In this document: in pieces, positions 1 through 64,000 of the stretch
Layout: the number at the start of each line of letters is the position of its first letter
Numbering within the stretch: position 1 is the stretch's first letter
NCBI RefSeq assembly: GCF_002305875.1
Contig: NZ_CP022098.1
Coordinates: 11,532,001-11,596,000 of the forward strand
Origin: Cystobacter fuscus
GTDB taxonomy: Bacteria; Myxococcota; Myxococcia; Myxococcales; Myxococcaceae
Length of the DNA stretch: 64,000 bases
Direction of reading: 5' to 3'
Notes under the pieces: generated by a model
Seen by the model: the letters and a program-made list of their open reading frames with translations, nothing else
Told to the model about the DNA's origin: nothing
Databases searched by the model: none
Translations under genes and position numbers: made by a program

Positions 1-1
1 G

Positions 2-211
2 GAGTCGATGATCTCCCGGCTCAAGGACGAGGTGGCCAACATCGAGTTCACCCCCTGGTACATCAAGGCGTCGCGCCGGGGACACGACACGGTGGGCAGC
101 CTGGTGGACTTCATCGACGAGCGTCAGCCGCAGGCCCAGGCCGAGACCACGGCGGGCGGCGAGGCCACGCTCGACAACGGGCTCGAGCCACTGGACTCGG
201 AGGCGGCATGA
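2..211 (+). CDS. Acyl carrier protein, C-terminal part (cut by window edge)
   Basis: The window opens inside this gene; 69 codons remain. They read like the second half of an acyl carrier protein: a helix-like stretch after an ESM triplet, then a closing TVGSLVDFI segment typical of ACP helix IV, then a short Ala/Gln/Glu-rich tail. The phosphopantetheine serine is either the Ser of ESM at the very edge or lies outside; I cannot tell which. The stop codon overlaps the ATG of the type III polyketide synthase by four bases (ATGA), which implies translational coupling. The mirror cassette at 4244-7433 also carries an ACP, which supports the call. Inferred role: to hold the fatty-acyl starter loaded by the FAAL at 1320-3173. 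Confidence 0.5.
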   Translation, partial: ESMISRLKDEVANIEFTPWYIKASRRGHDTVGSLVDFIDERQPQAQAETTAGGEATLDNGLEPLDSEAA

Positions 212-1269
212 CGCCGGCAGCACCCGAGCGTCGCCCCACCCTGCTGTCCATCGCATCAGCAGTGCCCCCGCTGTCGCTCACCCAGGAAGAAATCTACGAG
301 GGGCTGTTCAAGGACTGGTTCAAGCAGATCCCCAACGCCCAGCGCATCATCCAGAACACCGGGGTGCGCCGCCGCTTCTTCGCGTGGGATCCCCGTGTGG
401 AGCTCAAGAAGGGCCGGATGGGCGTGGGGGACCGGGTGCGCGTGTACGAGCGCGTCGGCCTCCAGGTCACCGGGGAATCGGTACAGAAGGCGCTGGGCGA
501 GTTGGATCGCTCGCGCGTGGGCGCCTTCACCATGACGACCAACTCGGGCTACTCGGGGCCGGGGTTGGACCTGTACATCGCCAAGAAGCTCGGGCTGCCC
601 TCCAGCATCCGCCGCACCTTCGTGGGGCACATGGGCTGCTTCGCGGCCTTCCCCGTGCTGCGCACCGCCATGGACAGCGTCGCCGCGCGTCCGGACCAGT
701 ACGTCATCGCCAACGCCTCCGAGTACAGCTCGCTGCACTACCACGACACGCCGGACCCCGAGCAGGTGGTGATCCACGGCCTGTTCGGCGACGCGGCGTG
801 CACGGTGGTGATGGGCAGCGCCCCGGACGGCGAGGGCGTGCAGTTCCTGCGCTCGCACACCGAGCAGCTCTACGAGACGCACGAGCTGATGGGCTGGCAC
901 ATGCACAACGACGGGTTCCGCATGAACCTGTCGCCCTACGTGCCCTTCGTGCTCGCCGAGCACGTGGACGACTTCCTGGAGAAGCTGCTCGGCCCCGAGG
1001 GGCTCAAGGCCGGTGACATCAAGCACTGGCTCATCCACCCGGGCGGGCCGAAGATCCTCGAGGGGCTGGGCAAGCAGCTCAAGCTGGACAAGTCGCGCAT
1101 GCGCGCCAGCTGGCACGTGCTCAGCGAGTACGGCAACTGCGGCGCCACCACCGTGCTGCTGGTGCTCGAGGAGGTGCTGCGCTCGGACAACCCCCAGCGC
1201 GGCGAGTACGGCGTGATGATGGGATTCGGACCCGGGCTGACCGTCGAGGGCATCCTGGTCCGCTTCTGA
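208..1269 (+). CDS. Type III polyketide synthase (chalcone/stilbene synthase-like)
   Basis: 353 residues with the thiolase fold of type III PKSs, which extend an acyl starter with malonyl units in one active site and then cyclise it. The catalytic triad is visible: Cys144 (in GHMGCFAAF), His277 (in LIHPGGPK) and Asn310 (in YGNCGATT). The C-terminal GFGPGLTVEG motif is also family-typical. Plant and many bacterial members take CoA starters. Here the upstream ACP overlaps by 4 bases and a FAAL follows after 50 bases, so an ACP-bound fatty acyl starter is likely, giving an alkyl-pyrone, -resorcinol or -resorcylic acid (inferred). KAS III was considered, but the His/Asn contexts and length fit type III PKS better. 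Confidence 0.88.
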   Translation: MTPAAPERRPTLLSIASAVPPLSLTQEEIYEGLFKDWFKQIPNAQRIIQNTGVRRRFFAWDPRVELKKGRMGVGDRVRVYERVGLQVTGESVQKALGELDRSRVGAFTMTTNSGYSGPGLDLYIAKKLGLPSSIRRTFVGHMGCFAAFPVLRTAMDSVAARPDQYVIANASEYSSLHYHDTPDPEQVVIHGLFGDAACTVVMGSAPDGEGVQFLRSHTEQLYETHELMGWHMHNDGFRMNLSPYVPFVLAEHVDDFLEKLLGPEGLKAGDIKHWLIHPGGPKILEGLGKQLKLDKSRMRASWHVLSEYGNCGATTVLLVLEEVLRSDNPQRGEYGVMMGFGPGLTVEGILVRF

Positions 1270-1319
1270 GCCCGGTTCCCCCGGGCCGTTCCTCCACCGC
1301 ATCACCGAGGTCACATCCA

Positions 1320-3173
1320 ATGAGTCAAGAGCGCCAGGAGCCGCTGCGGCGCCAGACGGGTCCCATCGCACTCGGCCCCGGAGCGGGGCGCCACCCGAGC
1401 CGGCAGCTCGCCCCGCGCGCGCCCACCCGCGCCTGGCCCGCCCCCGTGCACACACTGGCCGAGGCCGTGGTGCACTGGGGACGCACCCGCCCCTCCCAGC
1501 CCCTGCTCTACTTCGTGGACCTGGAGGAGCGCCTCACCGTGCTCACCGCGGGGGACGTGCTGCACAACACCCTGCGCCTGGGCGCCAACCTGCACGCGCG
1601 CGGCGTAAGGCACGGGGACCGGGTGGTGCTCTCGTTCGACACCAGCCCCGAGTTCCTCGAGTGCTTCCTGGCCTGCGGGCTGGTGGGCGCCACGCCCTGC
1701 CTCATCGAGCTGCCCTCCTCCAAGGTGTCCGTGCAGGCCTGGGGCGAGCGGCTGCGCGCCAAGCTGCGGCTGCTCGGCGCCCGCGCCATGCTCATTGATC
1801 CGGACTTCGTGGACCTGGCGCACGAGGCGCTCGCCGAGTACACCCCCGAGCCCGGCCAGACGGCCCCCTTCGTGGCCGTGCCGGCGGACCTGGTGGCCGA
1901 CGCCGAGCCCCTCACCCCGCCCACCCTGGACGCGGACGAGACGGCCTTCATCCAGTTCACCTCGGGCACCACGGACGCCCCCAAGGGCGTGCAGATCTCC
2001 CACCGGGCGCTGCTGGCCAACTGCGCGGCCATCGGCGAGGGCGGCGGGTGGGACTCGGATGACCTGATGGTCTGCTGGCTGCCGCTCTTCCACGACATGG
2101 GCCTGGTGGCCAGCGTGCTCGCCTCGCTCGTGCACGGCCTGCCCACGGCGCTCCTGCCGCCCTTCGGCTTCCTGCTCAAGCCCTCGCGCTGGCTGTGGGC
2201 GATCCACGCCTTTCGCGCCACCTCGTGCTTCGCCCCCAACTTCGCCTACCAGCTGTGCGTCAAGCGCATCAAGGACGCGGAGCTGGACGGGTTGGACCTG
2301 AGCGCCTGGAAGCGCGCCTACAACGCCGCGGAGTTCATCCACGCCGACACGGTGCAGCAGTTCACCGAGCGCTTCGGCCCCCATGGCTTCGAGCCGGAGG
2401 CGTGGCGGCCCTCCTACGGCATGGCGGAGATGGTGGTGGGGGTGACGTGCCGCATGCGGGGCGAGCCCCTGCGCGTCGAGACGCTCTCGCGCACGGCCCT
2501 GGCCACGCGGCGCGAGGCCGTGCCCGTGGCCCCGGGCACCCGCGCCGATGCGCTCGTGGTGCACGGCGTGGGCCGGACCCTCAAGGGCATCGAGTTGAAG
2601 ATCGTGGACGAGGAGGGCCAGCCGGTGCCCGAGCGCCACGAGGGAGAAATCCTGCTGCGCGGCACGTCGCTCTTCAGCGGCTACTACCAGAACCCCGAGG
2701 CCACCGGCGCGGTGCTGCGCGACGGCTGGCTGTACACCGGAGACCTGGGCTACCTCGTCGGCAGCGAGCTCTTCATCTGCGGGCGCAGCAAGGATCTCAT
2801 CATCAAGGCGGGGGAGAACCACCACCCGTACACCATGGAGAACGCCGCCGGGCGCGTGGCGGGCGTGCGCGTGGGCTGCGTGGCGGCGGTGGGCGTCAAC
2901 AACGCCCAGACGGGCACCGAGGACATCGTCATCGTGTGCGAGACCACCGAGAGCAAGCCCGACGCGCTGCGCCAACTGTGCAAGCACGTGGAGGAGACCG
3001 TCTTCCAGGGCGCCGGCGTCCGTCCCAACCGCGTCGTCCCCGTGCCGCCCCAGTCCCTGCCCAAGACGACCAGCGGCAAGCTCAAGCGCGCCTACATCCG
3101 CCAGAACATCGAGGAGTTCGAGGCCCTCTCCCTCCTGGTGAAGCCGCCGCCCCCCGTCGCCGTGGTGCACTGA
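1320..3173 (+). CDS. Fatty acyl-AMP ligase (FAAL)
   Basis: 617-residue adenylate-forming enzyme that would activate a free fatty acid as acyl-AMP and pass it to a carrier protein. Visible motifs: P-loop FTSGTTDAPKG; CWLPLFHDMGL and FAPNFAYQLCVKR, both characteristic of FAALs; SYGMAEM in the core; GWLYTGDLGY with GRSKDLII at the domain hinge; and PKTTSGKLKR carrying the C-terminal catalytic Lys. About 45 Pro/Arg-rich residues precede the first conserved block, longer than in the second FAAL at 4244-5998. It is third in the ACP-PKS-FAAL cassette. FAAL rather than acyl-CoA ligase is chosen from the HDMGL/NFAY signatures and the adjacent ACP. Confidence 0.87.
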   Translation: MSQERQEPLRRQTGPIALGPGAGRHPSRQLAPRAPTRAWPAPVHTLAEAVVHWGRTRPSQPLLYFVDLEERLTVLTAGDVLHNTLRLGANLHARGVRHGDRVVLSFDTSPEFLECFLACGLVGATPCLIELPSSKVSVQAWGERLRAKLRLLGARAMLIDPDFVDLAHEALAEYTPEPGQTAPFVAVPADLVADAEPLTPPTLDADETAFIQFTSGTTDAPKGVQISHRALLANCAAIGEGGGWDSDDLMVCWLPLFHDMGLVASVLASLVHGLPTALLPPFGFLLKPSRWLWAIHAFRATSCFAPNFAYQLCVKRIKDAELDGLDLSAWKRAYNAAEFIHADTVQQFTERFGPHGFEPEAWRPSYGMAEMVVGVTCRMRGEPLRVETLSRTALATRREAVPVAPGTRADALVVHGVGRTLKGIELKIVDEEGQPVPERHEGEILLRGTSLFSGYYQNPEATGAVLRDGWLYTGDLGYLVGSELFICGRSKDLIIKAGENHHPYTMENAAGRVAGVRVGCVAAVGVNNAQTGTEDIVIVCETTESKPDALRQLCKHVEETVFQGAGVRPNRVVPVPPQSLPKTTSGKLKRAYIRQNIEEFEALSLLVKPPPPVAVVH

Positions 3174-3263
3174 AAACCTGGTTCACCTGTTTTGGTTGAT
3201 TCCCATATTTTTATAAAAAAGCGCTCGCCTCCTTGCTTGCCCTGATTGCCTGAAGTAGAAGAT

Positions 3264-3290
3264 TTCCAACTTTCCCACGAGGAGTTGGAA
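3264..3290 (+). promoter_or_regulatory. Predicted hairpin over the ribosome-binding site of the metalloprotease
   Basis: TTCCAACT (3264-3271) pairs perfectly with AGTTGGAA (3283-3290); two G-U pairs could extend the stem inward. The GAGGAG ribosome-binding site (3279-3284) lies in the loop and the right arm, and the A of the ATG is the last stem base. The 3174-3263 leader is unusually AT-rich for this genome. This would hide the start until melted or bound. Seen in sequence; function inferred. Confidence 0.4.
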
Positions 3291-4171
3291 TGTCCCGCAG
3301 CGTCGTGTCGATGAGTGGCAAGTTCGCGGTGGTCCTGGGTGCGGTCCTGGCGCTCGGTGGTTGCACCGAGGTCGATCAGGTGCCCGCGGAGGAGGCAGCT
3401 CCCCAGGAGCAGGGGTTCGCGCGCGGCTGTGTGACGAAGGACCTGAGCGAGGCCGAGAGGAACGCGGTGGAGCAGGCCATCGCGGGGACGGTGAAGGGCC
3501 AGGCGCGCACCCCGGGCTCGGTGACCATCAAGGTCTACTGGCACACCATCACCAACACCTCGGGCGCGGGCGCCCTGAGCGCCACGGCGATCGCCAACCA
3601 GATCTCCGTGCTCAACGCCGCCTACTCGAAGACGCCCTTCAAGTTCTCGCTCGTGAGCACGGACACCACCGCCAACAACTCCTGGTACACCACCACGGGC
3701 GGCACCTACGAGTCGGCGATGAAGAACGCGCTGCGCAAGGGTGGCGCGGGCGACCTGAACGTCTACTCCAACAACATGGGCGGCGGCCTGCTGGGCTGGG
3801 CGACCTTCCCCTCCAGCTACTCCTCGCAGCCGAAGATGGACGGCGTGGTCATCCTCTACAGCTCGCTGCCCGGCGGCAGCGCGGCCCCCTTCAACCAGGG
3901 TGACACGGCGACCCACGAGGTCGGCCACTGGCTGGGCCTGTACCACACCTTCCAGGGCGGCTGCACCACCACGAACGACAGCGTGAGCGACACCCCGGCC
4001 GAGTCCACCCCGGCGTCGGGCTGCCCCACGGGCCGCGACACCTGCTCCTCCGCCGGCCTGGACCCCATCACCAACTTCATGGACTACAGCGACGACGCCT
4101 GCATGAACACCTTCTCCACGGGCCAGATCGAGCGCATGGACACCCTGACCAAGCAGTACCGCGGGATCTGA
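3290..4171 (+). CDS. Secreted pappalysin-type (M43) zinc metalloprotease, lipoprotein
   Basis: 293 residues. The N-terminus has a hydrophobic segment ending in LGGC, a lipobox, so the mature protein is probably lipid-anchored or exported. The zinc site HEVGHWLGLYH (His209, Glu210, His213, His219) and the Met-turn NFMDYS (Met264) define an M43/cytophagalysin-like metzincin. Several Cys pairs near the active site would form disulfides. The start at 3290 has GAGGAG six bases upstream and is chosen over the internal ATG eight codons later. It lies between two lipid/polyketide cassettes with its own leader and terminator, so it is probably an independent transcript. Likely role: extracellular proteolysis in predation or development (inferred). 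Confidence 0.9.
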   Translation: MSRSVVSMSGKFAVVLGAVLALGGCTEVDQVPAEEAAPQEQGFARGCVTKDLSEAERNAVEQAIAGTVKGQARTPGSVTIKVYWHTITNTSGAGALSATAIANQISVLNAAYSKTPFKFSLVSTDTTANNSWYTTTGGTYESAMKNALRKGGAGDLNVYSNNMGGGLLGWATFPSSYSSQPKMDGVVILYSSLPGGSAAPFNQGDTATHEVGHWLGLYHTFQGGCTTTNDSVSDTPAESTPASGCPTGRDTCSSAGLDPITNFMDYSDDACMNTFSTGQIERMDTLTKQYRGI

Positions 4172-4197
4172 TCCCCGTCTGAAGTCCCGCCGTCCCC

Positions 4198-4240
4198 GAC
4201 GCCGGAGCACGCCTCACCCGCGTGCCCGGCGTCTTCGTTT
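4198..4240 (+). terminator. Rho-independent terminator after the metalloprotease
   Basis: Stem 4198-4212 pairs with 4220-4233 (GACGCCGG plus GCACGC, one bulged A), with a 7-base loop, followed by TTCGTTTTT. The T-run is on + only, so it serves the metalloprotease, insulating the convergent FAAL that ends at 4244. Confidence 0.75.
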
Positions 4241-4243
4241 TTC

Positions 4244-5998
4244 CTACTCCTCGCGCTCCACCCGGGCGAAGGCCAGCGCGCTCCGGGCCATCTCCACCAT
4301 GAGGCCCACCGTCCTCACCTTCTTGGGCGCGGTGAGCTCGTTGGCGAGGAAGCGCCGCAAGGCCTCGCCACGGCGCAGCTTGCCGCTGGAGGTGCGCGGC
4401 AGCGTGCCCGGCTCCAACACGCGCACCGTGTGGGGCCTCACGCCCGTGCCCGCCACCACCGCCTCGCGCACCCGCTCCTCCAGGCCCTCCACCCGCGCTC
4501 CCGGCGCATGCTCGGCGAGCACCAGCAGGGCCTCGTCCTGGCCATCCTCGGGGGTGAAGCCCAGCGCCACCGCGCACCCCGTGCGCAGGCCGTCCACGCC
4601 CTCCAGCGCCTCCTCGAACTCCTGGGGCGCGTGGTTGGCGCCGCGGATGATGACCAGGTCCTTCGCGCGGCCGGTGAGGAACAGCTCGCCGTCCGCCTCG
4701 AAGCCCAGGTCCCCCGTGTCCAGCCAGCCCGCCTCGTCCAGCGCGCGCACCGTGGCCTCGGGCAGGCCGAAGTAGCCCTCCATCACCGAGGGGCCCCGGG
4801 CGAACACCCGCCCCACGCGCCGCTCCGGCAGCACGTGGCCCAGCGAGTCGCGCACCTGCACCTCGCAGCCCGGCACCGGACGCCCCACGGACACCACCGG
4901 GCGCTCCCCCTCCACCATGCGCCGCTCCGTGGCCAGCACCCGCGCGTCCACTCCCAGCGCGTACGGCCCCCGGCCCGCCACCGGGAAGGTGACGGCGAGC
5001 GACGCCTCGCTCAGCCCGTACACGGGCCGCATCGCCCCCGGCTGGAAGCCCCAGCGCGAGAAGCGCTCGCCAAAGCGCCGCAGCGTCTCCAGCGACACGG
5101 GCTCCGCGCCATTGAGCGCGTGCCTCCAGGCCGACAGGTCCACGCCCTCCAGCTCCGCGTCCTTCACCCGCTTGAGGCACAGCCCATAGGCGAAGTTGGG
5201 CGCGGGCGACACGAAGGCACGGTGGCGCGACAGGGCGCGCAGCCACAGCGCCGGCCGCGCGAGGAACACCTCGGGCGGAATGAGCACCATGCGCCCCGGG
5301 TAGTACAGCGCCGAGAGCAGACAGCCGATGAGCCCCATGTCGTGGTAGAGCGGCAGCCACGACACGCCCACGGCGTCGCCCTCGAGTGGCGGCGGAATCT
5401 CCGCCTCCAGCGCCGCCAGCTGCGCCATCAGGCTGTCGTGGCGCAACGCCACCGGCTTGGGGTCCACCGTGGAGCCCGACGAGAACTGGATGAGGCCCAG
5501 GGACTGGGGCGCGACGGACAGGGCCAGCTCCCCGCCCTCGCGCGACACGTCCTCCACCGTCAGACACCCGAGCCGGGGACGCGCCGCCGCCACGGGCGTG
5601 CCCAACAACAGCCGCACCTTCGAGTCCGTGAGCACCACGGCCGCGCCCGACACCTCCAACATGCGCGCCGTCGAGCGGTGGTACTCCTCCAGCCGGCCCA
5701 GGCGCACCGGGGGATAGAGCGGCACCGGCACCGCGCCCGCCAGCAACGTGCCGAAGAACGCATCCATGAAGCCCGGCGAGGTGGGCAGCAGCAGCGCCAC
5801 CCTGTCTCCGGGCCGCACCCCCAGGTGGTGCAGCCCCGAGGCCGTGCGGCACGCCCGCTCGTACACCTGGGCCCAGGGCAGGTGCGTCTCGCGCTCGGCC
5901 GCGTCCACGAAGACGAGTCCGAGCCGCCCACGGGCCGCGCCCTCCAGGGCCTCGTTGAGCGTGGGGTACTTCACGCGCGGCAGCGGGGGCCCCTTCAT
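4244..5998 (-). CDS. Fatty acyl-AMP ligase (FAAL), second copy
   Basis: 584 residues, starting MKGPPLPRVKYPTL. Motifs: P-loop IQFSSGSTVDPK, SWLPLYHDMGLIG, SPAPNFAYGLCLKR, YGLSEASLAVT, GWLDTGDLGF, GRAKDLVIIRGANHAPQ and LPRTSSGKLRRG with the catalytic Lys. The RGANHxPQ block is strongly typical of FAALs that load carrier proteins. The ATG overlaps the stop of the ACP gene by four bases (5995-5998), so ligase and carrier are translationally coupled. It shares the fold and neighbours of the FAAL at 1320-3173 but is clearly diverged, so the two cassettes are not a recent duplication. Inferred role: loading a fatty acid on the ACP for the type III PKS. Confidence 0.9.
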   Translation of the reverse strand: MKGPPLPRVKYPTLNEALEGAARGRLGLVFVDAAERETHLPWAQVYERACRTASGLHHLGVRPGDRVALLLPTSPGFMDAFFGTLLAGAVPVPLYPPVRLGRLEEYHRSTARMLEVSGAAVVLTDSKVRLLLGTPVAAARPRLGCLTVEDVSREGGELALSVAPQSLGLIQFSSGSTVDPKPVALRHDSLMAQLAALEAEIPPPLEGDAVGVSWLPLYHDMGLIGCLLSALYYPGRMVLIPPEVFLARPALWLRALSRHRAFVSPAPNFAYGLCLKRVKDAELEGVDLSAWRHALNGAEPVSLETLRRFGERFSRWGFQPGAMRPVYGLSEASLAVTFPVAGRGPYALGVDARVLATERRMVEGERPVVSVGRPVPGCEVQVRDSLGHVLPERRVGRVFARGPSVMEGYFGLPEATVRALDEAGWLDTGDLGFEADGELFLTGRAKDLVIIRGANHAPQEFEEALEGVDGLRTGCAVALGFTPEDGQDEALLVLAEHAPGARVEGLEERVREAVVAGTGVRPHTVRVLEPGTLPRTSSGKLRRGEALRRFLANELTAPKKVRTVGLMVEMARSALAFARVEREE

Positions 5999-6276
5999 GG
6001 CGCACCTTCCACGAAGGCGTGCCGGGCGCCGCCCGACAGCCGCGAGGCCACCAGGTGCATGAGATCTCCCACCGTCACCACGCCCATCGAGTCCTCCATG
6101 GACAGGCGGATGCGGAAGCGGTTCTCCAGTTCCACCGCCAGCACCGTGAGGCCCAGGCTGTCGAGCTGGAGATCGCGCATCAGGTGATGCACGGGCTCCA
6201 CCGGGCCACTCCACTCCAGCTCCTGGGAAACGATGCGGCGGATTTCATCGAGGACGACCAGCTCATGCTCAACCAC
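5995..6276 (-). CDS. Acyl carrier protein
   Basis: 93 residues with the phosphopantetheine site LQLDSLGLT (Ser40) followed by LAVELENRFRIRL and a TVGDLMHLV close, the standard four-helix ACP plan. The start is a GTG at 6276 because GGAGGT lies six bases before it and no ATG fits the reading frame at the N-terminus. It sits between the type III PKS (71 bases upstream) and the FAAL (4-base overlap), so it is almost certainly the shuttle carrying the acyl starter from FAAL to PKS. Length is slightly above that of E. coli AcpP, which suggests a dedicated rather than housekeeping carrier. Confidence 0.88.
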   Translation of the reverse strand: MVEHELVVLDEIRRIVSQELEWSGPVEPVHHLMRDLQLDSLGLTVLAVELENRFRIRLSMEDSMGVVTVGDLMHLVASRLSGGARHAFVEGAP

Positions 6277-6347
6277 GGAGTACCTCCGGCAAGGAAGCGA
6301 GGCCCCCCCTGGCAGGAGCCTCGAAAGGGGCGAGCCGTCCCGCCGGC

Positions 6348-7433
6348 TCACCAGCGCAGCAGCACGAGTTCGGCGCAGAAGCCCGGACCCATGGCCATCA
6401 TCACGCCCCAATCTCCGGGCCGGGCCACGCCCGACTCCAGCGTGTCCCCCAGCACGAAGAGCACCGAGGCCGAGGAGAGGTTGCCCACCTCGTGCAGGGA
6501 CCTCCACGAGCGCTCCAGCGAGCCGACCACCAGCTCCAGCGAGTCCTCGAAGGCCTGCAACACCTTGGGACCTCCGGTGTGTGCCACCCAGTGCTTGATG
6601 TCCTTGCGCGTGAGCCCCTGCTCGGCGAGGAAGCCGTCCACGTCCTGGCGGATGTGCTCGCGCACCAACTGCGGCACCTTGGCCGACAGCACCACCTTGA
6701 AGCCCGAATCCACCACGTCCCAGCCCATGATGCGCTCGGTGTCCGGGAAGAGCACCGAGCGGGTGGACATGATGCGCGGCCCCGTGCCCGTAGGGGCCTT
6801 GTCCGCGCCCTGCAACACCACGCACGCCGCCCCGTCCCCGAAGAGCCCGGAGGCGATGATGTTGGGGATGGACAGGTCCTCGCGCTGGAGCGTCAGCGAG
6901 CACAGCTCCACGGTGATGAGCAGCGCCGTCTGGCCCTTCCACGCGCGCAGGTAGTCCGAGGCGCGCGACACCCCCGCCGCCCCCGCCACACACCCCAGCC
7001 CGAAGATGGGCGTGCGCTTCACGTCCGAGCGCATCCGCATGCGGTTCATCAACCGCGCGTCGACGCTCGGCGTGGAGATGCCCGTCACCGTGACGAAGAA
7101 GAGGTGGTCCACGTCCCGCGGCGTGAGCCCCGTGCGCTCCAACGCCTTGCCCACCACCTGCTCGCCCAGCTCGCTGGCCACCTTGATCCACGCGTCGTTG
7201 CGCTGCTGGAAGGTGGTGAGCGTGTTGTACTGCTCGATGGGAAGGGCGAGGAAGCGGCCGTCCACCTGCACCGAGCGATGCAGCTCCTCCAGGCGCTCGA
7301 TGTTGTAGTGCCTCGTGGCCCAGAGATCGCGCAGCGCCCCGATGATCTGCTCCTGCGGGGAGTAGTGCGGCGGAAGCAACCGCTCCACGGCACGGATGAC
7401 AGGAGCGCAGTCCTGGGTGAGTGCGGTGTTCAT
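6348..7433 (-). CDS. Type III polyketide synthase, second copy
   Basis: 361 residues from the ATG at 7433; another ATG at 7442 is in frame, but GAGGG abuts it directly while standing nine bases from the 7433 ATG, so I prefer 7433. The triad is Cys148 (FGLGCVAGAAG), His285 (VAHTGGPK) and Asn318 (HEVGNLSSAS). The GLGCVAG motif is closer to canonical chalcone/alkylpyrone synthases than the HMGCFAA of the first copy. First gene of the PKS-ACP-FAAL operon on -. Type III PKSs condense malonyl units on an acyl starter; the neighbouring ACP and FAAL suggest a free fatty acid enters through acyl-AMP and acyl-ACP (inferred). A palindrome at 7578-7593 lies in its upstream region. Confidence 0.9.
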   Translation of the reverse strand: MNTALTQDCAPVIRAVERLLPPHYSPQEQIIGALRDLWATRHYNIERLEELHRSVQVDGRFLALPIEQYNTLTTFQQRNDAWIKVASELGEQVVGKALERTGLTPRDVDHLFFVTVTGISTPSVDARLMNRMRMRSDVKRTPIFGLGCVAGAAGVSRASDYLRAWKGQTALLITVELCSLTLQREDLSIPNIIASGLFGDGAACVVLQGADKAPTGTGPRIMSTRSVLFPDTERIMGWDVVDSGFKVVLSAKVPQLVREHIRQDVDGFLAEQGLTRKDIKHWVAHTGGPKVLQAFEDSLELVVGSLERSWRSLHEVGNLSSASVLFVLGDTLESGVARPGDWGVMMAMGPGFCAELVLLRW

Positions 7434-7577
7434 CGACGCCATCCCTCGGAAAGAGTGGGGGATCGACGGTTAATCACCCCGCCCCGAGGGTGCGACCTGG
7501 ACGCGGAAGATTGAATGTCCCTGCACTTCCTCCCCTGCGGGACATGCTGGCTGGCTGACAACTGGCCCATCCAACAC

Positions 7578-7593
7578 GTGACCCTGGGGTCAC
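7578..7593. promoter_or_regulatory. Candidate operator palindrome upstream of the type III PKS operon
   Basis: GTGACCC and GGGTCAC form perfect 7-base arms around a 2-base centre, 145 bases before the PKS start and inside a 228-base gap. There is no T-run on either side, so an operator fits better than a terminator. Confidence 0.35.
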
Positions 7594-7661
7594 GCCTGTC
7601 GGGCAATGAACAGTCAATGAGACCGAGGTGCAATGACTCCGCGTGCGAGAGGGAGGGGGGC

Positions 7662-8606
7662 CTACTGACTGCTGGCGGAAGAGGCCATACTCGGTTCCCC
7701 CGTCGCGAGCTGGGGGGCAGGCGCACGCACCGGGCCGAGCAGGGTGAGATCGGCCACCACCGGGAAGTGATCCGAGGCCTTCACGCGCAGGACCTTGCTG
7801 CGCCGGGGCATGAAGCGCTCGCTCGCCAGGACGTAATCGAGGCGCAGGCTGGGGATGATGGGCAGGGGGTAGGTGATGGCGGAGCCCTCGCCGCGCTGGG
7901 CGAACACGTCCATGAGCTCGCGCGTGAAGAGCCGCAGCGAGTTGGATTCGGGCGTGTCGTTCATGTCGCCCATGAGCAGCTTGGGCCGGGGGTCCTGGCT
8001 CACCAGCGCCATGATGGCCACGCTCTGGCGCACGCGGATGGCGTTGTTGAAGGGCCGCCGGGTGAGGTGGGTGACGTAGACGCTCACCTCCTGCCCGTTC
8101 ACCTTCACCAGCGCATGGGCCAGGGTGCGCGGCTCGGTGCCCTCCACCACGGGCAGCGGGTGCTGCTGCACGGACTCCAGCGGAAAGCGTGACAGGAGCG
8201 CCACGCCATAATCCCCACCGAACAGCGAGGTGGTGCGGAAATGGGCGTAGTACGGCAGCCCCGTGCGCTCGGCGAGCACCGCGGGTTGATCCAATCCGCT
8301 GGCCCTCAGGGAGCGGACATCCACTTCCTGCAGGGCGACGATGTCGGGCGCGGCGGAGCGGATGACGTCCGCCACCTTGTCGAGTCCCTGGAGGCCGGAC
8401 TGGATGTTGAAGGTCATCACCCTCAAGTCCACCTCTTCCTGACCGGGCGCCACGGCGGAGACCGTCTGGGCCGGGGCGGCGACCGACTGAGTCATCGGAA
8501 GGGAAGAGGGTTCGGACAGCGCCTCGTGACGCGAGGCGGAGGAGGACGAAGCACACGCGAGGGGGGTCGCGAGAAACAGGCCGGCGAGAAGTCGGTCGAT
8601 TCGCAT
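7662..8606 (-). CDS. Endonuclease/exonuclease/phosphatase-family lipoprotein
   Basis: 314 residues. The N-terminus carries a signal with lipobox LACA, so it is exported and lipid-anchored, followed by a Ser/Ala-rich linker. The catalytic EEP fold begins at LRVMTFNIQSG and shows LQEVD (metal-binding Glu), GDMNDTP (catalytic Asp-Asn pair) and the closing SDHFPVVADL (Asp-His dyad). The family covers DNase I-like nucleases, sphingomyelinases and inositol phosphatases; the sequence alone does not set the substrate. The outside location suggests use on extracellular DNA or lipids. It is monocistronic by spacing. The ATG at 8606 is chosen because the hydrophobic signal begins there; frame upstream of it looks non-coding. 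Confidence 0.85.
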   Translation of the reverse strand: MRIDRLLAGLFLATPLACASSSSASRHEALSEPSSLPMTQSVAAPAQTVSAVAPGQEEVDLRVMTFNIQSGLQGLDKVADVIRSAAPDIVALQEVDVRSLRASGLDQPAVLAERTGLPYYAHFRTTSLFGGDYGVALLSRFPLESVQQHPLPVVEGTEPRTLAHALVKVNGQEVSVYVTHLTRRPFNNAIRVRQSVAIMALVSQDPRPKLLMGDMNDTPESNSLRLFTRELMDVFAQRGEGSAITYPLPIIPSLRLDYVLASERFMPRRSKVLRVKASDHFPVVADLTLLGPVRAPAPQLATGEPSMASSASSQ

Positions 8607-8799
8607 GAAGTGGCGAGCAAGATGCCAGCCCCCTCCATGCCGCGTCTTCCCTACCTCCCAGGACAGGCCGGGGAGCGGCCGGGCAAGTCCTCCTCCCGCG
8701 CGTCTGGCGAACGTTGGGAATAAGCGCGGCGCCGGTGAACAAGCCGCGCGGAAACGTTGACTCCTGGGAGGGCCTCCAGGCAAACCGCACCGTTCGCCC

Positions 8800-10071
8800 A
8801 TGCCCAAGTCCGCCAAACCCGAATTCGATGTCATCGTCTGGGGAGCCACCGGCTTCACCGGCCGCCTCGTCGCGGAGTACCTCGCCCGTACCCAGGACAC
8901 CCACCGGGCACGCTGGGCACTCGCGGGCCGGGATCGCTCCAAGCTCGAGCAGGTGCGCGCGAAGATCGCCAGCACCAACGCCGCGTGCACCGAGCTGCCC
9001 CTGCTGCTCGCGAACGCCCAGGACGCGGCCTCGCTGGACACGCTGGTGGGCCGCACCCGCGTCATCATCAGCACCGTGGGCCCCTACGCGCGCTACGGCA
9101 ACGAGCTGGTGGCGGCCTGTGCCCGCGGCGGCACCGACTACTGCGACCTGACGGGCGAGGTGCAGTGGATGCGCCGGATGATCGACGCCCACGACGCCCA
9201 GGCCCGTGAGAGCGGCGCGCGCATCGTGCACACCTGCGGCTTCGACTCCATCCCCTCGGACCTGGGCGTGCTCATGCTCCAGGAGTACATGCGCGAGCAG
9301 CACGGGGGCCACTGCGACCGGGTGCGCTACTACACGACGAAGCTCAAGGGCGGCGTCAGCGGCGGCACCGTGGCGAGCATGCTGCAGATGATGGACGAGA
9401 TGGAGAAGGACCCGTCCCTGCGCCGGGTGCTCGGCAATACCCACGCGCTCGACCCCGAGCCGCGGCGCGGCCGCCCCGAGGAGCGCGATCAGATGGGCGT
9501 GCGCTACGACGCGGAGCTGGGCAGCTGGACGGCCCCCTTCTTCATGGCCTCGGTGAACACGCGCGTGGTGCGCCGCTCCAATGCCCTGCTCGGCTACCCC
9601 TGGGGCAAGGACTTCCTCTACTCCGAGGCGAGCAGCTTCGGGCCCGGCGCCAGGGGACTGCTCTCCGCCACGAGCTTCACCGCGGGAATGGGTGCCTTCC
9701 TCGGACTCTCGAGCGTGTCGCGCGTGCGCAAGGAACTCGAGAAGCGCGTGCTGCCCGCCCCCGGCGAGGGCCCCTCGGAGGAGCAGCGGGAGAAGGGTTC
9801 CTTCACCATCAAGCTGCTCGGCGAGGGCCAGTCGACCAAGACGGGAGCGCGGGTGAAGCTGGAGGGCAAGGTGGCCGCCAGGGGAGATCCGGGCTACGCC
9901 GCGACGTCGCGGATGCTCGCCGAGTCGGCACTGTGCCTCGCCTTCGATGACGTCCCCTCCGCGGGCGGCATCCTCACCCCCGCCTCGGGCATGGGCACCC
10001 GCCTCATCGACCGGCTGCGCAAGGCCGACATGACGTTCGAGGTGCGCGAGGCCACGTCGAACACCTACTGA
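8800..10071 (+). CDS. Saccharopine dehydrogenase-like NAD(P)-dependent oxidoreductase
   Basis: 423 residues. The N-terminal Rossmann motif WGATGFTGRLVAEYL and the continuation WALAGRDRSKL match the SCCPDH/trans-acting enoyl reductase group rather than true lysine-pathway saccharopine dehydrogenase. The conserved blocks TVGPYARYG, YCDLTGEVQW and HTCGFDSIPSDLG are also present. Members of this group include actinobacterial enoyl reductases acting on polyketide or phenolphthiocerol lipids in trans, so a link to the polyketide cassettes about 1.4 kb away is possible but unproven. The gene stands alone, divergent from the EEP lipoprotein. No strong ribosome-binding site is visible before 8800; the first conserved residues begin only eight codons in, so this start is likely right. 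Confidence 0.82.
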   Translation: MPKSAKPEFDVIVWGATGFTGRLVAEYLARTQDTHRARWALAGRDRSKLEQVRAKIASTNAACTELPLLLANAQDAASLDTLVGRTRVIISTVGPYARYGNELVAACARGGTDYCDLTGEVQWMRRMIDAHDAQARESGARIVHTCGFDSIPSDLGVLMLQEYMREQHGGHCDRVRYYTTKLKGGVSGGTVASMLQMMDEMEKDPSLRRVLGNTHALDPEPRRGRPEERDQMGVRYDAELGSWTAPFFMASVNTRVVRRSNALLGYPWGKDFLYSEASSFGPGARGLLSATSFTAGMGAFLGLSSVSRVRKELEKRVLPAPGEGPSEEQREKGSFTIKLLGEGQSTKTGARVKLEGKVAARGDPGYAATSRMLAESALCLAFDDVPSAGGILTPASGMGTRLIDRLRKADMTFEVREATSNTY

Positions 10072-10147
10072 GCCACCCTCGCGCGGAAGACGCGAGCCCT
10101 GGGCTACACTGCCTCCCCCCACTCATCCTGGAAGAGGAGTACCCCCC

Positions 10148-11497
10148 ATGGCTCGCGACGCGATGTGGAAGCGGATGGCCTTCGCTCTGCTCCTGACGGC
10201 CTGTGGCTCGAACGGAGCCCCGGATGGAGGAGGCGACGGAAACCCACCCGGTGGGCAGAACCCCAGTGGCCCCCCACCCCCCATCCAGCTCGGCGCGCCC
10301 CCCTCCCTGGAGTGGCGCGACGGCTACTCCGCCTTCGACGAGCCCTTCGACACGTTGGACCTCGCGCGCTGGCGCCCCTCGGACGGATGGGCGAACAGCG
10401 GGGACTTCAACGCCGGCTGGCGCGCGGACCACGCTGTCGTCACCGACGGCCGGTTGGAGCTGATCCTCGACACCGCGACCTGCTCGACGGGAGGCTGCTC
10501 CGGACGGCCCTACGCCTCGGGTGAGGTCGCCACCCAGCGCTATTACGGCTATGGGCGCTACGAGGTGCGGATGAAGCCCGTGCGCACCCCGGGCACGATG
10601 ACCGCCTTCGCCATCACCACGGGCCCCGCCGAGTCGACGCGCTCGGACTCCATCGACCTGGCCATCCTCGGGCAGAACACCAAGGCCCTGCGCCTCAACT
10701 ACATCACCAACGGGCAGCGGCATGACCTGGGGGTGAACCTGCCCTTCGACGCCGCGGACGACTTCCACACCTACGGCATCGAATGGACGCGCGACGCCAT
10801 CCACTGGTACGTCGACGACCAGCGCATCCACTCCGAGACGGGCTACAAGGGAGAGCTGCCGTCCGTGCCAGGACGAGCCCTCGTGAACTTCTGGCCCGGG
10901 AACGTGGGCACCACCTCGTCCTGGATGGGCCGCTTCACCTACCCGGGAAGCCCCCTGGTCGTGGGCGTCGAGCAGGTCCGCTACGGCCCGGCCGCGCCCG
11001 TCGAGTTGCTGGAGAGCTTCGACACCCCCGAGCAGGCCGCCCAGTGGGTGCGCACGGTGGGCACGGGCGCGAGCCTCACCGCCCGGCAGTCCAACCAGGG
11101 GCATCAGGGCAAGTCGCTGTACCTGGACTACAACACGAGCGCCACGGCGTACGCGTACACCGCGCGCACCTTCTCCGAGCCCCAGGACTGGACGGGGGCG
11201 CGCTACCTGAACTTCTGGTTCAGGGGCTATCAGACGGGCAACCCGTTCCGGGTGGAGCTGCGCGACAACGGCCCGAGCGCCGACGCGGCGGAGCGCTTCG
11301 AGTACCGCTTCCAGGACGACTTCAAGGGCTGGAAGTGGGTGAGCGTGCCCCTGACGTCCTTCACCCGGCGCACGGACGGGCAGCCCGCGGGCGCGCCCGA
11401 GGACGGACTGACGCTGTCGGGCGTGTGGGGCCTGGCCTTCCAGCCCCTGGCGGGCAACAACGAGGCCTTCATCGACGACCTCGAGCTGGAGCGCTGA
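10148..11497 (+). CDS. GH16-fold lipoprotein lacking catalytic glutamates, with C-terminal carbohydrate-binding-like module
   Basis: 449 residues. A signal with lipobox LLTAC and a Pro/Gly linker lead into a GH16 beta-jelly-roll (about residues 60-285). It resembles Bacillus lichenases: [19 protein letters not shown], then [18 protein letters not shown]. Where lichenases carry WDEIDIEFLG (nucleophile Glu, Asp, acid/base Glu), this protein reads [10 protein letters not shown]: Ser168, Asp170, Ala172. Both catalytic Glu are gone, so hydrolysis is unlikely and glycan binding is the better guess. Residues 290-449 form a second beta-rich module resembling CBM11/CIA30 domains. AGGAG stands seven bases before the ATG. 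Its 3' neighbour is proS, probably a separate function. Confidence 0.85.
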
Positions 11498-11589
11498 ATC
11501 CTGGGCGGGAGGCCTCCGGGGGGCATTGCTTTTGGCCAGGGCCCGGCGTAGGCAACGGGCCTCACTCATTTCCGAAGGATTTCAAGCAG

Positions 11590-13023
11590 ATGGCCGAGAA
11601 GCTGGCGCCGCGCGAGAAGGGCTTTTCCGAGTGGTACGTGGACCTGGTCCAGAAGGCGAAGCTCGCCGACTACTCGGACGTGAAGGGCTGCATGGTCATC
11701 CGTCCCAATGGCTACGCCATCTGGGAGAACATGCAGCGCGTCCTGGACAAGATGTTCAAGGACCTGGGCCACAAGAACGCCTACTTCCCCCTGCTCATCC
11801 CCGAGAGCTACCTGAAGAAGGAGGCCGAGCACGTCGAGGGCTTCAACCCGCAGCTCGCGGTGGTGACGCACGCGGGCGGCGCCAAGCTCGAGGAGCCCTA
11901 CGTCATCCGGCCCACGAGCGAGACCATCATCAACCGCTCCTTCGCCAAGTGGATCCAGAGCTACCGGGACCTGCCGCTGCTCATCAACCAGTGGGCCAAC
12001 GTGATGCGCTGGGAGATGCGCACGCGCCTGTTCCTGCGCACCACCGAGTTCCTCTGGCAGGAAGGCCACACCTGCCACGAGACGGAGGAGGACGCGGAGA
12101 AGGAGACGCGGCAGATGCTGGAGGTCTACCGGACGTTCGCCGAGGACTACATGGCGATGCCGGTGATGACGGGGCGCAAGTCGGAGTCGGAGCGGTTCGC
12201 CGGCGCGCTGCGCACCTACAGCATCGAGGCGATGATGCAGGACAAGAAGGCGCTGCAGGCGGGCACCAGCCACAACCTGGGGCAGAACTTCGCCAAGGCC
12301 TTCGACACCACCTTCCAGGGCCGCGACGGCAAGCAGCACCACGTGTGGCAGACGTCCTGGGGCGTGTCCACGCGCCTCATCGGCGGCCTCATCATGACGC
12401 ACTCGGATGACGCGGGCCTCATCGTGCCGCCCAGGCTCGCCCCCGTGCACGTGGTCATCATCCCCATCTCCGGCAAGGCCAGCGACGCGGAGAAGACGCA
12501 GGTGCTCGAGAAGACGCACGCGCTCGCCGCGGACCTGAAGAAGGCGGGCCTGAGCGTGGTGGTGGACGACGACGACACCAAGAGCCCGGGCTTCAAGTAC
12601 AACGAGCACGAGCTGACGGGCACGTGTCTGCGCGTGGAGCTGGGCCCCAAGGACCTGGCCAAGGGCACCTGCGTCATGGTGCGCCGCGACGCGCGCCAGA
12701 AGGAGTTCATCCCCCTGGAGCAGGCCGTGGCCAAGGCCTCGGAGATGCTCGACGCGATGCAGAAGGGGCTGTTCGACAAGGCCAAGGCCTTCCGCGAGGC
12801 CAACACCTTCGAGGTCAACAGCTACGAGGAGATGAAGGAGAAGGCGGACGCGGGCTTCCTGCTCGCCCACTGGAACCTGGACCCCAAGGTCGAGGCGCGC
12901 ATCAAGGAGGAGACGGGCCTCACCACGCGCAACCGGCCGTTCGCGCTCGCCCAGGAGCCCGGCAAGTGCGTGGTCACCGGGGAGCCGTCTCCCGGCCGCA
13001 TCGTCTTCTCCAAGGCGTACTGA
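11590..13023 (+). CDS. proS: Prolyl-tRNA synthetase (eukaryote/archaeon-like type)
   Basis: 477 residues, the normal length for the short, eukaryote-like ProRS; the long bacterial form with the editing insert is about 570. It charges tRNA-Pro with proline in the cytoplasm. Class II motifs are visible: [12 protein letters not shown] (motif 2 region and proline recognition), [15 protein letters not shown], and [15 protein letters not shown] with [16 protein letters not shown] (motif 3). The anticodon-binding domain begins near [10 protein letters not shown], and the C-terminal zinc-like extension ends VFSKAY. The ATG at 11590 is taken because conserved sequence starts four codons later. A strong hairpin follows at 13031-13060. 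Confidence 0.95.
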
Positions 13024-13030
13024 GCGTGAC

Positions 13031-13060
13031 GGGGAGCGCCTCCCCCGGCGCGCGCTCCCC
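13031..13060 (+). terminator. Hairpin after proS, possible terminator
   Basis: GGGGAGCGC (13031-13039) pairs with GCGCTCCCC (13052-13060) around a 12-base loop, seven bases after the proS stop. No T-run follows, so termination would have to be of the GC-hairpin kind. Confidence 0.4.
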
Positions 13061-13116
13061 ACTCGTGACCGGCCCGGGGATGATGGCGGGCCGGATTTCG
13101 GATATGGACTGCCTCC

Positions 13117-14841
13117 ATGTCCGTTCCCCCGCTCTCCCCTTCCTCGCTGGCACGCCCCCGCGTCCTGCTGCTCGGAGCGCTCGTCTCGGGCGCCTTGTTC
13201 TCACTGCACGCCGGTTGCGGAGGGGACTCCACGCCCCCCGAGTCCAAGCAGATCCACGTCCAACTGCTGGCCTTCAACGACTTCCACGGCAACCTGGAGC
13301 CACCCACGGGCAGCAACGGGACCCTCGCCACGGTCGGCGAGGACGGGGGCACCGTCAACGTGAGCGCGGGCGGCGCGGCCCACTTCGCCGCCCACATCGA
13401 GCAGCTCCGGGCCCAGAACCCCAACACCGTGGTCGTCGCGGCGGGAGACCTCATCGGCGCCTCCCCGCTCATCTCGGGCATCTTCCATGACGAGCCCACC
13501 GTCACCGTGCTGAACCAGATCGGCCTGGACATCACCTCCGTGGGCAACCACGAGTTCGACGATGGCCGCGACGAGCTGCTGCGCATGCAGAACGGGGGCT
13601 GCCACCCCGAGGGGTGCAAGAGCAGCGAGTCCTTTCCCGGCGCGAAGTTCAAGTACCTCTCGGCCAACGTGTTCACGAACACGGCCACCCGGGAGACGCT
13701 GCTGCCCGCCTACGAGATTCGCGAGTTCGAGGGCGTGAAGGTGGCCTTCGTCGGCATGACGCTCGAGGGCACGCCGGGAATCGTCAACCCGACCGGCATC
13801 GCCGGGCTCTCCTTCCAGGACGAGGCCGACACGGTCAACGCGCTCGTGCCCGGACTGAAGGCCCAGGGCGTCGAGGCCATCGTGGTGCTCATCCACGAGG
13901 GAGGCTATCCCGCCAACAAGAGCCTGTATGACGGCTGCGAGGGCGTCTCCGGCGCCATCCTGGACATCGTCTCCCGGTTGGATCCCGAGGTGGACTTCAT
14001 CCACTCCGGCCACACGCACGAGGCCTACAACTGCGTCATCGACGGGCGGCGCGTGACGAGCGCGTCCAGCTTCGGGCGCGCCATCTCCCAGGTGGACCTG
14101 GTGCTGGACACCGGCACCAAGGACGTGGTGTCGGTGGAAGCGCGCAACCACATCGTCACGCGGGACGCGACGAACTCCACCGTGGACACGATGGTGAAGG
14201 ACTACGCCGCCCGCGCCGCCCCTCAGGCCAACCGCGTCATCGGCAGGACCCCTGTCGATCTCAAGATGCCCCCGCGCACCACCATCCCCTCCGGACAGTC
14301 GGGCGAGTCGCTCCTGGGCAACGCCATCGCGGACGCGTTTCTCGAGGCGACGCGCGATGCGGACAAGGGGGGCGCGGTCATCGCCGTCACCAACCCGGGA
14401 GGCGTGCGCGCGGACATCCCCGCCGGGGACATCACCTACGGGCAGACCTTCACCGTACAGCCCTTCTCCAACAGCGTGACCACGGTGACGCTCACCGGCG
14501 AGCAGATCCATCAAATGCTGGAGCAACAGTTCCAGGGCGCCAACACGCGCATCCTCCAGGTGTCGTCCGGCTTCACCTACTCCTGGTCGGTGTCGGCACC
14601 GCAGGGGAAGAAGGTGGACCCGGCGTCCATCCGGCTCAACGGCGAGCCCCTGGACCCGGCGGCCACCTACCGCGTCACGGAGACGAACTACCTGGCCGCG
14701 GGAGGAGATGGGTTCAGCGTCTTCACCCAGGGACAGGACCTTCGCACGGGCCCCATCGATCTCGACGCCTTCGCGGCCTACCTCGAGGCCCACAACCCGC
14801 TGACCCCGCCGACGGACAAGCGCATCACCGTGGTTCCGTGA
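13117..14841 (+). CDS. 5'-nucleotidase/UshA-family metallophosphoesterase, lipoprotein
   Basis: 574 residues. A signal with lipobox HAGC targets it to the envelope. The N-terminal metallophosphoesterase domain (about 45-340) holds the metal ligand motifs NDFHGN, GDLIGASP, GNHEFDDG, LIHEGG and GHTHEAYN. The C-terminal 5'-nucleotidase domain (about 370-560) shows VTNPGGVRADI, FSNSVTTVTLTG and the substrate-stacking region AAGGDGFSVF. The family hydrolyses nucleotides, UDP-sugars or 2',3'-cyclic nucleotides outside the cytoplasm, freeing phosphate and nucleosides. This fits scavenging from lysed prey together with the neighbouring exported nuclease-like lipoprotein (inferred). Upstream sequence gives only a weak ribosome-binding site. 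Confidence 0.9.
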   Translation: MSVPPLSPSSLARPRVLLLGALVSGALFSLHAGCGGDSTPPESKQIHVQLLAFNDFHGNLEPPTGSNGTLATVGEDGGTVNVSAGGAAHFAAHIEQLRAQNPNTVVVAAGDLIGASPLISGIFHDEPTVTVLNQIGLDITSVGNHEFDDGRDELLRMQNGGCHPEGCKSSESFPGAKFKYLSANVFTNTATRETLLPAYEIREFEGVKVAFVGMTLEGTPGIVNPTGIAGLSFQDEADTVNALVPGLKAQGVEAIVVLIHEGGYPANKSLYDGCEGVSGAILDIVSRLDPEVDFIHSGHTHEAYNCVIDGRRVTSASSFGRAISQVDLVLDTGTKDVVSVEARNHIVTRDATNSTVDTMVKDYAARAAPQANRVIGRTPVDLKMPPRTTIPSGQSGESLLGNAIADAFLEATRDADKGGAVIAVTNPGGVRADIPAGDITYGQTFTVQPFSNSVTTVTLTGEQIHQMLEQQFQGANTRILQVSSGFTYSWSVSAPQGKKVDPASIRLNGEPLDPAATYRVTETNYLAAGGDGFSVFTQGQDLRTGPIDLDAFAAYLEAHNPLTPPTDKRITVVP

Positions 14842-14909
14842 GCCCAGCGGCTCCACCCCCTGGGTTGTCCAGGTGAAGTGCAGTGGGAGCTTCCTCGGAG
14901 GAGATGAGC

Positions 14910-15467
14910 ATGCGCCTCTTCGTCGCCGTGACCCTGGGCAGGAGCGTGGAGGAAGCGGCCACCGCGGCCCTGGAGCAGTTGCGCGGCCTGGCGCCGCGCG
15001 CGCGCTGGGTTTCTCCGGCCAACCTGCACCTGACCCTGAACTTCCTGGGAGAGGTGGACGACGAGCGGGCCGCCCAGGTGAAGCAGGTACTCGAGCACGT
15101 GGGGCCGCGGCATGAGCCCCTCGTGCTGAACATCCGGGGGGGTGGGAGCTTCGGGGCGCCGTCACACCCGCGGGTGCTGTGGGCGGGAGTCGAGGGGAAC
15201 ACGGCCGCGCTGGGCGCGCTCCAGGCTGACGTGACGGAGGGCTTGCGGCCCCTGGGGTTCGAGCCCGAGCACCGCGCATACGTGGCGCACCTCACGCTGG
15301 CGCGGGCGAAACAGCCCCGGGGAGACCGGGAGCTGGCCGGGTGCGCGCGAGCCCTCCAGGAGGCGCGCTGGGGCGAGGCGCGGGTGGACGGCCTCGTGCT
15401 CTTCGAGAGCCTCGGCGGCCGCTACCATCCCCGCGCCGAGATTCCCCTGGGCGCTCGGGCGCCCTGA
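14910..15467 (+). CDS. thpR: RNA 2',3'-cyclic phosphodiesterase (2H family)
   Basis: 185 residues with the two HxTx motifs of the 2H phosphoesterases: HLTL in ANLHLTLNFLGEV and HLTL in YVAHLTLARAK. The opening MRLFVAVTLG and the LFESLGGRYHPRAEIPL close match ThpR (formerly LigT), which opens 2',3'-cyclic phosphates on RNA ends. GGAGG stands eight bases before the ATG at 14910 but overlaps or abuts the ATG at 14904, so 14910 is the better start; an even earlier in-frame GTG adds residues without similarity. It begins 68 bases after the 5'-nucleotidase gene and may be cotranscribed. Confidence 0.9.
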   Translation: MRLFVAVTLGRSVEEAATAALEQLRGLAPRARWVSPANLHLTLNFLGEVDDERAAQVKQVLEHVGPRHEPLVLNIRGGGSFGAPSHPRVLWAGVEGNTAALGALQADVTEGLRPLGFEPEHRAYVAHLTLARAKQPRGDRELAGCARALQEARWGEARVDGLVLFESLGGRYHPRAEIPLGARAP

Positions 15468-15554
15468 GCGCGCCCAGGCTCGCGCGGCAGGCGGCCACGT
15501 GCAGCCCGCGATTACACGAGGGGTGCGTGACGTTCGATGAGTCCGGAAATAGGG

Positions 15555-15571
15555 CATGATGCCAGATCATG
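15555..15571 (+). promoter_or_regulatory. Inverted repeat covering the start of the MopE-like gene
   Basis: CATGAT (15555-15560) and ATCATG (15566-15571) pair around GCCAG, and the right arm includes the start codon. No convincing ribosome-binding site lies between. It could act as a hairpin or as a protein-binding palindrome. Confidence 0.3.
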
Positions 15572-17872
15572 TCCTCACGTCTCGTACTCCTCGTGGGCCT
15601 GGTGGCCTGCTTGAGCATTGGCTGTCGTGATCAGGGAGCGGTGAAGCTCACCATCTCCTTTCCGAATTTCAAACCCGGCTGCATCCGCGTGAGCGTGAAG
15701 GACGCTCAAGGCGCGGGCGAGGAGCGCTCGACGGAGCTCCAGGAGCAGCTCGTGGGGAAGAAACGCGGCGAGAAGGTGACGGTGGCGGCATTTCGCGAGG
15801 AGGGCTGGGGCCCGACGCTCACCGTCACCGCGACGGCGTTCGAGCAGAAGTGCGGGCAGGGCCCCGAGTTCGTCGCGTCGGACTCCGTCGACGTGGGCCG
15901 GGGCGTCTCCTCGGCGGCGCTGACGCTCGTGGCGGATGACGCGGACGATGATGGCTACGTCTCCAAGGCCAGTGGCGGCACGGACTGCAATGACGGAGAG
16001 GCCACGGTGCACCCCGGGCAGGCGGAGCTGTGCAACACCCGGGATGACAACTGCGACGGCAAACCAGACGAGGGCTTCGAGCAGGTCGGCCAGCAGTGCG
16101 GCACGGGGAGCAGCACGTGTCAGACCTGGGCCTGTGATGCCGTGGGAGCCATGAGTTGCCAGGAGGTCACGCCCAAGTGGTATCGCGACCAGGATGGGGA
16201 CGGCGAAGGCGACCCCCAGCAGGGCCTGAGCCAGTGCGCCAAACCGGCGGGCTACGTGAACAACGACCGCGACTGCGACGACACCCGGAAGGAGCGCTAC
16301 AGCACCGCGACCGAGCTGTGCAACGGGGTGAACGACAACTGTGATGACGTGGTCGACGAGGGATTCAACACCGGCGCCACCTGCACGGGTGAGCTCGGAT
16401 GTGGGGGCAAGATCGAATGCGCCACGACCACCCAGTCCGTGTGCAAGGTCGTGACGAGCACCTGGTACCTGGACGGGGACCAGGACGGTCATGGCGCGAA
16501 GGCCACGGAAATAAAGGCCTGCGGCACCACTGCACCCGGTAGCAACTACGTCGCCAGCTCGGACGATTGCGATGACACCAAGAACAACGTGTACACCGGA
16601 GCCCCGGAATTCTGCGACACGCTGGACAACAATTGCAACAACCAGACGGACGAGGGCTTCGACGTAGGCGCGACGTGCGACGCGGGCAATGAGTGCACAG
16701 GCAAGAAGGAGTGCTCGCCGGATGGAAAGAGCAGCCTGTGCAAATCCACGACGTCTCCCACGAAGTACTACGTGGACACCGACCTCGATAATTACGGTGA
16801 TGACAACTCGGTCATCCAGACGTGCGGTACGCCCGCCGCCGGATACATTACCCAAGGGGGAGACTGCGACGACGGCAACCGGTTCACCCACCCGAATGCG
16901 ACCGAGGTCTGCGATCTCGCGGACAACGATTGCGACAACACCACGGATGAAGAGAACGTTTGTCCCACGACTCCAGCTTGGACGAACTACCCCTCGTCAG
17001 GTTCGGAGACCTGGTATTCCGTGGCGCTCTATGGAAATGGAGGCGTGTGGGTCGCTGGCGGTGACAAATTCCACCAGCGTAAATCCAAAGAGACAAGCTT
17101 CCAGGACCTGAGCACCTGCACGGCAGGGGCGAGCGTGTACAGCGTTGCCGCGACTCCGGGCTCAGGGGACGCCCTGCTCGGAGGGAACGATGGGTTCATG
17201 GCGCGGTATGACCCGAACAGCGAGCTGTGTGTGGACCCTGGGAAGAAGTCCGTGGATACGCACATCAAGGGTGCCATCGCCTTCCCCCTTGGAAACGACA
17301 TCGAAGCCCACTTCGTGGGATTCAACACAAGCACTGGCCCAGACAAAGGACGTGCGTTCCGGGTGCTCACGCCCCAAGGCACCAACTACGACACCCAGTC
17401 CGTGTCCGAGGAACTGACGGACGTGCATGGCCTCTCACAAGACACGCTGTTCGCCGTCGGTGGGACAAACGCGTCCAGTATCTACCGGTTCGACAAAACC
17501 TCGGGGAACTGGAGTCCAGAGACCATTTCCAGCAGAGGAGGCACCCTTCAAGGTATCTGGGTCGTGAACCCCAAGCTGGCCTATGCCGTGGGCAACGGTG
17601 GAATCATGTACGGTTGGGATGGTTCTGCCTGGAGCAAGTTCACGCCTACGCCACCGGGTGAACACCTCAGCTCGGTGGTGGCCTTTGGGAGCCGTTCCAT
17701 CTACATCTCCACGCTGACTGGGAGGGTCTACCGTTACAACGGCAGTGCGTGGACGAAGGTGTTCGATCTCGGCTCGACAACACCTGGTCAGTTCCGAGAC
17801 ATCGCGGCAAACAATCCAGGAGACATCTGGGTCGTGGGCAGCAACGGCAATCGCTACCACTGGCCCCAGTGA
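15569..17872 (+). CDS. MopE-like Cys/Asp-rich repeat lipoprotein with C-terminal beta-propeller
   Basis: 767 residues. Signal with lipobox SIGC (Cys19). Residues about 123-470 hold four copies of a module with a DxDxDG-type calcium loop, a DCDD/DCND stretch and an ExCxxxDxNCD signature. This is the MopE-type putative metal-binding repeat common in myxobacterial surface proteins. Residues about 480-767 repeat a pattern with GGVWVAGG, TLFAVGG, LAYAVGNGG and GDIWVVGSNG, a beta-propeller of about six or seven blades. Likely cell-surface or matrix protein binding metal and a partner; partner unknown. Base composition falls visibly in the propeller half compared with flanking genes, hinting at domain exchange. 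Confidence 0.85.
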   Translation: MSSRLVLLVGLVACLSIGCRDQGAVKLTISFPNFKPGCIRVSVKDAQGAGEERSTELQEQLVGKKRGEKVTVAAFREEGWGPTLTVTATAFEQKCGQGPEFVASDSVDVGRGVSSAALTLVADDADDDGYVSKASGGTDCNDGEATVHPGQAELCNTRDDNCDGKPDEGFEQVGQQCGTGSSTCQTWACDAVGAMSCQEVTPKWYRDQDGDGEGDPQQGLSQCAKPAGYVNNDRDCDDTRKERYSTATELCNGVNDNCDDVVDEGFNTGATCTGELGCGGKIECATTTQSVCKVVTSTWYLDGDQDGHGAKATEIKACGTTAPGSNYVASSDDCDDTKNNVYTGAPEFCDTLDNNCNNQTDEGFDVGATCDAGNECTGKKECSPDGKSSLCKSTTSPTKYYVDTDLDNYGDDNSVIQTCGTPAAGYITQGGDCDDGNRFTHPNATEVCDLADNDCDNTTDEENVCPTTPAWTNYPSSGSETWYSVALYGNGGVWVAGGDKFHQRKSKETSFQDLSTCTAGASVYSVAATPGSGDALLGGNDGFMARYDPNSELCVDPGKKSVDTHIKGAIAFPLGNDIEAHFVGFNTSTGPDKGRAFRVLTPQGTNYDTQSVSEELTDVHGLSQDTLFAVGGTNASSIYRFDKTSGNWSPETISSRGGTLQGIWVVNPKLAYAVGNGGIMYGWDGSAWSKFTPTPPGEHLSSVVAFGSRSIYISTLTGRVYRYNGSAWTKVFDLGSTTPGQFRDIAANNPGDIWVVGSNGNRYHWPQ

Positions 17873-17877
17873 AGCAC

Positions 17878-17909
17878 GGGGACCCGCGGGCAGAAGCCAC
17901 GCGGGTCCC
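17878..17909. terminator. Hairpin between convergent lipoprotein genes
   Basis: GGGACCCGCG (17878-17887) pairs perfectly with CGCGGGTCCC (17900-17909). It lies in the 48 bases between two converging genes and could end both transcripts, but has no T-run on either strand. Confidence 0.45.
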
Positions 17910-17920
17910 GAGTCGGGCAA

Positions 17921-18664
17921 CTACTTCTTGGAGGTACCCGCGTCCGTGGCCGGAGTCCCGGCATCGGTCGCGGGAGGAGTCCCGGCGTCACCCGCCGGAG
18001 TCCCCGCGTCGCCAGCGGGAGTCCCACCGTCACCCGCCGCCGAGCCCTTGGGCGCCGGCGAGATGGAGGGCGGGGGGTTGATCAGCTCGAGCGAGGAGAA
18101 GAACTGATCGGCCTGGGGAGCGCCGATGCTCGGGTTGTAGAGGACGAGCAGGGTGTAGAGGCGCGGCCCGACGAGGAAGTTCTGCGCACGCACCTCTCCG
18201 GAGTCCGAGGAGATGGTGAGGGACTTGCCGGGGTAGCCCTGGAGGGTGATGTCCTCCTCGGACTTGACGGTGCCATTGAGCTTGCCGACGAGGCCGGCCT
18301 TGCCCTCGTTGAAGAAGGCGGCGGCCGGGTGGGCCGAGACGACCTTCTCGGGGTAATCGAGCGTGCTGATGGAGTAGAGCACGCCGGTGATGTCATTGAT
18401 GGCCCAGGAGGCGGTCTGCACCTCGCCACCGGGGATGGAGACCTTGCCGCGCTGGGCCTCGGGCTGGCCGGGGAGCTGCACGGAGAAGCCCTCGGGGGCG
18501 GTGATCTTCTGGAACTGGATCTGGGGCCGCTCGGTGGGCGTGTTCTCGTTGGGAACCTCCTCGACCGTGGACCCACCCGACGTGGAGGAGCCCGTGGTGG
18601 CGCAAGCAAGGCCAATCAGCGACAAGGTGACGACGGCGGCGAACAAGCGGGACAAAGATGACAT
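17921..18664 (-). CDS. Hypothetical lipoprotein with Gly-Asp-Ala-Gly-Thr-Pro repeat tail
   Basis: 247 residues, not recognised as a named family. It has a signal with lipobox GLAC, then a Thr/Ser/Asn linker. A compact central domain (about 50-190) opens ITAPEGFSVQLPGQPE and ends in a predicted helix FFSSLELI, a layout seen in small exported proteins that follow the pattern 'FsvelPgkP...'. The last 60 residues repeat GDAGTPA and TDAGTPA five times, a flexible exported tail. It is transcribed towards the MopE-like gene and follows, on the same strand, the propeller lipoprotein at 18787-20895 after 122 bases, so the two may be expressed together. Confidence 0.7.
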   Translation of the reverse strand: MSSLSRLFAAVVTLSLIGLACATTGSSTSGGSTVEEVPNENTPTERPQIQFQKITAPEGFSVQLPGQPEAQRGKVSIPGGEVQTASWAINDITGVLYSISTLDYPEKVVSAHPAAAFFNEGKAGLVGKLNGTVKSEEDITLQGYPGKSLTISSDSGEVRAQNFLVGPRLYTLLVLYNPSIGAPQADQFFSSLELINPPPSISPAPKGSAAGDGGTPAGDAGTPAGDAGTPPATDAGTPATDAGTSKK

Positions 18665-18786
18665 AGGTGCGAGTCCAGGATGTTTGAGGTGGAATGGAAG
18701 CGGGCGAACCCTAGACGAGTCCGCCCCATGTCTCTACTTCGAGTGTCGGGAGTGACGACACGAGGACAAGCCGCCTCGTGCTTCTC

Positions 18787-20895
18787 CTAGGGGCAAGAGG
18801 TGAGAGGGGTGTCCGGATTGCCGGTATTGCGTGAATCGTGCTGGTACCTGGGCCAGGGGGCCGTGGAATCCAATCCCGGGCTGTCCACGACGATGGCGAA
18901 GACCCTGCCGTCCTGACTCGCCGCGTACAGCACACCGGGCATGCCGGACAGCACGCCACCATCCGTCGCCCGGCTACAGTCGAGGTTCATCGATGCTTCA
19001 ATGGGGGATTCAGCGTCGAATTGCCACTCGATGTGGTCCAACGGCCGACGCGCCTGGATGAGTCCACTCGTCGAGCTGGCGGTGTAAACGTAGCCACCCG
19101 CTCCCCAGACGGGAGCCCCCTTGATGACCTCGGAGGGAGTCTGGATGGTCTGCGTCCCGCCATCCGCCGCATCCAATGCGAGCAGGTTGTTGTTCTGAAG
19201 GCCCGCGACTACCCGGGTCTCGGGCGAGCCACCAATACTGGCATTCCAGGTCGGAGACCCTGTGGGGGTGTTCGTCGGGTCCTGCCCACCATCCAGCGGC
19301 GCGGTGAAAAGCCTGCTGTTGGTTCCATCGTTGCTACCGCCGAATATCCGCCCATTCGCCACGGCCATTGATGTGGGGCTTACCAATCCGAGCGGGCGAT
19401 CCCATTGCGCTGAGCTGTTCCAAAGCCCACTGGATCCAAGAGCGTAGGATTTCAATCTGCCCGTCGAAGTCCCCAGAACAACAGAGGTTCCTGAAGCAAG
19501 CATCGACCCCGGAGCAACAACATCGCCAACGTTGGCAATTGCCGGACATTGCAACTGAGGATCATTCTCCGCATCTGGCCGCACAGCGAAGAGCGTCCCG
19601 CCAACACGTCCTGCGTAGACACCATAGACTGTCTCAGCTGCGCTCCCTATAGGGACCTGACCGATTGCCAACGCCGATTGGACGAGTACACCCGTCAAAG
19701 AGGAATCAGTGCATGGAGTGATAAAAGCACTGCTCCCTGCGTAAAAACCAACTCGATTTGCGCTGGCCTTTCTATGAGCGGCGTAGACGCGCTCCGTGCC
19801 ATCAGGCAACGCATTGCCCACCGCGGGACTGGCCACGACAGCTCCAGTGCTCGCTTCCCACAACAAACGACCATCCTCGGAGAGCGCGAGGAATCGACCG
19901 TCGTTGTTGTTGATATTCGTTGTCCCGACATAGAGGACGCCTTTGTTCCCCACGGCGGGCGCGGCGGTAATCAAGGCGGAGTTGATACCGTGTCGCCACT
20001 TCCAGCGCGTCACGGGGATGCTCCCCTTACCGGAAGTCTGGTTCCCCACCCGATCCTTCGCGCTCACCTCGACGGCGAACTCGCCGCGGAACGCAGGCAG
20101 GCCCGGCTTCCACAAGGGCACATCGACCGTCGCGCAATACGCTTTCCCGTCGCACGGAGTCACCAGAGCCAGGGTCAGCCCCTCCAGCGCAACCCCTCCG
20201 TCGAATCCGCGCACGAGCACGCTCACGCTTTGCGGATCCAGGTCCGCCGAAATGGAGTCGACCCGCACCGTCGCCGTCTGATCCCTTCGCCATGCACTCG
20301 GTGCCGCGGGGTCCTTGTAGATGAAGCCACCGTCCGGCTCCCGGCTCGGCGAGGCCGTCGGCACCACCGACAGCAAGGGGCCCGTCGTGTCCACCGTCAG
20401 CCCCACCGTGGTGCTCGGCCCGCCCTGTTCGGGATACGCCGCCGTCAGCCGATAAGCACCCTCCCCCGAGGGATTCCACTGCGTCGTGTAGACCCCATCA
20501 CCCTCCGTCGTCGTCGGCAGCGAGGCGACCGTCCCTCCGTCTCCTCGCGAGACACCGATGTTCAGCGTCTCGGGGAAGTTCGCCGCGAACCCGGGCGTCA
20601 CCCGCAGCTCCGCCCGCACGGACAGCGTTCCTCCGTCGATCACCGTCGCGTCGCTCGGACTCACCACCAGCCCCGTGAACCGCGGCTGGCATTTCAACGT
20701 CAACGCGGAACAGGCCTCGTAGGTGGCGCAGGGCCGATCACACGCCTGGCTGTCGATCTCTCCGTCGTAGACACAGACGTTCTGCAGGCACTGTGCACCA
20801 GAGCGACAGTCGGCCGCGGTCTCGCACCGATTGATCGGCTGCGTGCACGCGCAGAGCGCGCCCAACAGCAACAGTCCGAGGACCTTGCGCCACAT
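18787..20895 (-). CDS. PQQ-like beta-propeller lipoprotein with N-terminal Cys-rich and Ig-like parts
   Basis: 702 residues. Signal with lipobox ALCAC. Residues about 20-70 contain eight Cys in an EGF-like spacing (CETAADCRSGAQCLQNVC). Residues about 75-270 look like two Ig/bacterial-repeat domains. From about 285 on, blades of the form AVGNKGVLYVGTT, GRLLWEAS, VYAAH and GGYVYTASS indicate an eight-bladed PQQ/BamB-like propeller. The closing PWPRYQHDSRNTGN is a common propeller end. No enzyme function is implied; surface binding or adhesion is likely. GAGGTG stands nine bases before the ATG. The centre of the propeller (about 19300-19950) is clearly less GC-rich than neighbouring genes. Confidence 0.8.
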   Translation of the reverse strand: MWRKVLGLLLLGALCACTQPINRCETAADCRSGAQCLQNVCVYDGEIDSQACDRPCATYEACSALTLKCQPRFTGLVVSPSDATVIDGGTLSVRAELRVTPGFAANFPETLNIGVSRGDGGTVASLPTTTEGDGVYTTQWNPSGEGAYRLTAAYPEQGGPSTTVGLTVDTTGPLLSVVPTASPSREPDGGFIYKDPAAPSAWRRDQTATVRVDSISADLDPQSVSVLVRGFDGGVALEGLTLALVTPCDGKAYCATVDVPLWKPGLPAFRGEFAVEVSAKDRVGNQTSGKGSIPVTRWKWRHGINSALITAAPAVGNKGVLYVGTTNINNNDGRFLALSEDGRLLWEASTGAVVASPAVGNALPDGTERVYAAHRKASANRVGFYAGSSAFITPCTDSSLTGVLVQSALAIGQVPIGSAAETVYGVYAGRVGGTLFAVRPDAENDPQLQCPAIANVGDVVAPGSMLASGTSVVLGTSTGRLKSYALGSSGLWNSSAQWDRPLGLVSPTSMAVANGRIFGGSNDGTNSRLFTAPLDGGQDPTNTPTGSPTWNASIGGSPETRVVAGLQNNNLLALDAADGGTQTIQTPSEVIKGAPVWGAGGYVYTASSTSGLIQARRPLDHIEWQFDAESPIEASMNLDCSRATDGGVLSGMPGVLYAASQDGRVFAIVVDSPGLDSTAPWPRYQHDSRNTGNPDTPLTSCP

Positions 20896-21039
20896 CACGA
20901 CAATCACCTCTTCACACTCTTGGAGGCTCCAGCCTTCGTGGATAGCATGGGGTTCCCGCTCGCGGAAGGTTGCGTCCCGGGAACTCCCCTGCGATGACCT
21001 GATTCCGCACAAGTATTCCCCTATTCCGAGGAGTCCGCC

Positions 21040-22065
21040 CTGCTCCCCCGCGCCTCCCCTTCCTTCCTCCTCTCGCTCGCCGTGCTGCTCGCACCCACCG
21101 TGCACCCACGCGACGCCGCCGCGCAGGACGACATCAGCCTCGTCGCCGTCCATCCGTGCGTCGTCATCGGCGAGAAGGACAAGAAGAAGGCCCAGCACTA
21201 CGAGGCCGCCTGCTCGGCCGCGCTCGCTCGTACGGGCGTGAAGCACGTCCCCGACGAGCAGGTCAGCGCCTTCCTCGAGAAGGAGCCCAAGAAGTCCTGC
21301 GTCATCGCCAACAAGGAGTCCCTCGACTGTCTCGGCCGACTCGCCGCCAACACCCAGTCGGGTCACTCGCTCCTCGTCACCGTGAAGCCCGGCGTCCCCA
21401 CGTTCGTCTCCGGCCACGTGGTGGACACCCAGGGTCAGGAGCTCCGGAAGATGACCCTCCGGCTGAGCGATCCGGAACAGCTCCTGAAAGAGGACGAGGG
21501 CGCCGAGGACATCCGCAACAGGCCCTTCGCCCTCCGACTGCTGCGGCAGCTGCGCATCCTTCCCAGGAGCTCGCCCCCGCGCGCCGAGCCGCCGCCCACC
21601 CCTCCCGCCGCCGAGGCACCTGCCCCCACGACGCCTCCTGTCGCCGCGGCGCCTCCTCCCGTCGTGGCCGAGGAAATGGTCCTCGTTCCCTCCGTCCGCG
21701 ATGCCTCCTCACGTGGCTGGAAGAAGCCCGTCGCCTATACCGCCGCGGGCGTGGGCGTCGCCGCCCTGGGTCTCGCCGGCTTCCTCGTCCTCGACGGCGA
21801 CAAGGCCATGCGCGACTCCAATGCCTACTACGCCGATGGCCGCTACCCCACGTCCAACGACGTGTCCCAGATCGTCGCCCTGCGCGAGAAGGCCGCCTCC
21901 CGCCGCGTCCTCTCGGGCGTGAGCGCCGCCGTGGGCGCCGCGCTCGCCGGAGCGGGCGTCTACCTCTGGCTCCAGGATCGTCCGGCCGCGGCCGCGCCCA
22001 CTCCGGGAGTCGCCTCCCTCTCGGTCGGCCCCGGCGGCGTGAGCATCCTCGGCGTCCTGCCGTGA
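21040..22065 (+). CDS. Hypothetical exported protein, Pro-rich linker and two C-terminal membrane segments
   Basis: 341 residues if it begins at a CTG at 21040. GAGGAG (21028-21033) stands six bases before that CTG, and from it a full signal peptide is read (PRASPSFLLSLAVLLA, cleavage near DAAAQDD). The next usable start, GTG at 21082, would cut the hydrophobic core in half. The frame is open up to 20998 but has no ATG. After the signal comes an alpha/beta domain (about 35-165) with four Cys, a Pro/Ala-rich stretch (175-220), then two hydrophobic helices (about 235-255 and 290-315). The plan resembles myxobacterial envelope proteins of unknown role; I do not recognise the family. Confidence 0.65.
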   Translation: MLPRASPSFLLSLAVLLAPTVHPRDAAAQDDISLVAVHPCVVIGEKDKKKAQHYEAACSAALARTGVKHVPDEQVSAFLEKEPKKSCVIANKESLDCLGRLAANTQSGHSLLVTVKPGVPTFVSGHVVDTQGQELRKMTLRLSDPEQLLKEDEGAEDIRNRPFALRLLRQLRILPRSSPPRAEPPPTPPAAEAPAPTTPPVAAAPPPVVAEEMVLVPSVRDASSRGWKKPVAYTAAGVGVAALGLAGFLVLDGDKAMRDSNAYYADGRYPTSNDVSQIVALREKAASRRVLSGVSAAVGAALAGAGVYLWLQDRPAAAAPTPGVASLSVGPGGVSILGVLP

Positions 22066-22087
22066 CGCCGCCCCGGGGCGAGCCCCG

Positions 22088-22843
22088 TTACTCGCCCAGG
22101 TAGGCCTTGCGGATCTCCGGGCTCTCCAAGAGCGCCTTGCCCGCTCCCGCCATCACCACCTCGCCCGTCTCCAGCACGTAGCCGTAGTGGGCGAAGTTCA
22201 ACGCCAAGTGGGCGTTCTGCTCCACCAGCAGGATGCTCACCCCCGCGGCGTTCACGTCCCGGAGGTTGCGGAAGATGTTCTCCGTCACCTGCGGCGCCAA
22301 CCCCAGCGAGGGCTCGTCCAGCAGCAGCAGCGTGGGCCGGCTGAGCAGCGCGCGGGCGATGGCCAGCATCTGCTGCTCGCCTCCCGACAGCGTCCCCGCC
22401 AGTTGGGTGCGCCGATCCTTGAGCCGAGGAAAGAGCACGTAGCTCTTCTCCAGGTCCGCCTGGATGCCGTCCGCGTCCTTGCGCAGATAGGCCCCCAGCT
22501 CCAGGTTCTCCAGCACCGTGAGGTTCGGGAAGATGCCCCGGCCCTCGGGGGCATGCGCCATGCCCTTGGGCACCAGCTGGTGCGCCTTCTTCCCGGTGAT
22601 GTCCTCACCCGAGAAGGAGATGCGCCCGCCCACCGGCTTGAGCATCCCGCTCACCGCGCGCAGCGTGCTCGTCTTGCCCGCGCCATTGGCGCCGATGAGC
22701 GCCACCACCTCGCCCTTGCCCACCGTCAGCGTCACGCCCCGCAGCGCCTGGATGGCCCCATAGGAGACCTTCAACCCCTCCACCGCCAGCAGCGGCGGGA
22801 ACTCGGGGCGCGTGCCCAACAGCTTCACCTGCGCCTCGCTCAC
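22088..22843 (-). CDS. livF: Branched-chain amino acid ABC transporter ATPase LivF
   Basis: 251 residues, one of two ATPases driving branched-chain amino acid import. Walker A GANGAGKTS, signature LSGGEQQML and Walker B LLLLDEPSLGLAP followed by VEQN. The short LivF-type core and the GRGIFPNLTVLENL stretch separate it from LivG. Last gene of the operon livK-H-M-G-F; its ATG overlaps the livG stop by four bases. About 20 extra residues precede the usual LivF start, but the overlap and reading frame support 22843. Confidence 0.95.
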   Translation of the reverse strand: MSEAQVKLLGTRPEFPPLLAVEGLKVSYGAIQALRGVTLTVGKGEVVALIGANGAGKTSTLRAVSGMLKPVGGRISFSGEDITGKKAHQLVPKGMAHAPEGRGIFPNLTVLENLELGAYLRKDADGIQADLEKSYVLFPRLKDRRTQLAGTLSGGEQQMLAIARALLSRPTLLLLDEPSLGLAPQVTENIFRNLRDVNAAGVSILLVEQNAHLALNFAHYGYVLETGEVVMAGAGKALLESPEIRKAYLGE

Positions 22844-23706
22844 GCCGAGCCTCCGTGCGACTGTCCTTGCGACTCCAGATAGCTGTCTCCCAGGTACGCC
22901 TCGATGACCTTGCGGTCACTGCGCACCTCGGCCGGCGCTCCCCAGGCGATCTTCTCGCCGTGGTCGAGCACCGTGATCTTCTCGCAGATGCCCATCACCA
23001 GCTTCATGTCGTGCTCGATGACGAGGATGCCCAACTTGAAGTCATCCCGGAGCTTGCGGATGAGCACCATCAGGTCCGCCTTCTCGCGCGTGTTCATGCC
23101 CGCCGCCGGCTCGTCCAGCAGCAACACCCGCGGCCGCGTGCCCAGCGCCCGGGCGATCTCCAGGCGCCGCTGCTCGCCGTAGGGCAGGTTGCGCGCCTCC
23201 TCGTCCCGGCGGTGCGCGAGCCCCATCACCTCCAGCAGGTGCTCGGCCTGCCGCGTCAGCTCGCGCTCCTCGGCCTGGAAGCCCGGCGTCAGAAACATCG
23301 CCCGCCACCAGTCGCGGTAGTTGCCGAAGGCCTCGCGCAGCTTCGCCCCCACCCCCACCTGACCGTTCTGGTGCAGCGCGCCCTGAGCCCGGCACGCCAC
23401 CTTCACGTTGTCCAGCGCCGTGAGCGCCCGGAACAGGCGGATGTTCTGGAAGGTGCGCGCGAGCCCCGCGTGGTTGATCTGATGCGGCAGCCGCCCGTTC
23501 ACCCGCACCCCGTTCACGCGCACCTCGCCCTGGGTGGGCCGGTACACGCCGGTGAGCACGTTGAACGCGGTCGTCTTGCCCGCGCCATTCGGACCGATGA
23601 GCCCCTGCAGGTCTCCCGGATGGATGGCGAGGTTGAAGTCCGAGAGCGCCTTGAGGCCTCCGAACTGGATGCTCACTCCCACGGCTTCGAGCAGTGGTCC
23701 GCTCAT
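22840..23706 (-). CDS. livG: Branched-chain amino acid ABC transporter ATPase LivG
   Basis: 288 residues. Walker A GPNGAGKTTAFN, the LivG-specific GLARTFQNIRLF, a YGEQRRLEIARAL signature and Walker B VLLLDEPAAGMN. Compared with E. coli LivG it has about 30 more residues in the middle (ALHQNGQVG to MFLTPGFQAEE), where the family is variable. The ATG shares one base with the livM stop. Works with LivF on the cytoplasmic face of LivH/LivM. Confidence 0.95.
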   Translation of the reverse strand: MSGPLLEAVGVSIQFGGLKALSDFNLAIHPGDLQGLIGPNGAGKTTAFNVLTGVYRPTQGEVRVNGVRVNGRLPHQINHAGLARTFQNIRLFRALTALDNVKVACRAQGALHQNGQVGVGAKLREAFGNYRDWWRAMFLTPGFQAEERELTRQAEHLLEVMGLAHRRDEEARNLPYGEQRRLEIARALGTRPRVLLLDEPAAGMNTREKADLMVLIRKLRDDFKLGILVIEHDMKLVMGICEKITVLDHGEKIAWGAPAEVRSDRKVIEAYLGDSYLESQGQSHGGSA

Positions 23707-24761
23707 CACATCCCCTTGCGGCGCCGAGGCAGCCAGCGTGGCACGACGTCCCACAGTTCCTTCGTTCCGAACAAGCCCTGGGGCCGCGCCAGCATCAGCG
23801 CCACCAGCAACAGGCCGTAGACGGGCATGCGGATCTGATCCACCTGCTGCGCCAGGGTGCTCTCCGAGCCCAGCAGGGTGAACAGCGAGCGCATGGCCTC
23901 GGGCAGCAGCGTGAGGAACACCGCCGCCACGATGGCTCCCGTGGTGGAGCCCAGGCCCCCGAGCACCACCATCACCACCACCTCCATGGACTTCACGAAG
24001 GTGAAGGAGCCCGGGTTGATGATGGGCACGAAGTGGGCGAACAGCCCGCCCGCCACGCCCGCGAAGAACGAGGACACCACGAAGGCGCGCACCTTGTAGC
24101 CCGTGGTGTTCACGCCCATCGCCTCGGCCGCCACCTCGTCCTCGCGGATGGCCAGCAGGCTGCGACCGTGGCTGGAGCCGGAGATGCGGCGCGCCACCAG
24201 CACGCTCAGGAACACCCACAGGCCCACCATGGCCACCGAGGAGCTCTGGGGAATGCCGCTCAACCCCAGCGCGCGGCCGAACGCCTCCGTGTTGGTCACC
24301 ACGACACGGATGATTTCCCCGAAGCCCAACGTCACGATGGCCAGGTAGTCCCCGCGCAGGCGCAGCGAGGGCAGGCCCACCAGGAAGCCCGCCAGCGCCG
24401 CGGCGCCACCCGCCACCAGCAGCGCCACCAGCAGGAACACCTGGTCGCTCACCACCACCGGCAGGAAGGAGATGGCCACGTCCTTCAACGCGAGCGACGT
24501 GATGCCCGAGAGGTAGGCGCCCACCGCCATGAACCCCGCATGGCCGATGGAGAACTGACCCGTCATCCCGTTCACGATGTTGAGGCTCACCGCGAGCAGG
24601 ACGTTCACCCCCATGACGGACAGGAGGAAGGAGGTGAACTGGGAGTCGCGCAGCAGCAGCTCCAGCACCAGCAGCACCGGCAGCGCGACGAGCACCGGGA
24701 GGATGCCGCGCAGCGAGGGGGGCACCCGGGAGGAGGAAGACACGTCGAGATCCTTTTCCAT
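23706..24761 (-). CDS. livM: Branched-chain amino acid ABC transporter permease LivM
   Basis: 351 residues with about nine membrane segments. Family marks include NIVNGMTGQFSIGHAGFMAVGAY near residue 60 and the cytoplasmic coupling stretch GRSLLAIREDEVAAEAMGVN, followed by VGGLGSTTGA. It forms the membrane channel with LivH, which it follows after eight bases. The N-terminus holds a short charged leader before the first segment. Confidence 0.94.
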   Translation of the reverse strand: MEKDLDVSSSSRVPPSLRGILPVLVALPVLLVLELLLRDSQFTSFLLSVMGVNVLLAVSLNIVNGMTGQFSIGHAGFMAVGAYLSGITSLALKDVAISFLPVVVSDQVFLLVALLVAGGAAALAGFLVGLPSLRLRGDYLAIVTLGFGEIIRVVVTNTEAFGRALGLSGIPQSSSVAMVGLWVFLSVLVARRISGSSHGRSLLAIREDEVAAEAMGVNTTGYKVRAFVVSSFFAGVAGGLFAHFVPIINPGSFTFVKSMEVVVMVVLGGLGSTTGAIVAAVFLTLLPEAMRSLFTLLGSESTLAQQVDQIRMPVYGLLLVALMLARPQGLFGTKELWDVVPRWLPRRRKGM

Positions 24762-24769
24762 GCGCGGCG

Positions 24770-25699
24770 TCAGACCTTCTCCGCCGCGACCCGGCCGAAC
24801 AGGCCTCCGGGACGGACGAGCAGCACGAGGATCAAGAAGCCAAAGGCCACCGCGTCACGCCAGGTGCTCGCGGCATAGCCCACCACGAACTCCTCCACGA
24901 GCCCCAGCAGGAGGCCGCCCACCATGGCGCCCGGCACGTTGCCGATGCCGCCGATGACCGCCGCCACGAAGGCCTTGAGGCCCACGTACAGCCCCATCAG
25001 CGGACTCACCGAGGTGTCCTTGATGGCGTAGAGCAGACCCGCACCCGCCGCCAGCGCGCTGCCGATCATGAACGTCACCGAGATGATCCGATCGGTGGGA
25101 ATGCCCATCAGCGCCGCCACGCGGTGATCGAAGGACACCGCGCGCATCGCCCGCCCGAAGCGGGTGCGGTAGACCAGGAACTGCAGGCCCGCCATCAGAG
25201 CCACCGCCACCAGGAGCGAGATGACCTGCCAGTTCCACAGCACCACATCCGGGAACTCGGGGTCGCCGAGCGTGAACCACTGCGCCGGCTTGATGATCTG
25301 CGGGAAGGCGCGCGGCGCCGAGCCCGGCAGGAACCCGATGTCCAACTGGAAGCCGTACGAGAGCGTGAACGAGATGCCAATGGCGGTGATGAGCGCGGTG
25401 AGCCGGGGCTTCTCGCGCAACGGCCGGTAGGCGAAGCGCTCGATGAGGAAGCCCAGGAGCGCGCAGCCCACCATGGCCACGAGGAAGATGAGCAGCACGC
25501 CGCCCACCGAGCCCCGCGCCTGCCGTCCGAGCATCAAGGCCGTCGCGTAGCCCATGTACACGCCAACCATCATCACGTCGCCGTGGGCGAAGTTGATGAG
25601 CTTGAGCACGCCGTACACCATCGTGTAGCCGAGCGCGACCAGTGCGTAGATCGTGCCCGCGGCGATGCCGTTGATGAGGTGCTGGATGAGCTGGGACAT
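24770..25699 (-). CDS. livH: Branched-chain amino acid ABC transporter permease LivH
   Basis: 309 residues, about eight membrane segments. It opens MSQLIQHLINGIAAGTIYALVALGYTMVYGVL, divided here as family-typical NGIAAG and GYTMVYGVLKLINFAHGD, and has the coupling stretch GRAMRAVSFDHRVAALMGI. GGIGNVPGAMVGG near the end is also typical. Its ATG shares a base with the binding-protein stop (TAATG), so the two are coupled. Confidence 0.94.
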   Translation of the reverse strand: MSQLIQHLINGIAAGTIYALVALGYTMVYGVLKLINFAHGDVMMVGVYMGYATALMLGRQARGSVGGVLLIFLVAMVGCALLGFLIERFAYRPLREKPRLTALITAIGISFTLSYGFQLDIGFLPGSAPRAFPQIIKPAQWFTLGDPEFPDVVLWNWQVISLLVAVALMAGLQFLVYRTRFGRAMRAVSFDHRVAALMGIPTDRIISVTFMIGSALAAGAGLLYAIKDTSVSPLMGLYVGLKAFVAAVIGGIGNVPGAMVGGLLLGLVEEFVVGYAASTWRDAVAFGFLILVLLVRPGGLFGRVAAEKV

Positions 25700-26901
25700 T
25701 ACGGTTTGACAGTGGTGACGAAGTTGGCCTTGCCTTCGCCAACCTTGAGGATCACCGCCGACTTCACGGGGTTGCGCTTCTCATCCAGGGTGATGGTGCC
25801 AGCCACGCCGGGGAAGTCCTTCGTCTGGGCGATGGCGTCGCGGATGGAGGCGCCCGTCAGGTCCTTGCTCTTCTCGATGCCGGCGATCGCCACGCGAGCC
25901 GAGTCATACGCCAGCGCCGCGATCGCGTCCGGCGTGCCACCGTAGGCCGCCGTGTAGTCCGCGATGAACTTCTTCACGCGCTCATCCGGGTTCTGCGGCG
26001 AGTAGTGATTGGAGAAGTAGGCGCCATCCAGCGCATCGCCGGCCAGCTCGAACAGCTTCTCCGAGTCCCAGCCGTCCCCACCCAGCAGCGGCACCGACAG
26101 ACCCAGCTCGCGCGCCTGGCGGGCGATGAGGCCCACGTCGTTGTAGTAGCCCGGGACGTAGATGGCCTGCGGCTTCGTCTTCTTGATGGCGGTGAGCTGC
26201 GCGCGGAAGTCGGTGTCGCCCTGCGAGTAGCTCTCCGTGGTCAGCACCTTGCCGCCCAGCTCCGAGAACTTCTGGGTGAACACCTCCTTGAGGCCGATGG
26301 AGTAGGCGCTCTTGTTGTCCTGGAGGACGGCGACCTGGTCCAGCTTCAGGTTCTCGCGCGCGAACTTCGCCATCACGAAGCCCTGGAACGGGTCGATGAA
26401 GCAGACGCGGAAGATGTAGTCACCCTTCTCCGTCACGGACGGATTGGTCGAGGCGGGGGTGATCATCGGCACTCCGGCCGCCTGCGCCTTCTCGGCCATG
26501 GCCAGGGAGTTGGACGAAGCCACATCGCCGAGGATGACCAGCACCTTGTCCTGGGTGACGAGGCGGGTGGTCGCCTGGGCCGCCTCCTCGGGCTTGCTCT
26601 GGTTGTCGTAGACGCGCACCGCGAGCTTCTTGCCCTTCACCCCGCCCGCGGCATTGGCCTCCTTGACGGCCATTTCCACACCGCGCTGCGTCGACACACC
26701 GAAGGTCGCCTGGGAGCCGGTGAGGCTGCTCACCTCACCCAGCAGCAGGGTGTCGGCGGCGGGCGGCGTGCCCCCCGTGGGAGCAGGCTGGGCGGCCTGG
26801 CCCTGAGAGTCCGTACCAGCGGGAGTAGGCTGCGACTTCTTTTCGCAGGCAGCCGAAAAGAGCGCGAACACTGCGAGAAACAGCGGAGTGAAACGGCGCA
26901 T
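25699..26901 (-). CDS. Branched-chain amino acid ABC transporter substrate-binding lipoprotein
   Basis: 400 residues, first gene of the liv operon. Signal with lipobox SAAC, then a Pro/Gln-rich linker and a type I periplasmic-binding fold beginning LLLGEVSSLTGSQATFG. Blocks ILGDVASSNSLAM, PMITPASTNPSVTEKGDYIFR and VPGYYNDVGLIARQAREL match Leu/Ile/Val-binding proteins (LivJ/LivK). The ATG at 26901 is chosen because GAGGA stands eight bases upstream; a GTG fifteen bases earlier is less well placed. The actual ligand could be another amino acid or amide. The 253 bases upstream form the promoter gap with the divergent gene at 27155. Confidence 0.9.
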   Translation of the reverse strand: MRRFTPLFLAVFALFSAACEKKSQPTPAGTDSQGQAAQPAPTGGTPPAADTLLLGEVSSLTGSQATFGVSTQRGVEMAVKEANAAGGVKGKKLAVRVYDNQSKPEEAAQATTRLVTQDKVLVILGDVASSNSLAMAEKAQAAGVPMITPASTNPSVTEKGDYIFRVCFIDPFQGFVMAKFARENLKLDQVAVLQDNKSAYSIGLKEVFTQKFSELGGKVLTTESYSQGDTDFRAQLTAIKKTKPQAIYVPGYYNDVGLIARQARELGLSVPLLGGDGWDSEKLFELAGDALDGAYFSNHYSPQNPDERVKKFIADYTAAYGGTPDAIAALAYDSARVAIAGIEKSKDLTGASIRDAIAQTKDFPGVAGTITLDEKRNPVKSAVILKVGEGKANFVTTVKP

Positions 26902-27154
26902 GGGAGGCGTCCTCACGAGACCAGGGGATGTGGCAAGGCCCGGGTTTTCTATGGGGAGCCGATTGAGGGGTCAAGCACGCAACCGTTTCCCCGGGCCTCC
27001 GGGGGCCTTTTCTCGATTCCAAAGGCAGCCTTCCCGCCCCATGAGGAGCCGCCAGCCCACCGAGCGCCTCCCCCCGGGCCCTCCCACGCGAAGGTGCCCT
27101 TCCCACCGTGGGATCTCCATCTTTCTCCTGGAGCCAACCGCGAGGAGGCGGATC

Positions 27155-27859
27155 ATGTATCAACGCGAGGGAATCAAGGAAGGCATGACCGTTCGCAGCG
27201 TCGACGGGCACCGGTTGGGCAGGGTGTACGCCGTGGGCGAGAGCGAATTCCACATCGAGAAGGGACTCTTCTTCCCCAAGGACTACTCCGTGCGCTACTC
27301 GGAGGTGGGGGACATCGTGGAGGGGGAGATCATCCTGGCCCACGGCAAGGACAGTCTGCGTCCCTTCGCCACCAGTGAACTCCACGACATCGATCCCCTG
27401 GACTCGGGCCGGGTCGGAAGCGCCCCCGCCGACACCGCGGCGGTGGAGCGGGACATGGCCCGGAGCGACCCGGACGCCTATGCGGCCCTGCCCATGAGCC
27501 GCCGCATCGAGGGCCTGCGGACCGAGGACCTGGGCAACCAGGGCATCGGAGCGCGCAACACGGAAGGTGCCGCGGCCAGCCCCTTCCTGACGGAAGAGGA
27601 CCGGGCCCGGGACCGCGCCATCGAGCAGCCCGCGCCGAAGGTCCTCCCCCAGGAGCCGGGAATCGGCCTGCCCCTGCGCCACGAGGGCACCCGGCCCGAG
27701 ATGCGCGCCTCGACCCCGGAGGAGGAGCCCACCGTCATCGTCGAGGACGAGCTCTACGAGGAGACGCGTCGGCTGGACATGCGCGGAGACGCCGACCCGA
27801 GCTCCGCGCGCCGGTTGAACCTCAGCGGCGAGCAGGATCCCAAGAAGCGCGGATTCTGA
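27155..27859 (+). CDS. PRC-barrel-like / DUF2171-type hypothetical protein
   Basis: 234 residues. The N-terminal 70 residues (IKEGMTVRSVDGHRLGRVYAVGE, then FHIEKGLFFPKDYSVRYSEV) fit a small PRC-barrel/DUF2171 fold, seen in stress-linked proteins that bind other proteins or metabolites. The rest is acidic, low in hydrophobics and probably disordered, ending with NLSGEQDPKKRGF. No signal peptide, so cytoplasmic. GAGGAGG lies before the ATG at 27155. Its stop is only three bases from the end of the convergent kinase gene. Function unknown; such proteins are often induced by osmotic or starvation stress. Confidence 0.7.
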   Translation: MYQREGIKEGMTVRSVDGHRLGRVYAVGESEFHIEKGLFFPKDYSVRYSEVGDIVEGEIILAHGKDSLRPFATSELHDIDPLDSGRVGSAPADTAAVERDMARSDPDAYAALPMSRRIEGLRTEDLGNQGIGARNTEGAAASPFLTEEDRARDRAIEQPAPKVLPQEPGIGLPLRHEGTRPEMRASTPEEEPTVIVEDELYEETRRLDMRGDADPSSARRLNLSGEQDPKKRGF

Positions 27860-27862
27860 GCC

Positions 27863-29356
27863 TCAGCGCTTCGCGTCCCCCCGCACGGTGGGGGGCGCCA
27901 CCGCCGGCGGACCGGACAGCTTGCCCGCGCCGAGGTGGACGCGCTCCAGGCGCTCGAAGCCATGCAGGCGCTCGGGGAAGTGCGTGGCCATGAGCTGCCC
28001 CAGGTCCCCCTCCCGCGCCGGCGGGCACACCCGGAGCAGGGCCTCGGCCATCTGGAGCGCATGCGCGAAGCGCTGCTCCGGCTTCTTGGCCAGGGCCTTG
28101 TCCAACACCTCCCACAGCCCGAGCGACATGCCCTCGGGCCGCGTCAACCGATCCAGGCAGATGGCGTGCATGGACTCCACCTCCTCGCCCCGGTCGAAGG
28201 CGCGCGTGCCGGTGAGGGCCTCGTAGAGGATGAGTCCCATGGCGAAGAGATCGCTGCGCGCGTCCAGGGACTGGCCCCGGGCCTGTTCCGGAGACATGTA
28301 GAGCGGCTTGCCCTTGACGATGCCCGGCAGGGTGACCGTGCGCTGGGCGCGCGCCTTGGCCACGCCGAAGTCCAGCACCTTCACCCGCCCGTCGAAGCCC
28401 ACCATCAGGTTGTGCGGGGACAGGTCCCGGTGCACCAACTGCAACGGGTGCCCATCCTCGCCGCGCGCACGGTGGGCCGCGTGCAGGCCGTGGAGCGCCT
28501 GCACCACGATGGCCACCACCATCGCGGGGGAGGGCCGGGTGACCGCCAGCAGCCGATCGAAATCCACCCCGCGCACCAGCTCCATCACCAGGAAGTAGGC
28601 CCCCTGTGACTCACCGAAGTCGTGGAAGGTGACGAGGTTGGGGTGGGACAGCCGCAGGCCGATCCGCGCCTCGTCCAGGAACTGCTTCACCATGTCCGGA
28701 TCCGACGCCAGGTGGGGGAGGATCCGCTTGAGCGCCACCAGCCGGCCGAGCCCCTCCGGCCCTCGCGTGCGCGCCACCAGCACCTGCGCCATGCCGCCCG
28801 AGCCCAGCGGCGTCACCAGCTCATAGCGGCCGATCCGTCCGCGCGTTCCCGACAGGGGATCCTCGGGGGCCAGCTCGTCCAGCCGCTCCAGCACGTTGCG
28901 CCCATCGGCCAGCGCGATGAAGGCCAGGAGCGCGTTGTCGAGCTGATCCGCCATGGCGTCCACCAGCTTCATCACCAGCGCGCCGCCATCGTCGAAGCGG
29001 CCCTCCACCACCAGCCCCATCGTGCCCAGTTCCAGGCGGCCGAGCGCCAGCGGAGCACAGAAGAGCATGCGCTCGGGGGACAGGCGGCGGCAGCCCTTCC
29101 AGCCCGCGGCCTCGAAGACGTCCGCCCCCAGCCGGCCCGAGACACGGGTGAGCACCGGCCCCGTGGTGCCCCGGAGGCTGATGAAACCCGCCGAGGCGTG
29201 CACCAGCCGGGCGCACTGCGTGAGGAAGACATCCACCGCCGCGTCGAGGTTCAACCCCCGCTCCAGGCAGTCCTCGAGGATGTCGTCCGCCATCCGCACC
29301 ACGGCGGTCAGGCCGCGCAGGAAGGCGACCTCGGCTTCGAGCGAAGGGAAATCCAC
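27863..29356 (-). CDS. Ser/Thr protein kinase with N-terminal GAF-like domain
   Basis: 497 residues. Residues about 30-148 look like a GAF sensor domain. The Hanks-type kinase domain starts near 178 with the Gly loop LGSGGMAQV, the ATP Lys in VALKRIL, catalytic loop VHRDLSPHN, metal-binding DFGVAK and KPLYMSPEQARGQ. The HRDLSPHN variant (Ser for Lys) is common in myxobacterial kinases; the missing catalytic-loop Lys may lower activity. No membrane segment, so a soluble sensor kinase. Begins at a GTG 53 bases after the chaperone gene, so grpE, dnaK and the kinase likely form one operon. Targets unknown; control of the chaperone or of EPS is a reasonable guess. Confidence 0.88.
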   Translation of the reverse strand: MDFPSLEAEVAFLRGLTAVVRMADDILEDCLERGLNLDAAVDVFLTQCARLVHASAGFISLRGTTGPVLTRVSGRLGADVFEAAGWKGCRRLSPERMLFCAPLALGRLELGTMGLVVEGRFDDGGALVMKLVDAMADQLDNALLAFIALADGRNVLERLDELAPEDPLSGTRGRIGRYELVTPLGSGGMAQVLVARTRGPEGLGRLVALKRILPHLASDPDMVKQFLDEARIGLRLSHPNLVTFHDFGESQGAYFLVMELVRGVDFDRLLAVTRPSPAMVVAIVVQALHGLHAAHRARGEDGHPLQLVHRDLSPHNLMVGFDGRVKVLDFGVAKARAQRTVTLPGIVKGKPLYMSPEQARGQSLDARSDLFAMGLILYEALTGTRAFDRGEEVESMHAICLDRLTRPEGMSLGLWEVLDKALAKKPEQRFAHALQMAEALLRVCPPAREGDLGQLMATHFPERLHGFERLERVHLGAGKLSGPPAVAPPTVRGDAKR

Positions 29357-29409
29357 GAGACGTATTGAACACCGGAGACGAGGGCCTCGGGAAGAGGCCC
29401 CGCGTCACC

Positions 29410-31242
29410 TCACGAGCTCGCCTTGGACTGATCCGCGTAGAGGGCGTCCGCGATGCGGTAGGCGCTCGTCTCCAGCTTCTGGTAGGCCTCGCGCACCGCC
29501 GCCGCGTCCGACCCCTGGAGCGTCTCCCTGAGGTGGTCCAGGTCGGCCTTGATTTCCGTGCGGTCCTTCTCCTGGAGGACGTTGCCGTACTCCTCGAGGC
29601 TCTTCTCCGTGGTGTAGATGAGCGAGTCGGCGTTGTTGCGCAGCTCGGCCAGCTCCTTCTTCAGCTTGTCGTTGGACTGGTTGGCCTGGGCGTCGGAGAT
29701 CATCGACTGGATCTCCGACTCGGTCAGGCCCGAGTTGCCCACCACGCGCACCTGCTGCACCTTGCCGGTGCCCAGGTCCTTGGCGCTCACGTGCACGATG
29801 CCGTTGACGTCGATGTCGAAGGAGACCTCGATCTGCGGCACGCCACGGGGCGCCGGGGGAATGCCCACCAGCTCGAAGCGCGCCAGCGTCTTGTTGTCCA
29901 CCGCCATCTCGCGCTCGCCCTGCAGCACGTGCACGCTCACCAGCGGCTGGTTGTCCACCGCGGTGGAGAACACCTGGCCCTTCTTGCAGGGAATGGTGGT
30001 GTTCTTGTCGATGATCTTCGTGAACACGCCGCCCGCCGTCTCCACGCCCAGCGACAACGGCGTCACGTCCAGCAGGAGGACGTCCTTCACCTCGCCCTTG
30101 AGCACGCCGCCCTGGATGGCCGCGCCCACGGCGACGACCTCGTCCGGGTTGATGCCCTTGTGCGGCTCCTTGCCGAAGAACTCCTTCACCTTCTGCTGCA
30201 CCGCCGGCATGCGCGTCATGCCGCCCACCAGCAACACCTGGTGGATCTGCTGCGCGGGAATGCCCGCGTCCTTGAGCGCGATGCGGCACGGCTCGATGGA
30301 GCGCTCCACCAGGTCCGACACCAGGGACTCGAAGGTGGTGCGCTCGATCGTCTCGGTGAGGTGCTTGGGGCCGGTGGCGTCCGCGGTGATGAAGGGGAGG
30401 TTGACCTCGGTCTCCGTCGCGCTGGACAGCTCGTGCTTGGCGCGCTCGGAGGCCTCCTTCAGGCGCTGCAGCGCCATGCGGTCCCTGCGCAGGTCCAACC
30501 CGTTGTTCTGCTCGGCGAAGCGCTTGGCCAGGAAGTCGATGAGGCGCTGATCGAAGTCCTCGCCGCCCAGGAACGTGTCGCCGTTGGTGCTCTTGACCTC
30601 GAAGACGCCCGAGTTGAGCTCCAGGATGGAGATATCGAACGTGCCGCCGCCCAGGTCGTACACCGCGATGCGCTCGGCGTTCGTCTCGCGCACCTTGTCC
30701 AGACCGTAGGCGAGCGCCGCGGCCGTGGGCTCGTTGATGATGCGCAGCACGTTGAGGCCGGCGATGCGGCCCGCGTCCTTGGTGGCCTGGCGCTGGCTGT
30801 CATTGAAGTAGGCGGGCACGGTGATGACCGCCTCGGTCACGGGCTCGCCGAGGTAGTCCTCCGCCGTCTGCTTCATCTTCATCAGCACGATGGCGCTGAT
30901 CTCCGGCGGGCTGTAGCCCTTGCCGCGGCTCTCCACCCACGCGTCCCCATTGGGGCTGGGCACCACGCGGAAGGGACTCACGCTGATGGCCTTCTTGGCC
31001 TCGGGCGAGTCGAACTTGCGGCCGATGAGCCGCTTGACGGCGAAGACGGTGTTCTCGGGATTGGTGATGGCCTGCCGCTTGGCGATCTGCCCCACCAGGC
31101 GCTCACCGGACTCGGTGAAGCCCACCATCGAGGGGGTGGTGCGGCTGCCCTCGCTGTTGGGGATGACCACCGGCTCGCCGCCTTCCATCACGGCCACGCA
31201 GGAGTTCGTCGTCCCCAGATCGATTCCAATGACCTTGCCCAT
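29410..31242 (-). CDS. dnaK: DnaK/Hsp70-family chaperone, SglK-like
   Basis: 610 residues. The ATPase domain shows [58 protein letters not shown] and [13 protein letters not shown]. The substrate domain includes [11 protein letters not shown] and NTTIPCKK. It ends YADQSKASS, lacking the Gly-rich linker and acidic EEV-type tail of housekeeping DnaK, so it is probably a specialised paralogue. In Myxococcus xanthus the Hsp70 SglK, encoded after the GrpE-like GrpS, is needed for extracellular fibrils and social motility. The grpE-dnaK order with a 6-base gap, absence of dnaJ and the dif operon in the same window support that identity, which remains an inference. Confidence 0.9.
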
Positions 31243-31248
31243 GGCGTT

Positions 31249-32124
31249 CTATTGGCCCTCACCGGGTGTGTTGCCGGGCTGCGCGGAAGTGGCCCCCCCC
31301 GTGGGCGCACTCCCCGGCGTTGTGCTGGAAGCCGGCTCGGGCCTGGCTCCCTCGGGAGCGCGCGCCACCACCACCAGCGCGGGGCGCATGAGCCGATCAT
31401 TGAGCAGGTAGCCGCGCACGGCCTCGTAGACGACGTGCCCCGGAGGCACGGTGGCGCTCTCCACCTGCTGCATGGCCTCGTGCAGGCGGGGATCGAAGGG
31501 CTGGCCCACGGCGGAGAAACCCTTGACGCCCTGCTTGCCCATGGCGCTGTCGAACAGCTTGCGCGTCATCTCCACGCCGGTGCGGAAGGCCTCGAAGTCG
31601 GTGGACTTCTGGGCCGCCTCCAGCGCGCGATCCAGGTTGTCGAGCACCGGGAGGAAGTCCTTGAGCAGGCGCTCGAGGCCGAACTTCTGGAGCTCCTCCT
31701 TCTCCTTCTGGGCGCGCTTCTTGTAGTTCTCCAGGTCGGCCGTGGCGCGCAGGGCGCGCTCGTGGCTCTCCTTGAGGCGCTCCATCGTCTCGCGGCTCTT
31801 GGTCTGACTGAACTCGAGCTGGGCGCGGGCCTCCTCCAGCTCGCGCTGGACGGTCTCCAGACGCTGACGCGTATCCGTCAGGGCGGCCATGGCCGGGCCC
31901 GAGCCGGAACCACCCTCGCCGAGGACGGACGGGGGAATGTCCACCTCCAGGGTCATTGCCTCGGGGATATCCACTTCCAGCGTTCTACCCCCCTCCGGAA
32001 CATCCCCATCCCCACTCGCGGGAGGATGGGCACGCCGCTCGACGCTCTTGAGCGCCTCGTCGATGACGTCCTGAGAGATATCCGCCTGGATGCTGCCCTT
32101 CTCATCACGATTGGAGCCGGCCAC
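31249..32124 (-). CDS. grpE: GrpE nucleotide exchange factor, GrpS-like
   Basis: 291 residues. The GrpE core (about 95-240) has a long coiled coil ([20 protein letters not shown] to EELQKF), then [19 protein letters not shown] and the beta domain [14 protein letters not shown] and [24 protein letters not shown]. The first 70 residues contain a doubled LEVDIP motif, and about 35 Pro/Gly/Thr-rich residues follow the core. It releases ADP from the partner Hsp70 that starts six bases later. The likely start is a GTG at 32124, with no ribosome-binding site but a promoter-like pair ending seven bases away, so the mRNA may be leaderless. Upstream in-frame codons show no conservation-like pattern. 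Confidence 0.88.
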
Positions 32125-32130
32125 GCGCGC

Positions 32131-32159
32131 ACTATGGCATGGGGCGCGGGTTGATCCAA
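32131..32159 (-). promoter_or_regulatory. Candidate sigma-70-type promoter of the grpE-dnaK operon
   Basis: On the minus strand TTGGAT (32159-32154) and CATAGT (32136-32131) stand 17 bases apart. A start of transcription seven bases on would fall at or next to the grpE GTG. Three and four of six bases match the consensus boxes. Confidence 0.35.
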
Positions 32160-32208
32160 CGCCCACGGCCCAAGGCCCCACGCCTGCTCCGACGGCCGCT
32201 CGTGGACC

Positions 32209-32733
32209 TCAGGAGGCCGGACGAGCGGGCTTCTTGCGGCCGATCGACTTGGGGGAACTCGCCTTCCTGGCCGCCGACTTCTTCGCGGCGGTCTTGACGG
32301 GAGCGGTCTTGGCCGAGGGCTTCTTGCGGCCGATCGACTTGGAGGTGCCTGCCTTGGCCGCCGTCTTGGCCTCGGGAGGCGCCGGAGGCGTGGGGGGCAC
32401 CGGAGGCGGAGGAGGCGCCGACGAGGTCCGGGGCGCGGGAGGCACCGGAGGCGGGGGAGAGGCGGAAGAGGAATGTCTGTCGAAGGCCCCCTCGACGGTC
32501 TCCTCCACGCGGCGCACGGCGGACTCCAGGTGATCCGCGGCCTGCTTGCCCGTCGCCACCGCCCAGACGCGCAGGTTCTGAAGCCCCTCCTTCACCTTGG
32601 CCTGGTTGTTCGGGTCCTGCACCTCCACGAGCAGCCGCTGTGCCTCGGTCTTGAGGTCGTCGCCCGTACGCTTGAGCTCCTCACCCGTGCGCTTGAGGAA
32701 GTCCATCAACTGCTTGTCCCACTTCTCGGCCAT
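32209..32733 (-). CDS. Hypothetical protein with histone-H1-like basic Lys/Ala/Pro tail
   Basis: 174 residues. The first 85 residues are predicted helical and amphipathic (KWDKQLMDFLKRTGEELKRT, then LLVEVQDPNN), phasin-like. Then comes a Pro-rich stretch (PPPPVPPAP repeated) and a basic tail with AAKK and two copies of KSIGRKKP. Such AAKK/Pro tails resemble eukaryotic histone H1 and occur in several myxobacterial DNA-binding proteins. GGAGG eight bases before the ATG supports 32733. It ends 84 bases before grpE on the same strand. Possible roles are nucleoid binding or binding of another polyanion; not proven by sequence. Confidence 0.72.
   Translation of the reverse strand: MAEKWDKQLMDFLKRTGEELKRTGDDLKTEAQRLLVEVQDPNNQAKVKEGLQNLRVWAVATGKQAADHLESAVRRVEETVEGAFDRHSSSASPPPPVPPAPRTSSAPPPPPVPPTPPAPPEAKTAAKAGTSKSIGRKKPSAKTAPVKTAAKKSAARKASSPKSIGRKKPARPAS
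32227..32342. repeat. Pair of 26-base direct repeats, 90 bases apart
   Basis: The same 26 bases occur at 32227-32252 and 32317-32342, inside the gene at 32209-32733. They encode the KSIGRKKP motif in the same frame, so a 30-codon unit of the basic tail was duplicated. Confidence 0.85.
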
Positions 32734-32862
32734 TGTCGTTGCCTCCCCAGGACAGCCAGTGCGTCCATCTGACTGCACCCTTACGCAATGCGCAAAACAA
32801 TCTTGCGGGCTCATCTCACGAATCGGACAGTCGCGACATGCTAAGGGCACCCGGTCCCGCCC

Positions 32863-33708
32863 ATGCATCCTTCCCGCCTCTACCTGCTCGCCGCCGCCGC
32901 GCTCTGGTCCACCGCGGGCGTCATCGTGAAGCTGTCCACCCTGAGCGCCTGGCAGCTCGCCTCTGGTCGTTCGCTCATCGCCGCCGGGGCGCTCGCGCTC
33001 GCCCTCCCCGCGGGGCGCAAACGGCCCTCGGCTCGTGGGCTCCTGGCCACGCTGGCCTACGCGGCCACCGTGGTGACGTTCATCGTGGCCAACAAGCTCA
33101 CCACCTCGGCCAACGCCATCTTCCTGCAGGACACCGCGCCGCTCTACGTGCTGCTGCTCTCGCCACTGGTGCTCGGTGAGCGCCCCTCGCGCGGCGAGTG
33201 GATGGCCGTGCCCGTGTTCCTGCTCGGCCTGAGCCTCTTCTTCCTCGACCAGCTCAACCCCGGCCAGTTCTGGGGCAACATGGTGGCCCTGGGCTCGGGC
33301 GTCACCTTCGCGCTGTGCATCCTCGGGCTGCGCGCGACCCGCGGCGAGGGCACCTCCGTGCTCGTGTGGGGCAACGTCCTCGCGGGCCTCGCCACGCTGG
33401 TGCCCGCCCTCGAGGGGCCCCGCCCCACGGCGATGGATCTCGGGATGCTCGTCTTCCTCGGCGTGTTCCAGCTCGGGTGCGCCTATGCGCTCTTCGAGCG
33501 GGGACTGCGCGAGACGCCCGCGCTGGAGGCCTCGCTGCTCATCCTGCTCGAGCCGGTGCTCAACCCCGTGTGGACCTTCCTCTTCGCGGGCGAGCGGCCC
33601 GGCCCCTGGGCGCTCGTGGGCGGCACCATCATCCTCCTGGCCACCGCGTGGCGCACGCTGAGCGCCACGCCCTCGGGCCGCAGCCCCCCCGCGCGAGAAG
33701 AGACCTGA
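32863..33708 (+). CDS. EamA/DMT-family membrane transporter
   Basis: 281 residues with about ten membrane segments in two EamA halves. The family marks ALWSTAGVIVKLS, TSANAIFLQDTAPLYVLLLSPLVLGERPSRGEW and, in the second half, ETPALEASLLILLEPVLNPVWTFLFAGERPGPW, each mark a repeat end. Members export amino acids, metabolites or drugs; substrate unknown. It stands alone, and its stop is one base from the stop of the convergent monooxygenase. Confidence 0.88.
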   Translation: MHPSRLYLLAAAALWSTAGVIVKLSTLSAWQLASGRSLIAAGALALALPAGRKRPSARGLLATLAYAATVVTFIVANKLTTSANAIFLQDTAPLYVLLLSPLVLGERPSRGEWMAVPVFLLGLSLFFLDQLNPGQFWGNMVALGSGVTFALCILGLRATRGEGTSVLVWGNVLAGLATLVPALEGPRPTAMDLGMLVFLGVFQLGCAYALFERGLRETPALEASLLILLEPVLNPVWTFLFAGERPGPWALVGGTIILLATAWRTLSATPSGRSPPAREET

Positions 33709-33709
33709 G

Positions 33710-35359
33710 CTACCGGCCCAGCCGGCGCGCGAGCTCCGCTTCCAGCCGCTTCGTCTCGAGCGGCCACTCGCGGTGGCCCACATACCCGTCGGGCCGCACC
33801 AGGTAGAACCCCTCCGCCCCGGCGCCGAAGCGGCGATGCACCGCGCCGTCCTCGTCGGCCAGCACCCAGGGGGCGGGCGTGCCCTCTCCGGACACCACCA
33901 CGCGCGCCTTCAACCAGGGCCCGTACTGCCGCTCCAGCCGCTCCGCGAGCGCGACCAGCTCCCCACGCCGCGGGGCCTCGAACTTCAGGCCCGTGAACAG
34001 CAGCAGCGTGTGCTGGGGTCCGCGCAACACCTGGTGCAGGCGCTCCACGCCCTCCCCCCGGATGGGCATCTCCGGGACACGCTCCCCGGGCGCGGGGCCT
34101 TGCCGCCTGCGCACGCCGCCCACGTCCTCGCCCCACAAGTGCTCGGTGGACAGGGGGCTCTCGCGGTAGCGGATGGAGAGCTGGGAGATGAAGCGCGACA
34201 ACCGGCGCTGCGCGGCGAGATTGTCGAACAGCCGGCTGGCGAGCCGGGGCACCACGTGGGCGCGGAACAACCGCGCGCCGAGCCCTCCTCGCGCCATGAG
34301 GGAGAAGGCCCGGTCCGTGCCCTGCAGCAGATGGCGTCCCACGGGGTGCCGCTCCAGCTCGTACGTGTCGAGCAGCGACTCCGGCGCGCGGCCCCGGGTG
34401 ACGAGCGCCAGCTTCCAGGCGAGGTTGTAGGCATCCTGGATGCCCGTGTTCATCCCCTGGCCTCCCACGGGGCTGTGGATGTGCGCGGCGTCGCCGGCGA
34501 GGAACACCCGGCCCTGGCGGTAGCGCGTCACGCCCCGGCTGTGCAGCCGATAGCGCGACATCCACCGCGGCTCGCTCACGCGCGTCGGCACGGGCACCAT
34601 CTGCTTCACCAGCGCCTGGATCTCCTCCAGGGCGAGGGGCGCCATGTCGTCGGCGGCGTCCGCGGCATCCTCGTGCGGCCGGATGAAGAACAACCGGTAG
34701 CGCTGATCACCCGGCATGGGGAAGGCCCCCACCACGCCGTGCGCGGACGGAATGATGCACAGCTCGCCCTCACCCAGGGACCATTCCACGCGCACGTCCG
34801 CCAGCACGCACGAGTCCTCATACGTCGAGCCCTCGAAGGGCAGGCCCAGGCCCTTGCGCACCCGGCTGCGCGCGCCGTCACAGCCCAGCAGCCACCGCGC
34901 GGACACGCGCTCCACCCGGCCATCCTCGTGCCTCAAGGTGGCCACGACCCCATCCACCTCCTGCTGGAAGCCCTCCAGCGCCACACCCCGCTCCACCCGG
35001 GGGCCGAACGAGCCCAGGTGCTCGGTGAGCAGGGCCTCGGTGACGTCCTGCGGGAGCATGAGGATGAAGGGGTAGCGCGTCTCCAGCCAGGTGAAGCCGC
35101 GCAGGGAAACCCGCGAGCGCGTCCCGCCCGTCCCCACCACGTTGAAGCCCAGGGTCTCGCGCCCGAGGGCGAGGGCCCGCTCCACGATGCCCAGGTCCTC
35201 GAAGATCTCCAGCGTGCGGGCCTGCACCGCCAGCGCGCGAGACAGCGGCGAGGGCGCCGTGAGCTGCTCCACCACGCGACAGCTCAGCCCATGCCGCGCC
35301 AGCTCCGATGCCATCATCAGGCCCGTCGGCCCGGCGCCCACCACCAGTGCGTCCAACAT
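33710..35359 (-). CDS. FAD-dependent aromatic-type monooxygenase (PheA/TfdB class)
   Basis: 549 residues. FAD-binding motifs: VVGAGPTGLMMASELARHG (GxGxxG), LLGCDGARSRVRKGLGL (DG motif) and VFLAGDAAHIHSPVGGQGMN (GD motif). The last 160 residues fit the thioredoxin-like C-terminal domain of PHBH-fold hydroxylases such as phenol and polyketide hydroxylases. It would hydroxylate an aromatic ring with NAD(P)H and O2; substrate unknown. GAGGG precedes the ATG at 35359. It starts 13 bases after the dipeptide epimerase stop, so it is last in the larB-larC-epimerase operon, an odd mix. The polyketide cassettes are far away at 0-7 kb, so a link is speculative. Confidence 0.87.
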   Translation of the reverse strand: MLDALVVGAGPTGLMMASELARHGLSCRVVEQLTAPSPLSRALAVQARTLEIFEDLGIVERALALGRETLGFNVVGTGGTRSRVSLRGFTWLETRYPFILMLPQDVTEALLTEHLGSFGPRVERGVALEGFQQEVDGVVATLRHEDGRVERVSARWLLGCDGARSRVRKGLGLPFEGSTYEDSCVLADVRVEWSLGEGELCIIPSAHGVVGAFPMPGDQRYRLFFIRPHEDAADAADDMAPLALEEIQALVKQMVPVPTRVSEPRWMSRYRLHSRGVTRYRQGRVFLAGDAAHIHSPVGGQGMNTGIQDAYNLAWKLALVTRGRAPESLLDTYELERHPVGRHLLQGTDRAFSLMARGGLGARLFRAHVVPRLASRLFDNLAAQRRLSRFISQLSIRYRESPLSTEHLWGEDVGGVRRRQGPAPGERVPEMPIRGEGVERLHQVLRGPQHTLLLFTGLKFEAPRRGELVALAERLERQYGPWLKARVVVSGEGTPAPWVLADEDGAVHRRFGAGAEGFYLVRPDGYVGHREWPLETKRLEAELARRLGR

Positions 35360-35372
35360 GTGCCGCCCTCGC

Positions 35373-36449
35373 TCAGTCCAGCTCGACACCATGGCCGGCC
35401 TGGACGTGACCGACGTCCACCCGTCCCCCCTCGATCCGCAACCCCCCGCGGAAGGAATGCTCGCGAATGAAGAGGTGGGTGTCCAGGTCCGCGTAATCGA
35501 AACCGCCCAGGCCCGCGGCGAAGTGCACGGCGCTGCTCATCGCCAGGGTGCTCTCCAGCATGCCGCCCATCATCAACTCCATGCCGAAGGCGCGCGCCAC
35601 GTTCCACATGGCCAGCGACTCCACCACCCCGCTCTTCATCAGCTTGAGGTTCACCCCGTGCGCGCCGCCCTCGCGGCCCAGGCGCACCACGTCCGCCACC
35701 GTGCGCGCCGACTCGTCCGCGCAGATGGGCACCCGCGAGGAGCGCGTCAGCTCGGCCAGCCCCTCCCAGTCCTCGCGCGGCACGGGCTGCTCGAAGAGCG
35801 CCAGCGGAACACCCGCCGCCTCCAGGCCGGACAGGAAGGCGCGCGCGCCCGCCACCGTGTAGCCCCCGTTGGCGTCCGCGAACAGCCGCGTCCCGGGCGC
35901 CTCCCGGCGGATGATGACCATGCGCCGCACGTCCTCTTCCGGACTCAGCGCGCCCACCTTCACCTTGAGGGTGCGGATGCCCCGCGCGACGATGGCCCGG
36001 GCCGACGAGGCCGCGTGCGCTTCGTCCCCCGCCGTCACCGTCATGTCGATGTCCAGCGTGCTGCCCGCGCCTCCGAACAGGGTGGCCAGGGGCATGCGGT
36101 GGTGACGGCCCAGCGCGTCCAGCAACGCCAGCTCGATTCCACAGCGCGCCGACGGAGCCCGGGGCAGCGCCTCCCCGAGCCACGCGCCGATGGGTCGCCA
36201 GGCGCTCGCGTCCCGGCCCACGAGGGCGTCGCGCACGGAGGCCATGGCCTCGAGCGTGCTCGCCTGCGTCTCACCGGAGACGGCCGTGAAGGGCGCCGCC
36301 TCGCCCAGCCCCACCGTGCCGTCCGCGAGGGTGAGCCGCACCAACACGTTGTCCGCCCGCTCCGGAGCCCCGGTGGCGATGGCGAAGGGCTCGGTGAGCG
36401 GGAGGTTCAGGGGCTCGAAGCGCAGCTCGGTGATGACGGTTGGGTTCAT
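35373..36449 (-). CDS. Dipeptide epimerase (L-Ala-D/L-Glu epimerase-like, enolase superfamily)
   Basis: 358 residues. Muconate-lactonising subgroup of the enolase superfamily: TLKVKVG (KxK, catalytic Lys), LFADANGGY (metal Asp), ALFEQPVP (metal Glu), CADESA (metal Asp) and GVNLKLMKSG (second catalytic Lys). This arrangement is that of Ala-Glu epimerases, which recycle murein peptides. Predatory bacteria that digest cell walls would benefit from it (inferred). Substrates in this family vary widely among dipeptides, so the exact one is open. The ATG at 36449 has only a weak ribosome-binding site, 47 bases after larC. Confidence 0.88.
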   Translation of the reverse strand: MNPTVITELRFEPLNLPLTEPFAIATGAPERADNVLVRLTLADGTVGLGEAAPFTAVSGETQASTLEAMASVRDALVGRDASAWRPIGAWLGEALPRAPSARCGIELALLDALGRHHRMPLATLFGGAGSTLDIDMTVTAGDEAHAASSARAIVARGIRTLKVKVGALSPEEDVRRMVIIRREAPGTRLFADANGGYTVAGARAFLSGLEAAGVPLALFEQPVPREDWEGLAELTRSSRVPICADESARTVADVVRLGREGGAHGVNLKLMKSGVVESLAMWNVARAFGMELMMGGMLESTLAMSSAVHFAAGLGGFDYADLDTHLFIREHSFRGGLRIEGGRVDVGHVQAGHGVELD

Positions 36450-36496
36450 GGTCTCGTGGGGAAGAAAGGAAATGGAAGAGAATGGAGCGGCGGAAG

Positions 36497-37669
36497 TCAG
36501 CGCCCGGAGCCGAGCGCCGCCAGCGCCGCCGCCATCACCTGCTTGAGCGGAACTCCGGCGGACTCGGCCACCCGGCGGCAGTCCTCGAACTCGGGGTGGG
36601 CGTTGAGCACCACGCCGTCGCGCAGGCCGCGCTTCACCCGCACCGGACCCCAGGGCGTCTCGACCTCCACCCAGTCGCGCTCCAAGGCCCGCCGCTCCAC
36701 GGAGTAGGAGCGAACCCCGAGCGTCGTGGACTCGCGCAGCAACAGGTCCACCACGACCTCCTTCGCGCTCGACTCCACCAGCACGCTCAGCACATGGCCC
36801 GGCCGCGCCTTCTTCATCGTCGCGGGCACCACCCAGGCGTCCAGCGCGCCCCGCGTCAGCACATGCTCCAGCAGGTAGCCGAGCAACTGCGGCGTGCTGT
36901 CGTCCAGGTTCGCCTCGAGCACCCAGAGGCCCTGCGTCTGGCCCTCGGCCCGGCCCAGGGTGGCGCGCAACACGTTGGGCCGGTCGCGGAAGTCCTTCGT
37001 CCCCACGCCGTAGCCGATGCGCTCCATGCGGAAGTCCGCGGGCGGCGGGGCGATGCGCGTGAGCACCTTGAGCAGCGCCGCTCCCGTGGGCGTCGTCAGC
37101 TCGCCCACGCCCTCGAAGCGCACCGGCAGTTCCCGGAGCAGCTCCAGCGTGGCCGGCACCGGGATGGGCATGTTGCCGTGCGCCACCCGGATGGTGCCAC
37201 TGCCCAGCGGCGGCGGCGCCGCGTACACCTCGGGGTCGCCCAGCAGCTCCAGCACCACCGCGGCCCCGCAGATGTCCACGATGGAGTCCACCGCGCCCAC
37301 CTCGTGGAAGTGGATGGCGTCGAGCGACACCCCGTGCACCTTCGCCTCCGCCTCGCCGATGGCGCGGAACACCGCCAGCGCCCGCTCCTTGGCCCGAGGC
37401 GGCAGCGTGGGCGCCGCCTCGATGAGCGCGCGGATGTCCGAATAGGCCCGGTGGGGGTGCGCCTCGCGCTCGTCCAGCACCACGTCCAGGTGAGTGCCGC
37501 TGATGGCGTGCCGCACCGCCCGGCTCACCGCCAGCTTCCAGCCCGGCACCCCGAGTCCACTGAGCGCCTGGGTGAGCGCCTCCGGCGAGACGCCCAGATC
37601 GATGCCCGCCGCGAGGAACATGTCCCCGGCGATGCCGCCCACGGGCTCCAGATAGAGAACCTTGCGCAT
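36497..37669 (-). CDS. larC: LarC, nickel insertion for the nickel-pincer nucleotide cofactor
   Basis: 390 residues, full-length LarC. It opens VLYLEPVGGIAGDMFLAAGIDLG and carries AIHFHEVGAVDSIVDICG, GNMPIPVPATLELL and GYGVGTKDF. LarC uses CTP to put nickel into pyridinium-3,5-bisthiocarboxylate mononucleotide, completing the NPN cofactor of LarA-type racemases and epimerases. In Lactobacillus, larC is made as LarC1/LarC2 through a frameshift; here it is one continuous frame. It begins 11 bases after larB. The sulfur-transfer enzyme LarE and a LarA-type enzyme are not in this window. Confidence 0.92.
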   Translation of the reverse strand: MRKVLYLEPVGGIAGDMFLAAGIDLGVSPEALTQALSGLGVPGWKLAVSRAVRHAISGTHLDVVLDEREAHPHRAYSDIRALIEAAPTLPPRAKERALAVFRAIGEAEAKVHGVSLDAIHFHEVGAVDSIVDICGAAVVLELLGDPEVYAAPPPLGSGTIRVAHGNMPIPVPATLELLRELPVRFEGVGELTTPTGAALLKVLTRIAPPPADFRMERIGYGVGTKDFRDRPNVLRATLGRAEGQTQGLWVLEANLDDSTPQLLGYLLEHVLTRGALDAWVVPATMKKARPGHVLSVLVESSAKEVVVDLLLRESTTLGVRSYSVERRALERDWVEVETPWGPVRVKRGLRDGVVLNAHPEFEDCRRVAESAGVPLKQVMAAALAALGSGR

Positions 37670-37680
37670 GCCCGTGTCCC

Positions 37681-38433
37681 TCAGCGCTGCCCGCGCGTGC
37701 GCGAGATGAGCGCCGCGTAGAAGCCGCCCCCGAAGCCATTGTCGATGTTCATCGTCGCCACGTTCGAGGCGCACGAGTTCACCATCGCCAGCAGCGCGGA
37801 CACCCCACCGAAGTTGGCCCCGTACCCCACCGACGTCGGCACCGCCACCACGGGGATGCCCACGAGCCCTCCCACCGCGCTCGCCAACGCTCCCTCCATG
37901 CCCGCCACCACCACCGCCGCGTGCGCGGATTGGATCTCCTCGCGCCGACGCAAGAGCCGGTGGATGCCCGCCACGCCCACGTCGTAAACGCGCGTCACCG
38001 TGGCCCCCATGGCCTGAGCGGTGAGCACCGCCTCCTCGGCGACGGGAATGTCGCTCGTCCCCGCCGTCACCACCGCCACCCGGCCCGCCTTGGGCTTGCC
38101 CTGCTTCAGGTGGAAGATGCGCGCCACCGCGTGGTACTCGCCCTTGGGATGGGCGGCCAGGAGCGCCTCGGCCTTGTCCGGCTGCAGCCGCGTCACCAGC
38201 ACCGTCTGCTTGCGTTCCACCAGCTTCGCCACGATGCCGAGCAACTGCTCCACCGTCTTCGGCTCGCCCAACACCACCTCGGGAAAGCCGAAGCGCAGGC
38301 TGCGGTGGGTGTCCAGCGTCGCATAGCCCAGCTCGGCGAAGGGCAGGTCCTTGAGCTGCCCCACGGCGGCGTCCACGGAGACCTTGCCGCCCTTCACCTG
38401 CTCGAGCAGTCGGGTGAGCGTCTTCTCATCCAT
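37681..38433 (-). CDS. larB: LarB, first enzyme of nickel-pincer cofactor synthesis
   Basis: 250 residues. The AIR carboxylase-like (PurE) fold is seen in VAVVTAGTSDIPVAEEAVLTAQ, VVVAGMEGALASAVGGLVGIPVVAVPTSVGYG and MNIDNGFGGG, the LarB marks. LarB carboxylates and hydrolyses nicotinic acid adenine dinucleotide to give the dicarboxylated pyridinium mononucleotide, the cofactor precursor. It is first in the operon larB-larC-epimerase-monooxygenase on the minus strand. About 85 N-terminal residues before the core are normal for the family. Confidence 0.93.
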   Translation of the reverse strand: MDEKTLTRLLEQVKGGKVSVDAAVGQLKDLPFAELGYATLDTHRSLRFGFPEVVLGEPKTVEQLLGIVAKLVERKQTVLVTRLQPDKAEALLAAHPKGEYHAVARIFHLKQGKPKAGRVAVVTAGTSDIPVAEEAVLTAQAMGATVTRVYDVGVAGIHRLLRRREEIQSAHAAVVVAGMEGALASAVGGLVGIPVVAVPTSVGYGANFGGVSALLAMVNSCASNVATMNIDNGFGGGFYAALISRTRGQR

Positions 38434-38499
38434 GGCCGCTCCCTCTACTCCACTCCGCACGGGGCCGCACGCGGCAAGCGCTCGCGCTGTGCGGGAATG

Positions 38500-38530
38500 A
38501 AAAAGGGCCCCGGACTTCCCTCCGGGGCCC
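38500..38530 (-). terminator. Rho-independent terminator of the pullulanase gene
   Basis: GGGCCCCGGA and TCCGGGGCCC (38505-38530) form a 10-base-pair stem with a 6-base loop; read on minus it is followed by TTTTT (38504-38500). It lies 38 bases after the pullulanase stop. Confidence 0.85.
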
Positions 38531-38568
38531 CTCTCTTCCTTCACCGGTGCGTCATGACCGCCCGTGAA

Positions 38569-42012
<3,444 letters not shown>

Positions 42013-42217
42013 GAATACGCCTTTCGCGTGAGCCAGCCGCCGCGGAGACACGGACGGCCGGACATCCATCGGGGGGTGAAGGCAGACACCCCGGCGCGAC
42101 CGCCTCACGAAGACACGGAAGCACCGCGGTGCCTCGCGAGCGTATAGCAGAGGGGACACACTCCTTCACCTGAGGCACTGGCCCACGAGCGAAGGACGCT
42201 GGTAAGCCAGCCGCACC

Positions 42218-43873
42218 ATGCCCCGCGCCTCGCGTCTGTTGCCCCTGCTCGCCGTGACATCCTGCGTCACGGGTCCCTCGAATCCGAACGAACCGCCGCC
42301 CGCTCGGGTGGAGCTCGCCGCGCCCGCGAGTGACGCCTGGTACTCGCACGCGGTCTTCTACGAGCTGTTCGTGCGCAGCTTCCAGGACTCCAACGGAGAC
42401 GGAAAGGGAGACCTGCCCGGCCTCATCTCCCGGTTGGACTACCTCAACGATGGAGACCCGAGCACCACGACGGACCTCGGCGTGGACGCGCTGTGGCTCA
42501 TGCCCGTGTTCGCCTCGCCGAGCTACCACGGCTACGACGTGACGGACTACGAGCGCATCAACCCGGACTACGGCACCAACGAGGACTTCGAGCGCCTGTG
42601 CGCCGAGGCCCACCGCCGGGGCATGCGCGTCATCGTGGACCTGGTCATCAACCACAGCAGCTCGCAGCACCCGTGGTTCATCGACTCCGCGTCCTCGCCC
42701 GGCTCGGCCCGGCGCGACTGGTACCAGTGGAGCGACAAGGACCTGGGTTGGAAGCAGCCCTGGGACATCTTCGCCAGCGGCTCCACCTGGCACGCGCTCA
42801 ATGGCTCCTACTACTACGGTGTCTTCTGGGGCGGCATGCCGGACCTCAACCTGCGCACGCCCGCGGTGCGCGAGGAAGTCAAACGCCTCGCCTCCTTCTG
42901 GCTGGCCAAGGGCGTGGATGGCTTCCGGCTGGACGCGGCGCGCTACCTGATTGAAACGGGCGGCGGGCTCACCGGCCAGGCCGACACCGCCGAGACGCAC
43001 GCCTTCTGGAAGGAGTTCGCCGAGCACGTGCGGAGCGTGAAGTCCGACGCGGTGCTCGTGGGCGAGGCCTGGACCACCACGCCCCTCATCGCCACCTACT
43101 ACGGCTCCACGGCGCGACTGCCCCAGGGAGACGAGCTGCCGCTCAACTTCAACTTCCCGCTCTCCGAGGCACTGCTCGAGGCGGCCCGGAGCGGCAACGG
43201 CAACGGCATCGCCCTGAAGCTGTCGGAGATGAGCGGCCGCTACCCCGCGGGCGTGGCGGACGCGCCCTTCCTCACCAACCACGACAACATCCGCGTGGCC
43301 ACGCAGCTCGCTGGCCAGCCCGGGCCCCTGGTGACCGCGGCGTCCGTGATGCTCACGCTGCCCGGCTCGCCCTTCCTCTATTACGGCGAGGAGCTGGGCC
43401 TGGCCAATGGCCCCACCACCAAGGACGAGGACAAGCGCACCCCCATGTCCTGGGACTCGAGCGCCGCAGGCGGCTTCACCACCGGCTCGCCCTGGTTCGC
43501 GCTCTCCCCGGGCCACGAGCGTACCAACGTGGCCACGCAGACGAATGAACCGGGCTCACTGCTCTCGCGCTACCGCGCGCTCATCCGGGCCCGCCACGCC
43601 TCGCCGGCCCTGGAGCGCGGCGGCCTCCTCCTGCTCACCTCCACCCGGGGCCGCACGCCCACGCTCGCCTTCCTGCGCACGCTCGGCGGCGAGCGCGTGC
43701 TCGTGGTGCACAACCTCGGTGACTCCTCGGAGACCACGGGGCCGTTCGAGCTGGAGGCGGAGTCCCTCGAGCCCCTCTTCACGGACGCCGCCGTGGGCTC
43801 ACCCGCGCGGAGCGGCACCGCCTGGAGCCTCACCCTGCCCGGCCGCGCCACCGGCATCTGGCGCCTGCGGTAG
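42218..43873 (+). CDS. Alpha-amylase-family (GH13) glycosidase, lipoprotein
   Basis: 551 residues. Signal with lipobox VTSC, so lipid-anchored. GH13 barrel motifs: VDLVINHSS, VDGFRLDAARYL (nucleophile Asp), AVLVGEAWTT (acid Glu) and FLTNHDNIR (transition-state Asp). The opening WYSHAVFYELFVRSFQDSNGDGKGDLPGL fits oligo-1,6-glucosidase/amylase subfamilies acting on maltodextrins. It would shorten glucans outside the inner membrane for the transport operon on the other strand. Its last 75 bases overlap, tail to tail, the end of the lipoprotein gene at 43799-44833. Confidence 0.92.
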   Translation: MPRASRLLPLLAVTSCVTGPSNPNEPPPARVELAAPASDAWYSHAVFYELFVRSFQDSNGDGKGDLPGLISRLDYLNDGDPSTTTDLGVDALWLMPVFASPSYHGYDVTDYERINPDYGTNEDFERLCAEAHRRGMRVIVDLVINHSSSQHPWFIDSASSPGSARRDWYQWSDKDLGWKQPWDIFASGSTWHALNGSYYYGVFWGGMPDLNLRTPAVREEVKRLASFWLAKGVDGFRLDAARYLIETGGGLTGQADTAETHAFWKEFAEHVRSVKSDAVLVGEAWTTTPLIATYYGSTARLPQGDELPLNFNFPLSEALLEAARSGNGNGIALKLSEMSGRYPAGVADAPFLTNHDNIRVATQLAGQPGPLVTAASVMLTLPGSPFLYYGEELGLANGPTTKDEDKRTPMSWDSSAAGGFTTGSPWFALSPGHERTNVATQTNEPGSLLSRYRALIRARHASPALERGGLLLLTSTRGRTPTLAFLRTLGGERVLVVHNLGDSSETTGPFELEAESLEPLFTDAAVGSPARSGTAWSLTLPGRATGIWRLR

Positions 43874-44833
43874 CGACGCATCGGGTACCACCGCCGGCCA
43901 CGGCGGCGCCTGGGGCCCGAGCACGTCCTCCTGCCGCACGCCCTCGGGCACCACCAGGTCCACCACCGGCGACTGGGGCGCGCCGCCCACGCGTCCCCCA
44001 CCGAAGCGCTCGTGGGACACGCCCGGGCCGATGCCCAGCACCAGCACTCCCTGCTCGGGCGGCGCCGTCACGCCCCCGAGGAAGGCGGGCATCGACACGC
44101 GCCGGGTGAGCACCGCGCCCGTCACCGCCACCGCGTAGCCCCAGGACGCGCTCGCCGGACCTCCCAGGAAGGACTCCGGCACGAAGAAGGACACCCGCGC
44201 GCCGGTGACGTTGACGCGCGTGGGGAAGAAGACGCTCGTGTCGATGCGCCGCTCGACCTCCGCCTCCAGGGCCTTCAACGCGGGTCCACCGAGCGAGCCC
44301 TCAGTCCGCTGGGCCTCGGCGAGCGCCGCCTCGCGCCACAGCGCACGCAATGAGTCCCTCGCCTCGAGGGGACGGGGCGACAGGAGGAGGGCCTTCTCCC
44401 AGGCGCTGCCCGGAGCGAGCACGAGGCGGCGGCCCGGGAGCGTGTCCGTGCTCCCCGAGCCCTCGCGCCGATCCTGGTCCACGTACACGTCCAGGTTGAA
44501 GGTGTAGAAGCCGAGGCGGGCCTGATCCACCAGGGTGGTGCCCACGCCGTCCACGGTGCGCGCGGTGGGCGAGGCGATGGGGCGGGCGAAGATGGCCTCG
44601 AAGCGCGTTCCCCCGCTCTCGGGCCAGGCGCGCAGCGAGAGCAGATCCATCGCGCCCGGGCCCAGGTCCTCGCGCAGCGGGTAGCGCAGCTCGCCGTCCC
44701 CGTGGTCATCCCCCCGGGGATCCTCCAGGGAGAAGAGCGGCGTGGCCCCGCGCGTGCCACGACAGGCTGAGGCCAGGACGACGAGCAACAGGAGGGAGAG
44801 ACAGCGGCGCGACGGCACGGGGAGCAGGGGCAT
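43799..44833 (-). CDS. Lipoprotein with glucodextranase-C/DOMON-like starch-module domain
   Basis: 344 residues. Lipobox ASAC after MPLLPVPSRRCLSLLLLVVL-type signal. The mature part begins with DPRGDDHGDGELRYPL and includes FYTFNLDVYVDQDRREGSGSTDTLPGR. This closely parallels the protein at 47231-48064 (DPTGDDNGPGTYKYPTD, then FIDTDGKEGSGSTESLPGL), so the two are paralogues of the module found at the C-terminus of glucodextranases and amylopullulanases. Likely a surface-held glucan-binding protein. Last gene of the maltodextrin operon, 94 bases after the porin. Its 3' 75 bases overlap the convergent amylase; the Ala/Gly/Pro-rich C-terminal tail there looks dispensable. Confidence 0.78.
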   Translation of the reverse strand: MPLLPVPSRRCLSLLLLVVLASACRGTRGATPLFSLEDPRGDDHGDGELRYPLREDLGPGAMDLLSLRAWPESGGTRFEAIFARPIASPTARTVDGVGTTLVDQARLGFYTFNLDVYVDQDRREGSGSTDTLPGRRLVLAPGSAWEKALLLSPRPLEARDSLRALWREAALAEAQRTEGSLGGPALKALEAEVERRIDTSVFFPTRVNVTGARVSFFVPESFLGGPASASWGYAVAVTGAVLTRRVSMPAFLGGVTAPPEQGVLVLGIGPGVSHERFGGGRVGGAPQSPVVDLVVPEGVRQEDVLGPQAPPWPAVVPDASLPQAPDAGGAAGQGEAPGGAAPRG

Positions 44834-44867
44834 GGCGAGGGGCCTTCCTGACGGAGAGTGGACATGA

Positions 44868-44905
44868 CGAGGGCCCGGCGGGCGTCGCCGCGCACCGGGC
44901 CCTCG
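44868..44905 (-). other. Intergenic hairpin between porin and lipoprotein genes
   Basis: CGAGGGCCCGG (44868-44878) pairs perfectly with CCGGGCCCTCG (44895-44905). No T-run follows. It may end part of the transcripts or protect the 3' end of the porin message, lowering expression of the last gene. Confidence 0.5.
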
Positions 44906-44926
44906 GGGACGACCAGACGGGGAGGA

Positions 44927-47152
44927 CTAGAACTGCGCCTTCATGAAGGCCTTGAGCCGCGTCTGGACGAAGTAACGGTTCTCCAGGCTGTTCCAGCCGT
45001 AGGTGTCGCGGGTGACGAAGCCGCGCGAGCCCACCGGAACGTTCTTCTCCTTGGCGATGGTCTCGTCGGCCAGCGTGGGCACGAAGCCTCCGCCGTAGTC
45101 CGGCTCGAAGGTGCCGAAGATGTACTGACCCTCGAGACCGAACTCCACGCCCGCCAGGATGTACCTGGCCTTGAGCGCCACCAGGTTCTTGTCGTGCTTG
45201 CCCGACACCATCTGGTGCATCCCGTACGACTGGAAGGCCGTGTTGCCGTCCTTCAGGTCCGCCAGGAACTTGGTGTAGCTCAGGGACGCGTACAGGTCGT
45301 CGGTGAGCTGGTAGCCCGCGCCCAGGTTGAAGCTCGAGTAGTGGAGCAGGCGGTCGTCATCCGAGATGTCGTCGAAGGGCTTGAAGGTGTAGCCCGAGCC
45401 ATCGGGCAGCCGGTTCGGATTGGTGTAGAGCTCGGCCGTGGAGAACTGCCCGTTGGAGTCGTAGTAGCGGACGTTGTTCTGGCAGTTGGTGGAGGCATCC
45501 GCCGGGCAGTCCCCATCCTGGTAGGGCAGGTACTTCTTGTTGTTCAGGCGCTTGTCGCTCTCGTGGATGTACTTGACCTTGCCGAACACATCGACGCCCC
45601 GGCCGATGTCCACCACGTAGCGGGCCTTGAGCACCGCGATGTGGGTCTGCTTGTCCTGGAAGGGCTGGTAGGCGGAGCGGAAGTTGTGCAGCACGCCCGA
45701 GTCCAGCTCGGCGCCGGGGTAGAGCGTGTCCTTGATGCCCCGGTTGTCGTCGCCCCAGGCCTGCCAGTTGGTGTTGTAGGTGATGTACGAGTACTCGCCG
45801 GCGATATCGAGCGCGCCGTTGCTGTACACCGGGTTGAACGTCACGCCCTTCCAGCCGATGACCGTCTGGGCCATGGGCTCGTCGAAGTCGGTGAACTCGT
45901 TGTCCACGTTGATCGTGGCCACCTGCTGGCTCTCGTTGGTCCACCCGCCGTAGCCGATGACCGCGGGATTGCCCCCGTAGACGCCGTAGGAGCGGTTGTT
46001 GGGGCCGGGGAAGGCGAAGGTGCCATCGGTGCCCTCGGTGAGCAGCACGTCCGACTCACGCCGGGCGGCCATGATGGACACGTAGTCGGCGCCGATGCTG
46101 AAGCCCTGCACGTTGAGCGACAGGCCGATGTCGAGCGGATCGTTGAGCGTGAGGTCCACCTTCCAGGTGTTGTCCTCATGCCGGCCCGCGGGCACGGGCG
46201 AGTAGCCGTTGAGGCCGAAGCTCTTGGGCACCCAGCTGTTGTTCTTGTCGCCGCTGGTGCCGAAGTAGTTGGTGTCCTCGGCGTGGGCGTAGGAGCGGTA
46301 GAAGGCGCCGCGCACGTCCAGGGTGCTGCCCAGGTGGAAGCCGGCCTTCAGGGCGCCCACGCCGTTGCGGAAGCGCGGGTAGAGATCCCGTCCGTTGTCC
46401 AGGTTCGTGTCGGTGAGGCTGATCTCCCGGTCGTCGGCGTACTGGAAGAGGCCCCCGAAGTCGAAGTTGTCATTGAGCGTGTAGCGCGTCTGGAACACGT
46501 AGGACGCGTCCCGCGCGTGGTACTCACCCGTCTTGAAGTTGGGGCCGGCCCACAGGCGCGGCAGGGCGATGGCTGCCGCGTCCCACGACAGCCGGCGCTC
46601 GAACGCCGAGCTCTGCACGAGGATGCCCGAGGCGTTGTCCCGGTCGATGTAGCGGATGCGTCCGACGACGAACGGGTCGAACTGGCCGAAGTCGTTGGCG
46701 CCGATGGTGGCCGAGTCGATGAGGTAGCCCGGCGTCAGCGTGACGGCCATGCCGCGCAGCTTGATGTACTGGCTGGAGCGCGCATCGAACTCGCCGCAGT
46801 TGCCTCCGATGCAGTTGTCGCCCTGCGCGCCGAAGCCACCGAAGTTCGTCCAGAAGTTCTGGTTGAAGCGGCTGTGGATGCGGCCGCGCACCTCGACCTG
46901 GCTGGAGATACGGGCGCTGAGCAGCAGCTCCAGCTCCGTGCCGATGCCGTTATCTCCGTAACCTTCACCCGGAATGGTGGTGAAGTTGTAGAGCGCGCCC
47001 TGGTTGCGCTGATTACCGTAGAGCCACTTCGTATAGGTGGTTCCACCGATCTGCAGGCGTGGGCCCTCCTGGGCGAACGAGGGCAGTGCGGGCAATAGGG
47101 TAGCGACAGCGGCCAGGGCGGCAACGCCCTTCCGCGTGGAATTCTTGTTCAT
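44927..47152 (-). CDS. Outer-membrane beta-barrel protein of the maltodextrin operon
   Basis: 741 residues. Cleaved signal (VAALAAVATLLPALPSFAQ) then alternating amphipathic strands typical of a large beta-barrel, ending in the terminal Phe (RLKAFMKAQF) recognised by the Bam machinery. No plug domain or TonB box is visible, so porin-type rather than SusC-type. Four Cys in two close pairs (NCIGGNC; CPADASTNC) could make loop disulfides. GGAGGGG precedes the ATG at 47152. Between the starch-module protein and its lipoprotein paralogue, it is the probable route for maltodextrins through the outer membrane, in place of LamB (inferred; no LamB similarity recognised). Confidence 0.8.
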   Translation of the reverse strand: MNKNSTRKGVAALAAVATLLPALPSFAQEGPRLQIGGTTYTKWLYGNQRNQGALYNFTTIPGEGYGDNGIGTELELLLSARISSQVEVRGRIHSRFNQNFWTNFGGFGAQGDNCIGGNCGEFDARSSQYIKLRGMAVTLTPGYLIDSATIGANDFGQFDPFVVGRIRYIDRDNASGILVQSSAFERRLSWDAAAIALPRLWAGPNFKTGEYHARDASYVFQTRYTLNDNFDFGGLFQYADDREISLTDTNLDNGRDLYPRFRNGVGALKAGFHLGSTLDVRGAFYRSYAHAEDTNYFGTSGDKNNSWVPKSFGLNGYSPVPAGRHEDNTWKVDLTLNDPLDIGLSLNVQGFSIGADYVSIMAARRESDVLLTEGTDGTFAFPGPNNRSYGVYGGNPAVIGYGGWTNESQQVATINVDNEFTDFDEPMAQTVIGWKGVTFNPVYSNGALDIAGEYSYITYNTNWQAWGDDNRGIKDTLYPGAELDSGVLHNFRSAYQPFQDKQTHIAVLKARYVVDIGRGVDVFGKVKYIHESDKRLNNKKYLPYQDGDCPADASTNCQNNVRYYDSNGQFSTAELYTNPNRLPDGSGYTFKPFDDISDDDRLLHYSSFNLGAGYQLTDDLYASLSYTKFLADLKDGNTAFQSYGMHQMVSGKHDKNLVALKARYILAGVEFGLEGQYIFGTFEPDYGGGFVPTLADETIAKEKNVPVGSRGFVTRDTYGWNSLENRYFVQTRLKAFMKAQF

Positions 47153-47230
47153 GTGGATTCCCCTCCGTTGAAACACCCGGCGCGGGAGGCCAGGCCGCCC
47201 GCACCGGAACAACCCTCACCTCTCGTCGGA

Positions 47231-48064
47231 CTACTTCTTCTCCGCCGGAGCCGCCTCACCGCCCACCATGGTGAGCGTGGCCTGCTTCTTCACCACGCCC
47301 TCCTCGCCGCACTCGAAGGCGAGCGCCTCGTGCTGGGCCTTCACCTCGGAGGCATCGCCCTTGCCCGCGCCCGCGAGCATGTCCACGACGTGCGGATCGC
47401 ACTCGCCGTCGTTGCCACCGCCGAAGCGGTGCTGGCCCTCGTACTCGTTCACCTTGCGGGTCATCAGATCATTGCCCGCGGGGAAGCCCTCGTTGGACTG
47501 GATGAGCACCTGGTAGCGCCACTGCGAGGGCTCGCCCTGGAGGCCCGGCGCGTTGACGGTGGCGGTGATCTTCCGGCCCGAGCCCTTGACGCGATCCGGG
47601 ACGAGGACGTTGTCCTTCACGGCGCCGGCCTTGGAGCCGACCTCGGCCTTCACGCGCGAGGCGCCCTGCGGCGAGATGACGATGACCTTGTCCCAGGCGA
47701 ACTCGGGGGCGAACTTCACGTTGAGCCCGGGGAGGGACTCGGTGGAGCCGCTGCCCTCCTTGCCGTCCGTGTCGATGAAGATGAAGGCCATCTGCACGGA
47801 GAAGCCACTGCCCGTCTTCCAGGGGTCCTCCAGGGTGGTGTTGAAGCCCAGGGAGACGTCGAGCTTGTCGCCCTTCTTCGCCAGGGAGAAGTCGGTCAGG
47901 TCGAACGAGCCGCGCTTGTAGACGGGGTCGGTCGGGTACTTGTAGGTGCCCGGGCCGTTGTCATCTCCGGTGGGGTCCTTGAAGGACACCTTGTCGGCGG
48001 CCAGGGCGGGCGCGCCCAGCAGCGCCGCGGTGAGCGTGAAGCACGCGAGTCGGGACGTCTTCAT
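47231..48064 (-). CDS. Periplasmic glucodextranase-C/DOMON-like protein
   Basis: 277 residues with a cleavable signal (ending APALAAD), no lipobox. Nearly the whole mature chain is one beta-sandwich of the glucodextranase C-terminal type: VSFKDPTGDDNGPGTYKYP, FDLTDFSLAKKGDKLDVSLGF and AFIFIDTDGKEGSGSTESLPGL. The same fold ends S-layer amylopullulanases and is thought to bind alpha-glucan. Two Cys (CDP, FECGEEG) may form a disulfide. Lies between malG and the porin in the operon, so it may hold maltodextrins in the periplasm. Paralogue of the lipoprotein at 43799. Confidence 0.8.
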   Translation of the reverse strand: MKTSRLACFTLTAALLGAPALAADKVSFKDPTGDDNGPGTYKYPTDPVYKRGSFDLTDFSLAKKGDKLDVSLGFNTTLEDPWKTGSGFSVQMAFIFIDTDGKEGSGSTESLPGLNVKFAPEFAWDKVIVISPQGASRVKAEVGSKAGAVKDNVLVPDRVKGSGRKITATVNAPGLQGEPSQWRYQVLIQSNEGFPAGNDLMTRKVNEYEGQHRFGGGNDGECDPHVVDMLAGAGKGDASEVKAQHEALAFECGEEGVVKKQATLTMVGGEAAPAEKK

Positions 48065-48127
48065 CAGGCACTTCTCCTTGGGGTAAGGGAAACGCGGGGT
48101 AAGGCGGAGGCGGGTGAAGCGAACGGG

Positions 48128-49006
48128 CTAGCCCTTGACGCTGCCAGCGGTGAGCCCGGACACGAGGTACTTCTGCAGGAAGAGGAACAGGAAGACGACG
48201 GGGATGGACACGATGATGGAGCCCGCGGCGAAGTAGCCCCACTGCTGCGAGTAGCCGCCCACGAAGAAGCGCAGGCCCACGGGCGCCGTGTACATGGCCT
48301 CCTGGTCCATGAAGGTGGCCGCGAGGATGAACTCGTTCCACGCCGTCATGAACGAGAAGAGCGCCGTCACCGCCACCGCGGGCTTGGCCAGCGGCAGGAT
48401 GATGGTCCAGAAGATCTTCCCCACCGAGGCGCCCTCCATGAGCGCCGCCTCTTCCAGATCCTTGGGGATGGTGTCGAAGTAGCCCTTGAGCATCCACACG
48501 CTGAAGGGAATGGACGTGGTGGCGTAGACGATCATCAGGCCCAGGCGCGAGCTGCCCAGCCCCAGCCACTGCACCAGGATGATGTAGAGGGGAATCAGCA
48601 TGAGCGTGCCCGGGAACATCTGGGACACGAGGAAGGCCATCATGCCGGTGCGCTGCCCCACGAACTTGAAGCGGCTGAAGGCGTAGGCCGCGGTGCACGC
48701 GAGGAACACGCCCACCACGGTGGTGCCCAGCGCGATGACGGCGCTGTTGAACAGCCAGTGGCCGAAGGGCTGCTCGGTCATCACCGAGGTGAAGTTGGAG
48801 GCCGACCACGTCTCGGGCCACGGGATGATGGCACGCACGCGCTCGAGCGCGGTGGGCGATTCGGGCAGCGTGGTGATGGCGAGGCTCTGCCGCCCGGAGA
48901 ACGCGATCGTGATGACCCAGAGGATGGGATAGAGCGCGAAGAGGGTGAAGAGCACCAGCAGCACGTGCAGCGGCCAGTGCGGGATTCCGTCGCGACGCGA
49001 GAACAT
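48128..49006 (-). CDS. malG: Maltose/maltodextrin ABC transporter permease MalG
   Basis: 292 residues, six membrane segments. Family marks: SRFKFVGQRTGMMAFLVSQMFPGTLMLIPLY and the EAA coupling loop EEAALMEGASVGKIFWTIILPLAKPA. QEAMYTAPVGLRFFVGGYSQQWG near the end is also typical of MalG. Its ATG shares one base with the malF stop. With MalF it forms the inner-membrane channel driven by MalK. Confidence 0.94.
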   Translation of the reverse strand: MFSRRDGIPHWPLHVLLVLFTLFALYPILWVITIAFSGRQSLAITTLPESPTALERVRAIIPWPETWSASNFTSVMTEQPFGHWLFNSAVIALGTTVVGVFLACTAAYAFSRFKFVGQRTGMMAFLVSQMFPGTLMLIPLYIILVQWLGLGSSRLGLMIVYATTSIPFSVWMLKGYFDTIPKDLEEAALMEGASVGKIFWTIILPLAKPAVAVTALFSFMTAWNEFILAATFMDQEAMYTAPVGLRFFVGGYSQQWGYFAAGSIIVSIPVVFLFLFLQKYLVSGLTAGSVKG

Positions 49007-51060
49007 CAGGCGGCCTCCGTGGCGCGCGAGACCCGGTTCTGCACCATGCTGTAGAGCAACAGGATGCCGAAGATGATGGTGGAGTAGGCCGCCGCGTAGC
49101 CGTGGCGGTAGAGCTGGAAGGCGTACTTGTACGCCTGGGTGATGAGGATCTCCGTCGAGTGGCTCGGCTCACCCTCGGTCACCAGGAAGATGACGTTGAA
49201 CTGGTTGAAGGTCCACACCACCGAGAGAATGACGGCGGGCACGAGCGCGGGCTTGAGCGCCGGCAGGGTGATGGCGGTGAACTGCTGCCAGCGACTGGCG
49301 CCATCCACGCGCGCCGCCTCGTACAGCTCCATGGGGATGGACTGGAGCGCGCCGAGCGACACCACCATCATGAAGGGGAAGCTCAACCAGCCGTTGGTGG
49401 CGAGCACCGTGAGGAACGAAGTGAAGGGCGTGTCGTACCAGGACAGGCCCTGGCCGCCGAACATGCGGATGATGTGGTTCACCACGCCGAACTGCTGGTG
49501 GAACATGCCCTTCCAGATGAGCGCGGTGATGTAGTTGGGCATGGCCCAGGGCAGGATGAGCAGCACGCGGTAGACGGGCCGGAAAGCCAGCTTGTCCACG
49601 TTGAGGATCAGCGCCAGCACCAGACCCAGCGTCACGCCGAGCACCACGTTGGTGATGGTCCACACCACCGTGAAGAAGAGCGTGTAGTAGAAGTTGAGGT
49701 AGTTGAAGACGAGCGAGCCGTCCTGCGCGCGCTTGACGATGTTGAAGTCGCCGAGGATCTCCACGTAGTTGCGCAGGCCGACCCACAGGTTCACGAACGG
49801 CTGGCCCGCGTTGTAGAGCGTGGAGTCGGTGAACGACAGGGCGATGCCGTAGAAGAACGGGAAGAAGACGAGCACCAGCATGCCCACCATCGCCGGGGCG
49901 ATGTAGAGGTAGGCGGTGCGGTTCTCCACCACGGTGGCCACCGTGCGGTGCACGCCCCCCAGGCCGATGAAGAGCAGCACAACGAGCGCCACCGCGCCCA
50001 GGCCCGTCATCGCGCGGCCCACGCCCGAGCGCAGTTCCTCCATGCGCGCGGACACCACCGCCTCATTCACCTGCCCCTCGGGGCTCACCAGTCCCAACGG
50101 ACGGCGGTACGCATCCGCGTCCCAGTCCCCGGGCCGGAGCGCGGGCTCGGTGGCGAGCTGCCGCTCCGCCATCACCGCCTGGGCCCGCTCGGACATCGCG
50201 CGCACCTGCTCGGCCACGAGCGTCTGCGTGCCCCGCACCTCGGCGCCCAGCGTGCCCAGCGAATAGGAGCCATAGGCTCCCAGGCCCGCCACGAGCGCCA
50301 CCACCGACACGGCGACGAGCACGCCCTGGCGCCGCGCCACGAAGGACGCCGCGGCGCACAGCGCCAGCGGCAACAGCCAGCACAACAACAACGTCGGCAG
50401 CGAGGGCTCGAGCGGGGCCGCGAGCGGCGCCGTGGCCAACTCCACCATGCCCACCACCGAGCCCTCCACTTCCACCGGGGCGCTCAGCAGGCGTCCGCCT
50501 CCGGGCAGCGCCTCGGCCTCTACCTCCAGCTTGCGCGCACTGCCCTCCTCGCGGTTGGTCTCCACCGCGGCGCGCAGCCGCTGACCGCGGTCATAGAGGG
50601 GCTTCTCCTCGCGGCTCAGCCGGCGCGGCGCCACGCGCTCCCCCACGTCCTCGGGGAAGGTGGACGCCTCCAGCCGGATGCCCGAGAAGGCCACCACCCG
50701 CACCGCGCTGCCGGCGGGCAGTTGCGTCTTCCACGTGTCCACCACGGCGCGCACCGCGTCGCCCGAGCCCCCGGCGCGCTGGACGAGATCCTCCAGGGCG
50801 CGCAGGGACACGAAGGACTGACGATCCGCGCGCTCGGTGGAGACGCTGTCCAACGCCTTGGCCAACAGGCCCTGGGCGATGAACAGCGCCACGCCGAGCG
50901 AGAGGAACAGGCCCACGAGCACCCGTCCACGGCGGAGCGTGCCCGCGCCTCCGGAGGGTTCGCCCGAACCGGGGACACCATTGAGGCCGCCGCTGTCGGT
51001 GAGCAGGGCGGCGGGATTCCCAGGTTCGCTGCTGGGAGGCTGGGGGACCACGTTTCTCAC
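49006..51060 (-). CDS. malF: Maltose/maltodextrin ABC permease MalF with N-terminal sensor-like extension
   Basis: 684 residues; E. coli MalF has 514 and typical MalF-like permeases about 300. Residues about 381-684 are the permease: YLYIAPAMVGMLVLVFFPFFYG, WTITNVVLGVTLGLVLALIL and the EAA loop MELYEAARVDGASRWQQF. In front lie a Pro/Gly cytoplasmic leader (1-45), a membrane helix (46-66), an extracytoplasmic domain (67-220) with the layout of a bacterial sensor domain, two helices (222-242, 247-267), a second extracytoplasmic stretch (268-352) rich in coiled-coil-like heptads, and a fourth helix. GTG start at 51060 with AGAGGT six bases upstream. No frameshift or stop divides the parts, so it is one fusion. 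Confidence 0.9.
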   Translation of the reverse strand: MRNVVPQPPSSEPGNPAALLTDSGGLNGVPGSGEPSGGAGTLRRGRVLVGLFLSLGVALFIAQGLLAKALDSVSTERADRQSFVSLRALEDLVQRAGGSGDAVRAVVDTWKTQLPAGSAVRVVAFSGIRLEASTFPEDVGERVAPRRLSREEKPLYDRGQRLRAAVETNREEGSARKLEVEAEALPGGGRLLSAPVEVEGSVVGMVELATAPLAAPLEPSLPTLLLCWLLPLALCAAASFVARRQGVLVAVSVVALVAGLGAYGSYSLGTLGAEVRGTQTLVAEQVRAMSERAQAVMAERQLATEPALRPGDWDADAYRRPLGLVSPEGQVNEAVVSARMEELRSGVGRAMTGLGAVALVVLLFIGLGGVHRTVATVVENRTAYLYIAPAMVGMLVLVFFPFFYGIALSFTDSTLYNAGQPFVNLWVGLRNYVEILGDFNIVKRAQDGSLVFNYLNFYYTLFFTVVWTITNVVLGVTLGLVLALILNVDKLAFRPVYRVLLILPWAMPNYITALIWKGMFHQQFGVVNHIIRMFGGQGLSWYDTPFTSFLTVLATNGWLSFPFMMVVSLGALQSIPMELYEAARVDGASRWQQFTAITLPALKPALVPAVILSVVWTFNQFNVIFLVTEGEPSHSTEILITQAYKYAFQLYRHGYAAAYSTIIFGILLLYSMVQNRVSRATEAA

Positions 51061-51070
51061 GCTCGACCTC

Positions 51071-52303
51071 TCACTTCTTGCGCAGGCTGGCCACGTCCTT
51101 GGCGACACCCTTCTGGGCGGCATCGAGGGCGGCCTTGGGGGTCGCGGTCGCCTTGAGGATGGAGCTCATCGCCGAGGTGGCATGGCCCCAGACCATCGAC
51201 ATCTCCGGCACGTTGGGCATGGGCACCGCCGTGTCGACCTGGGCGCGGAACGCCTTGAGCTGCGCGTCCCCGGCCACCTTCGGGTCGGAGTACACCGCCT
51301 GGTTGGCGGGGCTCTGACGGCCCTCGAGCGCGAGCACCTTGGCGCCCTCGGTGCTGGTGAGGAATTTGGCCAGCTCGAACGCCGCGTCCTTGTTCTTCGA
51401 CGGCGCGGCGACATAGACGCCCTCCACCGTCGTCCACGGACGCATGGGCTTGCCGCCCGCCTCGTCCAGCGTGGGCAGCGGCGCGAGGCCGTAGTCCACG
51501 CCCTTGGCGATCTCCCCGAGGAACCACGGGCCGGAGAACACCATGCCCGCCTTGCCCTCGTTGAAGAGCGAGGTGATGAGCGCGGTGGTGGGCTCGGCCG
51601 GGAGGATGCCGTCCTTGTTCTTCCACTTGAGCAGCTGCTCGGCCGCCTTGATGTTCGCCGGCGAGTTCATCGTGGGCGCGCCATCCGCGCCGAACACGCC
51701 CCCGCCAAAGCCGTTCATCAGCGCCGCGTGGTAGTAGAAGTCACCGTAGGCGTAGGCCAGACCGAAGCGGCCCGCCTTCTGGTCGGTGATCTTCTTGGCC
51801 ATCGCCACCAGCTCGCCGCTCGTCTTGGGCGGCGTGGGCACCAGCTTCTTGTTGTAGATGAGCGTGATGGACTTGTAGTTGAGCGGCAGGCCGTAGGTGG
51901 TGCCGCGGTAGACCATCGCCTGGAGCGTGGAGGGGATGAAGCGCTTCTTGAGCTCATCGTCCAGGTAGAAGTCGATGGGCTCCACGGTGTTGCCCGCCTC
52001 GATCCATCCGCCGAGCCGGTCCTGGGCGAAGATGAAGACGTCCGGGCCCTTGCCGCGCGGCACCGTGGCGGAGATCTTGTCCGCGTAGGCGTCATACGGC
52101 ACCGCCAGCGTGTTCACCTTGATGCCCTCGGCGGCGTGGGCGGCGTTGAACTGGCCCACCAGCTTCTCCAGCGCGGCCTTCTCCTCGGCGCGGTAGCCGT
52201 GCCAGAGGACGAGTTCCTTCGTCTCGGCGGCGGAAGAGGCCGAGGGCAGGAGGGCGAGCACACAGGCGCTCGCGGCCGCGAACATCCATCGCAGGTTCTT
52301 CAT
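51071..52303 (-). CDS. malE: Maltose/maltodextrin-binding periplasmic protein
   Basis: 410 residues. Cleaved signal ending SASSAAE, then ELVLWHGYRAEEKAALEKLVGQFN, the usual start of family 1 solute-binding proteins. GPDVFIFAQDRLGGWIEAG, GLPLNYKSITLIYNKKLVP and MVFSGPWFLGEIA match maltodextrin-binding proteins. Delivers sugar to MalF/MalG. Ten bases separate it from malF. Confidence 0.93.
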   Translation of the reverse strand: MKNLRWMFAAASACVLALLPSASSAAETKELVLWHGYRAEEKAALEKLVGQFNAAHAAEGIKVNTLAVPYDAYADKISATVPRGKGPDVFIFAQDRLGGWIEAGNTVEPIDFYLDDELKKRFIPSTLQAMVYRGTTYGLPLNYKSITLIYNKKLVPTPPKTSGELVAMAKKITDQKAGRFGLAYAYGDFYYHAALMNGFGGGVFGADGAPTMNSPANIKAAEQLLKWKNKDGILPAEPTTALITSLFNEGKAGMVFSGPWFLGEIAKGVDYGLAPLPTLDEAGGKPMRPWTTVEGVYVAAPSKNKDAAFELAKFLTSTEGAKVLALEGRQSPANQAVYSDPKVAGDAQLKAFRAQVDTAVPMPNVPEMSMVWGHATSAMSSILKATATPKAALDAAQKGVAKDVASLRKK

Positions 52304-52350
52304 GTCGGGGGAGTCCTAGGAATGAGGAAGGGGCAGCAGGAGGCACGGGC

Positions 52351-53445
<1,095 letters not shown>

Positions 53446-53455
53446 TTCAGGCTCT

Positions 53456-53479
53456 CCCTCCGAGGGCCCGCTCGGAGGG
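53456..53479 (-). other. Hairpin in the amylase-malK gap
   Basis: CCTCCGAG (53457-53464) pairs with CTCGGAGG (53471-53478) around GGCCCG, just before malK. It has no T-run, so it may act as an RNA-processing or stability element in the operon message. Confidence 0.4.
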
Positions 53480-53511
53480 GCCCCTCTGCCTGCTGGAACA
53501 CCGCACGAACT

Positions 53512-55131
53512 TCACAGGGCTCGACCCAGGATGCGGGCAGACAGCGCCTCGACGGTGATCTCCAGAGTCGGACCGGGCTCCAGTCCGCTTCCGTCGAGCA
53601 GGTCTCGCGCGGCCGCGCCACCCCATGCCTCGGGCCAGGGGACCGAGACGGATGCCTTCTTACCACCGCGATTCACCGCGACAACCACCGCGTCACCGGA
53701 CTCGGGGTCGTGGCGCACGAAAGTGTAAACATCCCCCTCGGTCGTCAACCCCTTGTGCGAGCCCCGCGAGAGCGCGGGATGGGCCCGCCGGAGCGCGACG
53801 AGCCGCTGGTAGAACTGGCGCAGGGACTCGTCGCGCGGCAGCCCGGCCCCGGGACCCACGCGGCGCTCGCCCCACGGCATGTCACCGCGGTTGGCGGGCC
53901 AGTCTCCCCCCAGGCGGCCCACTTCCTCGCCGTAGTAGATGACGGGCATGCCCGTGGTGGTGAGCTGCAACACCGCCGCGAGCCGGAAGCGCGCCTTGTC
54001 TCCCCCGAGCTGGAAGAGCGCGCCCGGCACGTCGTGCGAGGACAGGAAGTGCGACAGGAGGTAGCCCTTGCGGACCTTGTGGCGCGAGCGGAGGTAGGCG
54101 TCGAAGGCCACGGTGCGCCCGCGCCCCTGCACCCACGCGAGCGCGCTGCCCTGGAAGCCGAAGTCGAAGCCGGCATCCAGCTCGTCCCCGGAGAACCACG
54201 GGTCGAGCGACTCGCGATCCCCGCCCCACACCTCTCCGAGCAGGAAGAAGTCCGGGCCCAACTCCTCGCGGGTGCGGCGGCGGTGCTCCTTCCAGAAGGG
54301 GTGGTCCACGTGCTTCACCGTGTCCAGGCGGAAGCCATCCACCCCCGAGCGCTTGCCCCAGTCGAGCTGCGCGTCGAGCAGGTACTTCGCCACCTCGGGC
54401 TCTTCCGTCTTGAAGTCGGGCAGGCCGGACACGCAGCTCGTCACGTCGTCCTGGCCGCACGTCCCCTGCTCCTGCGAGCGCAGCCATCCGCTCGTCTGGG
54501 GATCCTTCTGGTAGCGCGAGTTGTAGCCCGGGTGGTTGTACACCACGTCCAGCAGCACGCGGATGCCGCGCTGGTGGGCGGCGTCCACCAGGGCCTTCAG
54601 CTCCTGCTCGGAGCCGAAGCGCGGGTCGAGCTGATGGAAGTCCTCGGCCCAGTAGCCGTGATAGCCCCAGTCCGGAAAGCCCGCGCCGGTGACGAAGCCG
54701 TCGATGTTCTTCACCACGGGGGTGATCCACAGCGCCGTCACGCCCAGCGAGGACAGCTCGTCGAGCTGCTCGCGCAGGCCCTTGAAGTCTCCGCCGTGGA
54801 AGGTGCCCGGGGCCTTCGCGTCCACCTGGAGGTTGTTGGTCGCATCGCCATCCGCGAAGCGATCCACGACGACGAAGTAGAGCACCTCGTCGGACCAGGG
54901 GCGGGGCGCCACCGCGGGAGCCGCCACCTGGGCGGGAGCGGGAGGCGGGGGAGCCGCCACGGGAACGGAAGCCGCCGCGTCCGTGTGAACCTCGGACGTC
55001 ACCTTCTCGGCGGAGGGCGGCGCGTGGAGGCAGCCCATGAACGCCAGGGGGATGAACAGCAGCGAGGTTACAACCGGATGACGAGGATCCGCGCGTTTGG
55101 CCGGGGGGCGACGAGACGACCAATCCACCAT
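53512..55131 (-). CDS. GH13 alpha-amylase/neopullulanase-type lipoprotein, first gene of the mal operon
   Basis: 539 residues. The signal has lipobox FMGC, preceded by about 20 charged residues, so it is anchored outside the inner membrane; a Pro/Ala linker follows. Catalytic motifs: VLLDVVYNHPGYNS, VDGFRLDTVKHV (nucleophile Asp), FFLLGEVWGG (acid Glu) and LSSHDVPG (the usual HDN reads HDV but keeps the Asp). It opens WSDEVLYFVVVDRFADGDATNN, typical of maltogenic amylases that release maltodextrins, which fits its place before malK, malE, malF and malG. AAGGTG stands eight bases before the ATG. Confidence 0.92.
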   Translation of the reverse strand: MVDWSSRRPPAKRADPRHPVVTSLLFIPLAFMGCLHAPPSAEKVTSEVHTDAAASVPVAAPPPPAPAQVAAPAVAPRPWSDEVLYFVVVDRFADGDATNNLQVDAKAPGTFHGGDFKGLREQLDELSSLGVTALWITPVVKNIDGFVTGAGFPDWGYHGYWAEDFHQLDPRFGSEQELKALVDAAHQRGIRVLLDVVYNHPGYNSRYQKDPQTSGWLRSQEQGTCGQDDVTSCVSGLPDFKTEEPEVAKYLLDAQLDWGKRSGVDGFRLDTVKHVDHPFWKEHRRRTREELGPDFFLLGEVWGGDRESLDPWFSGDELDAGFDFGFQGSALAWVQGRGRTVAFDAYLRSRHKVRKGYLLSHFLSSHDVPGALFQLGGDKARFRLAAVLQLTTTGMPVIYYGEEVGRLGGDWPANRGDMPWGERRVGPGAGLPRDESLRQFYQRLVALRRAHPALSRGSHKGLTTEGDVYTFVRHDPESGDAVVVAVNRGGKKASVSVPWPEAWGGAAARDLLDGSGLEPGPTLEITVEALSARILGRAL

Positions 55132-55254
55132 TGCGGCCGCACCTTTTCACACCCGTTGCGGAATGGAAACCTCGACACTTGGAGTTTCACGATTCAGCGC
55201 CGAACCCGACAGGTCCTGCCCGGGTTTTTTCACCGGGTGCGCGCGGGCCATGGA

Positions 55255-55287
55255 ACGTGTCACGTCAGGGGACGTGTCACGTCAGGG
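55255..55287. promoter_or_regulatory. Tandem palindromic repeats upstream of the mal operon
   Basis: A 16-base sequence occurs at 55255-55270 and 55272-55287. Each copy begins with the palindrome ACGTG-T-CACGT, so centres are 17 bases apart, near two helix turns. They lie 124-156 bases before the amylase ATG; the second overlaps the stop of the gene at 55282. Candidate operator pair. Confidence 0.5.
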
Positions 55288-55698
55288 ACGGGGCGCACCG
55301 GAGCGGGTGGGCAGTTGCACCGGCGCATCCAGCTGGACGTCGCCCACGACGTGGATTTCGCGCGCGATCGTCTCCCGGTTGTTGTCGTCGAACGAGGCGC
55401 GGACGGTGGAGCCAGGAGCGAGGTACGTGCGGCGCACCTGCTTGCCGGCCTGGTAGTAGCGCGTCTGGCTGCCGAGGCGCAGGTAGCGCGTCTCCCCCCA
55501 CTCGTCTTCCATCACGAGCATGTCCGCGTAGTCCTGCGCCACGGTGCCCCGGAGCTGGAGTCCGCGCTCGAGCGAGCTGGGGTTGTGAGCGGTCTGCTCC
55601 AGGACGACCGGGCTGTCGCGCGTGGCCACCGCGCCTCCGGTCTGGCACCCCACGAGCATCATCGCGCCCCCGAGCGCGCCGCCGATGAGCTTCCTCAT
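55282..55698 (-). CDS. Small hypothetical lipoprotein
   Basis: 138 residues; signal with lipobox LVGC. The mature part is one small beta-rich domain: LQLRGTVAQDYADMLVMEDEWGETRYLRLG, divided by charged turns, then GKQVRRTYLAPGSTVRASFDDNNRETIAREI and ending in a Pro-rich tail. The form fits an OB-fold-like exported protein. I do not recognise a named family. GGGAGG before the ATG supports the start. It is 104 bases after the CheC gene on the same strand and may be read through from the dif operon, but its function is open. Confidence 0.72.
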   Translation of the reverse strand: MRKLIGGALGGAMMLVGCQTGGAVATRDSPVVLEQTAHNPSSLERGLQLRGTVAQDYADMLVMEDEWGETRYLRLGSQTRYYQAGKQVRRTYLAPGSTVRASFDDNNRETIAREIHVVGDVQLDAPVQLPTRSGAPRP

Positions 55699-55802
55699 GA
55701 ACGCCTCCCCCTGGAGCGCCGAGAGGCCGCCCCATGCACCCTGGAAAGCTGGGACTGGAGGAAGGAGGTCGCAACCGGCCGCGAGCCCGGACGGCCGCTC
55801 GG

Positions 55803-56399
55803 CTACACGCCCAGGCGGGTGAGCAGCGCCCGAGAGCTTTCCTGATCCAACAGCAGCAACATCTGGCCGGAGACGGCGGGCACGCCCACGGACGAGAAGC
55901 GCGTCTCGAGCACCACGACCCGGCCATCGCTCCCGGTGGCCTGCATCACGCCGGTCAGCACCGGGCCCGCCGTGCCCCGCAGGAGCACCGGCACCGTGGG
56001 CAGCAGCCGCCAGCCGGTGAGCATGCCGATGGCCGACAGGCACGCGCTCGCCACGATGTTGGCGGCCTCGGACAGGGCGCTCTCGCGCTCCTCCTGGGGC
56101 GCATCCTCCCGCCGCAGCAGCAGCGACTCCAGGGCCACGCTGTCCTGGGTGGGCATCACCAGCAGCAGCACCCCGCTCAACTCCCCGTCCATGCCCAGCT
56201 TCGCCGCCACCACGGACGAATCGGCCCCGCCCAGCAGCTCCGTGAGCTCCGGGGTCTCGGCCACGAGGGCGCGGGGAATGGACAGGTTCACGGTGCGACC
56301 ACCCACCAGCCGCGCGAGCGCGTTGATGGCATGGCCGCAGCCGATGTTCGCCACCTCTCGGAGGGCGTCCAGCTGAATGTCGCTCGGAAGAGGGCTCAC
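55803..56399 (-). CDS. difG: CheC-family phosphatase (DifG-like)
   Basis: 198 residues. CheC repeats appear as LREVANIGCGHAINALARLVGG and SALSEAANIVASACLSAIGMLTG: both contain the E-x2-N signature of the CheC/CheX/FliY phosphatases that dephosphorylate CheY-P. It begins at a GTG overlapping the cheA stop by four bases (GTGA), so it is coupled to the kinase. In Myxococcus, DifG works with DifD to lower exopolysaccharide output. No CheD gene is adjacent. Confidence 0.82.
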   Translation of the reverse strand: MSPLPSDIQLDALREVANIGCGHAINALARLVGGRTVNLSIPRALVAETPELTELLGGADSSVVAAKLGMDGELSGVLLLVMPTQDSVALESLLLRREDAPQEERESALSEAANIVASACLSAIGMLTGWRLLPTVPVLLRGTAGPVLTGVMQATGSDGRVVVLETRFSSVGVPAVSGQMLLLLDQESSRALLTRLGV

Positions 56400-58573
56400 G
56401 CGGATAGCAACCTTGGGACGTCCAGGATGAAGACCGGCCGGCCCGTGCCCAGGATGGTGACCCCTGAAAGCCCTGGGAGCAAGTCCAGGGGCCGGGAGAG
56501 CGGCTTGAGCACCGCTTCTTCCTGCCCCATCAGTTTGTCGACCGCGAGCGCGACGCGGCCGGATTCGCCTTCCATCACCACATAGGGCCGCACACCGCCC
56601 CTGCGGGGCGACGCCTCGACTCCCACCAGCTCTCCCAGGGCGTACACCGGCAGCAGGCCCTGGTTGTGGGGCAGCAGCGGAATCTGCCGGCTGCGCTCGA
56701 GCTTCTCCGAGTCGGCCTCCAGCGCGCCCACCACCTTGGCGATGGGCAGGCCGAAGACTTCCTCCCCCACCGACACGAGCAGGAGCTGCACCACGGCCAC
56801 CGTCAGGGGCAGCCGCAGGGTGAAGCGCGAGCCGCGGCCCAGCTCGCTCTCGATTTCCAGCGTCCCGCCCACGTTCTCCGCCACGCGCTTCACCGCGTCC
56901 ATGCCCACGCCGCGGCCGGAGATCTCCGAGATGTCCTTCGCGGTGGACACGCCGGGCAGGCACGAGAGCAGGAGCGCTTCCCGGTCCGTCATGCGCGCGG
57001 CGGCCTCGGCCGACACGGCGCCCCGGGCCACCGCCGCCTCCTTGAGCTTCGCCACGTTCATGCCGCGACCATCGTCCTCCATCTCCAGCACCACGCGGTC
57101 GCGCACGCGCCGCACCGACACCACCACCCGGCCCCGGGGCGGCTTGCCCGCGGCCACGCGCTCCTCGGGCGACTCCAGGCCATGGTCGATGCAGTTGCGC
57201 AACAGGTGCAGCAGGGGATCCGCCAGGTCGTCGAGGATGGCCCGGTCCAGCTCGATCTCCGCGCCGGTGATGATCAGCTCCACCTCGCGCTCCCTGCGCC
57301 GGGCGATGTCGCGCGCCGCGCGGGGCAGCCGATCCGTGATGGTCGACAGCGGCGTCATGCGCGCGCTCATCACCTTGTCGTGCAGGTCCTTCACCAGGGT
57401 ATGCAGCCGGTACACGCCCTCCTCGATGGGCGGGCGCGAGCCCTCCGGCAACATCTTGCCCAGCTCGCGCAGGCGCGCGGTGGCCAGGAGCAGCTCGCCC
57501 GCGGTGTCCAGGAAGTGATCCAACAGCTCCGTGCGCACCCGCACCGTGCGCACGCCATCCGCCCCCGTCGCGGTGGCGCCCCGGGAGGCCTCCGCCGAGG
57601 CCTGCAGCGCGCTCGCGGGGCTGGCCGCGGGGGCGGCAACCACCGGCGTCATGGAGACGAGCTCCACGTCGGCCACGTTGCGCAGGGCCTTGCGGATGCC
57701 GTCCTCGGACTCGGCCGACTCCAGCTCGAGCTGGATGCTGCCCTCGGGGATGCGGCCGGCCTTGAGGTCATCCAGCCCGGGGCGCAGGTCGTGCAACGTG
57801 CCCAGCCCCAGCAGGCGCTTGTGCATCAGGAAGGCGCGCACGCCCGGGGTCTGGCAGGTGGGGGAGATGCGCAGCTGCATCGTCCAGCGCGGCACCTTCT
57901 TGGGCTCGGTGTCCTGCCGCGCCAGCTCCTGCGCCTTGACGGCCTTCACCACCGCGGTGGCGAGCTGGGCCGCCGCGGTGCTCGCGCTCTCCGGGCCAGA
58001 GGAAACCTCGGCCAGGAAATCGGCGGGCAGGGGCTCGATGGCGGGAGCAGGCGGCGCGGCGGCGACGGGCGCGGGCTCGACGGGCGCGGGGGGAGGAGCC
58101 GGCGGAGCGGGGGAAGGCACCGACACGGTCGCCGCGGCGATGGAGTCGGTCAGCCGGCTGAGCACCTTCGTGGCGGAGGGCGCCTGACCGGTGAGCAGGC
58201 TCACGCGTTCGGCGAGTTGCCCGAGCAGCGGCGAGGCATCCTCGGGCGTGCGGTTGTCGGCCACGCAACGCACCTGGGCGAGCATCGCGTCGGTGGCGGA
58301 CAAGAGCAGGTCCACCAGGGTGCGCTCCAGGCGGCTCGGGTCCTGGCGGATGGCGTCCACCAGGTCCTCCACGCGGTGGGCGAGCACCGCGATGGACTCG
58401 AAGCCCATCGACGAGGCCATGCCCTTGACCGAGTGCGCGTGGCGGAACATCGAGTCCACCACGGCCCGCGCGCCCTCGCGCTCGAGCTGCACGAGGTCCC
58501 GGCCCAAGCCTTCCAGATGCTCGCTCGCCTCGGTCAGGAACAGGCCGAGGTAGCGGGACATGTCCATGGTCAT
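56396..58573 (-). CDS. difE: CheA-type histidine kinase (DifE-like)
   Basis: 725 residues. P1 HPt domain with HAHSVKG (His47 phosphorylated) at the start; a Pro/Ala linker (about 150-190); a P2-like domain (MQLRISPTCQTPGVRAFLM, about 240-320); P3 dimer helices (LLDHFLDTAGELLLATARL); P4 ATPase (LRNCIDHGLESPEER, EDDGRGMNVAKL, GRGVGMDAVK, LGRGSRFTLRLPL); and a P5 CheW-like end. Full-length CheA. It takes signals from the MCP through CheW and phosphorylates CheY. GAGG six bases before supports the ATG at 58573. Confidence 0.9.
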   Translation of the reverse strand: MTMDMSRYLGLFLTEASEHLEGLGRDLVQLEREGARAVVDSMFRHAHSVKGMASSMGFESIAVLAHRVEDLVDAIRQDPSRLERTLVDLLLSATDAMLAQVRCVADNRTPEDASPLLGQLAERVSLLTGQAPSATKVLSRLTDSIAAATVSVPSPAPPAPPPAPVEPAPVAAAPPAPAIEPLPADFLAEVSSGPESASTAAAQLATAVVKAVKAQELARQDTEPKKVPRWTMQLRISPTCQTPGVRAFLMHKRLLGLGTLHDLRPGLDDLKAGRIPEGSIQLELESAESEDGIRKALRNVADVELVSMTPVVAAPAASPASALQASAEASRGATATGADGVRTVRVRTELLDHFLDTAGELLLATARLRELGKMLPEGSRPPIEEGVYRLHTLVKDLHDKVMSARMTPLSTITDRLPRAARDIARRREREVELIITGAEIELDRAILDDLADPLLHLLRNCIDHGLESPEERVAAGKPPRGRVVVSVRRVRDRVVLEMEDDGRGMNVAKLKEAAVARGAVSAEAAARMTDREALLLSCLPGVSTAKDISEISGRGVGMDAVKRVAENVGGTLEIESELGRGSRFTLRLPLTVAVVQLLLVSVGEEVFGLPIAKVVGALEADSEKLERSRQIPLLPHNQGLLPVYALGELVGVEASPRRGGVRPYVVMEGESGRVALAVDKLMGQEEAVLKPLSRPLDLLPGLSGVTILGTGRPVFILDVPRLLSA

Positions 58574-58611
58574 GTCCAGCCTCGGTGATTCATCGATTCA
58601 TGGGAGGGGAC

Positions 58612-58980
58612 TCAGCCCTCCCCCAGGACTTTCTTGACGACCGCCAGGACGTCCTCGGCGCGGAACGGTTTGACGATGAAGTCCGAGGCACCCGCCTCGA
58701 TGGCCTCCATCACCAGACTCTCCTGCCCCAGGGCCGAGCACATGATGACCACCGCGTTGCCATCGAACTTGATGATTTCGCGCGTGGCCTCGATGCCGCT
58801 CTTGAAGGGCATGACGATGTCCATCGTCGTGAGGTCCGGCTTGAGTTCCTTGTACTTCTCCACGGCCTCCAGCCCGTTGGCCGCCTCTCCGACGACCTCG
58901 AAGCCACCGGACGCGAAGATGTCCTTGATCATGTTGCGCATGAAGATGGCATCGTCGACGACCAGCACCCGCTTAGCCAT
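58612..58980 (-). CDS. difD: CheY-like response regulator (DifD-like)
   Basis: 122 residues, a single receiver domain: RVLVVDDAIFMRNMI (acidic pair Asp9, Asp10), LTTMDIVMP (phosphorylated Asp54), IMCSALGQE and DFIVKPF (Lys). No output domain. In Myxococcus, DifD acts as a phosphate sink for DifE instead of a flagellar switch. Thirty-eight bases separate it from cheA. Confidence 0.88.
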   Translation of the reverse strand: MAKRVLVVDDAIFMRNMIKDIFASGGFEVVGEAANGLEAVEKYKELKPDLTTMDIVMPFKSGIEATREIIKFDGNAVVIMCSALGQESLVMEAIEAGASDFIVKPFRAEDVLAVVKKVLGEG

Positions 58981-59052
58981 GTGAAGCTCCGCCTCCGCGT
59001 AAGGCCCCGAGAGGGCCGCGGACACTACCACCCGCCCATTTCAGACAGCTAC

Positions 59053-59478
59053 TCACTTCTGCGCCGCGGTGAAGAGTCCAACCACCGCGGAATCCAGCCC
59101 TTCTGGATCCAACACCGTCACCGCCAGGCCCCGCAACCGAGCGACGCCACGCACCGCCGGGACCGTCCTGCCTGGAGCCGCGCTCACCCGCTCCACGGCC
59201 TCGATGCCCTCCACGTCCGTCACCAACAACCCGAGATCACGCCGACCCCGCTCCAACAACACCACCCGCCCGTTGGGAGAAGGCCCCTCGGGCAGCCCCA
59301 ACAACTGCCGCAGCTCCACCACCGTCACCACCCGACCCCTCAGGTTCATCACCCCCGTCACCGCCTTGGGGGCTCGCGGCACCCGGGTGAAGCGCTCCGG
59401 AGGAACCACCACTTCCTTCACCGCGATCAGCGGCAGCCCGTAGCGCTCCTTCTCCACCCGGAAGATGACGTGCCGCAC
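59053..59478 (-). CDS. difC: CheW-like coupling protein (DifC-like)
   Basis: 141 residues. One CheW domain: [21 protein letters not shown], then [27 protein letters not shown] and [13 protein letters not shown]. It links the receptor with CheA. Starts at a GTG because no ATG precedes the first strand; the ribosome-binding site is weak. The end ([14 protein letters not shown]) is slightly shortened compared with E. coli CheW. Confidence 0.87.
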
Positions 59479-59592
59479 GAGTGCTCTTCTACCAGCAATC
59501 CGGGGAGCGGGGAAAATCCATGCCCACGAAGACCCTGAAGGAGGGCTCGGACGGGGGCCCGGCGGCGCGCCTGGTAGCGGACCCGGCCACCC

Positions 59593-60954
59593 TCACACAT
59601 TGAGCCGGAAGCTGCGCACCACGCTCTGCAGCTCGATGGAGAGGTTGGTCAGCTCGCTGGCCAGCGACGTCATGCGCACCATGGCGTCGGTCTGCTCCTG
59701 GATGACGGACTGGATGGCCTCGGTGGAGGTGGCGTTGTTGCGCGCCACGAGGGAAATCTCCTCGGTGGCCTTCACCATCTCCTCGCTGCCCTTCTGCTGC
59801 TCGCGGGCGCTGTCGGAGATGAGGTGGACCTTCTCGGCCACCTTGCGCACCGTGTCGGTGATGGAGCCCATGGAGCGCACGATGCCGGTCAGGTCCTCGC
59901 GGCCCTCGGCCAGCTCCTCGATGCCCACCTTCATGGCGCTCACCACGGCGGTGGACTGGCCGGAGATGTCGCGCGCCAGGCGGGAAATCTGTTCGGCCGA
60001 GCGACCCGCGCTCTCGGCGAGCTTGCGCACCTCGTCGGCCACCACCGCGAAGCCGCGGCCGTACTCGCCCGCGCGCGCCGCCTCGATGGTGGCGTTGAGC
60101 GCGAGCAGATTGGTCTGCTGGGCCACCTGGGTGATGGCGTCGACGATCTTGGAGATCTCCTGCGTCTTCTCGCCGAAGGCGAACACCTGCTGACTCGCCG
60201 CCTCGATGCGGTTGAAGACCTTCTTCACCTTCTCGCCGGCGAGCAGGGCGGCCTTGCTGCCGTTCTCCGCCGCGCTGCTCGTCTCGGCGGCGGTGCGGGC
60301 CGCGTCCTCGGCGCTCGCCGCGGTGCGTTGGATGCTGCCCGCCATCTCGGTGATGACCTTGGACGTGCGGCCCACCAGTTGGGACTGCGTCTCGGCGCCC
60401 CGGGCGATCTTGTCCATGGACAAGCCCACCTCTTCGTTCGTGCCGTTGACGTTCTCGGCCGAGCCCTGCAGGTCCTTGGCGGTGTCCGCCACGCTCTTGG
60501 CGGTGTCCTGGATCTTCCCCACCAGCTCGCGCAGGTTCTCCTGCATCTTGCGGATGGCCAGCGCCAGCTCGTCGATCTCATCGCGGCGCCAGGCGCGCGG
60601 AGGCTCGACCACCAGGGGCTTGGACAGGTCGCCCTGGGAGATCTCGAAGGCGGAGCGAGAGAGCACCCGCAGGCGAGTCACCCGCGGCAGGTAGCGCGGC
60701 AGCGTCAGGGACAGGGCGAGCGTGATGCCCAGGGCCAGGGCAATCCGCCACCAGAAGGTGAGCAGCGGCTCGGTGATGAAGAGCGTGCCGGTGAGCACGC
60801 ACCCCATCATCAGGTAGCCCACGAAGATCTTCAGCTGGAGGGAGATTTCATGGCCTCCCGTGCTGGATTGCTCGACCGTGCGCAACAGCCGCTGCACGGT
60901 GTCGCGGCGGGGAGTGAAGCCGGGAGGTGGATCGTCGCGAAGAGGGCGGCGCAC
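59593..60954 (-). CDS. difA: Methyl-accepting chemotaxis protein without a large sensor domain (DifA-like)
   Basis: 453 residues. Two membrane helices (about 43-62 and 68-87) are joined by only a few residues, so there is no periplasmic ligand-binding domain. Then a HAMP domain (about 88-150) and a long signalling coiled coil with the hairpin tip [39 protein letters not shown] (quoted only as the conserved region near residue 300). Myxococcus DifA has the same small membrane module and senses through type IV pili. Starts at a GTG with no clear ribosome-binding site; a shorter N-terminus is possible. First gene of the che cluster, 42 bases after thiL. Confidence 0.88.
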
Positions 60955-60996
60955 GGTTTCGCTTTTCAGGAAGGCGGCAACGGCGGACTCCAGGGT

Positions 60997-61986
60997 TTAG
61001 CCCTCCCGTTCGGAACGGTCAATCCGCCCCCCATCCTGTTGGAAGTGATCGAAGCCGGCGGGCAGGCGCAGCGCTCGCCCCCCCGTGACACGCGTGTGTC
61101 CGGCCGGACCCGGGGTGAGCCGGCCTATACGGGTAATGGATTCTTCCGCCCGGAGGCACGCTCGCTCGAAGGCGGAGGTGCGCCCGGGTGGGACGGCGAG
61201 CAGCAGCTCGTAATCCTCCCCACCCGCCAGGGCCCCCTCGAGCCCCAGGGAGGCCCGCACGGCGCGCGACACCGGGAGCCGTTCCATGTCCAGCTCGGCG
61301 CCCGTGCCCGAGGCCCGGCACAGGTGGCCCAGGTCCTGCGCGAGGCCATCGGAGAGATCCAAGGCGGCGGAGGCGAAGCGCGAGGCGAGCCGGCCGAGCG
61401 CGATGCGGGGAACGGGACGTTTCTGGCGGAGGATGGCCGGGGAGCGTCGCCGGCCGGCCTGGAGTTGGGCCAGGCCCAGCCGGGCCTCACCGAGCGTGCC
61501 CGAGACGTACAGCACGTCCCCGGGTCGGCCGCCCGCGCGGGTGAGGGGCGGGCTGCCCGGAGCCAGCTCCCCGGCGGCGGTGAGGGTGACGGACAGCTCG
61601 CGCGCGGAGGAGAAGTTGCCGCCCACCAGCGCGATGCCGTGCTCGCGCGCGAGCGCGCTCATGCCCCGCGCGAGCCCGAGCAGTGCGCGGCGGGGGAAGT
61701 CGCGGGGCAGCGCGAGCGCGCAGACGAACCAGCGCGGCAGGGCGCCCATGGCGGCCAGGTCCGACAGGTTCACCGCGAGCGCCTTGTGGCCGATGTCCTC
61801 GGGAGAGAACCAGGCGCGCGTGAAGTGCACGTCCTCCACCACCGCGTCCGTGGTGATGCACTGCGCGCCCCGGGACGGAGCGAGCACCGCGCAATCATCC
61901 CCGGGCCCCACGGGCACCCGGGCCCGGGGGAACTGGGACAGGAAGAGATCGATGAGGGCGAATTCGCCCGTGCGCTTCTGGCTCAC
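60997..61986 (-). CDS. thiL: Thiamine-monophosphate kinase
   Basis: 329 residues. ATP-binding and metal motifs: VGPGDDCAVL, TTDAVVEDVHF, AVNLSDLAAMGALPR, VGGNFSSARE and LDLSDGLAQDLGHL (second metal site). ThiL makes thiamine diphosphate from the monophosphate. Start is a GTG at 61986, three codons before the first conserved Gly-Glu-Phe; no ATG fits. It lies upstream of difA on the same strand with a 42-base gap, so the essential vitamin kinase and the chemosensory operon may share a transcript. Confidence 0.92.
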   Translation of the reverse strand: MSQKRTGEFALIDLFLSQFPRARVPVGPGDDCAVLAPSRGAQCITTDAVVEDVHFTRAWFSPEDIGHKALAVNLSDLAAMGALPRWFVCALALPRDFPRRALLGLARGMSALAREHGIALVGGNFSSARELSVTLTAAGELAPGSPPLTRAGGRPGDVLYVSGTLGEARLGLAQLQAGRRRSPAILRQKRPVPRIALGRLASRFASAALDLSDGLAQDLGHLCRASGTGAELDMERLPVSRAVRASLGLEGALAGGEDYELLLAVPPGRTSAFERACLRAEESITRIGRLTPGPAGHTRVTGGRALRLPAGFDHFQQDGGRIDRSEREG

Positions 61987-62130
61987 GCGTCGCAGGGTAG
62001 CGCACCCGGCCCGTGAAGCGCCCGCCCACCCGCCCGCTGTCCGGACCGCCCCGGGGCATGGGACTGCCGGACGGGGCGGACACGCCCATGTTGAGGCGCA
62101 CCACGAGGGACGAACCCAGGGAGACAGGTC

Positions 62131-62325
62131 ATGGACTACGACAAGAAGCCGGGCCGTACGAGCAAGGTGAAGGAAGCCCTCAAGCGCGACCTCGAGCAGA
62201 CGAAGCACGACCTGAACCACAAGAAGGGCCAGGAACTGAATCAGGACGCGGGGGACACCCTGAAGCAGGCCGCGGGCAAGGAGCCCGTTCCTCCTCCGTA
62301 CCTGCCCAACCCCGACAAGAAGTAG
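62131..62325 (+). CDS. Small charged hypothetical protein (64 residues)
   Basis: 64 residues, about half of them charged: MDYDKKPGRTSKVKEALK begins it, a helix-rich middle (RDLEQTKHDLNHKKGQEL) follows, and it ends PYLPNPDKK. No signal or membrane segment. GGGAGACAGG stands before the ATG. Codon use (third positions rich in G and C) fits a real gene, and it stands alone between a divergent thiL and a convergent kinase gene, with its own hairpin after it. The form resembles small stress-response (CsbD-like or late-embryogenesis-like) proteins, but no family is recognised. Confidence 0.6.
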   Translation: MDYDKKPGRTSKVKEALKRDLEQTKHDLNHKKGQELNQDAGDTLKQAAGKEPVPPPYLPNPDKK

Positions 62326-62334
62326 GCACCCCGC

Positions 62335-62384
62335 CGCACCCGCGCGAAGCTCCATCCGGCCATCCCGGGTGGAGCTTCGGTGCG
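62335..62384. terminator. Large hairpin between convergent genes
   Basis: Outer arms CGCACC (62335-62340) and GGTGCG (62379-62384) and inner arms GAAGCTCCA (62346-62354) and TGGAGCTTC (62370-62378) pair, separated by one bulge. It lies in the 69 bases between the 64-residue gene and the kinase and probably ends both. Confidence 0.6.
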
Positions 62385-62394
62385 TCGGGCGGGA

Positions 62395-63873
62395 CTAGAA
62401 GCGCTCGGGCTCGGTGTCCACGGGGGGCGGGATATAGGCCGGGCCCTGGCCCGACAGGGGCGGCTCCTTCGGGAGGACCACCCGGAAGCACGAGCCCTTG
62501 CCCACCTCGCTGCGCACCGACACCTGGCCGCCGTGGCCTTCCACGTAGCTCTTCACGATGGCCAGCCCCAGGCCCGCGCCGCCGTACTCGCGCGTGGGGC
62601 TGTCGTCCACCTGGTAGAAGCTCTGGAAGATGCGGTCGCGCTGGTTCTCCGGGATGCCCACCCCGGTGTCCTCCACCTCGATGTGGTAGCCGGCCGTGGC
62701 CAGCTCCGAGCGCGTGCCCACCTCCGACAGCCGCACGTCGATGCGACCCATGGAGGGCGTGAACTTCACCGCGTTGGCCAGCAGGTTCACCACCACCTGC
62801 CGCAGCTTCTCGCGATCGGCCACCACCCGCGGCTGCGGCCCCACCGGCAGGTTCGCCTCGAGCGTCAGGCCCTTGCGCTGGGCCTGGGGCGTCACGCTGG
62901 TGATGGCGCTCTCCACCATCTCCCGCACGTCCACCCACTCGAAGGCCAGCCGCACCTTGCCCGCCTCGATCTGGCTCATGTCCAGGATGGAGGAGATGAG
63001 CTTGAGCAGCGTGTTGCCCTTCTCCATGATGGTGCGCACGAACTGCATCTGCTCCGGATTGAGCCCACCCACCAGACCCTCGGCGAGCATCTCCGAGTAG
63101 CCGATGATGGACGCGAGGGGCGTGCGCAGCTCGTGGCTCACCGTGCTCAGGAAGCTCGACTTGCTGCGGTCCGACTCCTTGAGGCGCTGGTTGAGCCGCA
63201 GCAGTTGCGAGTTCTGGTGCTCCAGCTCGCGCTGCGTCTCCACCATGGCCTCCAGGTGGAGCTGCCCGGTGAGATAGGACTTCTGTCCGGCCGCCAGGAG
63301 CGCCGCCAGCACCTGGGCCAGGTGCTTCACCATGCGCGCCAGCTCCTCCTGGGACAGGTGCCGCGCCCTCGCCCGCGCCTCGCGCACCCGCTCCGCGTCC
63401 GGCCCCTCGGGGCAGCCCGGCGTGCCGCCCTCCTCGGACACGTAGGGCCCGAACACGACGCGCCCGAGCACGTCTCCCTCCCACACCACGGGGACCACCA
63501 CGTAGCACAGGCCGGTGAGGCAGGTGTGCAGCAGCAGCTCGCCCGCGCCCTCCGTGCCCAGCACCTGGGAGGAGAGCAAGCCCGCCAGCGGACCCTCCTT
63601 CACCCGCGTCACCTGGGCGGAGCAGCGCACGCGCACCGCGGGGTTGGCGCCGATGAAGCCGCAGAATTCCCCCTGCGCGCCCTGGGTGTCCGCGAGCGTC
63701 CGGTTGCGCTCGTCCAGCACGCGCACGCCCACCTGGTACAGCGCGCCCAGGCTCTCCACCACGTCCCCGAAGGTGAGCGGATCCAACAGGTCCACCAACG
63801 ACAGCTTGCGCTGGAGGGCCAGTCCGGTGGGCTCGGATCCGTTGCCCGCGGGCCCCGGTTTCTCGGCGCTCAT
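62395..63873 (-). CDS. Soluble sensor histidine kinase with PocR-type sensory domain
   Basis: 492 residues. The N-terminal domain (about 25-170) matches PocR sensor domains: LVDLLDPLTFGDVVESLGALY, GEFCGF, VRCSAQ, LLHTCLTGLCYVVVP (conserved Cys likely to bind metal or ligand). A linker coiled coil (210-245) precedes HisKA (FLSTVSHELRTPLASIIGY, phosphorylated His) and HATPase (NLLANAVKFTP, VEDTGVGIPENQRDRIF, GGAGLGLAIVKSYVEGHGG). No membrane segment. The ATG overlaps the stop of the upstream partial gene by four bases, so both belong to one operon. No response regulator is seen here; it may be the upstream gene or lie elsewhere. Confidence 0.9.
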   Translation of the reverse strand: MSAEKPGPAGNGSEPTGLALQRKLSLVDLLDPLTFGDVVESLGALYQVGVRVLDERNRTLADTQGAQGEFCGFIGANPAVRVRCSAQVTRVKEGPLAGLLSSQVLGTEGAGELLLHTCLTGLCYVVVPVVWEGDVLGRVVFGPYVSEEGGTPGCPEGPDAERVREARARARHLSQEELARMVKHLAQVLAALLAAGQKSYLTGQLHLEAMVETQRELEHQNSQLLRLNQRLKESDRSKSSFLSTVSHELRTPLASIIGYSEMLAEGLVGGLNPEQMQFVRTIMEKGNTLLKLISSILDMSQIEAGKVRLAFEWVDVREMVESAITSVTPQAQRKGLTLEANLPVGPQPRVVADREKLRQVVVNLLANAVKFTPSMGRIDVRLSEVGTRSELATAGYHIEVEDTGVGIPENQRDRIFQSFYQVDDSPTREYGGAGLGLAIVKSYVEGHGGQVSVRSEVGKGSCFRVVLPKEPPLSGQGPAYIPPPVDTEPERF

Positions 63874-64000
63874 CGCTGCTTGCCCCCCGCCGGGGGGTAG
63901 AGCGCTTCCAGGGGCGTCCCCTTGAGGTCCATCTGCTGGAAGATGTGGCCGAGGAATTCCCGCTCCTCCAGACCAATGTTGCGCGCCAGCCGCATGCGCT
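63870..64000 (-). CDS. C-terminal end of an unidentified protein (cut by window edge)
   Basis: Forty-two codons before a TGA that overlaps the histidine-kinase ATG. The part reads RMRLARNIGLEEREFLGHIF, then QQMDLKGTPLEALYPPAGGKQR: a predicted helix and a short tail. GC-rich third positions and the coupled stop support a real gene. Too short to name. Confidence 0.6.
   Translation of the reverse strand, partial: RMRLARNIGLEEREFLGHIFQQMDLKGTPLEALYPPAGGKQR

Follow-up and report, generated by a model that had tools for sequence, protein, structure and literature searches.

In the window analysed here, a stretch of 64 000 nucleotides from Cystobacter fuscus, two separately derived, acyl-ACP-fed type III PKS cassettes probably stand convergently at a single locus. 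Both cassettes, set A on the forward strand and set B on the reverse strand, are intact, and the locus comprises the following features (window coordinates, strand and basis of assignment).

1..211, +, 3' part of ACP1, whose gene starts at window position -127 (L005:9873)
208..1269, +, PKS1, a member of the GHMGC[FYN]A clade of type III PKSs (families, tree, alignment)
1320..3173, +, FAAL1, a predicted fatty acyl-AMP ligase (family scores, pocket residues)
3290..4171, +, M43 (pappalysin-type) metalloprotease lipoprotein gene, downstream of set A (Pfam)
4198..4233, +, intrinsic terminator, a GC-rich hairpin followed by UUCGUUUUU (folding -28.9 kcal/mol, z -6.65)
4244..5998, -, FAAL2, of the myxobacterial alkylpyrone operon type (family scores, tree, pocket)
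5995..6276, -, ACP2, with a GTG start (PP-binding 2.5e-8)
6277..6350, -, deletion scar at the site of the ICMT-type methyltransferase gene of other genera (comparison with relatives)
6348..7442, -, PKS2, a Pks11-type type III PKS (Pks11 E 1e-92, tree)

Gene calls and family assignments bore out the arrangement proposed in a sequence-only reading of the same DNA, i.e. ACP-PKS-FAAL on the forward strand and PKS-ACP-FAAL on the reverse strand, convergent and each with one 4-base overlap (ATGA at 208-211 between ACP1 and PKS1, and at 5995-5998 between ACP2 and FAAL2). That reading had also credited each set with complete catalytic motifs, which is correct for the genome; the attachment serine of ACP1 (DLGMDS) lies at -10 to -8, upstream of the window edge, and its motif is thus unreadable from the window alone. 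The sets share one locus as proposed but are not immediate neighbours, the M43 gene and the terminator lying between them. The M43 gene is found at the same place in relatives, in one to four copies, while the terminator hairpin was revealed by folding after a scan of sigma-70 promoters and simple terminators had returned no matches.

Both synthases carry Chal_sti_synt N- and C-terminal domains scoring above the Pfam cut-off of 27 bits (62.8/101 bits in PKS1; 68.9/77.1 bits in PKS2) and, by alignment, a Cys-His-Asn triad (C144/H277/N310 in PKS1, with equivalents present in PKS2). The best solved relatives of PKS1 are 7cb3 (E 3e-44) and Pks18 (E 2e-40), yet Pks18 is far off and belongs to a separate clade. 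PKS2 is Pks11-like, Pks11 being its closest solved relative (E 1e-92) and CylI the next-best PDB match; Pks11 and Pks18 are both alkylpyrone type III PKSs of Mycobacterium tuberculosis. FAAL1 and FAAL2 are predicted to be fatty acyl-AMP ligases rather than acyl-CoA ligases, as judged from family scores (PRK09192, 389 and 454 bits respectively, both below the NCBIfam subfamily cut-off of 600, vs 191 and 172 bits for the general acyl-CoA ligase model PRK06187) and from pocket residues. EcFAAL has an alternative proline-rich phosphopantetheine pocket defined by T83, P107, P226 and T252 (PMC8460268), of which the first three are identical in both proteins, each having a proline at position 252.

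ACP2 matched the PP-binding family (34.5 bits vs a cut-off of 20.8) and has the LDSL serine. ACP1 gave no Pfam PP-binding match at 0.01 and only a weak NCBIfam ACP match (1.6e-5) that is under the cut-off. The predicted model of its homologue in Archangium (L088) contains four helices (residues 3-17, 40-53, 60-66 and 74-87); its top PDB matches are ACPs (probability 1.00, E 2e-3), with ACPs or ACP-containing complexes accounting for all 50 of the 50 best PDB matches listed. The DS of the phosphopantetheine site is invariant in the ACP1 alignment, the DS(L/F) serine standing at the start of helix II. ACP1 is markedly different from ACP2, with a Trp that is invariant and extra residues inserted ahead of helix IV, and these differences suggest separate recognition. 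ACP1 represents a divergent subfamily, and it is therefore more safely described as a protein that functions in the manner of an ACP.

AU tests on the PKS and FAAL trees indicate that sets A and B represent two lineages of separate origin. Phylogenies of both pairs, a comparison suggested in the sequence-only reading, rejected a single clade of myxobacterial PKS1 and PKS2 (30% identity; p 4.9e-5, dlnL 162; PKS trees built without the reference type III PKSs ArsB/C, SrsA and Gcs, Myxococcus xanthus FtpA and BGC0001831) as well as a single clade of FAAL1 and FAAL2 (38% identity; p 9e-42, dlnL 260). The two sets are thus diverged, as had been noted from the letters, but do not appear to be diverged copies of one set. 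HMGCFAA at the active site of PKS1, which had been singled out in the same reading, does mark a different PKS lineage, although a peculiarity of this one enzyme was ruled out, GHMGC[FYN]A being the signature of the whole PKS1 clade across phyla. FAAL1 is closest in the tree to the FAALs of a Myxococcota MAG, Microvirga, another MAG and Nannocystis, and Nannocystis, Microvirga and actinomycetes share the rarer PKS/FAAL/ACP lineage to which set A belongs. Set A moves as a unit: the ACP1-PKS1-FAAL1 order recurs in Archangium, a Myxococcota MAG and Microvirga, and is kept in two genomes (G118 and G120) where set A is unlinked to set B.

Set B, on the other hand, is best described as the vertically inherited myxobacterial alkylpyrone operon, apparently trimmed to its core; the alkylpyrone assignment draws on what the operon contains, how it is distributed among genera and what has been published. 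In other genera the operon reads PKS2-ICMT-ACP2-FAAL2-FADred (FAD oxidoreductase), PKS2 is present in 118 of 195 genomes of the phylum, and the gene order of set B is conserved in relatives. Both ICMT and FADred are absent from set B in all four genomes of this genus (g1), with a scar left behind in which the ICMT start ATGGTGAGC is still readable in G001 and G002. An adjacent ICMT-FADred pair is encoded elsewhere in the genomes of G000 (the genome studied here, where the homologous pair lies 1.28 Mb away, at 10.25 Mb), G001 and G002; no distal pair was found in the draft assembly of G003. The distal ICMT is 65% identical, and the ICMT tree does not resolve it as the relocated original. This pair possibly acts on the set B product in trans.

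The whole genome contains only three clear type III PKSs. Both PKS1 and PKS2 are encoded in all 10 of the g1 and g8 genomes examined, and in all 10 they are linked and face each other, about 5-28 kb apart. With only three such PKSs in this genome and a linked, convergent pair in 10 of 10 genomes, the pairing of the two sets at this locus is more than chance. No pentapeptide-repeat gene was detected near set B when the window and relatives were scanned with a simple motif, although divergent repeats could escape such a scan; a self-resistance gene of this type reportedly accompanies the alkylpyrone cluster.

The freshest point concerns Mycobacterium, in which nine loci have a synthase of the PKS1 clade immediately downstream of a FAAL of the FAAL2 type, with an ACP2-type gene detected in eight of them. 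The FAALs of these hybrid loci group with FAAL2 (100/99), grouping with FAAL1 being rejected (p 2.4e-4), and for their ACPs the ACP2 profile gives 46-52 bits vs 16-26 bits for the ACP1 profile. Each of the four Mycobacterium genomes checked, which are those behind six of the loci, has a single FAAL of the hybrid kind; identity to it is no higher than 39% for the remaining FAALs. Among the titles returned by a literature search for FAAL-type III PKS-MmpL in Mycobacterium there were only other systems. By profile and tree placement, the hybrids look like a natural swap between the set A and set B lineages, making carrier cross-use more plausible.

Acyl-ACP-fed type III PKSs form a known class, in agreement with the Myxococcus precedent named in the sequence-only reading. 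In the Ftp system of Myxococcus xanthus, which makes alkylresorcylic acid (Hayashi et al., 2011, cited in PMC8460268) and is compared here by description only, the type III PKS is fed by an ACP that a FAAL has loaded, as is predicted for this locus. An M. xanthus FAAL-ACP pair loads fatty acid in vitro (PMC8460268), and some type III PKSs accept acyl-ACP (reviewed in PMC6274091 and PMC8086630). The M. xanthus alkylpyrone cluster (MIBiG BGC0001831; Hug et al., 2019, cited in PMC12766979) has the same type III PKS core as set B, conserved through Myxococcales. Myxococcus-like genomes carry a PKS-ICMT-ACP-FAAL-FAD oxidoreductase operon, whereas here set B stands without the ICMT and oxidoreductase and with set A adjoining. 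The cylindrocyclophane system (CylA/CylB/CylI) likewise starts its lipid with a ligase and a free ACP and finishes it with a type III PKS, but type I PKSs act between the two, and no type I PKS is present at this locus. Uncharacterised clusters of the PKS1 clade in Nannocystis, Streptomyces, Microbispora and relatives share the PKS/FAAL/ACP lineage of set A; they carry acyl-CoA dehydrogenase, methyltransferase and aminotransferase genes alongside FAAL and ACP, whereas set A has no such tailoring genes. A literature search for clusters of this clade in which aminotransferase and acyl-CoA dehydrogenase genes occur returned no paper combining all of these, and no product.

Duplication at the locus in the Archangium lineage, followed by divergence and reordering, might also have given rise to both sets: the same three protein types lie side by side, and a survey from 2025 of the gene clusters conserved among myxobacteria (PMC12766979) notes that the Archangium alkylpyrone cluster seems to contain a gene duplication. 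The duplication noted there may, however, mean the M43 genes, which do vary from one to four copies, and the low identities, the placement of FAAL1 and the rejected one-clade trees, which only a large model artefact could rescue, make this origin highly improbable. Returning to separate origin, Myxococcus-like genomes have FAD-oxidase and SDR genes beside set B and no set A, and set A here stands between two neighbours that lie close together in those genomes, with no set A there. We infer that set A, with a receptor-like gene upstream of ACP1, entered the locus in an ancestor of the Archangium/Cystobacter-like genera; it may instead have been lost from Myxococcus.

Set B might instead be decaying in this genus, its role taken over by set A. 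Such a remnant would fit the loss of ICMT and FADred in the four g1 genomes and the lack of a distal pair in the draft G003, but is distinctly unlikely given that PKS2, ACP2 and FAAL2 are all undamaged, are conserved within g1 (78-95%, 72-97% and 87-96% respectively) and keep triads and pocket residues, and that G000, G001 and G002 retain the adjacent pair elsewhere. Cross-feeding, in which either FAAL/ACP pair loads either PKS to give a family of mixed lipids or a single product carrying two types of chain, is favoured by the nine Mycobacterium hybrids, by the lack of a second FAAL like theirs in the genomes checked and by the linkage of both sets in all g1 and g8 genomes examined. We nevertheless consider it fairly unlikely, since parts could have been re-matched by co-evolution after the swap, ACP1 and ACP2 differ as described above, and set A stands apart from set B in G118 and G120. 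It is unlikely, too, that the two lineages, which swap parts in evolution, work here as one combinatorial unit, with either carrier able to feed either synthase and the mixed lipid output shaped by tailoring enzymes in trans and by a receptor-like protein specific to set A.

For two separately derived cassettes, the chemistry we infer is as follows. Each FAAL would activate free fatty acid as acyl-AMP and pass the acyl group to holo-ACP; the PKS would then take the chain onto its cysteine, add malonyl-CoA units and close the ring (a step switched by W281 in ArsB and G284 in ArsC; PMC6274091), yielding an alkylpyrone or alkylresorcinol-type lipid from each set. Set B would operate as the alkylpyrone operon core, its deleted ICMT and FAD oxidoreductase possibly replaced by the distal pair, and set A most probably yields another, related lipid. 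Two related lipids are the likeliest outcome, while a mixed product is speculative.

On this reading, what looked like a duplicated set within one of the best conserved myxobacterial clusters would be revised, half of the locus probably belonging to a lineage that was acquired separately and is chemically uncharacterised. The two convergent sets and the Mycobacterium hybrids would provide ready partners for probing what governs carrier acceptance by a type III PKS, and from the splitting of the alkylpyrone operon one would expect a lipid that is finished by enzymes acting from another locus.

Sequence comparison indicates that set A arrived in Cystobacter fuscus separately from set B, with which it now converges in the following arrangement.

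Features of set A (ACP1-PKS1-FAAL1) and set B (PKS2-ACP2-FAAL2), each an acyl carrier, a type III PKS and a fatty acyl-AMP ligase; window positions
-127 to 211 (L005:9873-10211), + strand: ACP1, set A
208-1269, + strand: PKS1, set A
1320-3173, + strand: FAAL1, set A
3290-4171: M43 lipoprotease gene, between the sets
4198-4233: strong hairpin followed by UUCGUUUUU, between the sets (-28.9 kcal/mol, z -6.65 on folding)
5998-4244, - strand: FAAL2, set B
6276-5995, - strand: ACP2, set B
7442-6348, - strand: PKS2, set B

Window base 1 falls within the ACP1 gene, the rest of which was read from the genome's own upstream sequence (L005), and the single 4-base overlap originally noted in each set is ATGA at both ACP1/PKS1 and ACP2/FAAL2. 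The host genome is a single contig of 12.35 Mb; G+C is 62-63% at window positions 16001-20000 vs ~69% in the remaining window.

Both PKS1 and PKS2 scored above the chalcone/stilbene synthase cut-offs and retain Cys, His and Asn, the closest solved structures being Pks11 for PKS2 (E 1e-92) and 7cb3 (E 3e-44) and Pks18 (E 2e-40) for PKS1. For FAAL1 and FAAL2 the fatty acyl-AMP ligase model gave far higher scores than did models of general acyl-CoA ligases, and both proteins retain T83, P107 and P226, the EcFAAL pocket that admits the phosphopantetheine arm (PMC8460268), with P at 252. ACP1 is too divergent to give a match in the Pfam search; a homologue-based model of its Archangium relative is predicted to form a four-helix bundle in which helix II opens with the attachment serine, and the 50 best PDB matches listed were without exception ACPs or ACP-containing complexes (best match E 2e-3, probability 1.00, TM by target ~0.8). 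The sequence-only reading had credited each set with complete catalytic motifs, which holds for the two PKSs; the ACP1 attachment serine lies 8-10 bases ahead of the window and was therefore invisible to it.

PKS1 and PKS2 share 30% identity, and FAAL1 and FAAL2 38%. In trees from which the references FtpA, BGC0001831, ArsB/C, SrsA and Gcs were left out, PKS1 shared a clade (99/96) with enzymes of Mycobacterium, Microvirga, Nannocystis, MAG and actinomycete origin, and PKS2 lay in a different one (100/100) together with Pks11; FAAL1 grouped (100/99) with FAALs of Myxococcota MAG, Microvirga, MAG, Nannocystis and actinomycete origin. Joining the myxobacterial PKS1 and PKS2 was rejected (p 4.9e-5, dlnL 162), as was joining FAAL1 and FAAL2 (p 9e-42, dlnL 260). 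The unusual HMGCFAA active site of PKS1 is indeed present, as a shared signature, GHMGC[FYN]A, of nearly the whole PKS1 clade (GHMGCCA in Nannocystis). In named genomes 37 loci of the PKS1 family were examined, and 28 have a FAAL-like gene in the flank. Archangium, Microvirga, a Myxococcota MAG and two bacterial MAGs retain the ACP1-PKS1-FAAL1 order, as do two genomes where set A lies away from set B (G118, G120). The named PKS1 matches closest to the window copy are from Archangium (A. violaceum, A. lansinium; ~80% identity), although own-species records may be absent.

Several further genes belong to the PKS1 family or accompany it. The host genome's third type III PKS (G000:C1:9347298-9348338; L006:9275-10342; 45% to PKS1, motif GNMACNG), conserved in G001 and G003 of the same genus, lacks a neighbouring FAAL or ACP and stands next to genes for an SDR and a small protein of 67 aa; in its relative from Archangium sp. 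SZUA-606 (L109:4530-5591, L074:6499-7560; GNMASGA) the catalytic Cys is apparently replaced by Ser, the His and Asn motifs being kept. Clusters of the PKS1 clade in actinomycetes and Nannocystis (L106, L108, L112, L118, L121, L102) combine ACP and FAAL with genes resembling acyl-CoA dehydrogenase and UbiE methyltransferase (confirmed at the domain level for L106 and L102), plus an aminotransferase class III in L106, and look like uncharacterised biosynthetic clusters. In Archangium-like genomes one to four M43 lipoprotease genes lie directly downstream of set A, for no obvious reason (window:3290-4171; L071, L088, L089, L136, L138).

Set B is the old myxobacterial set, trimmed. Among 195 genomes from the phylum, 118 hold a close relative of PKS2, and in other genera the operon runs PKS2-ICMT-ACP2-FAAL2-FAD oxidoreductase, which fits the alkylpyrone cluster whose conservation across Myxococcus, Corallococcus, Archangium, Cystobacter and further genera is described in a published survey (PMC12766979). 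The methyltransferase gene (ICMT) and the oxidoreductase are missing from set B in all four genomes of the genus (G000-G003). At the PKS2/ACP2 junction G001 and G002 retain GCGATGGTGAGC, with which ICMT also begins in G010, and ~50-75 bases further on the sequence runs into the ACP2 start CCGTGGTT, the signature, on sequence, of a clean deletion. An adjacent ICMT and oxidoreductase lie at 10.25 Mb in G000 (65% and 56% identity to the operon versions) and side by side in G001 and G002, and were not found in the draft assembly of G003; this distal pair is a candidate for the relocated original.

FAD-oxidase and SDR genes stand upstream of set A here and beside set B in the Myxococcus-like loci L139 and L140, where only one or two further genes and the oxidoreductase intervene, an arrangement suggesting that set A was inserted between them and set B together with its receptor-like gene. 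That gene, encoding a methyl-accepting-type protein directly upstream of set A, has a close orthologue (64-98%) only in set-A genomes among 39 relatives, the next best match being <=48%. Set A could instead have been lost from the other genomes. The region upstream of set A (L005:5660-9729, ~4.3-0.3 kb ahead of the window; likewise L068, L069, L070, L134) reads O-methyltransferase, UbiA-family gene (with a HAD-like part, seen in G001), FAD-binding oxidase, SDR and receptor-like gene; the UbiA, FAD oxidase and SDR trio is reminiscent of a polyprenyl-phosphoryl-arabinose (DprE1/DprE2-like) set.

At nine Mycobacterium loci a PKS1-clade enzyme lies downstream of a FAAL2-type FAAL, preceded in eight by a detected ACP2-type gene and, in L093, followed by an MmpL-family transporter. 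These FAALs group with FAAL2 (100/99), and their placement with FAAL1 was rejected (p 2.4e-4); seven of the ACPs scored 46-52 bits on the ACP2 profile vs 16-26 on that of ACP1. In the four Mycobacterium genomes checked the FAAL is the sole member of its kind, the others being <=39% identical to it vs 52-55% for myxobacterial FAAL2. The two lineages have thus exchanged parts at least once, which is no proof of cross-feeding in C. fuscus.

FAALs form acyl-AMP and load holo-ACP, and malonyl-CoA extension and ring closure yield an alkylpyrone, alkylresorcylic acid or alkylresorcinol. From knowledge of these families we infer that in both sets the FAAL would activate a fatty acid as acyl-AMP and pass it to holo-ACP, and the type III PKS would take the acyl-ACP as starter, extend it with malonyl-CoA and close such a ring. 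In vitro, a FAAL-ACP pair from Myxococcus xanthus did carry out this loading (PMC8460268), and some type III PKSs accept acyl-ACP starters (PMC6274091, PMC8086630). An alkylpyrone would be the likeliest product of set B, and any of the three rings would be possible for set A.

This class of FAAL-ACP-type III PKS sets is already known, and the survey cited above mentions what seems to be a gene duplication within the alkylpyrone cluster of Archangium (PMC12766979). As far as the open-licence literature searched shows, what is new is that sets A and B have separate origins, that in this genus the set-B operon has been split and has left a scar that can still be read, that the lineage of set A is uncharacterised and spans three phyla, and that the two lineages form hybrids in Mycobacterium.
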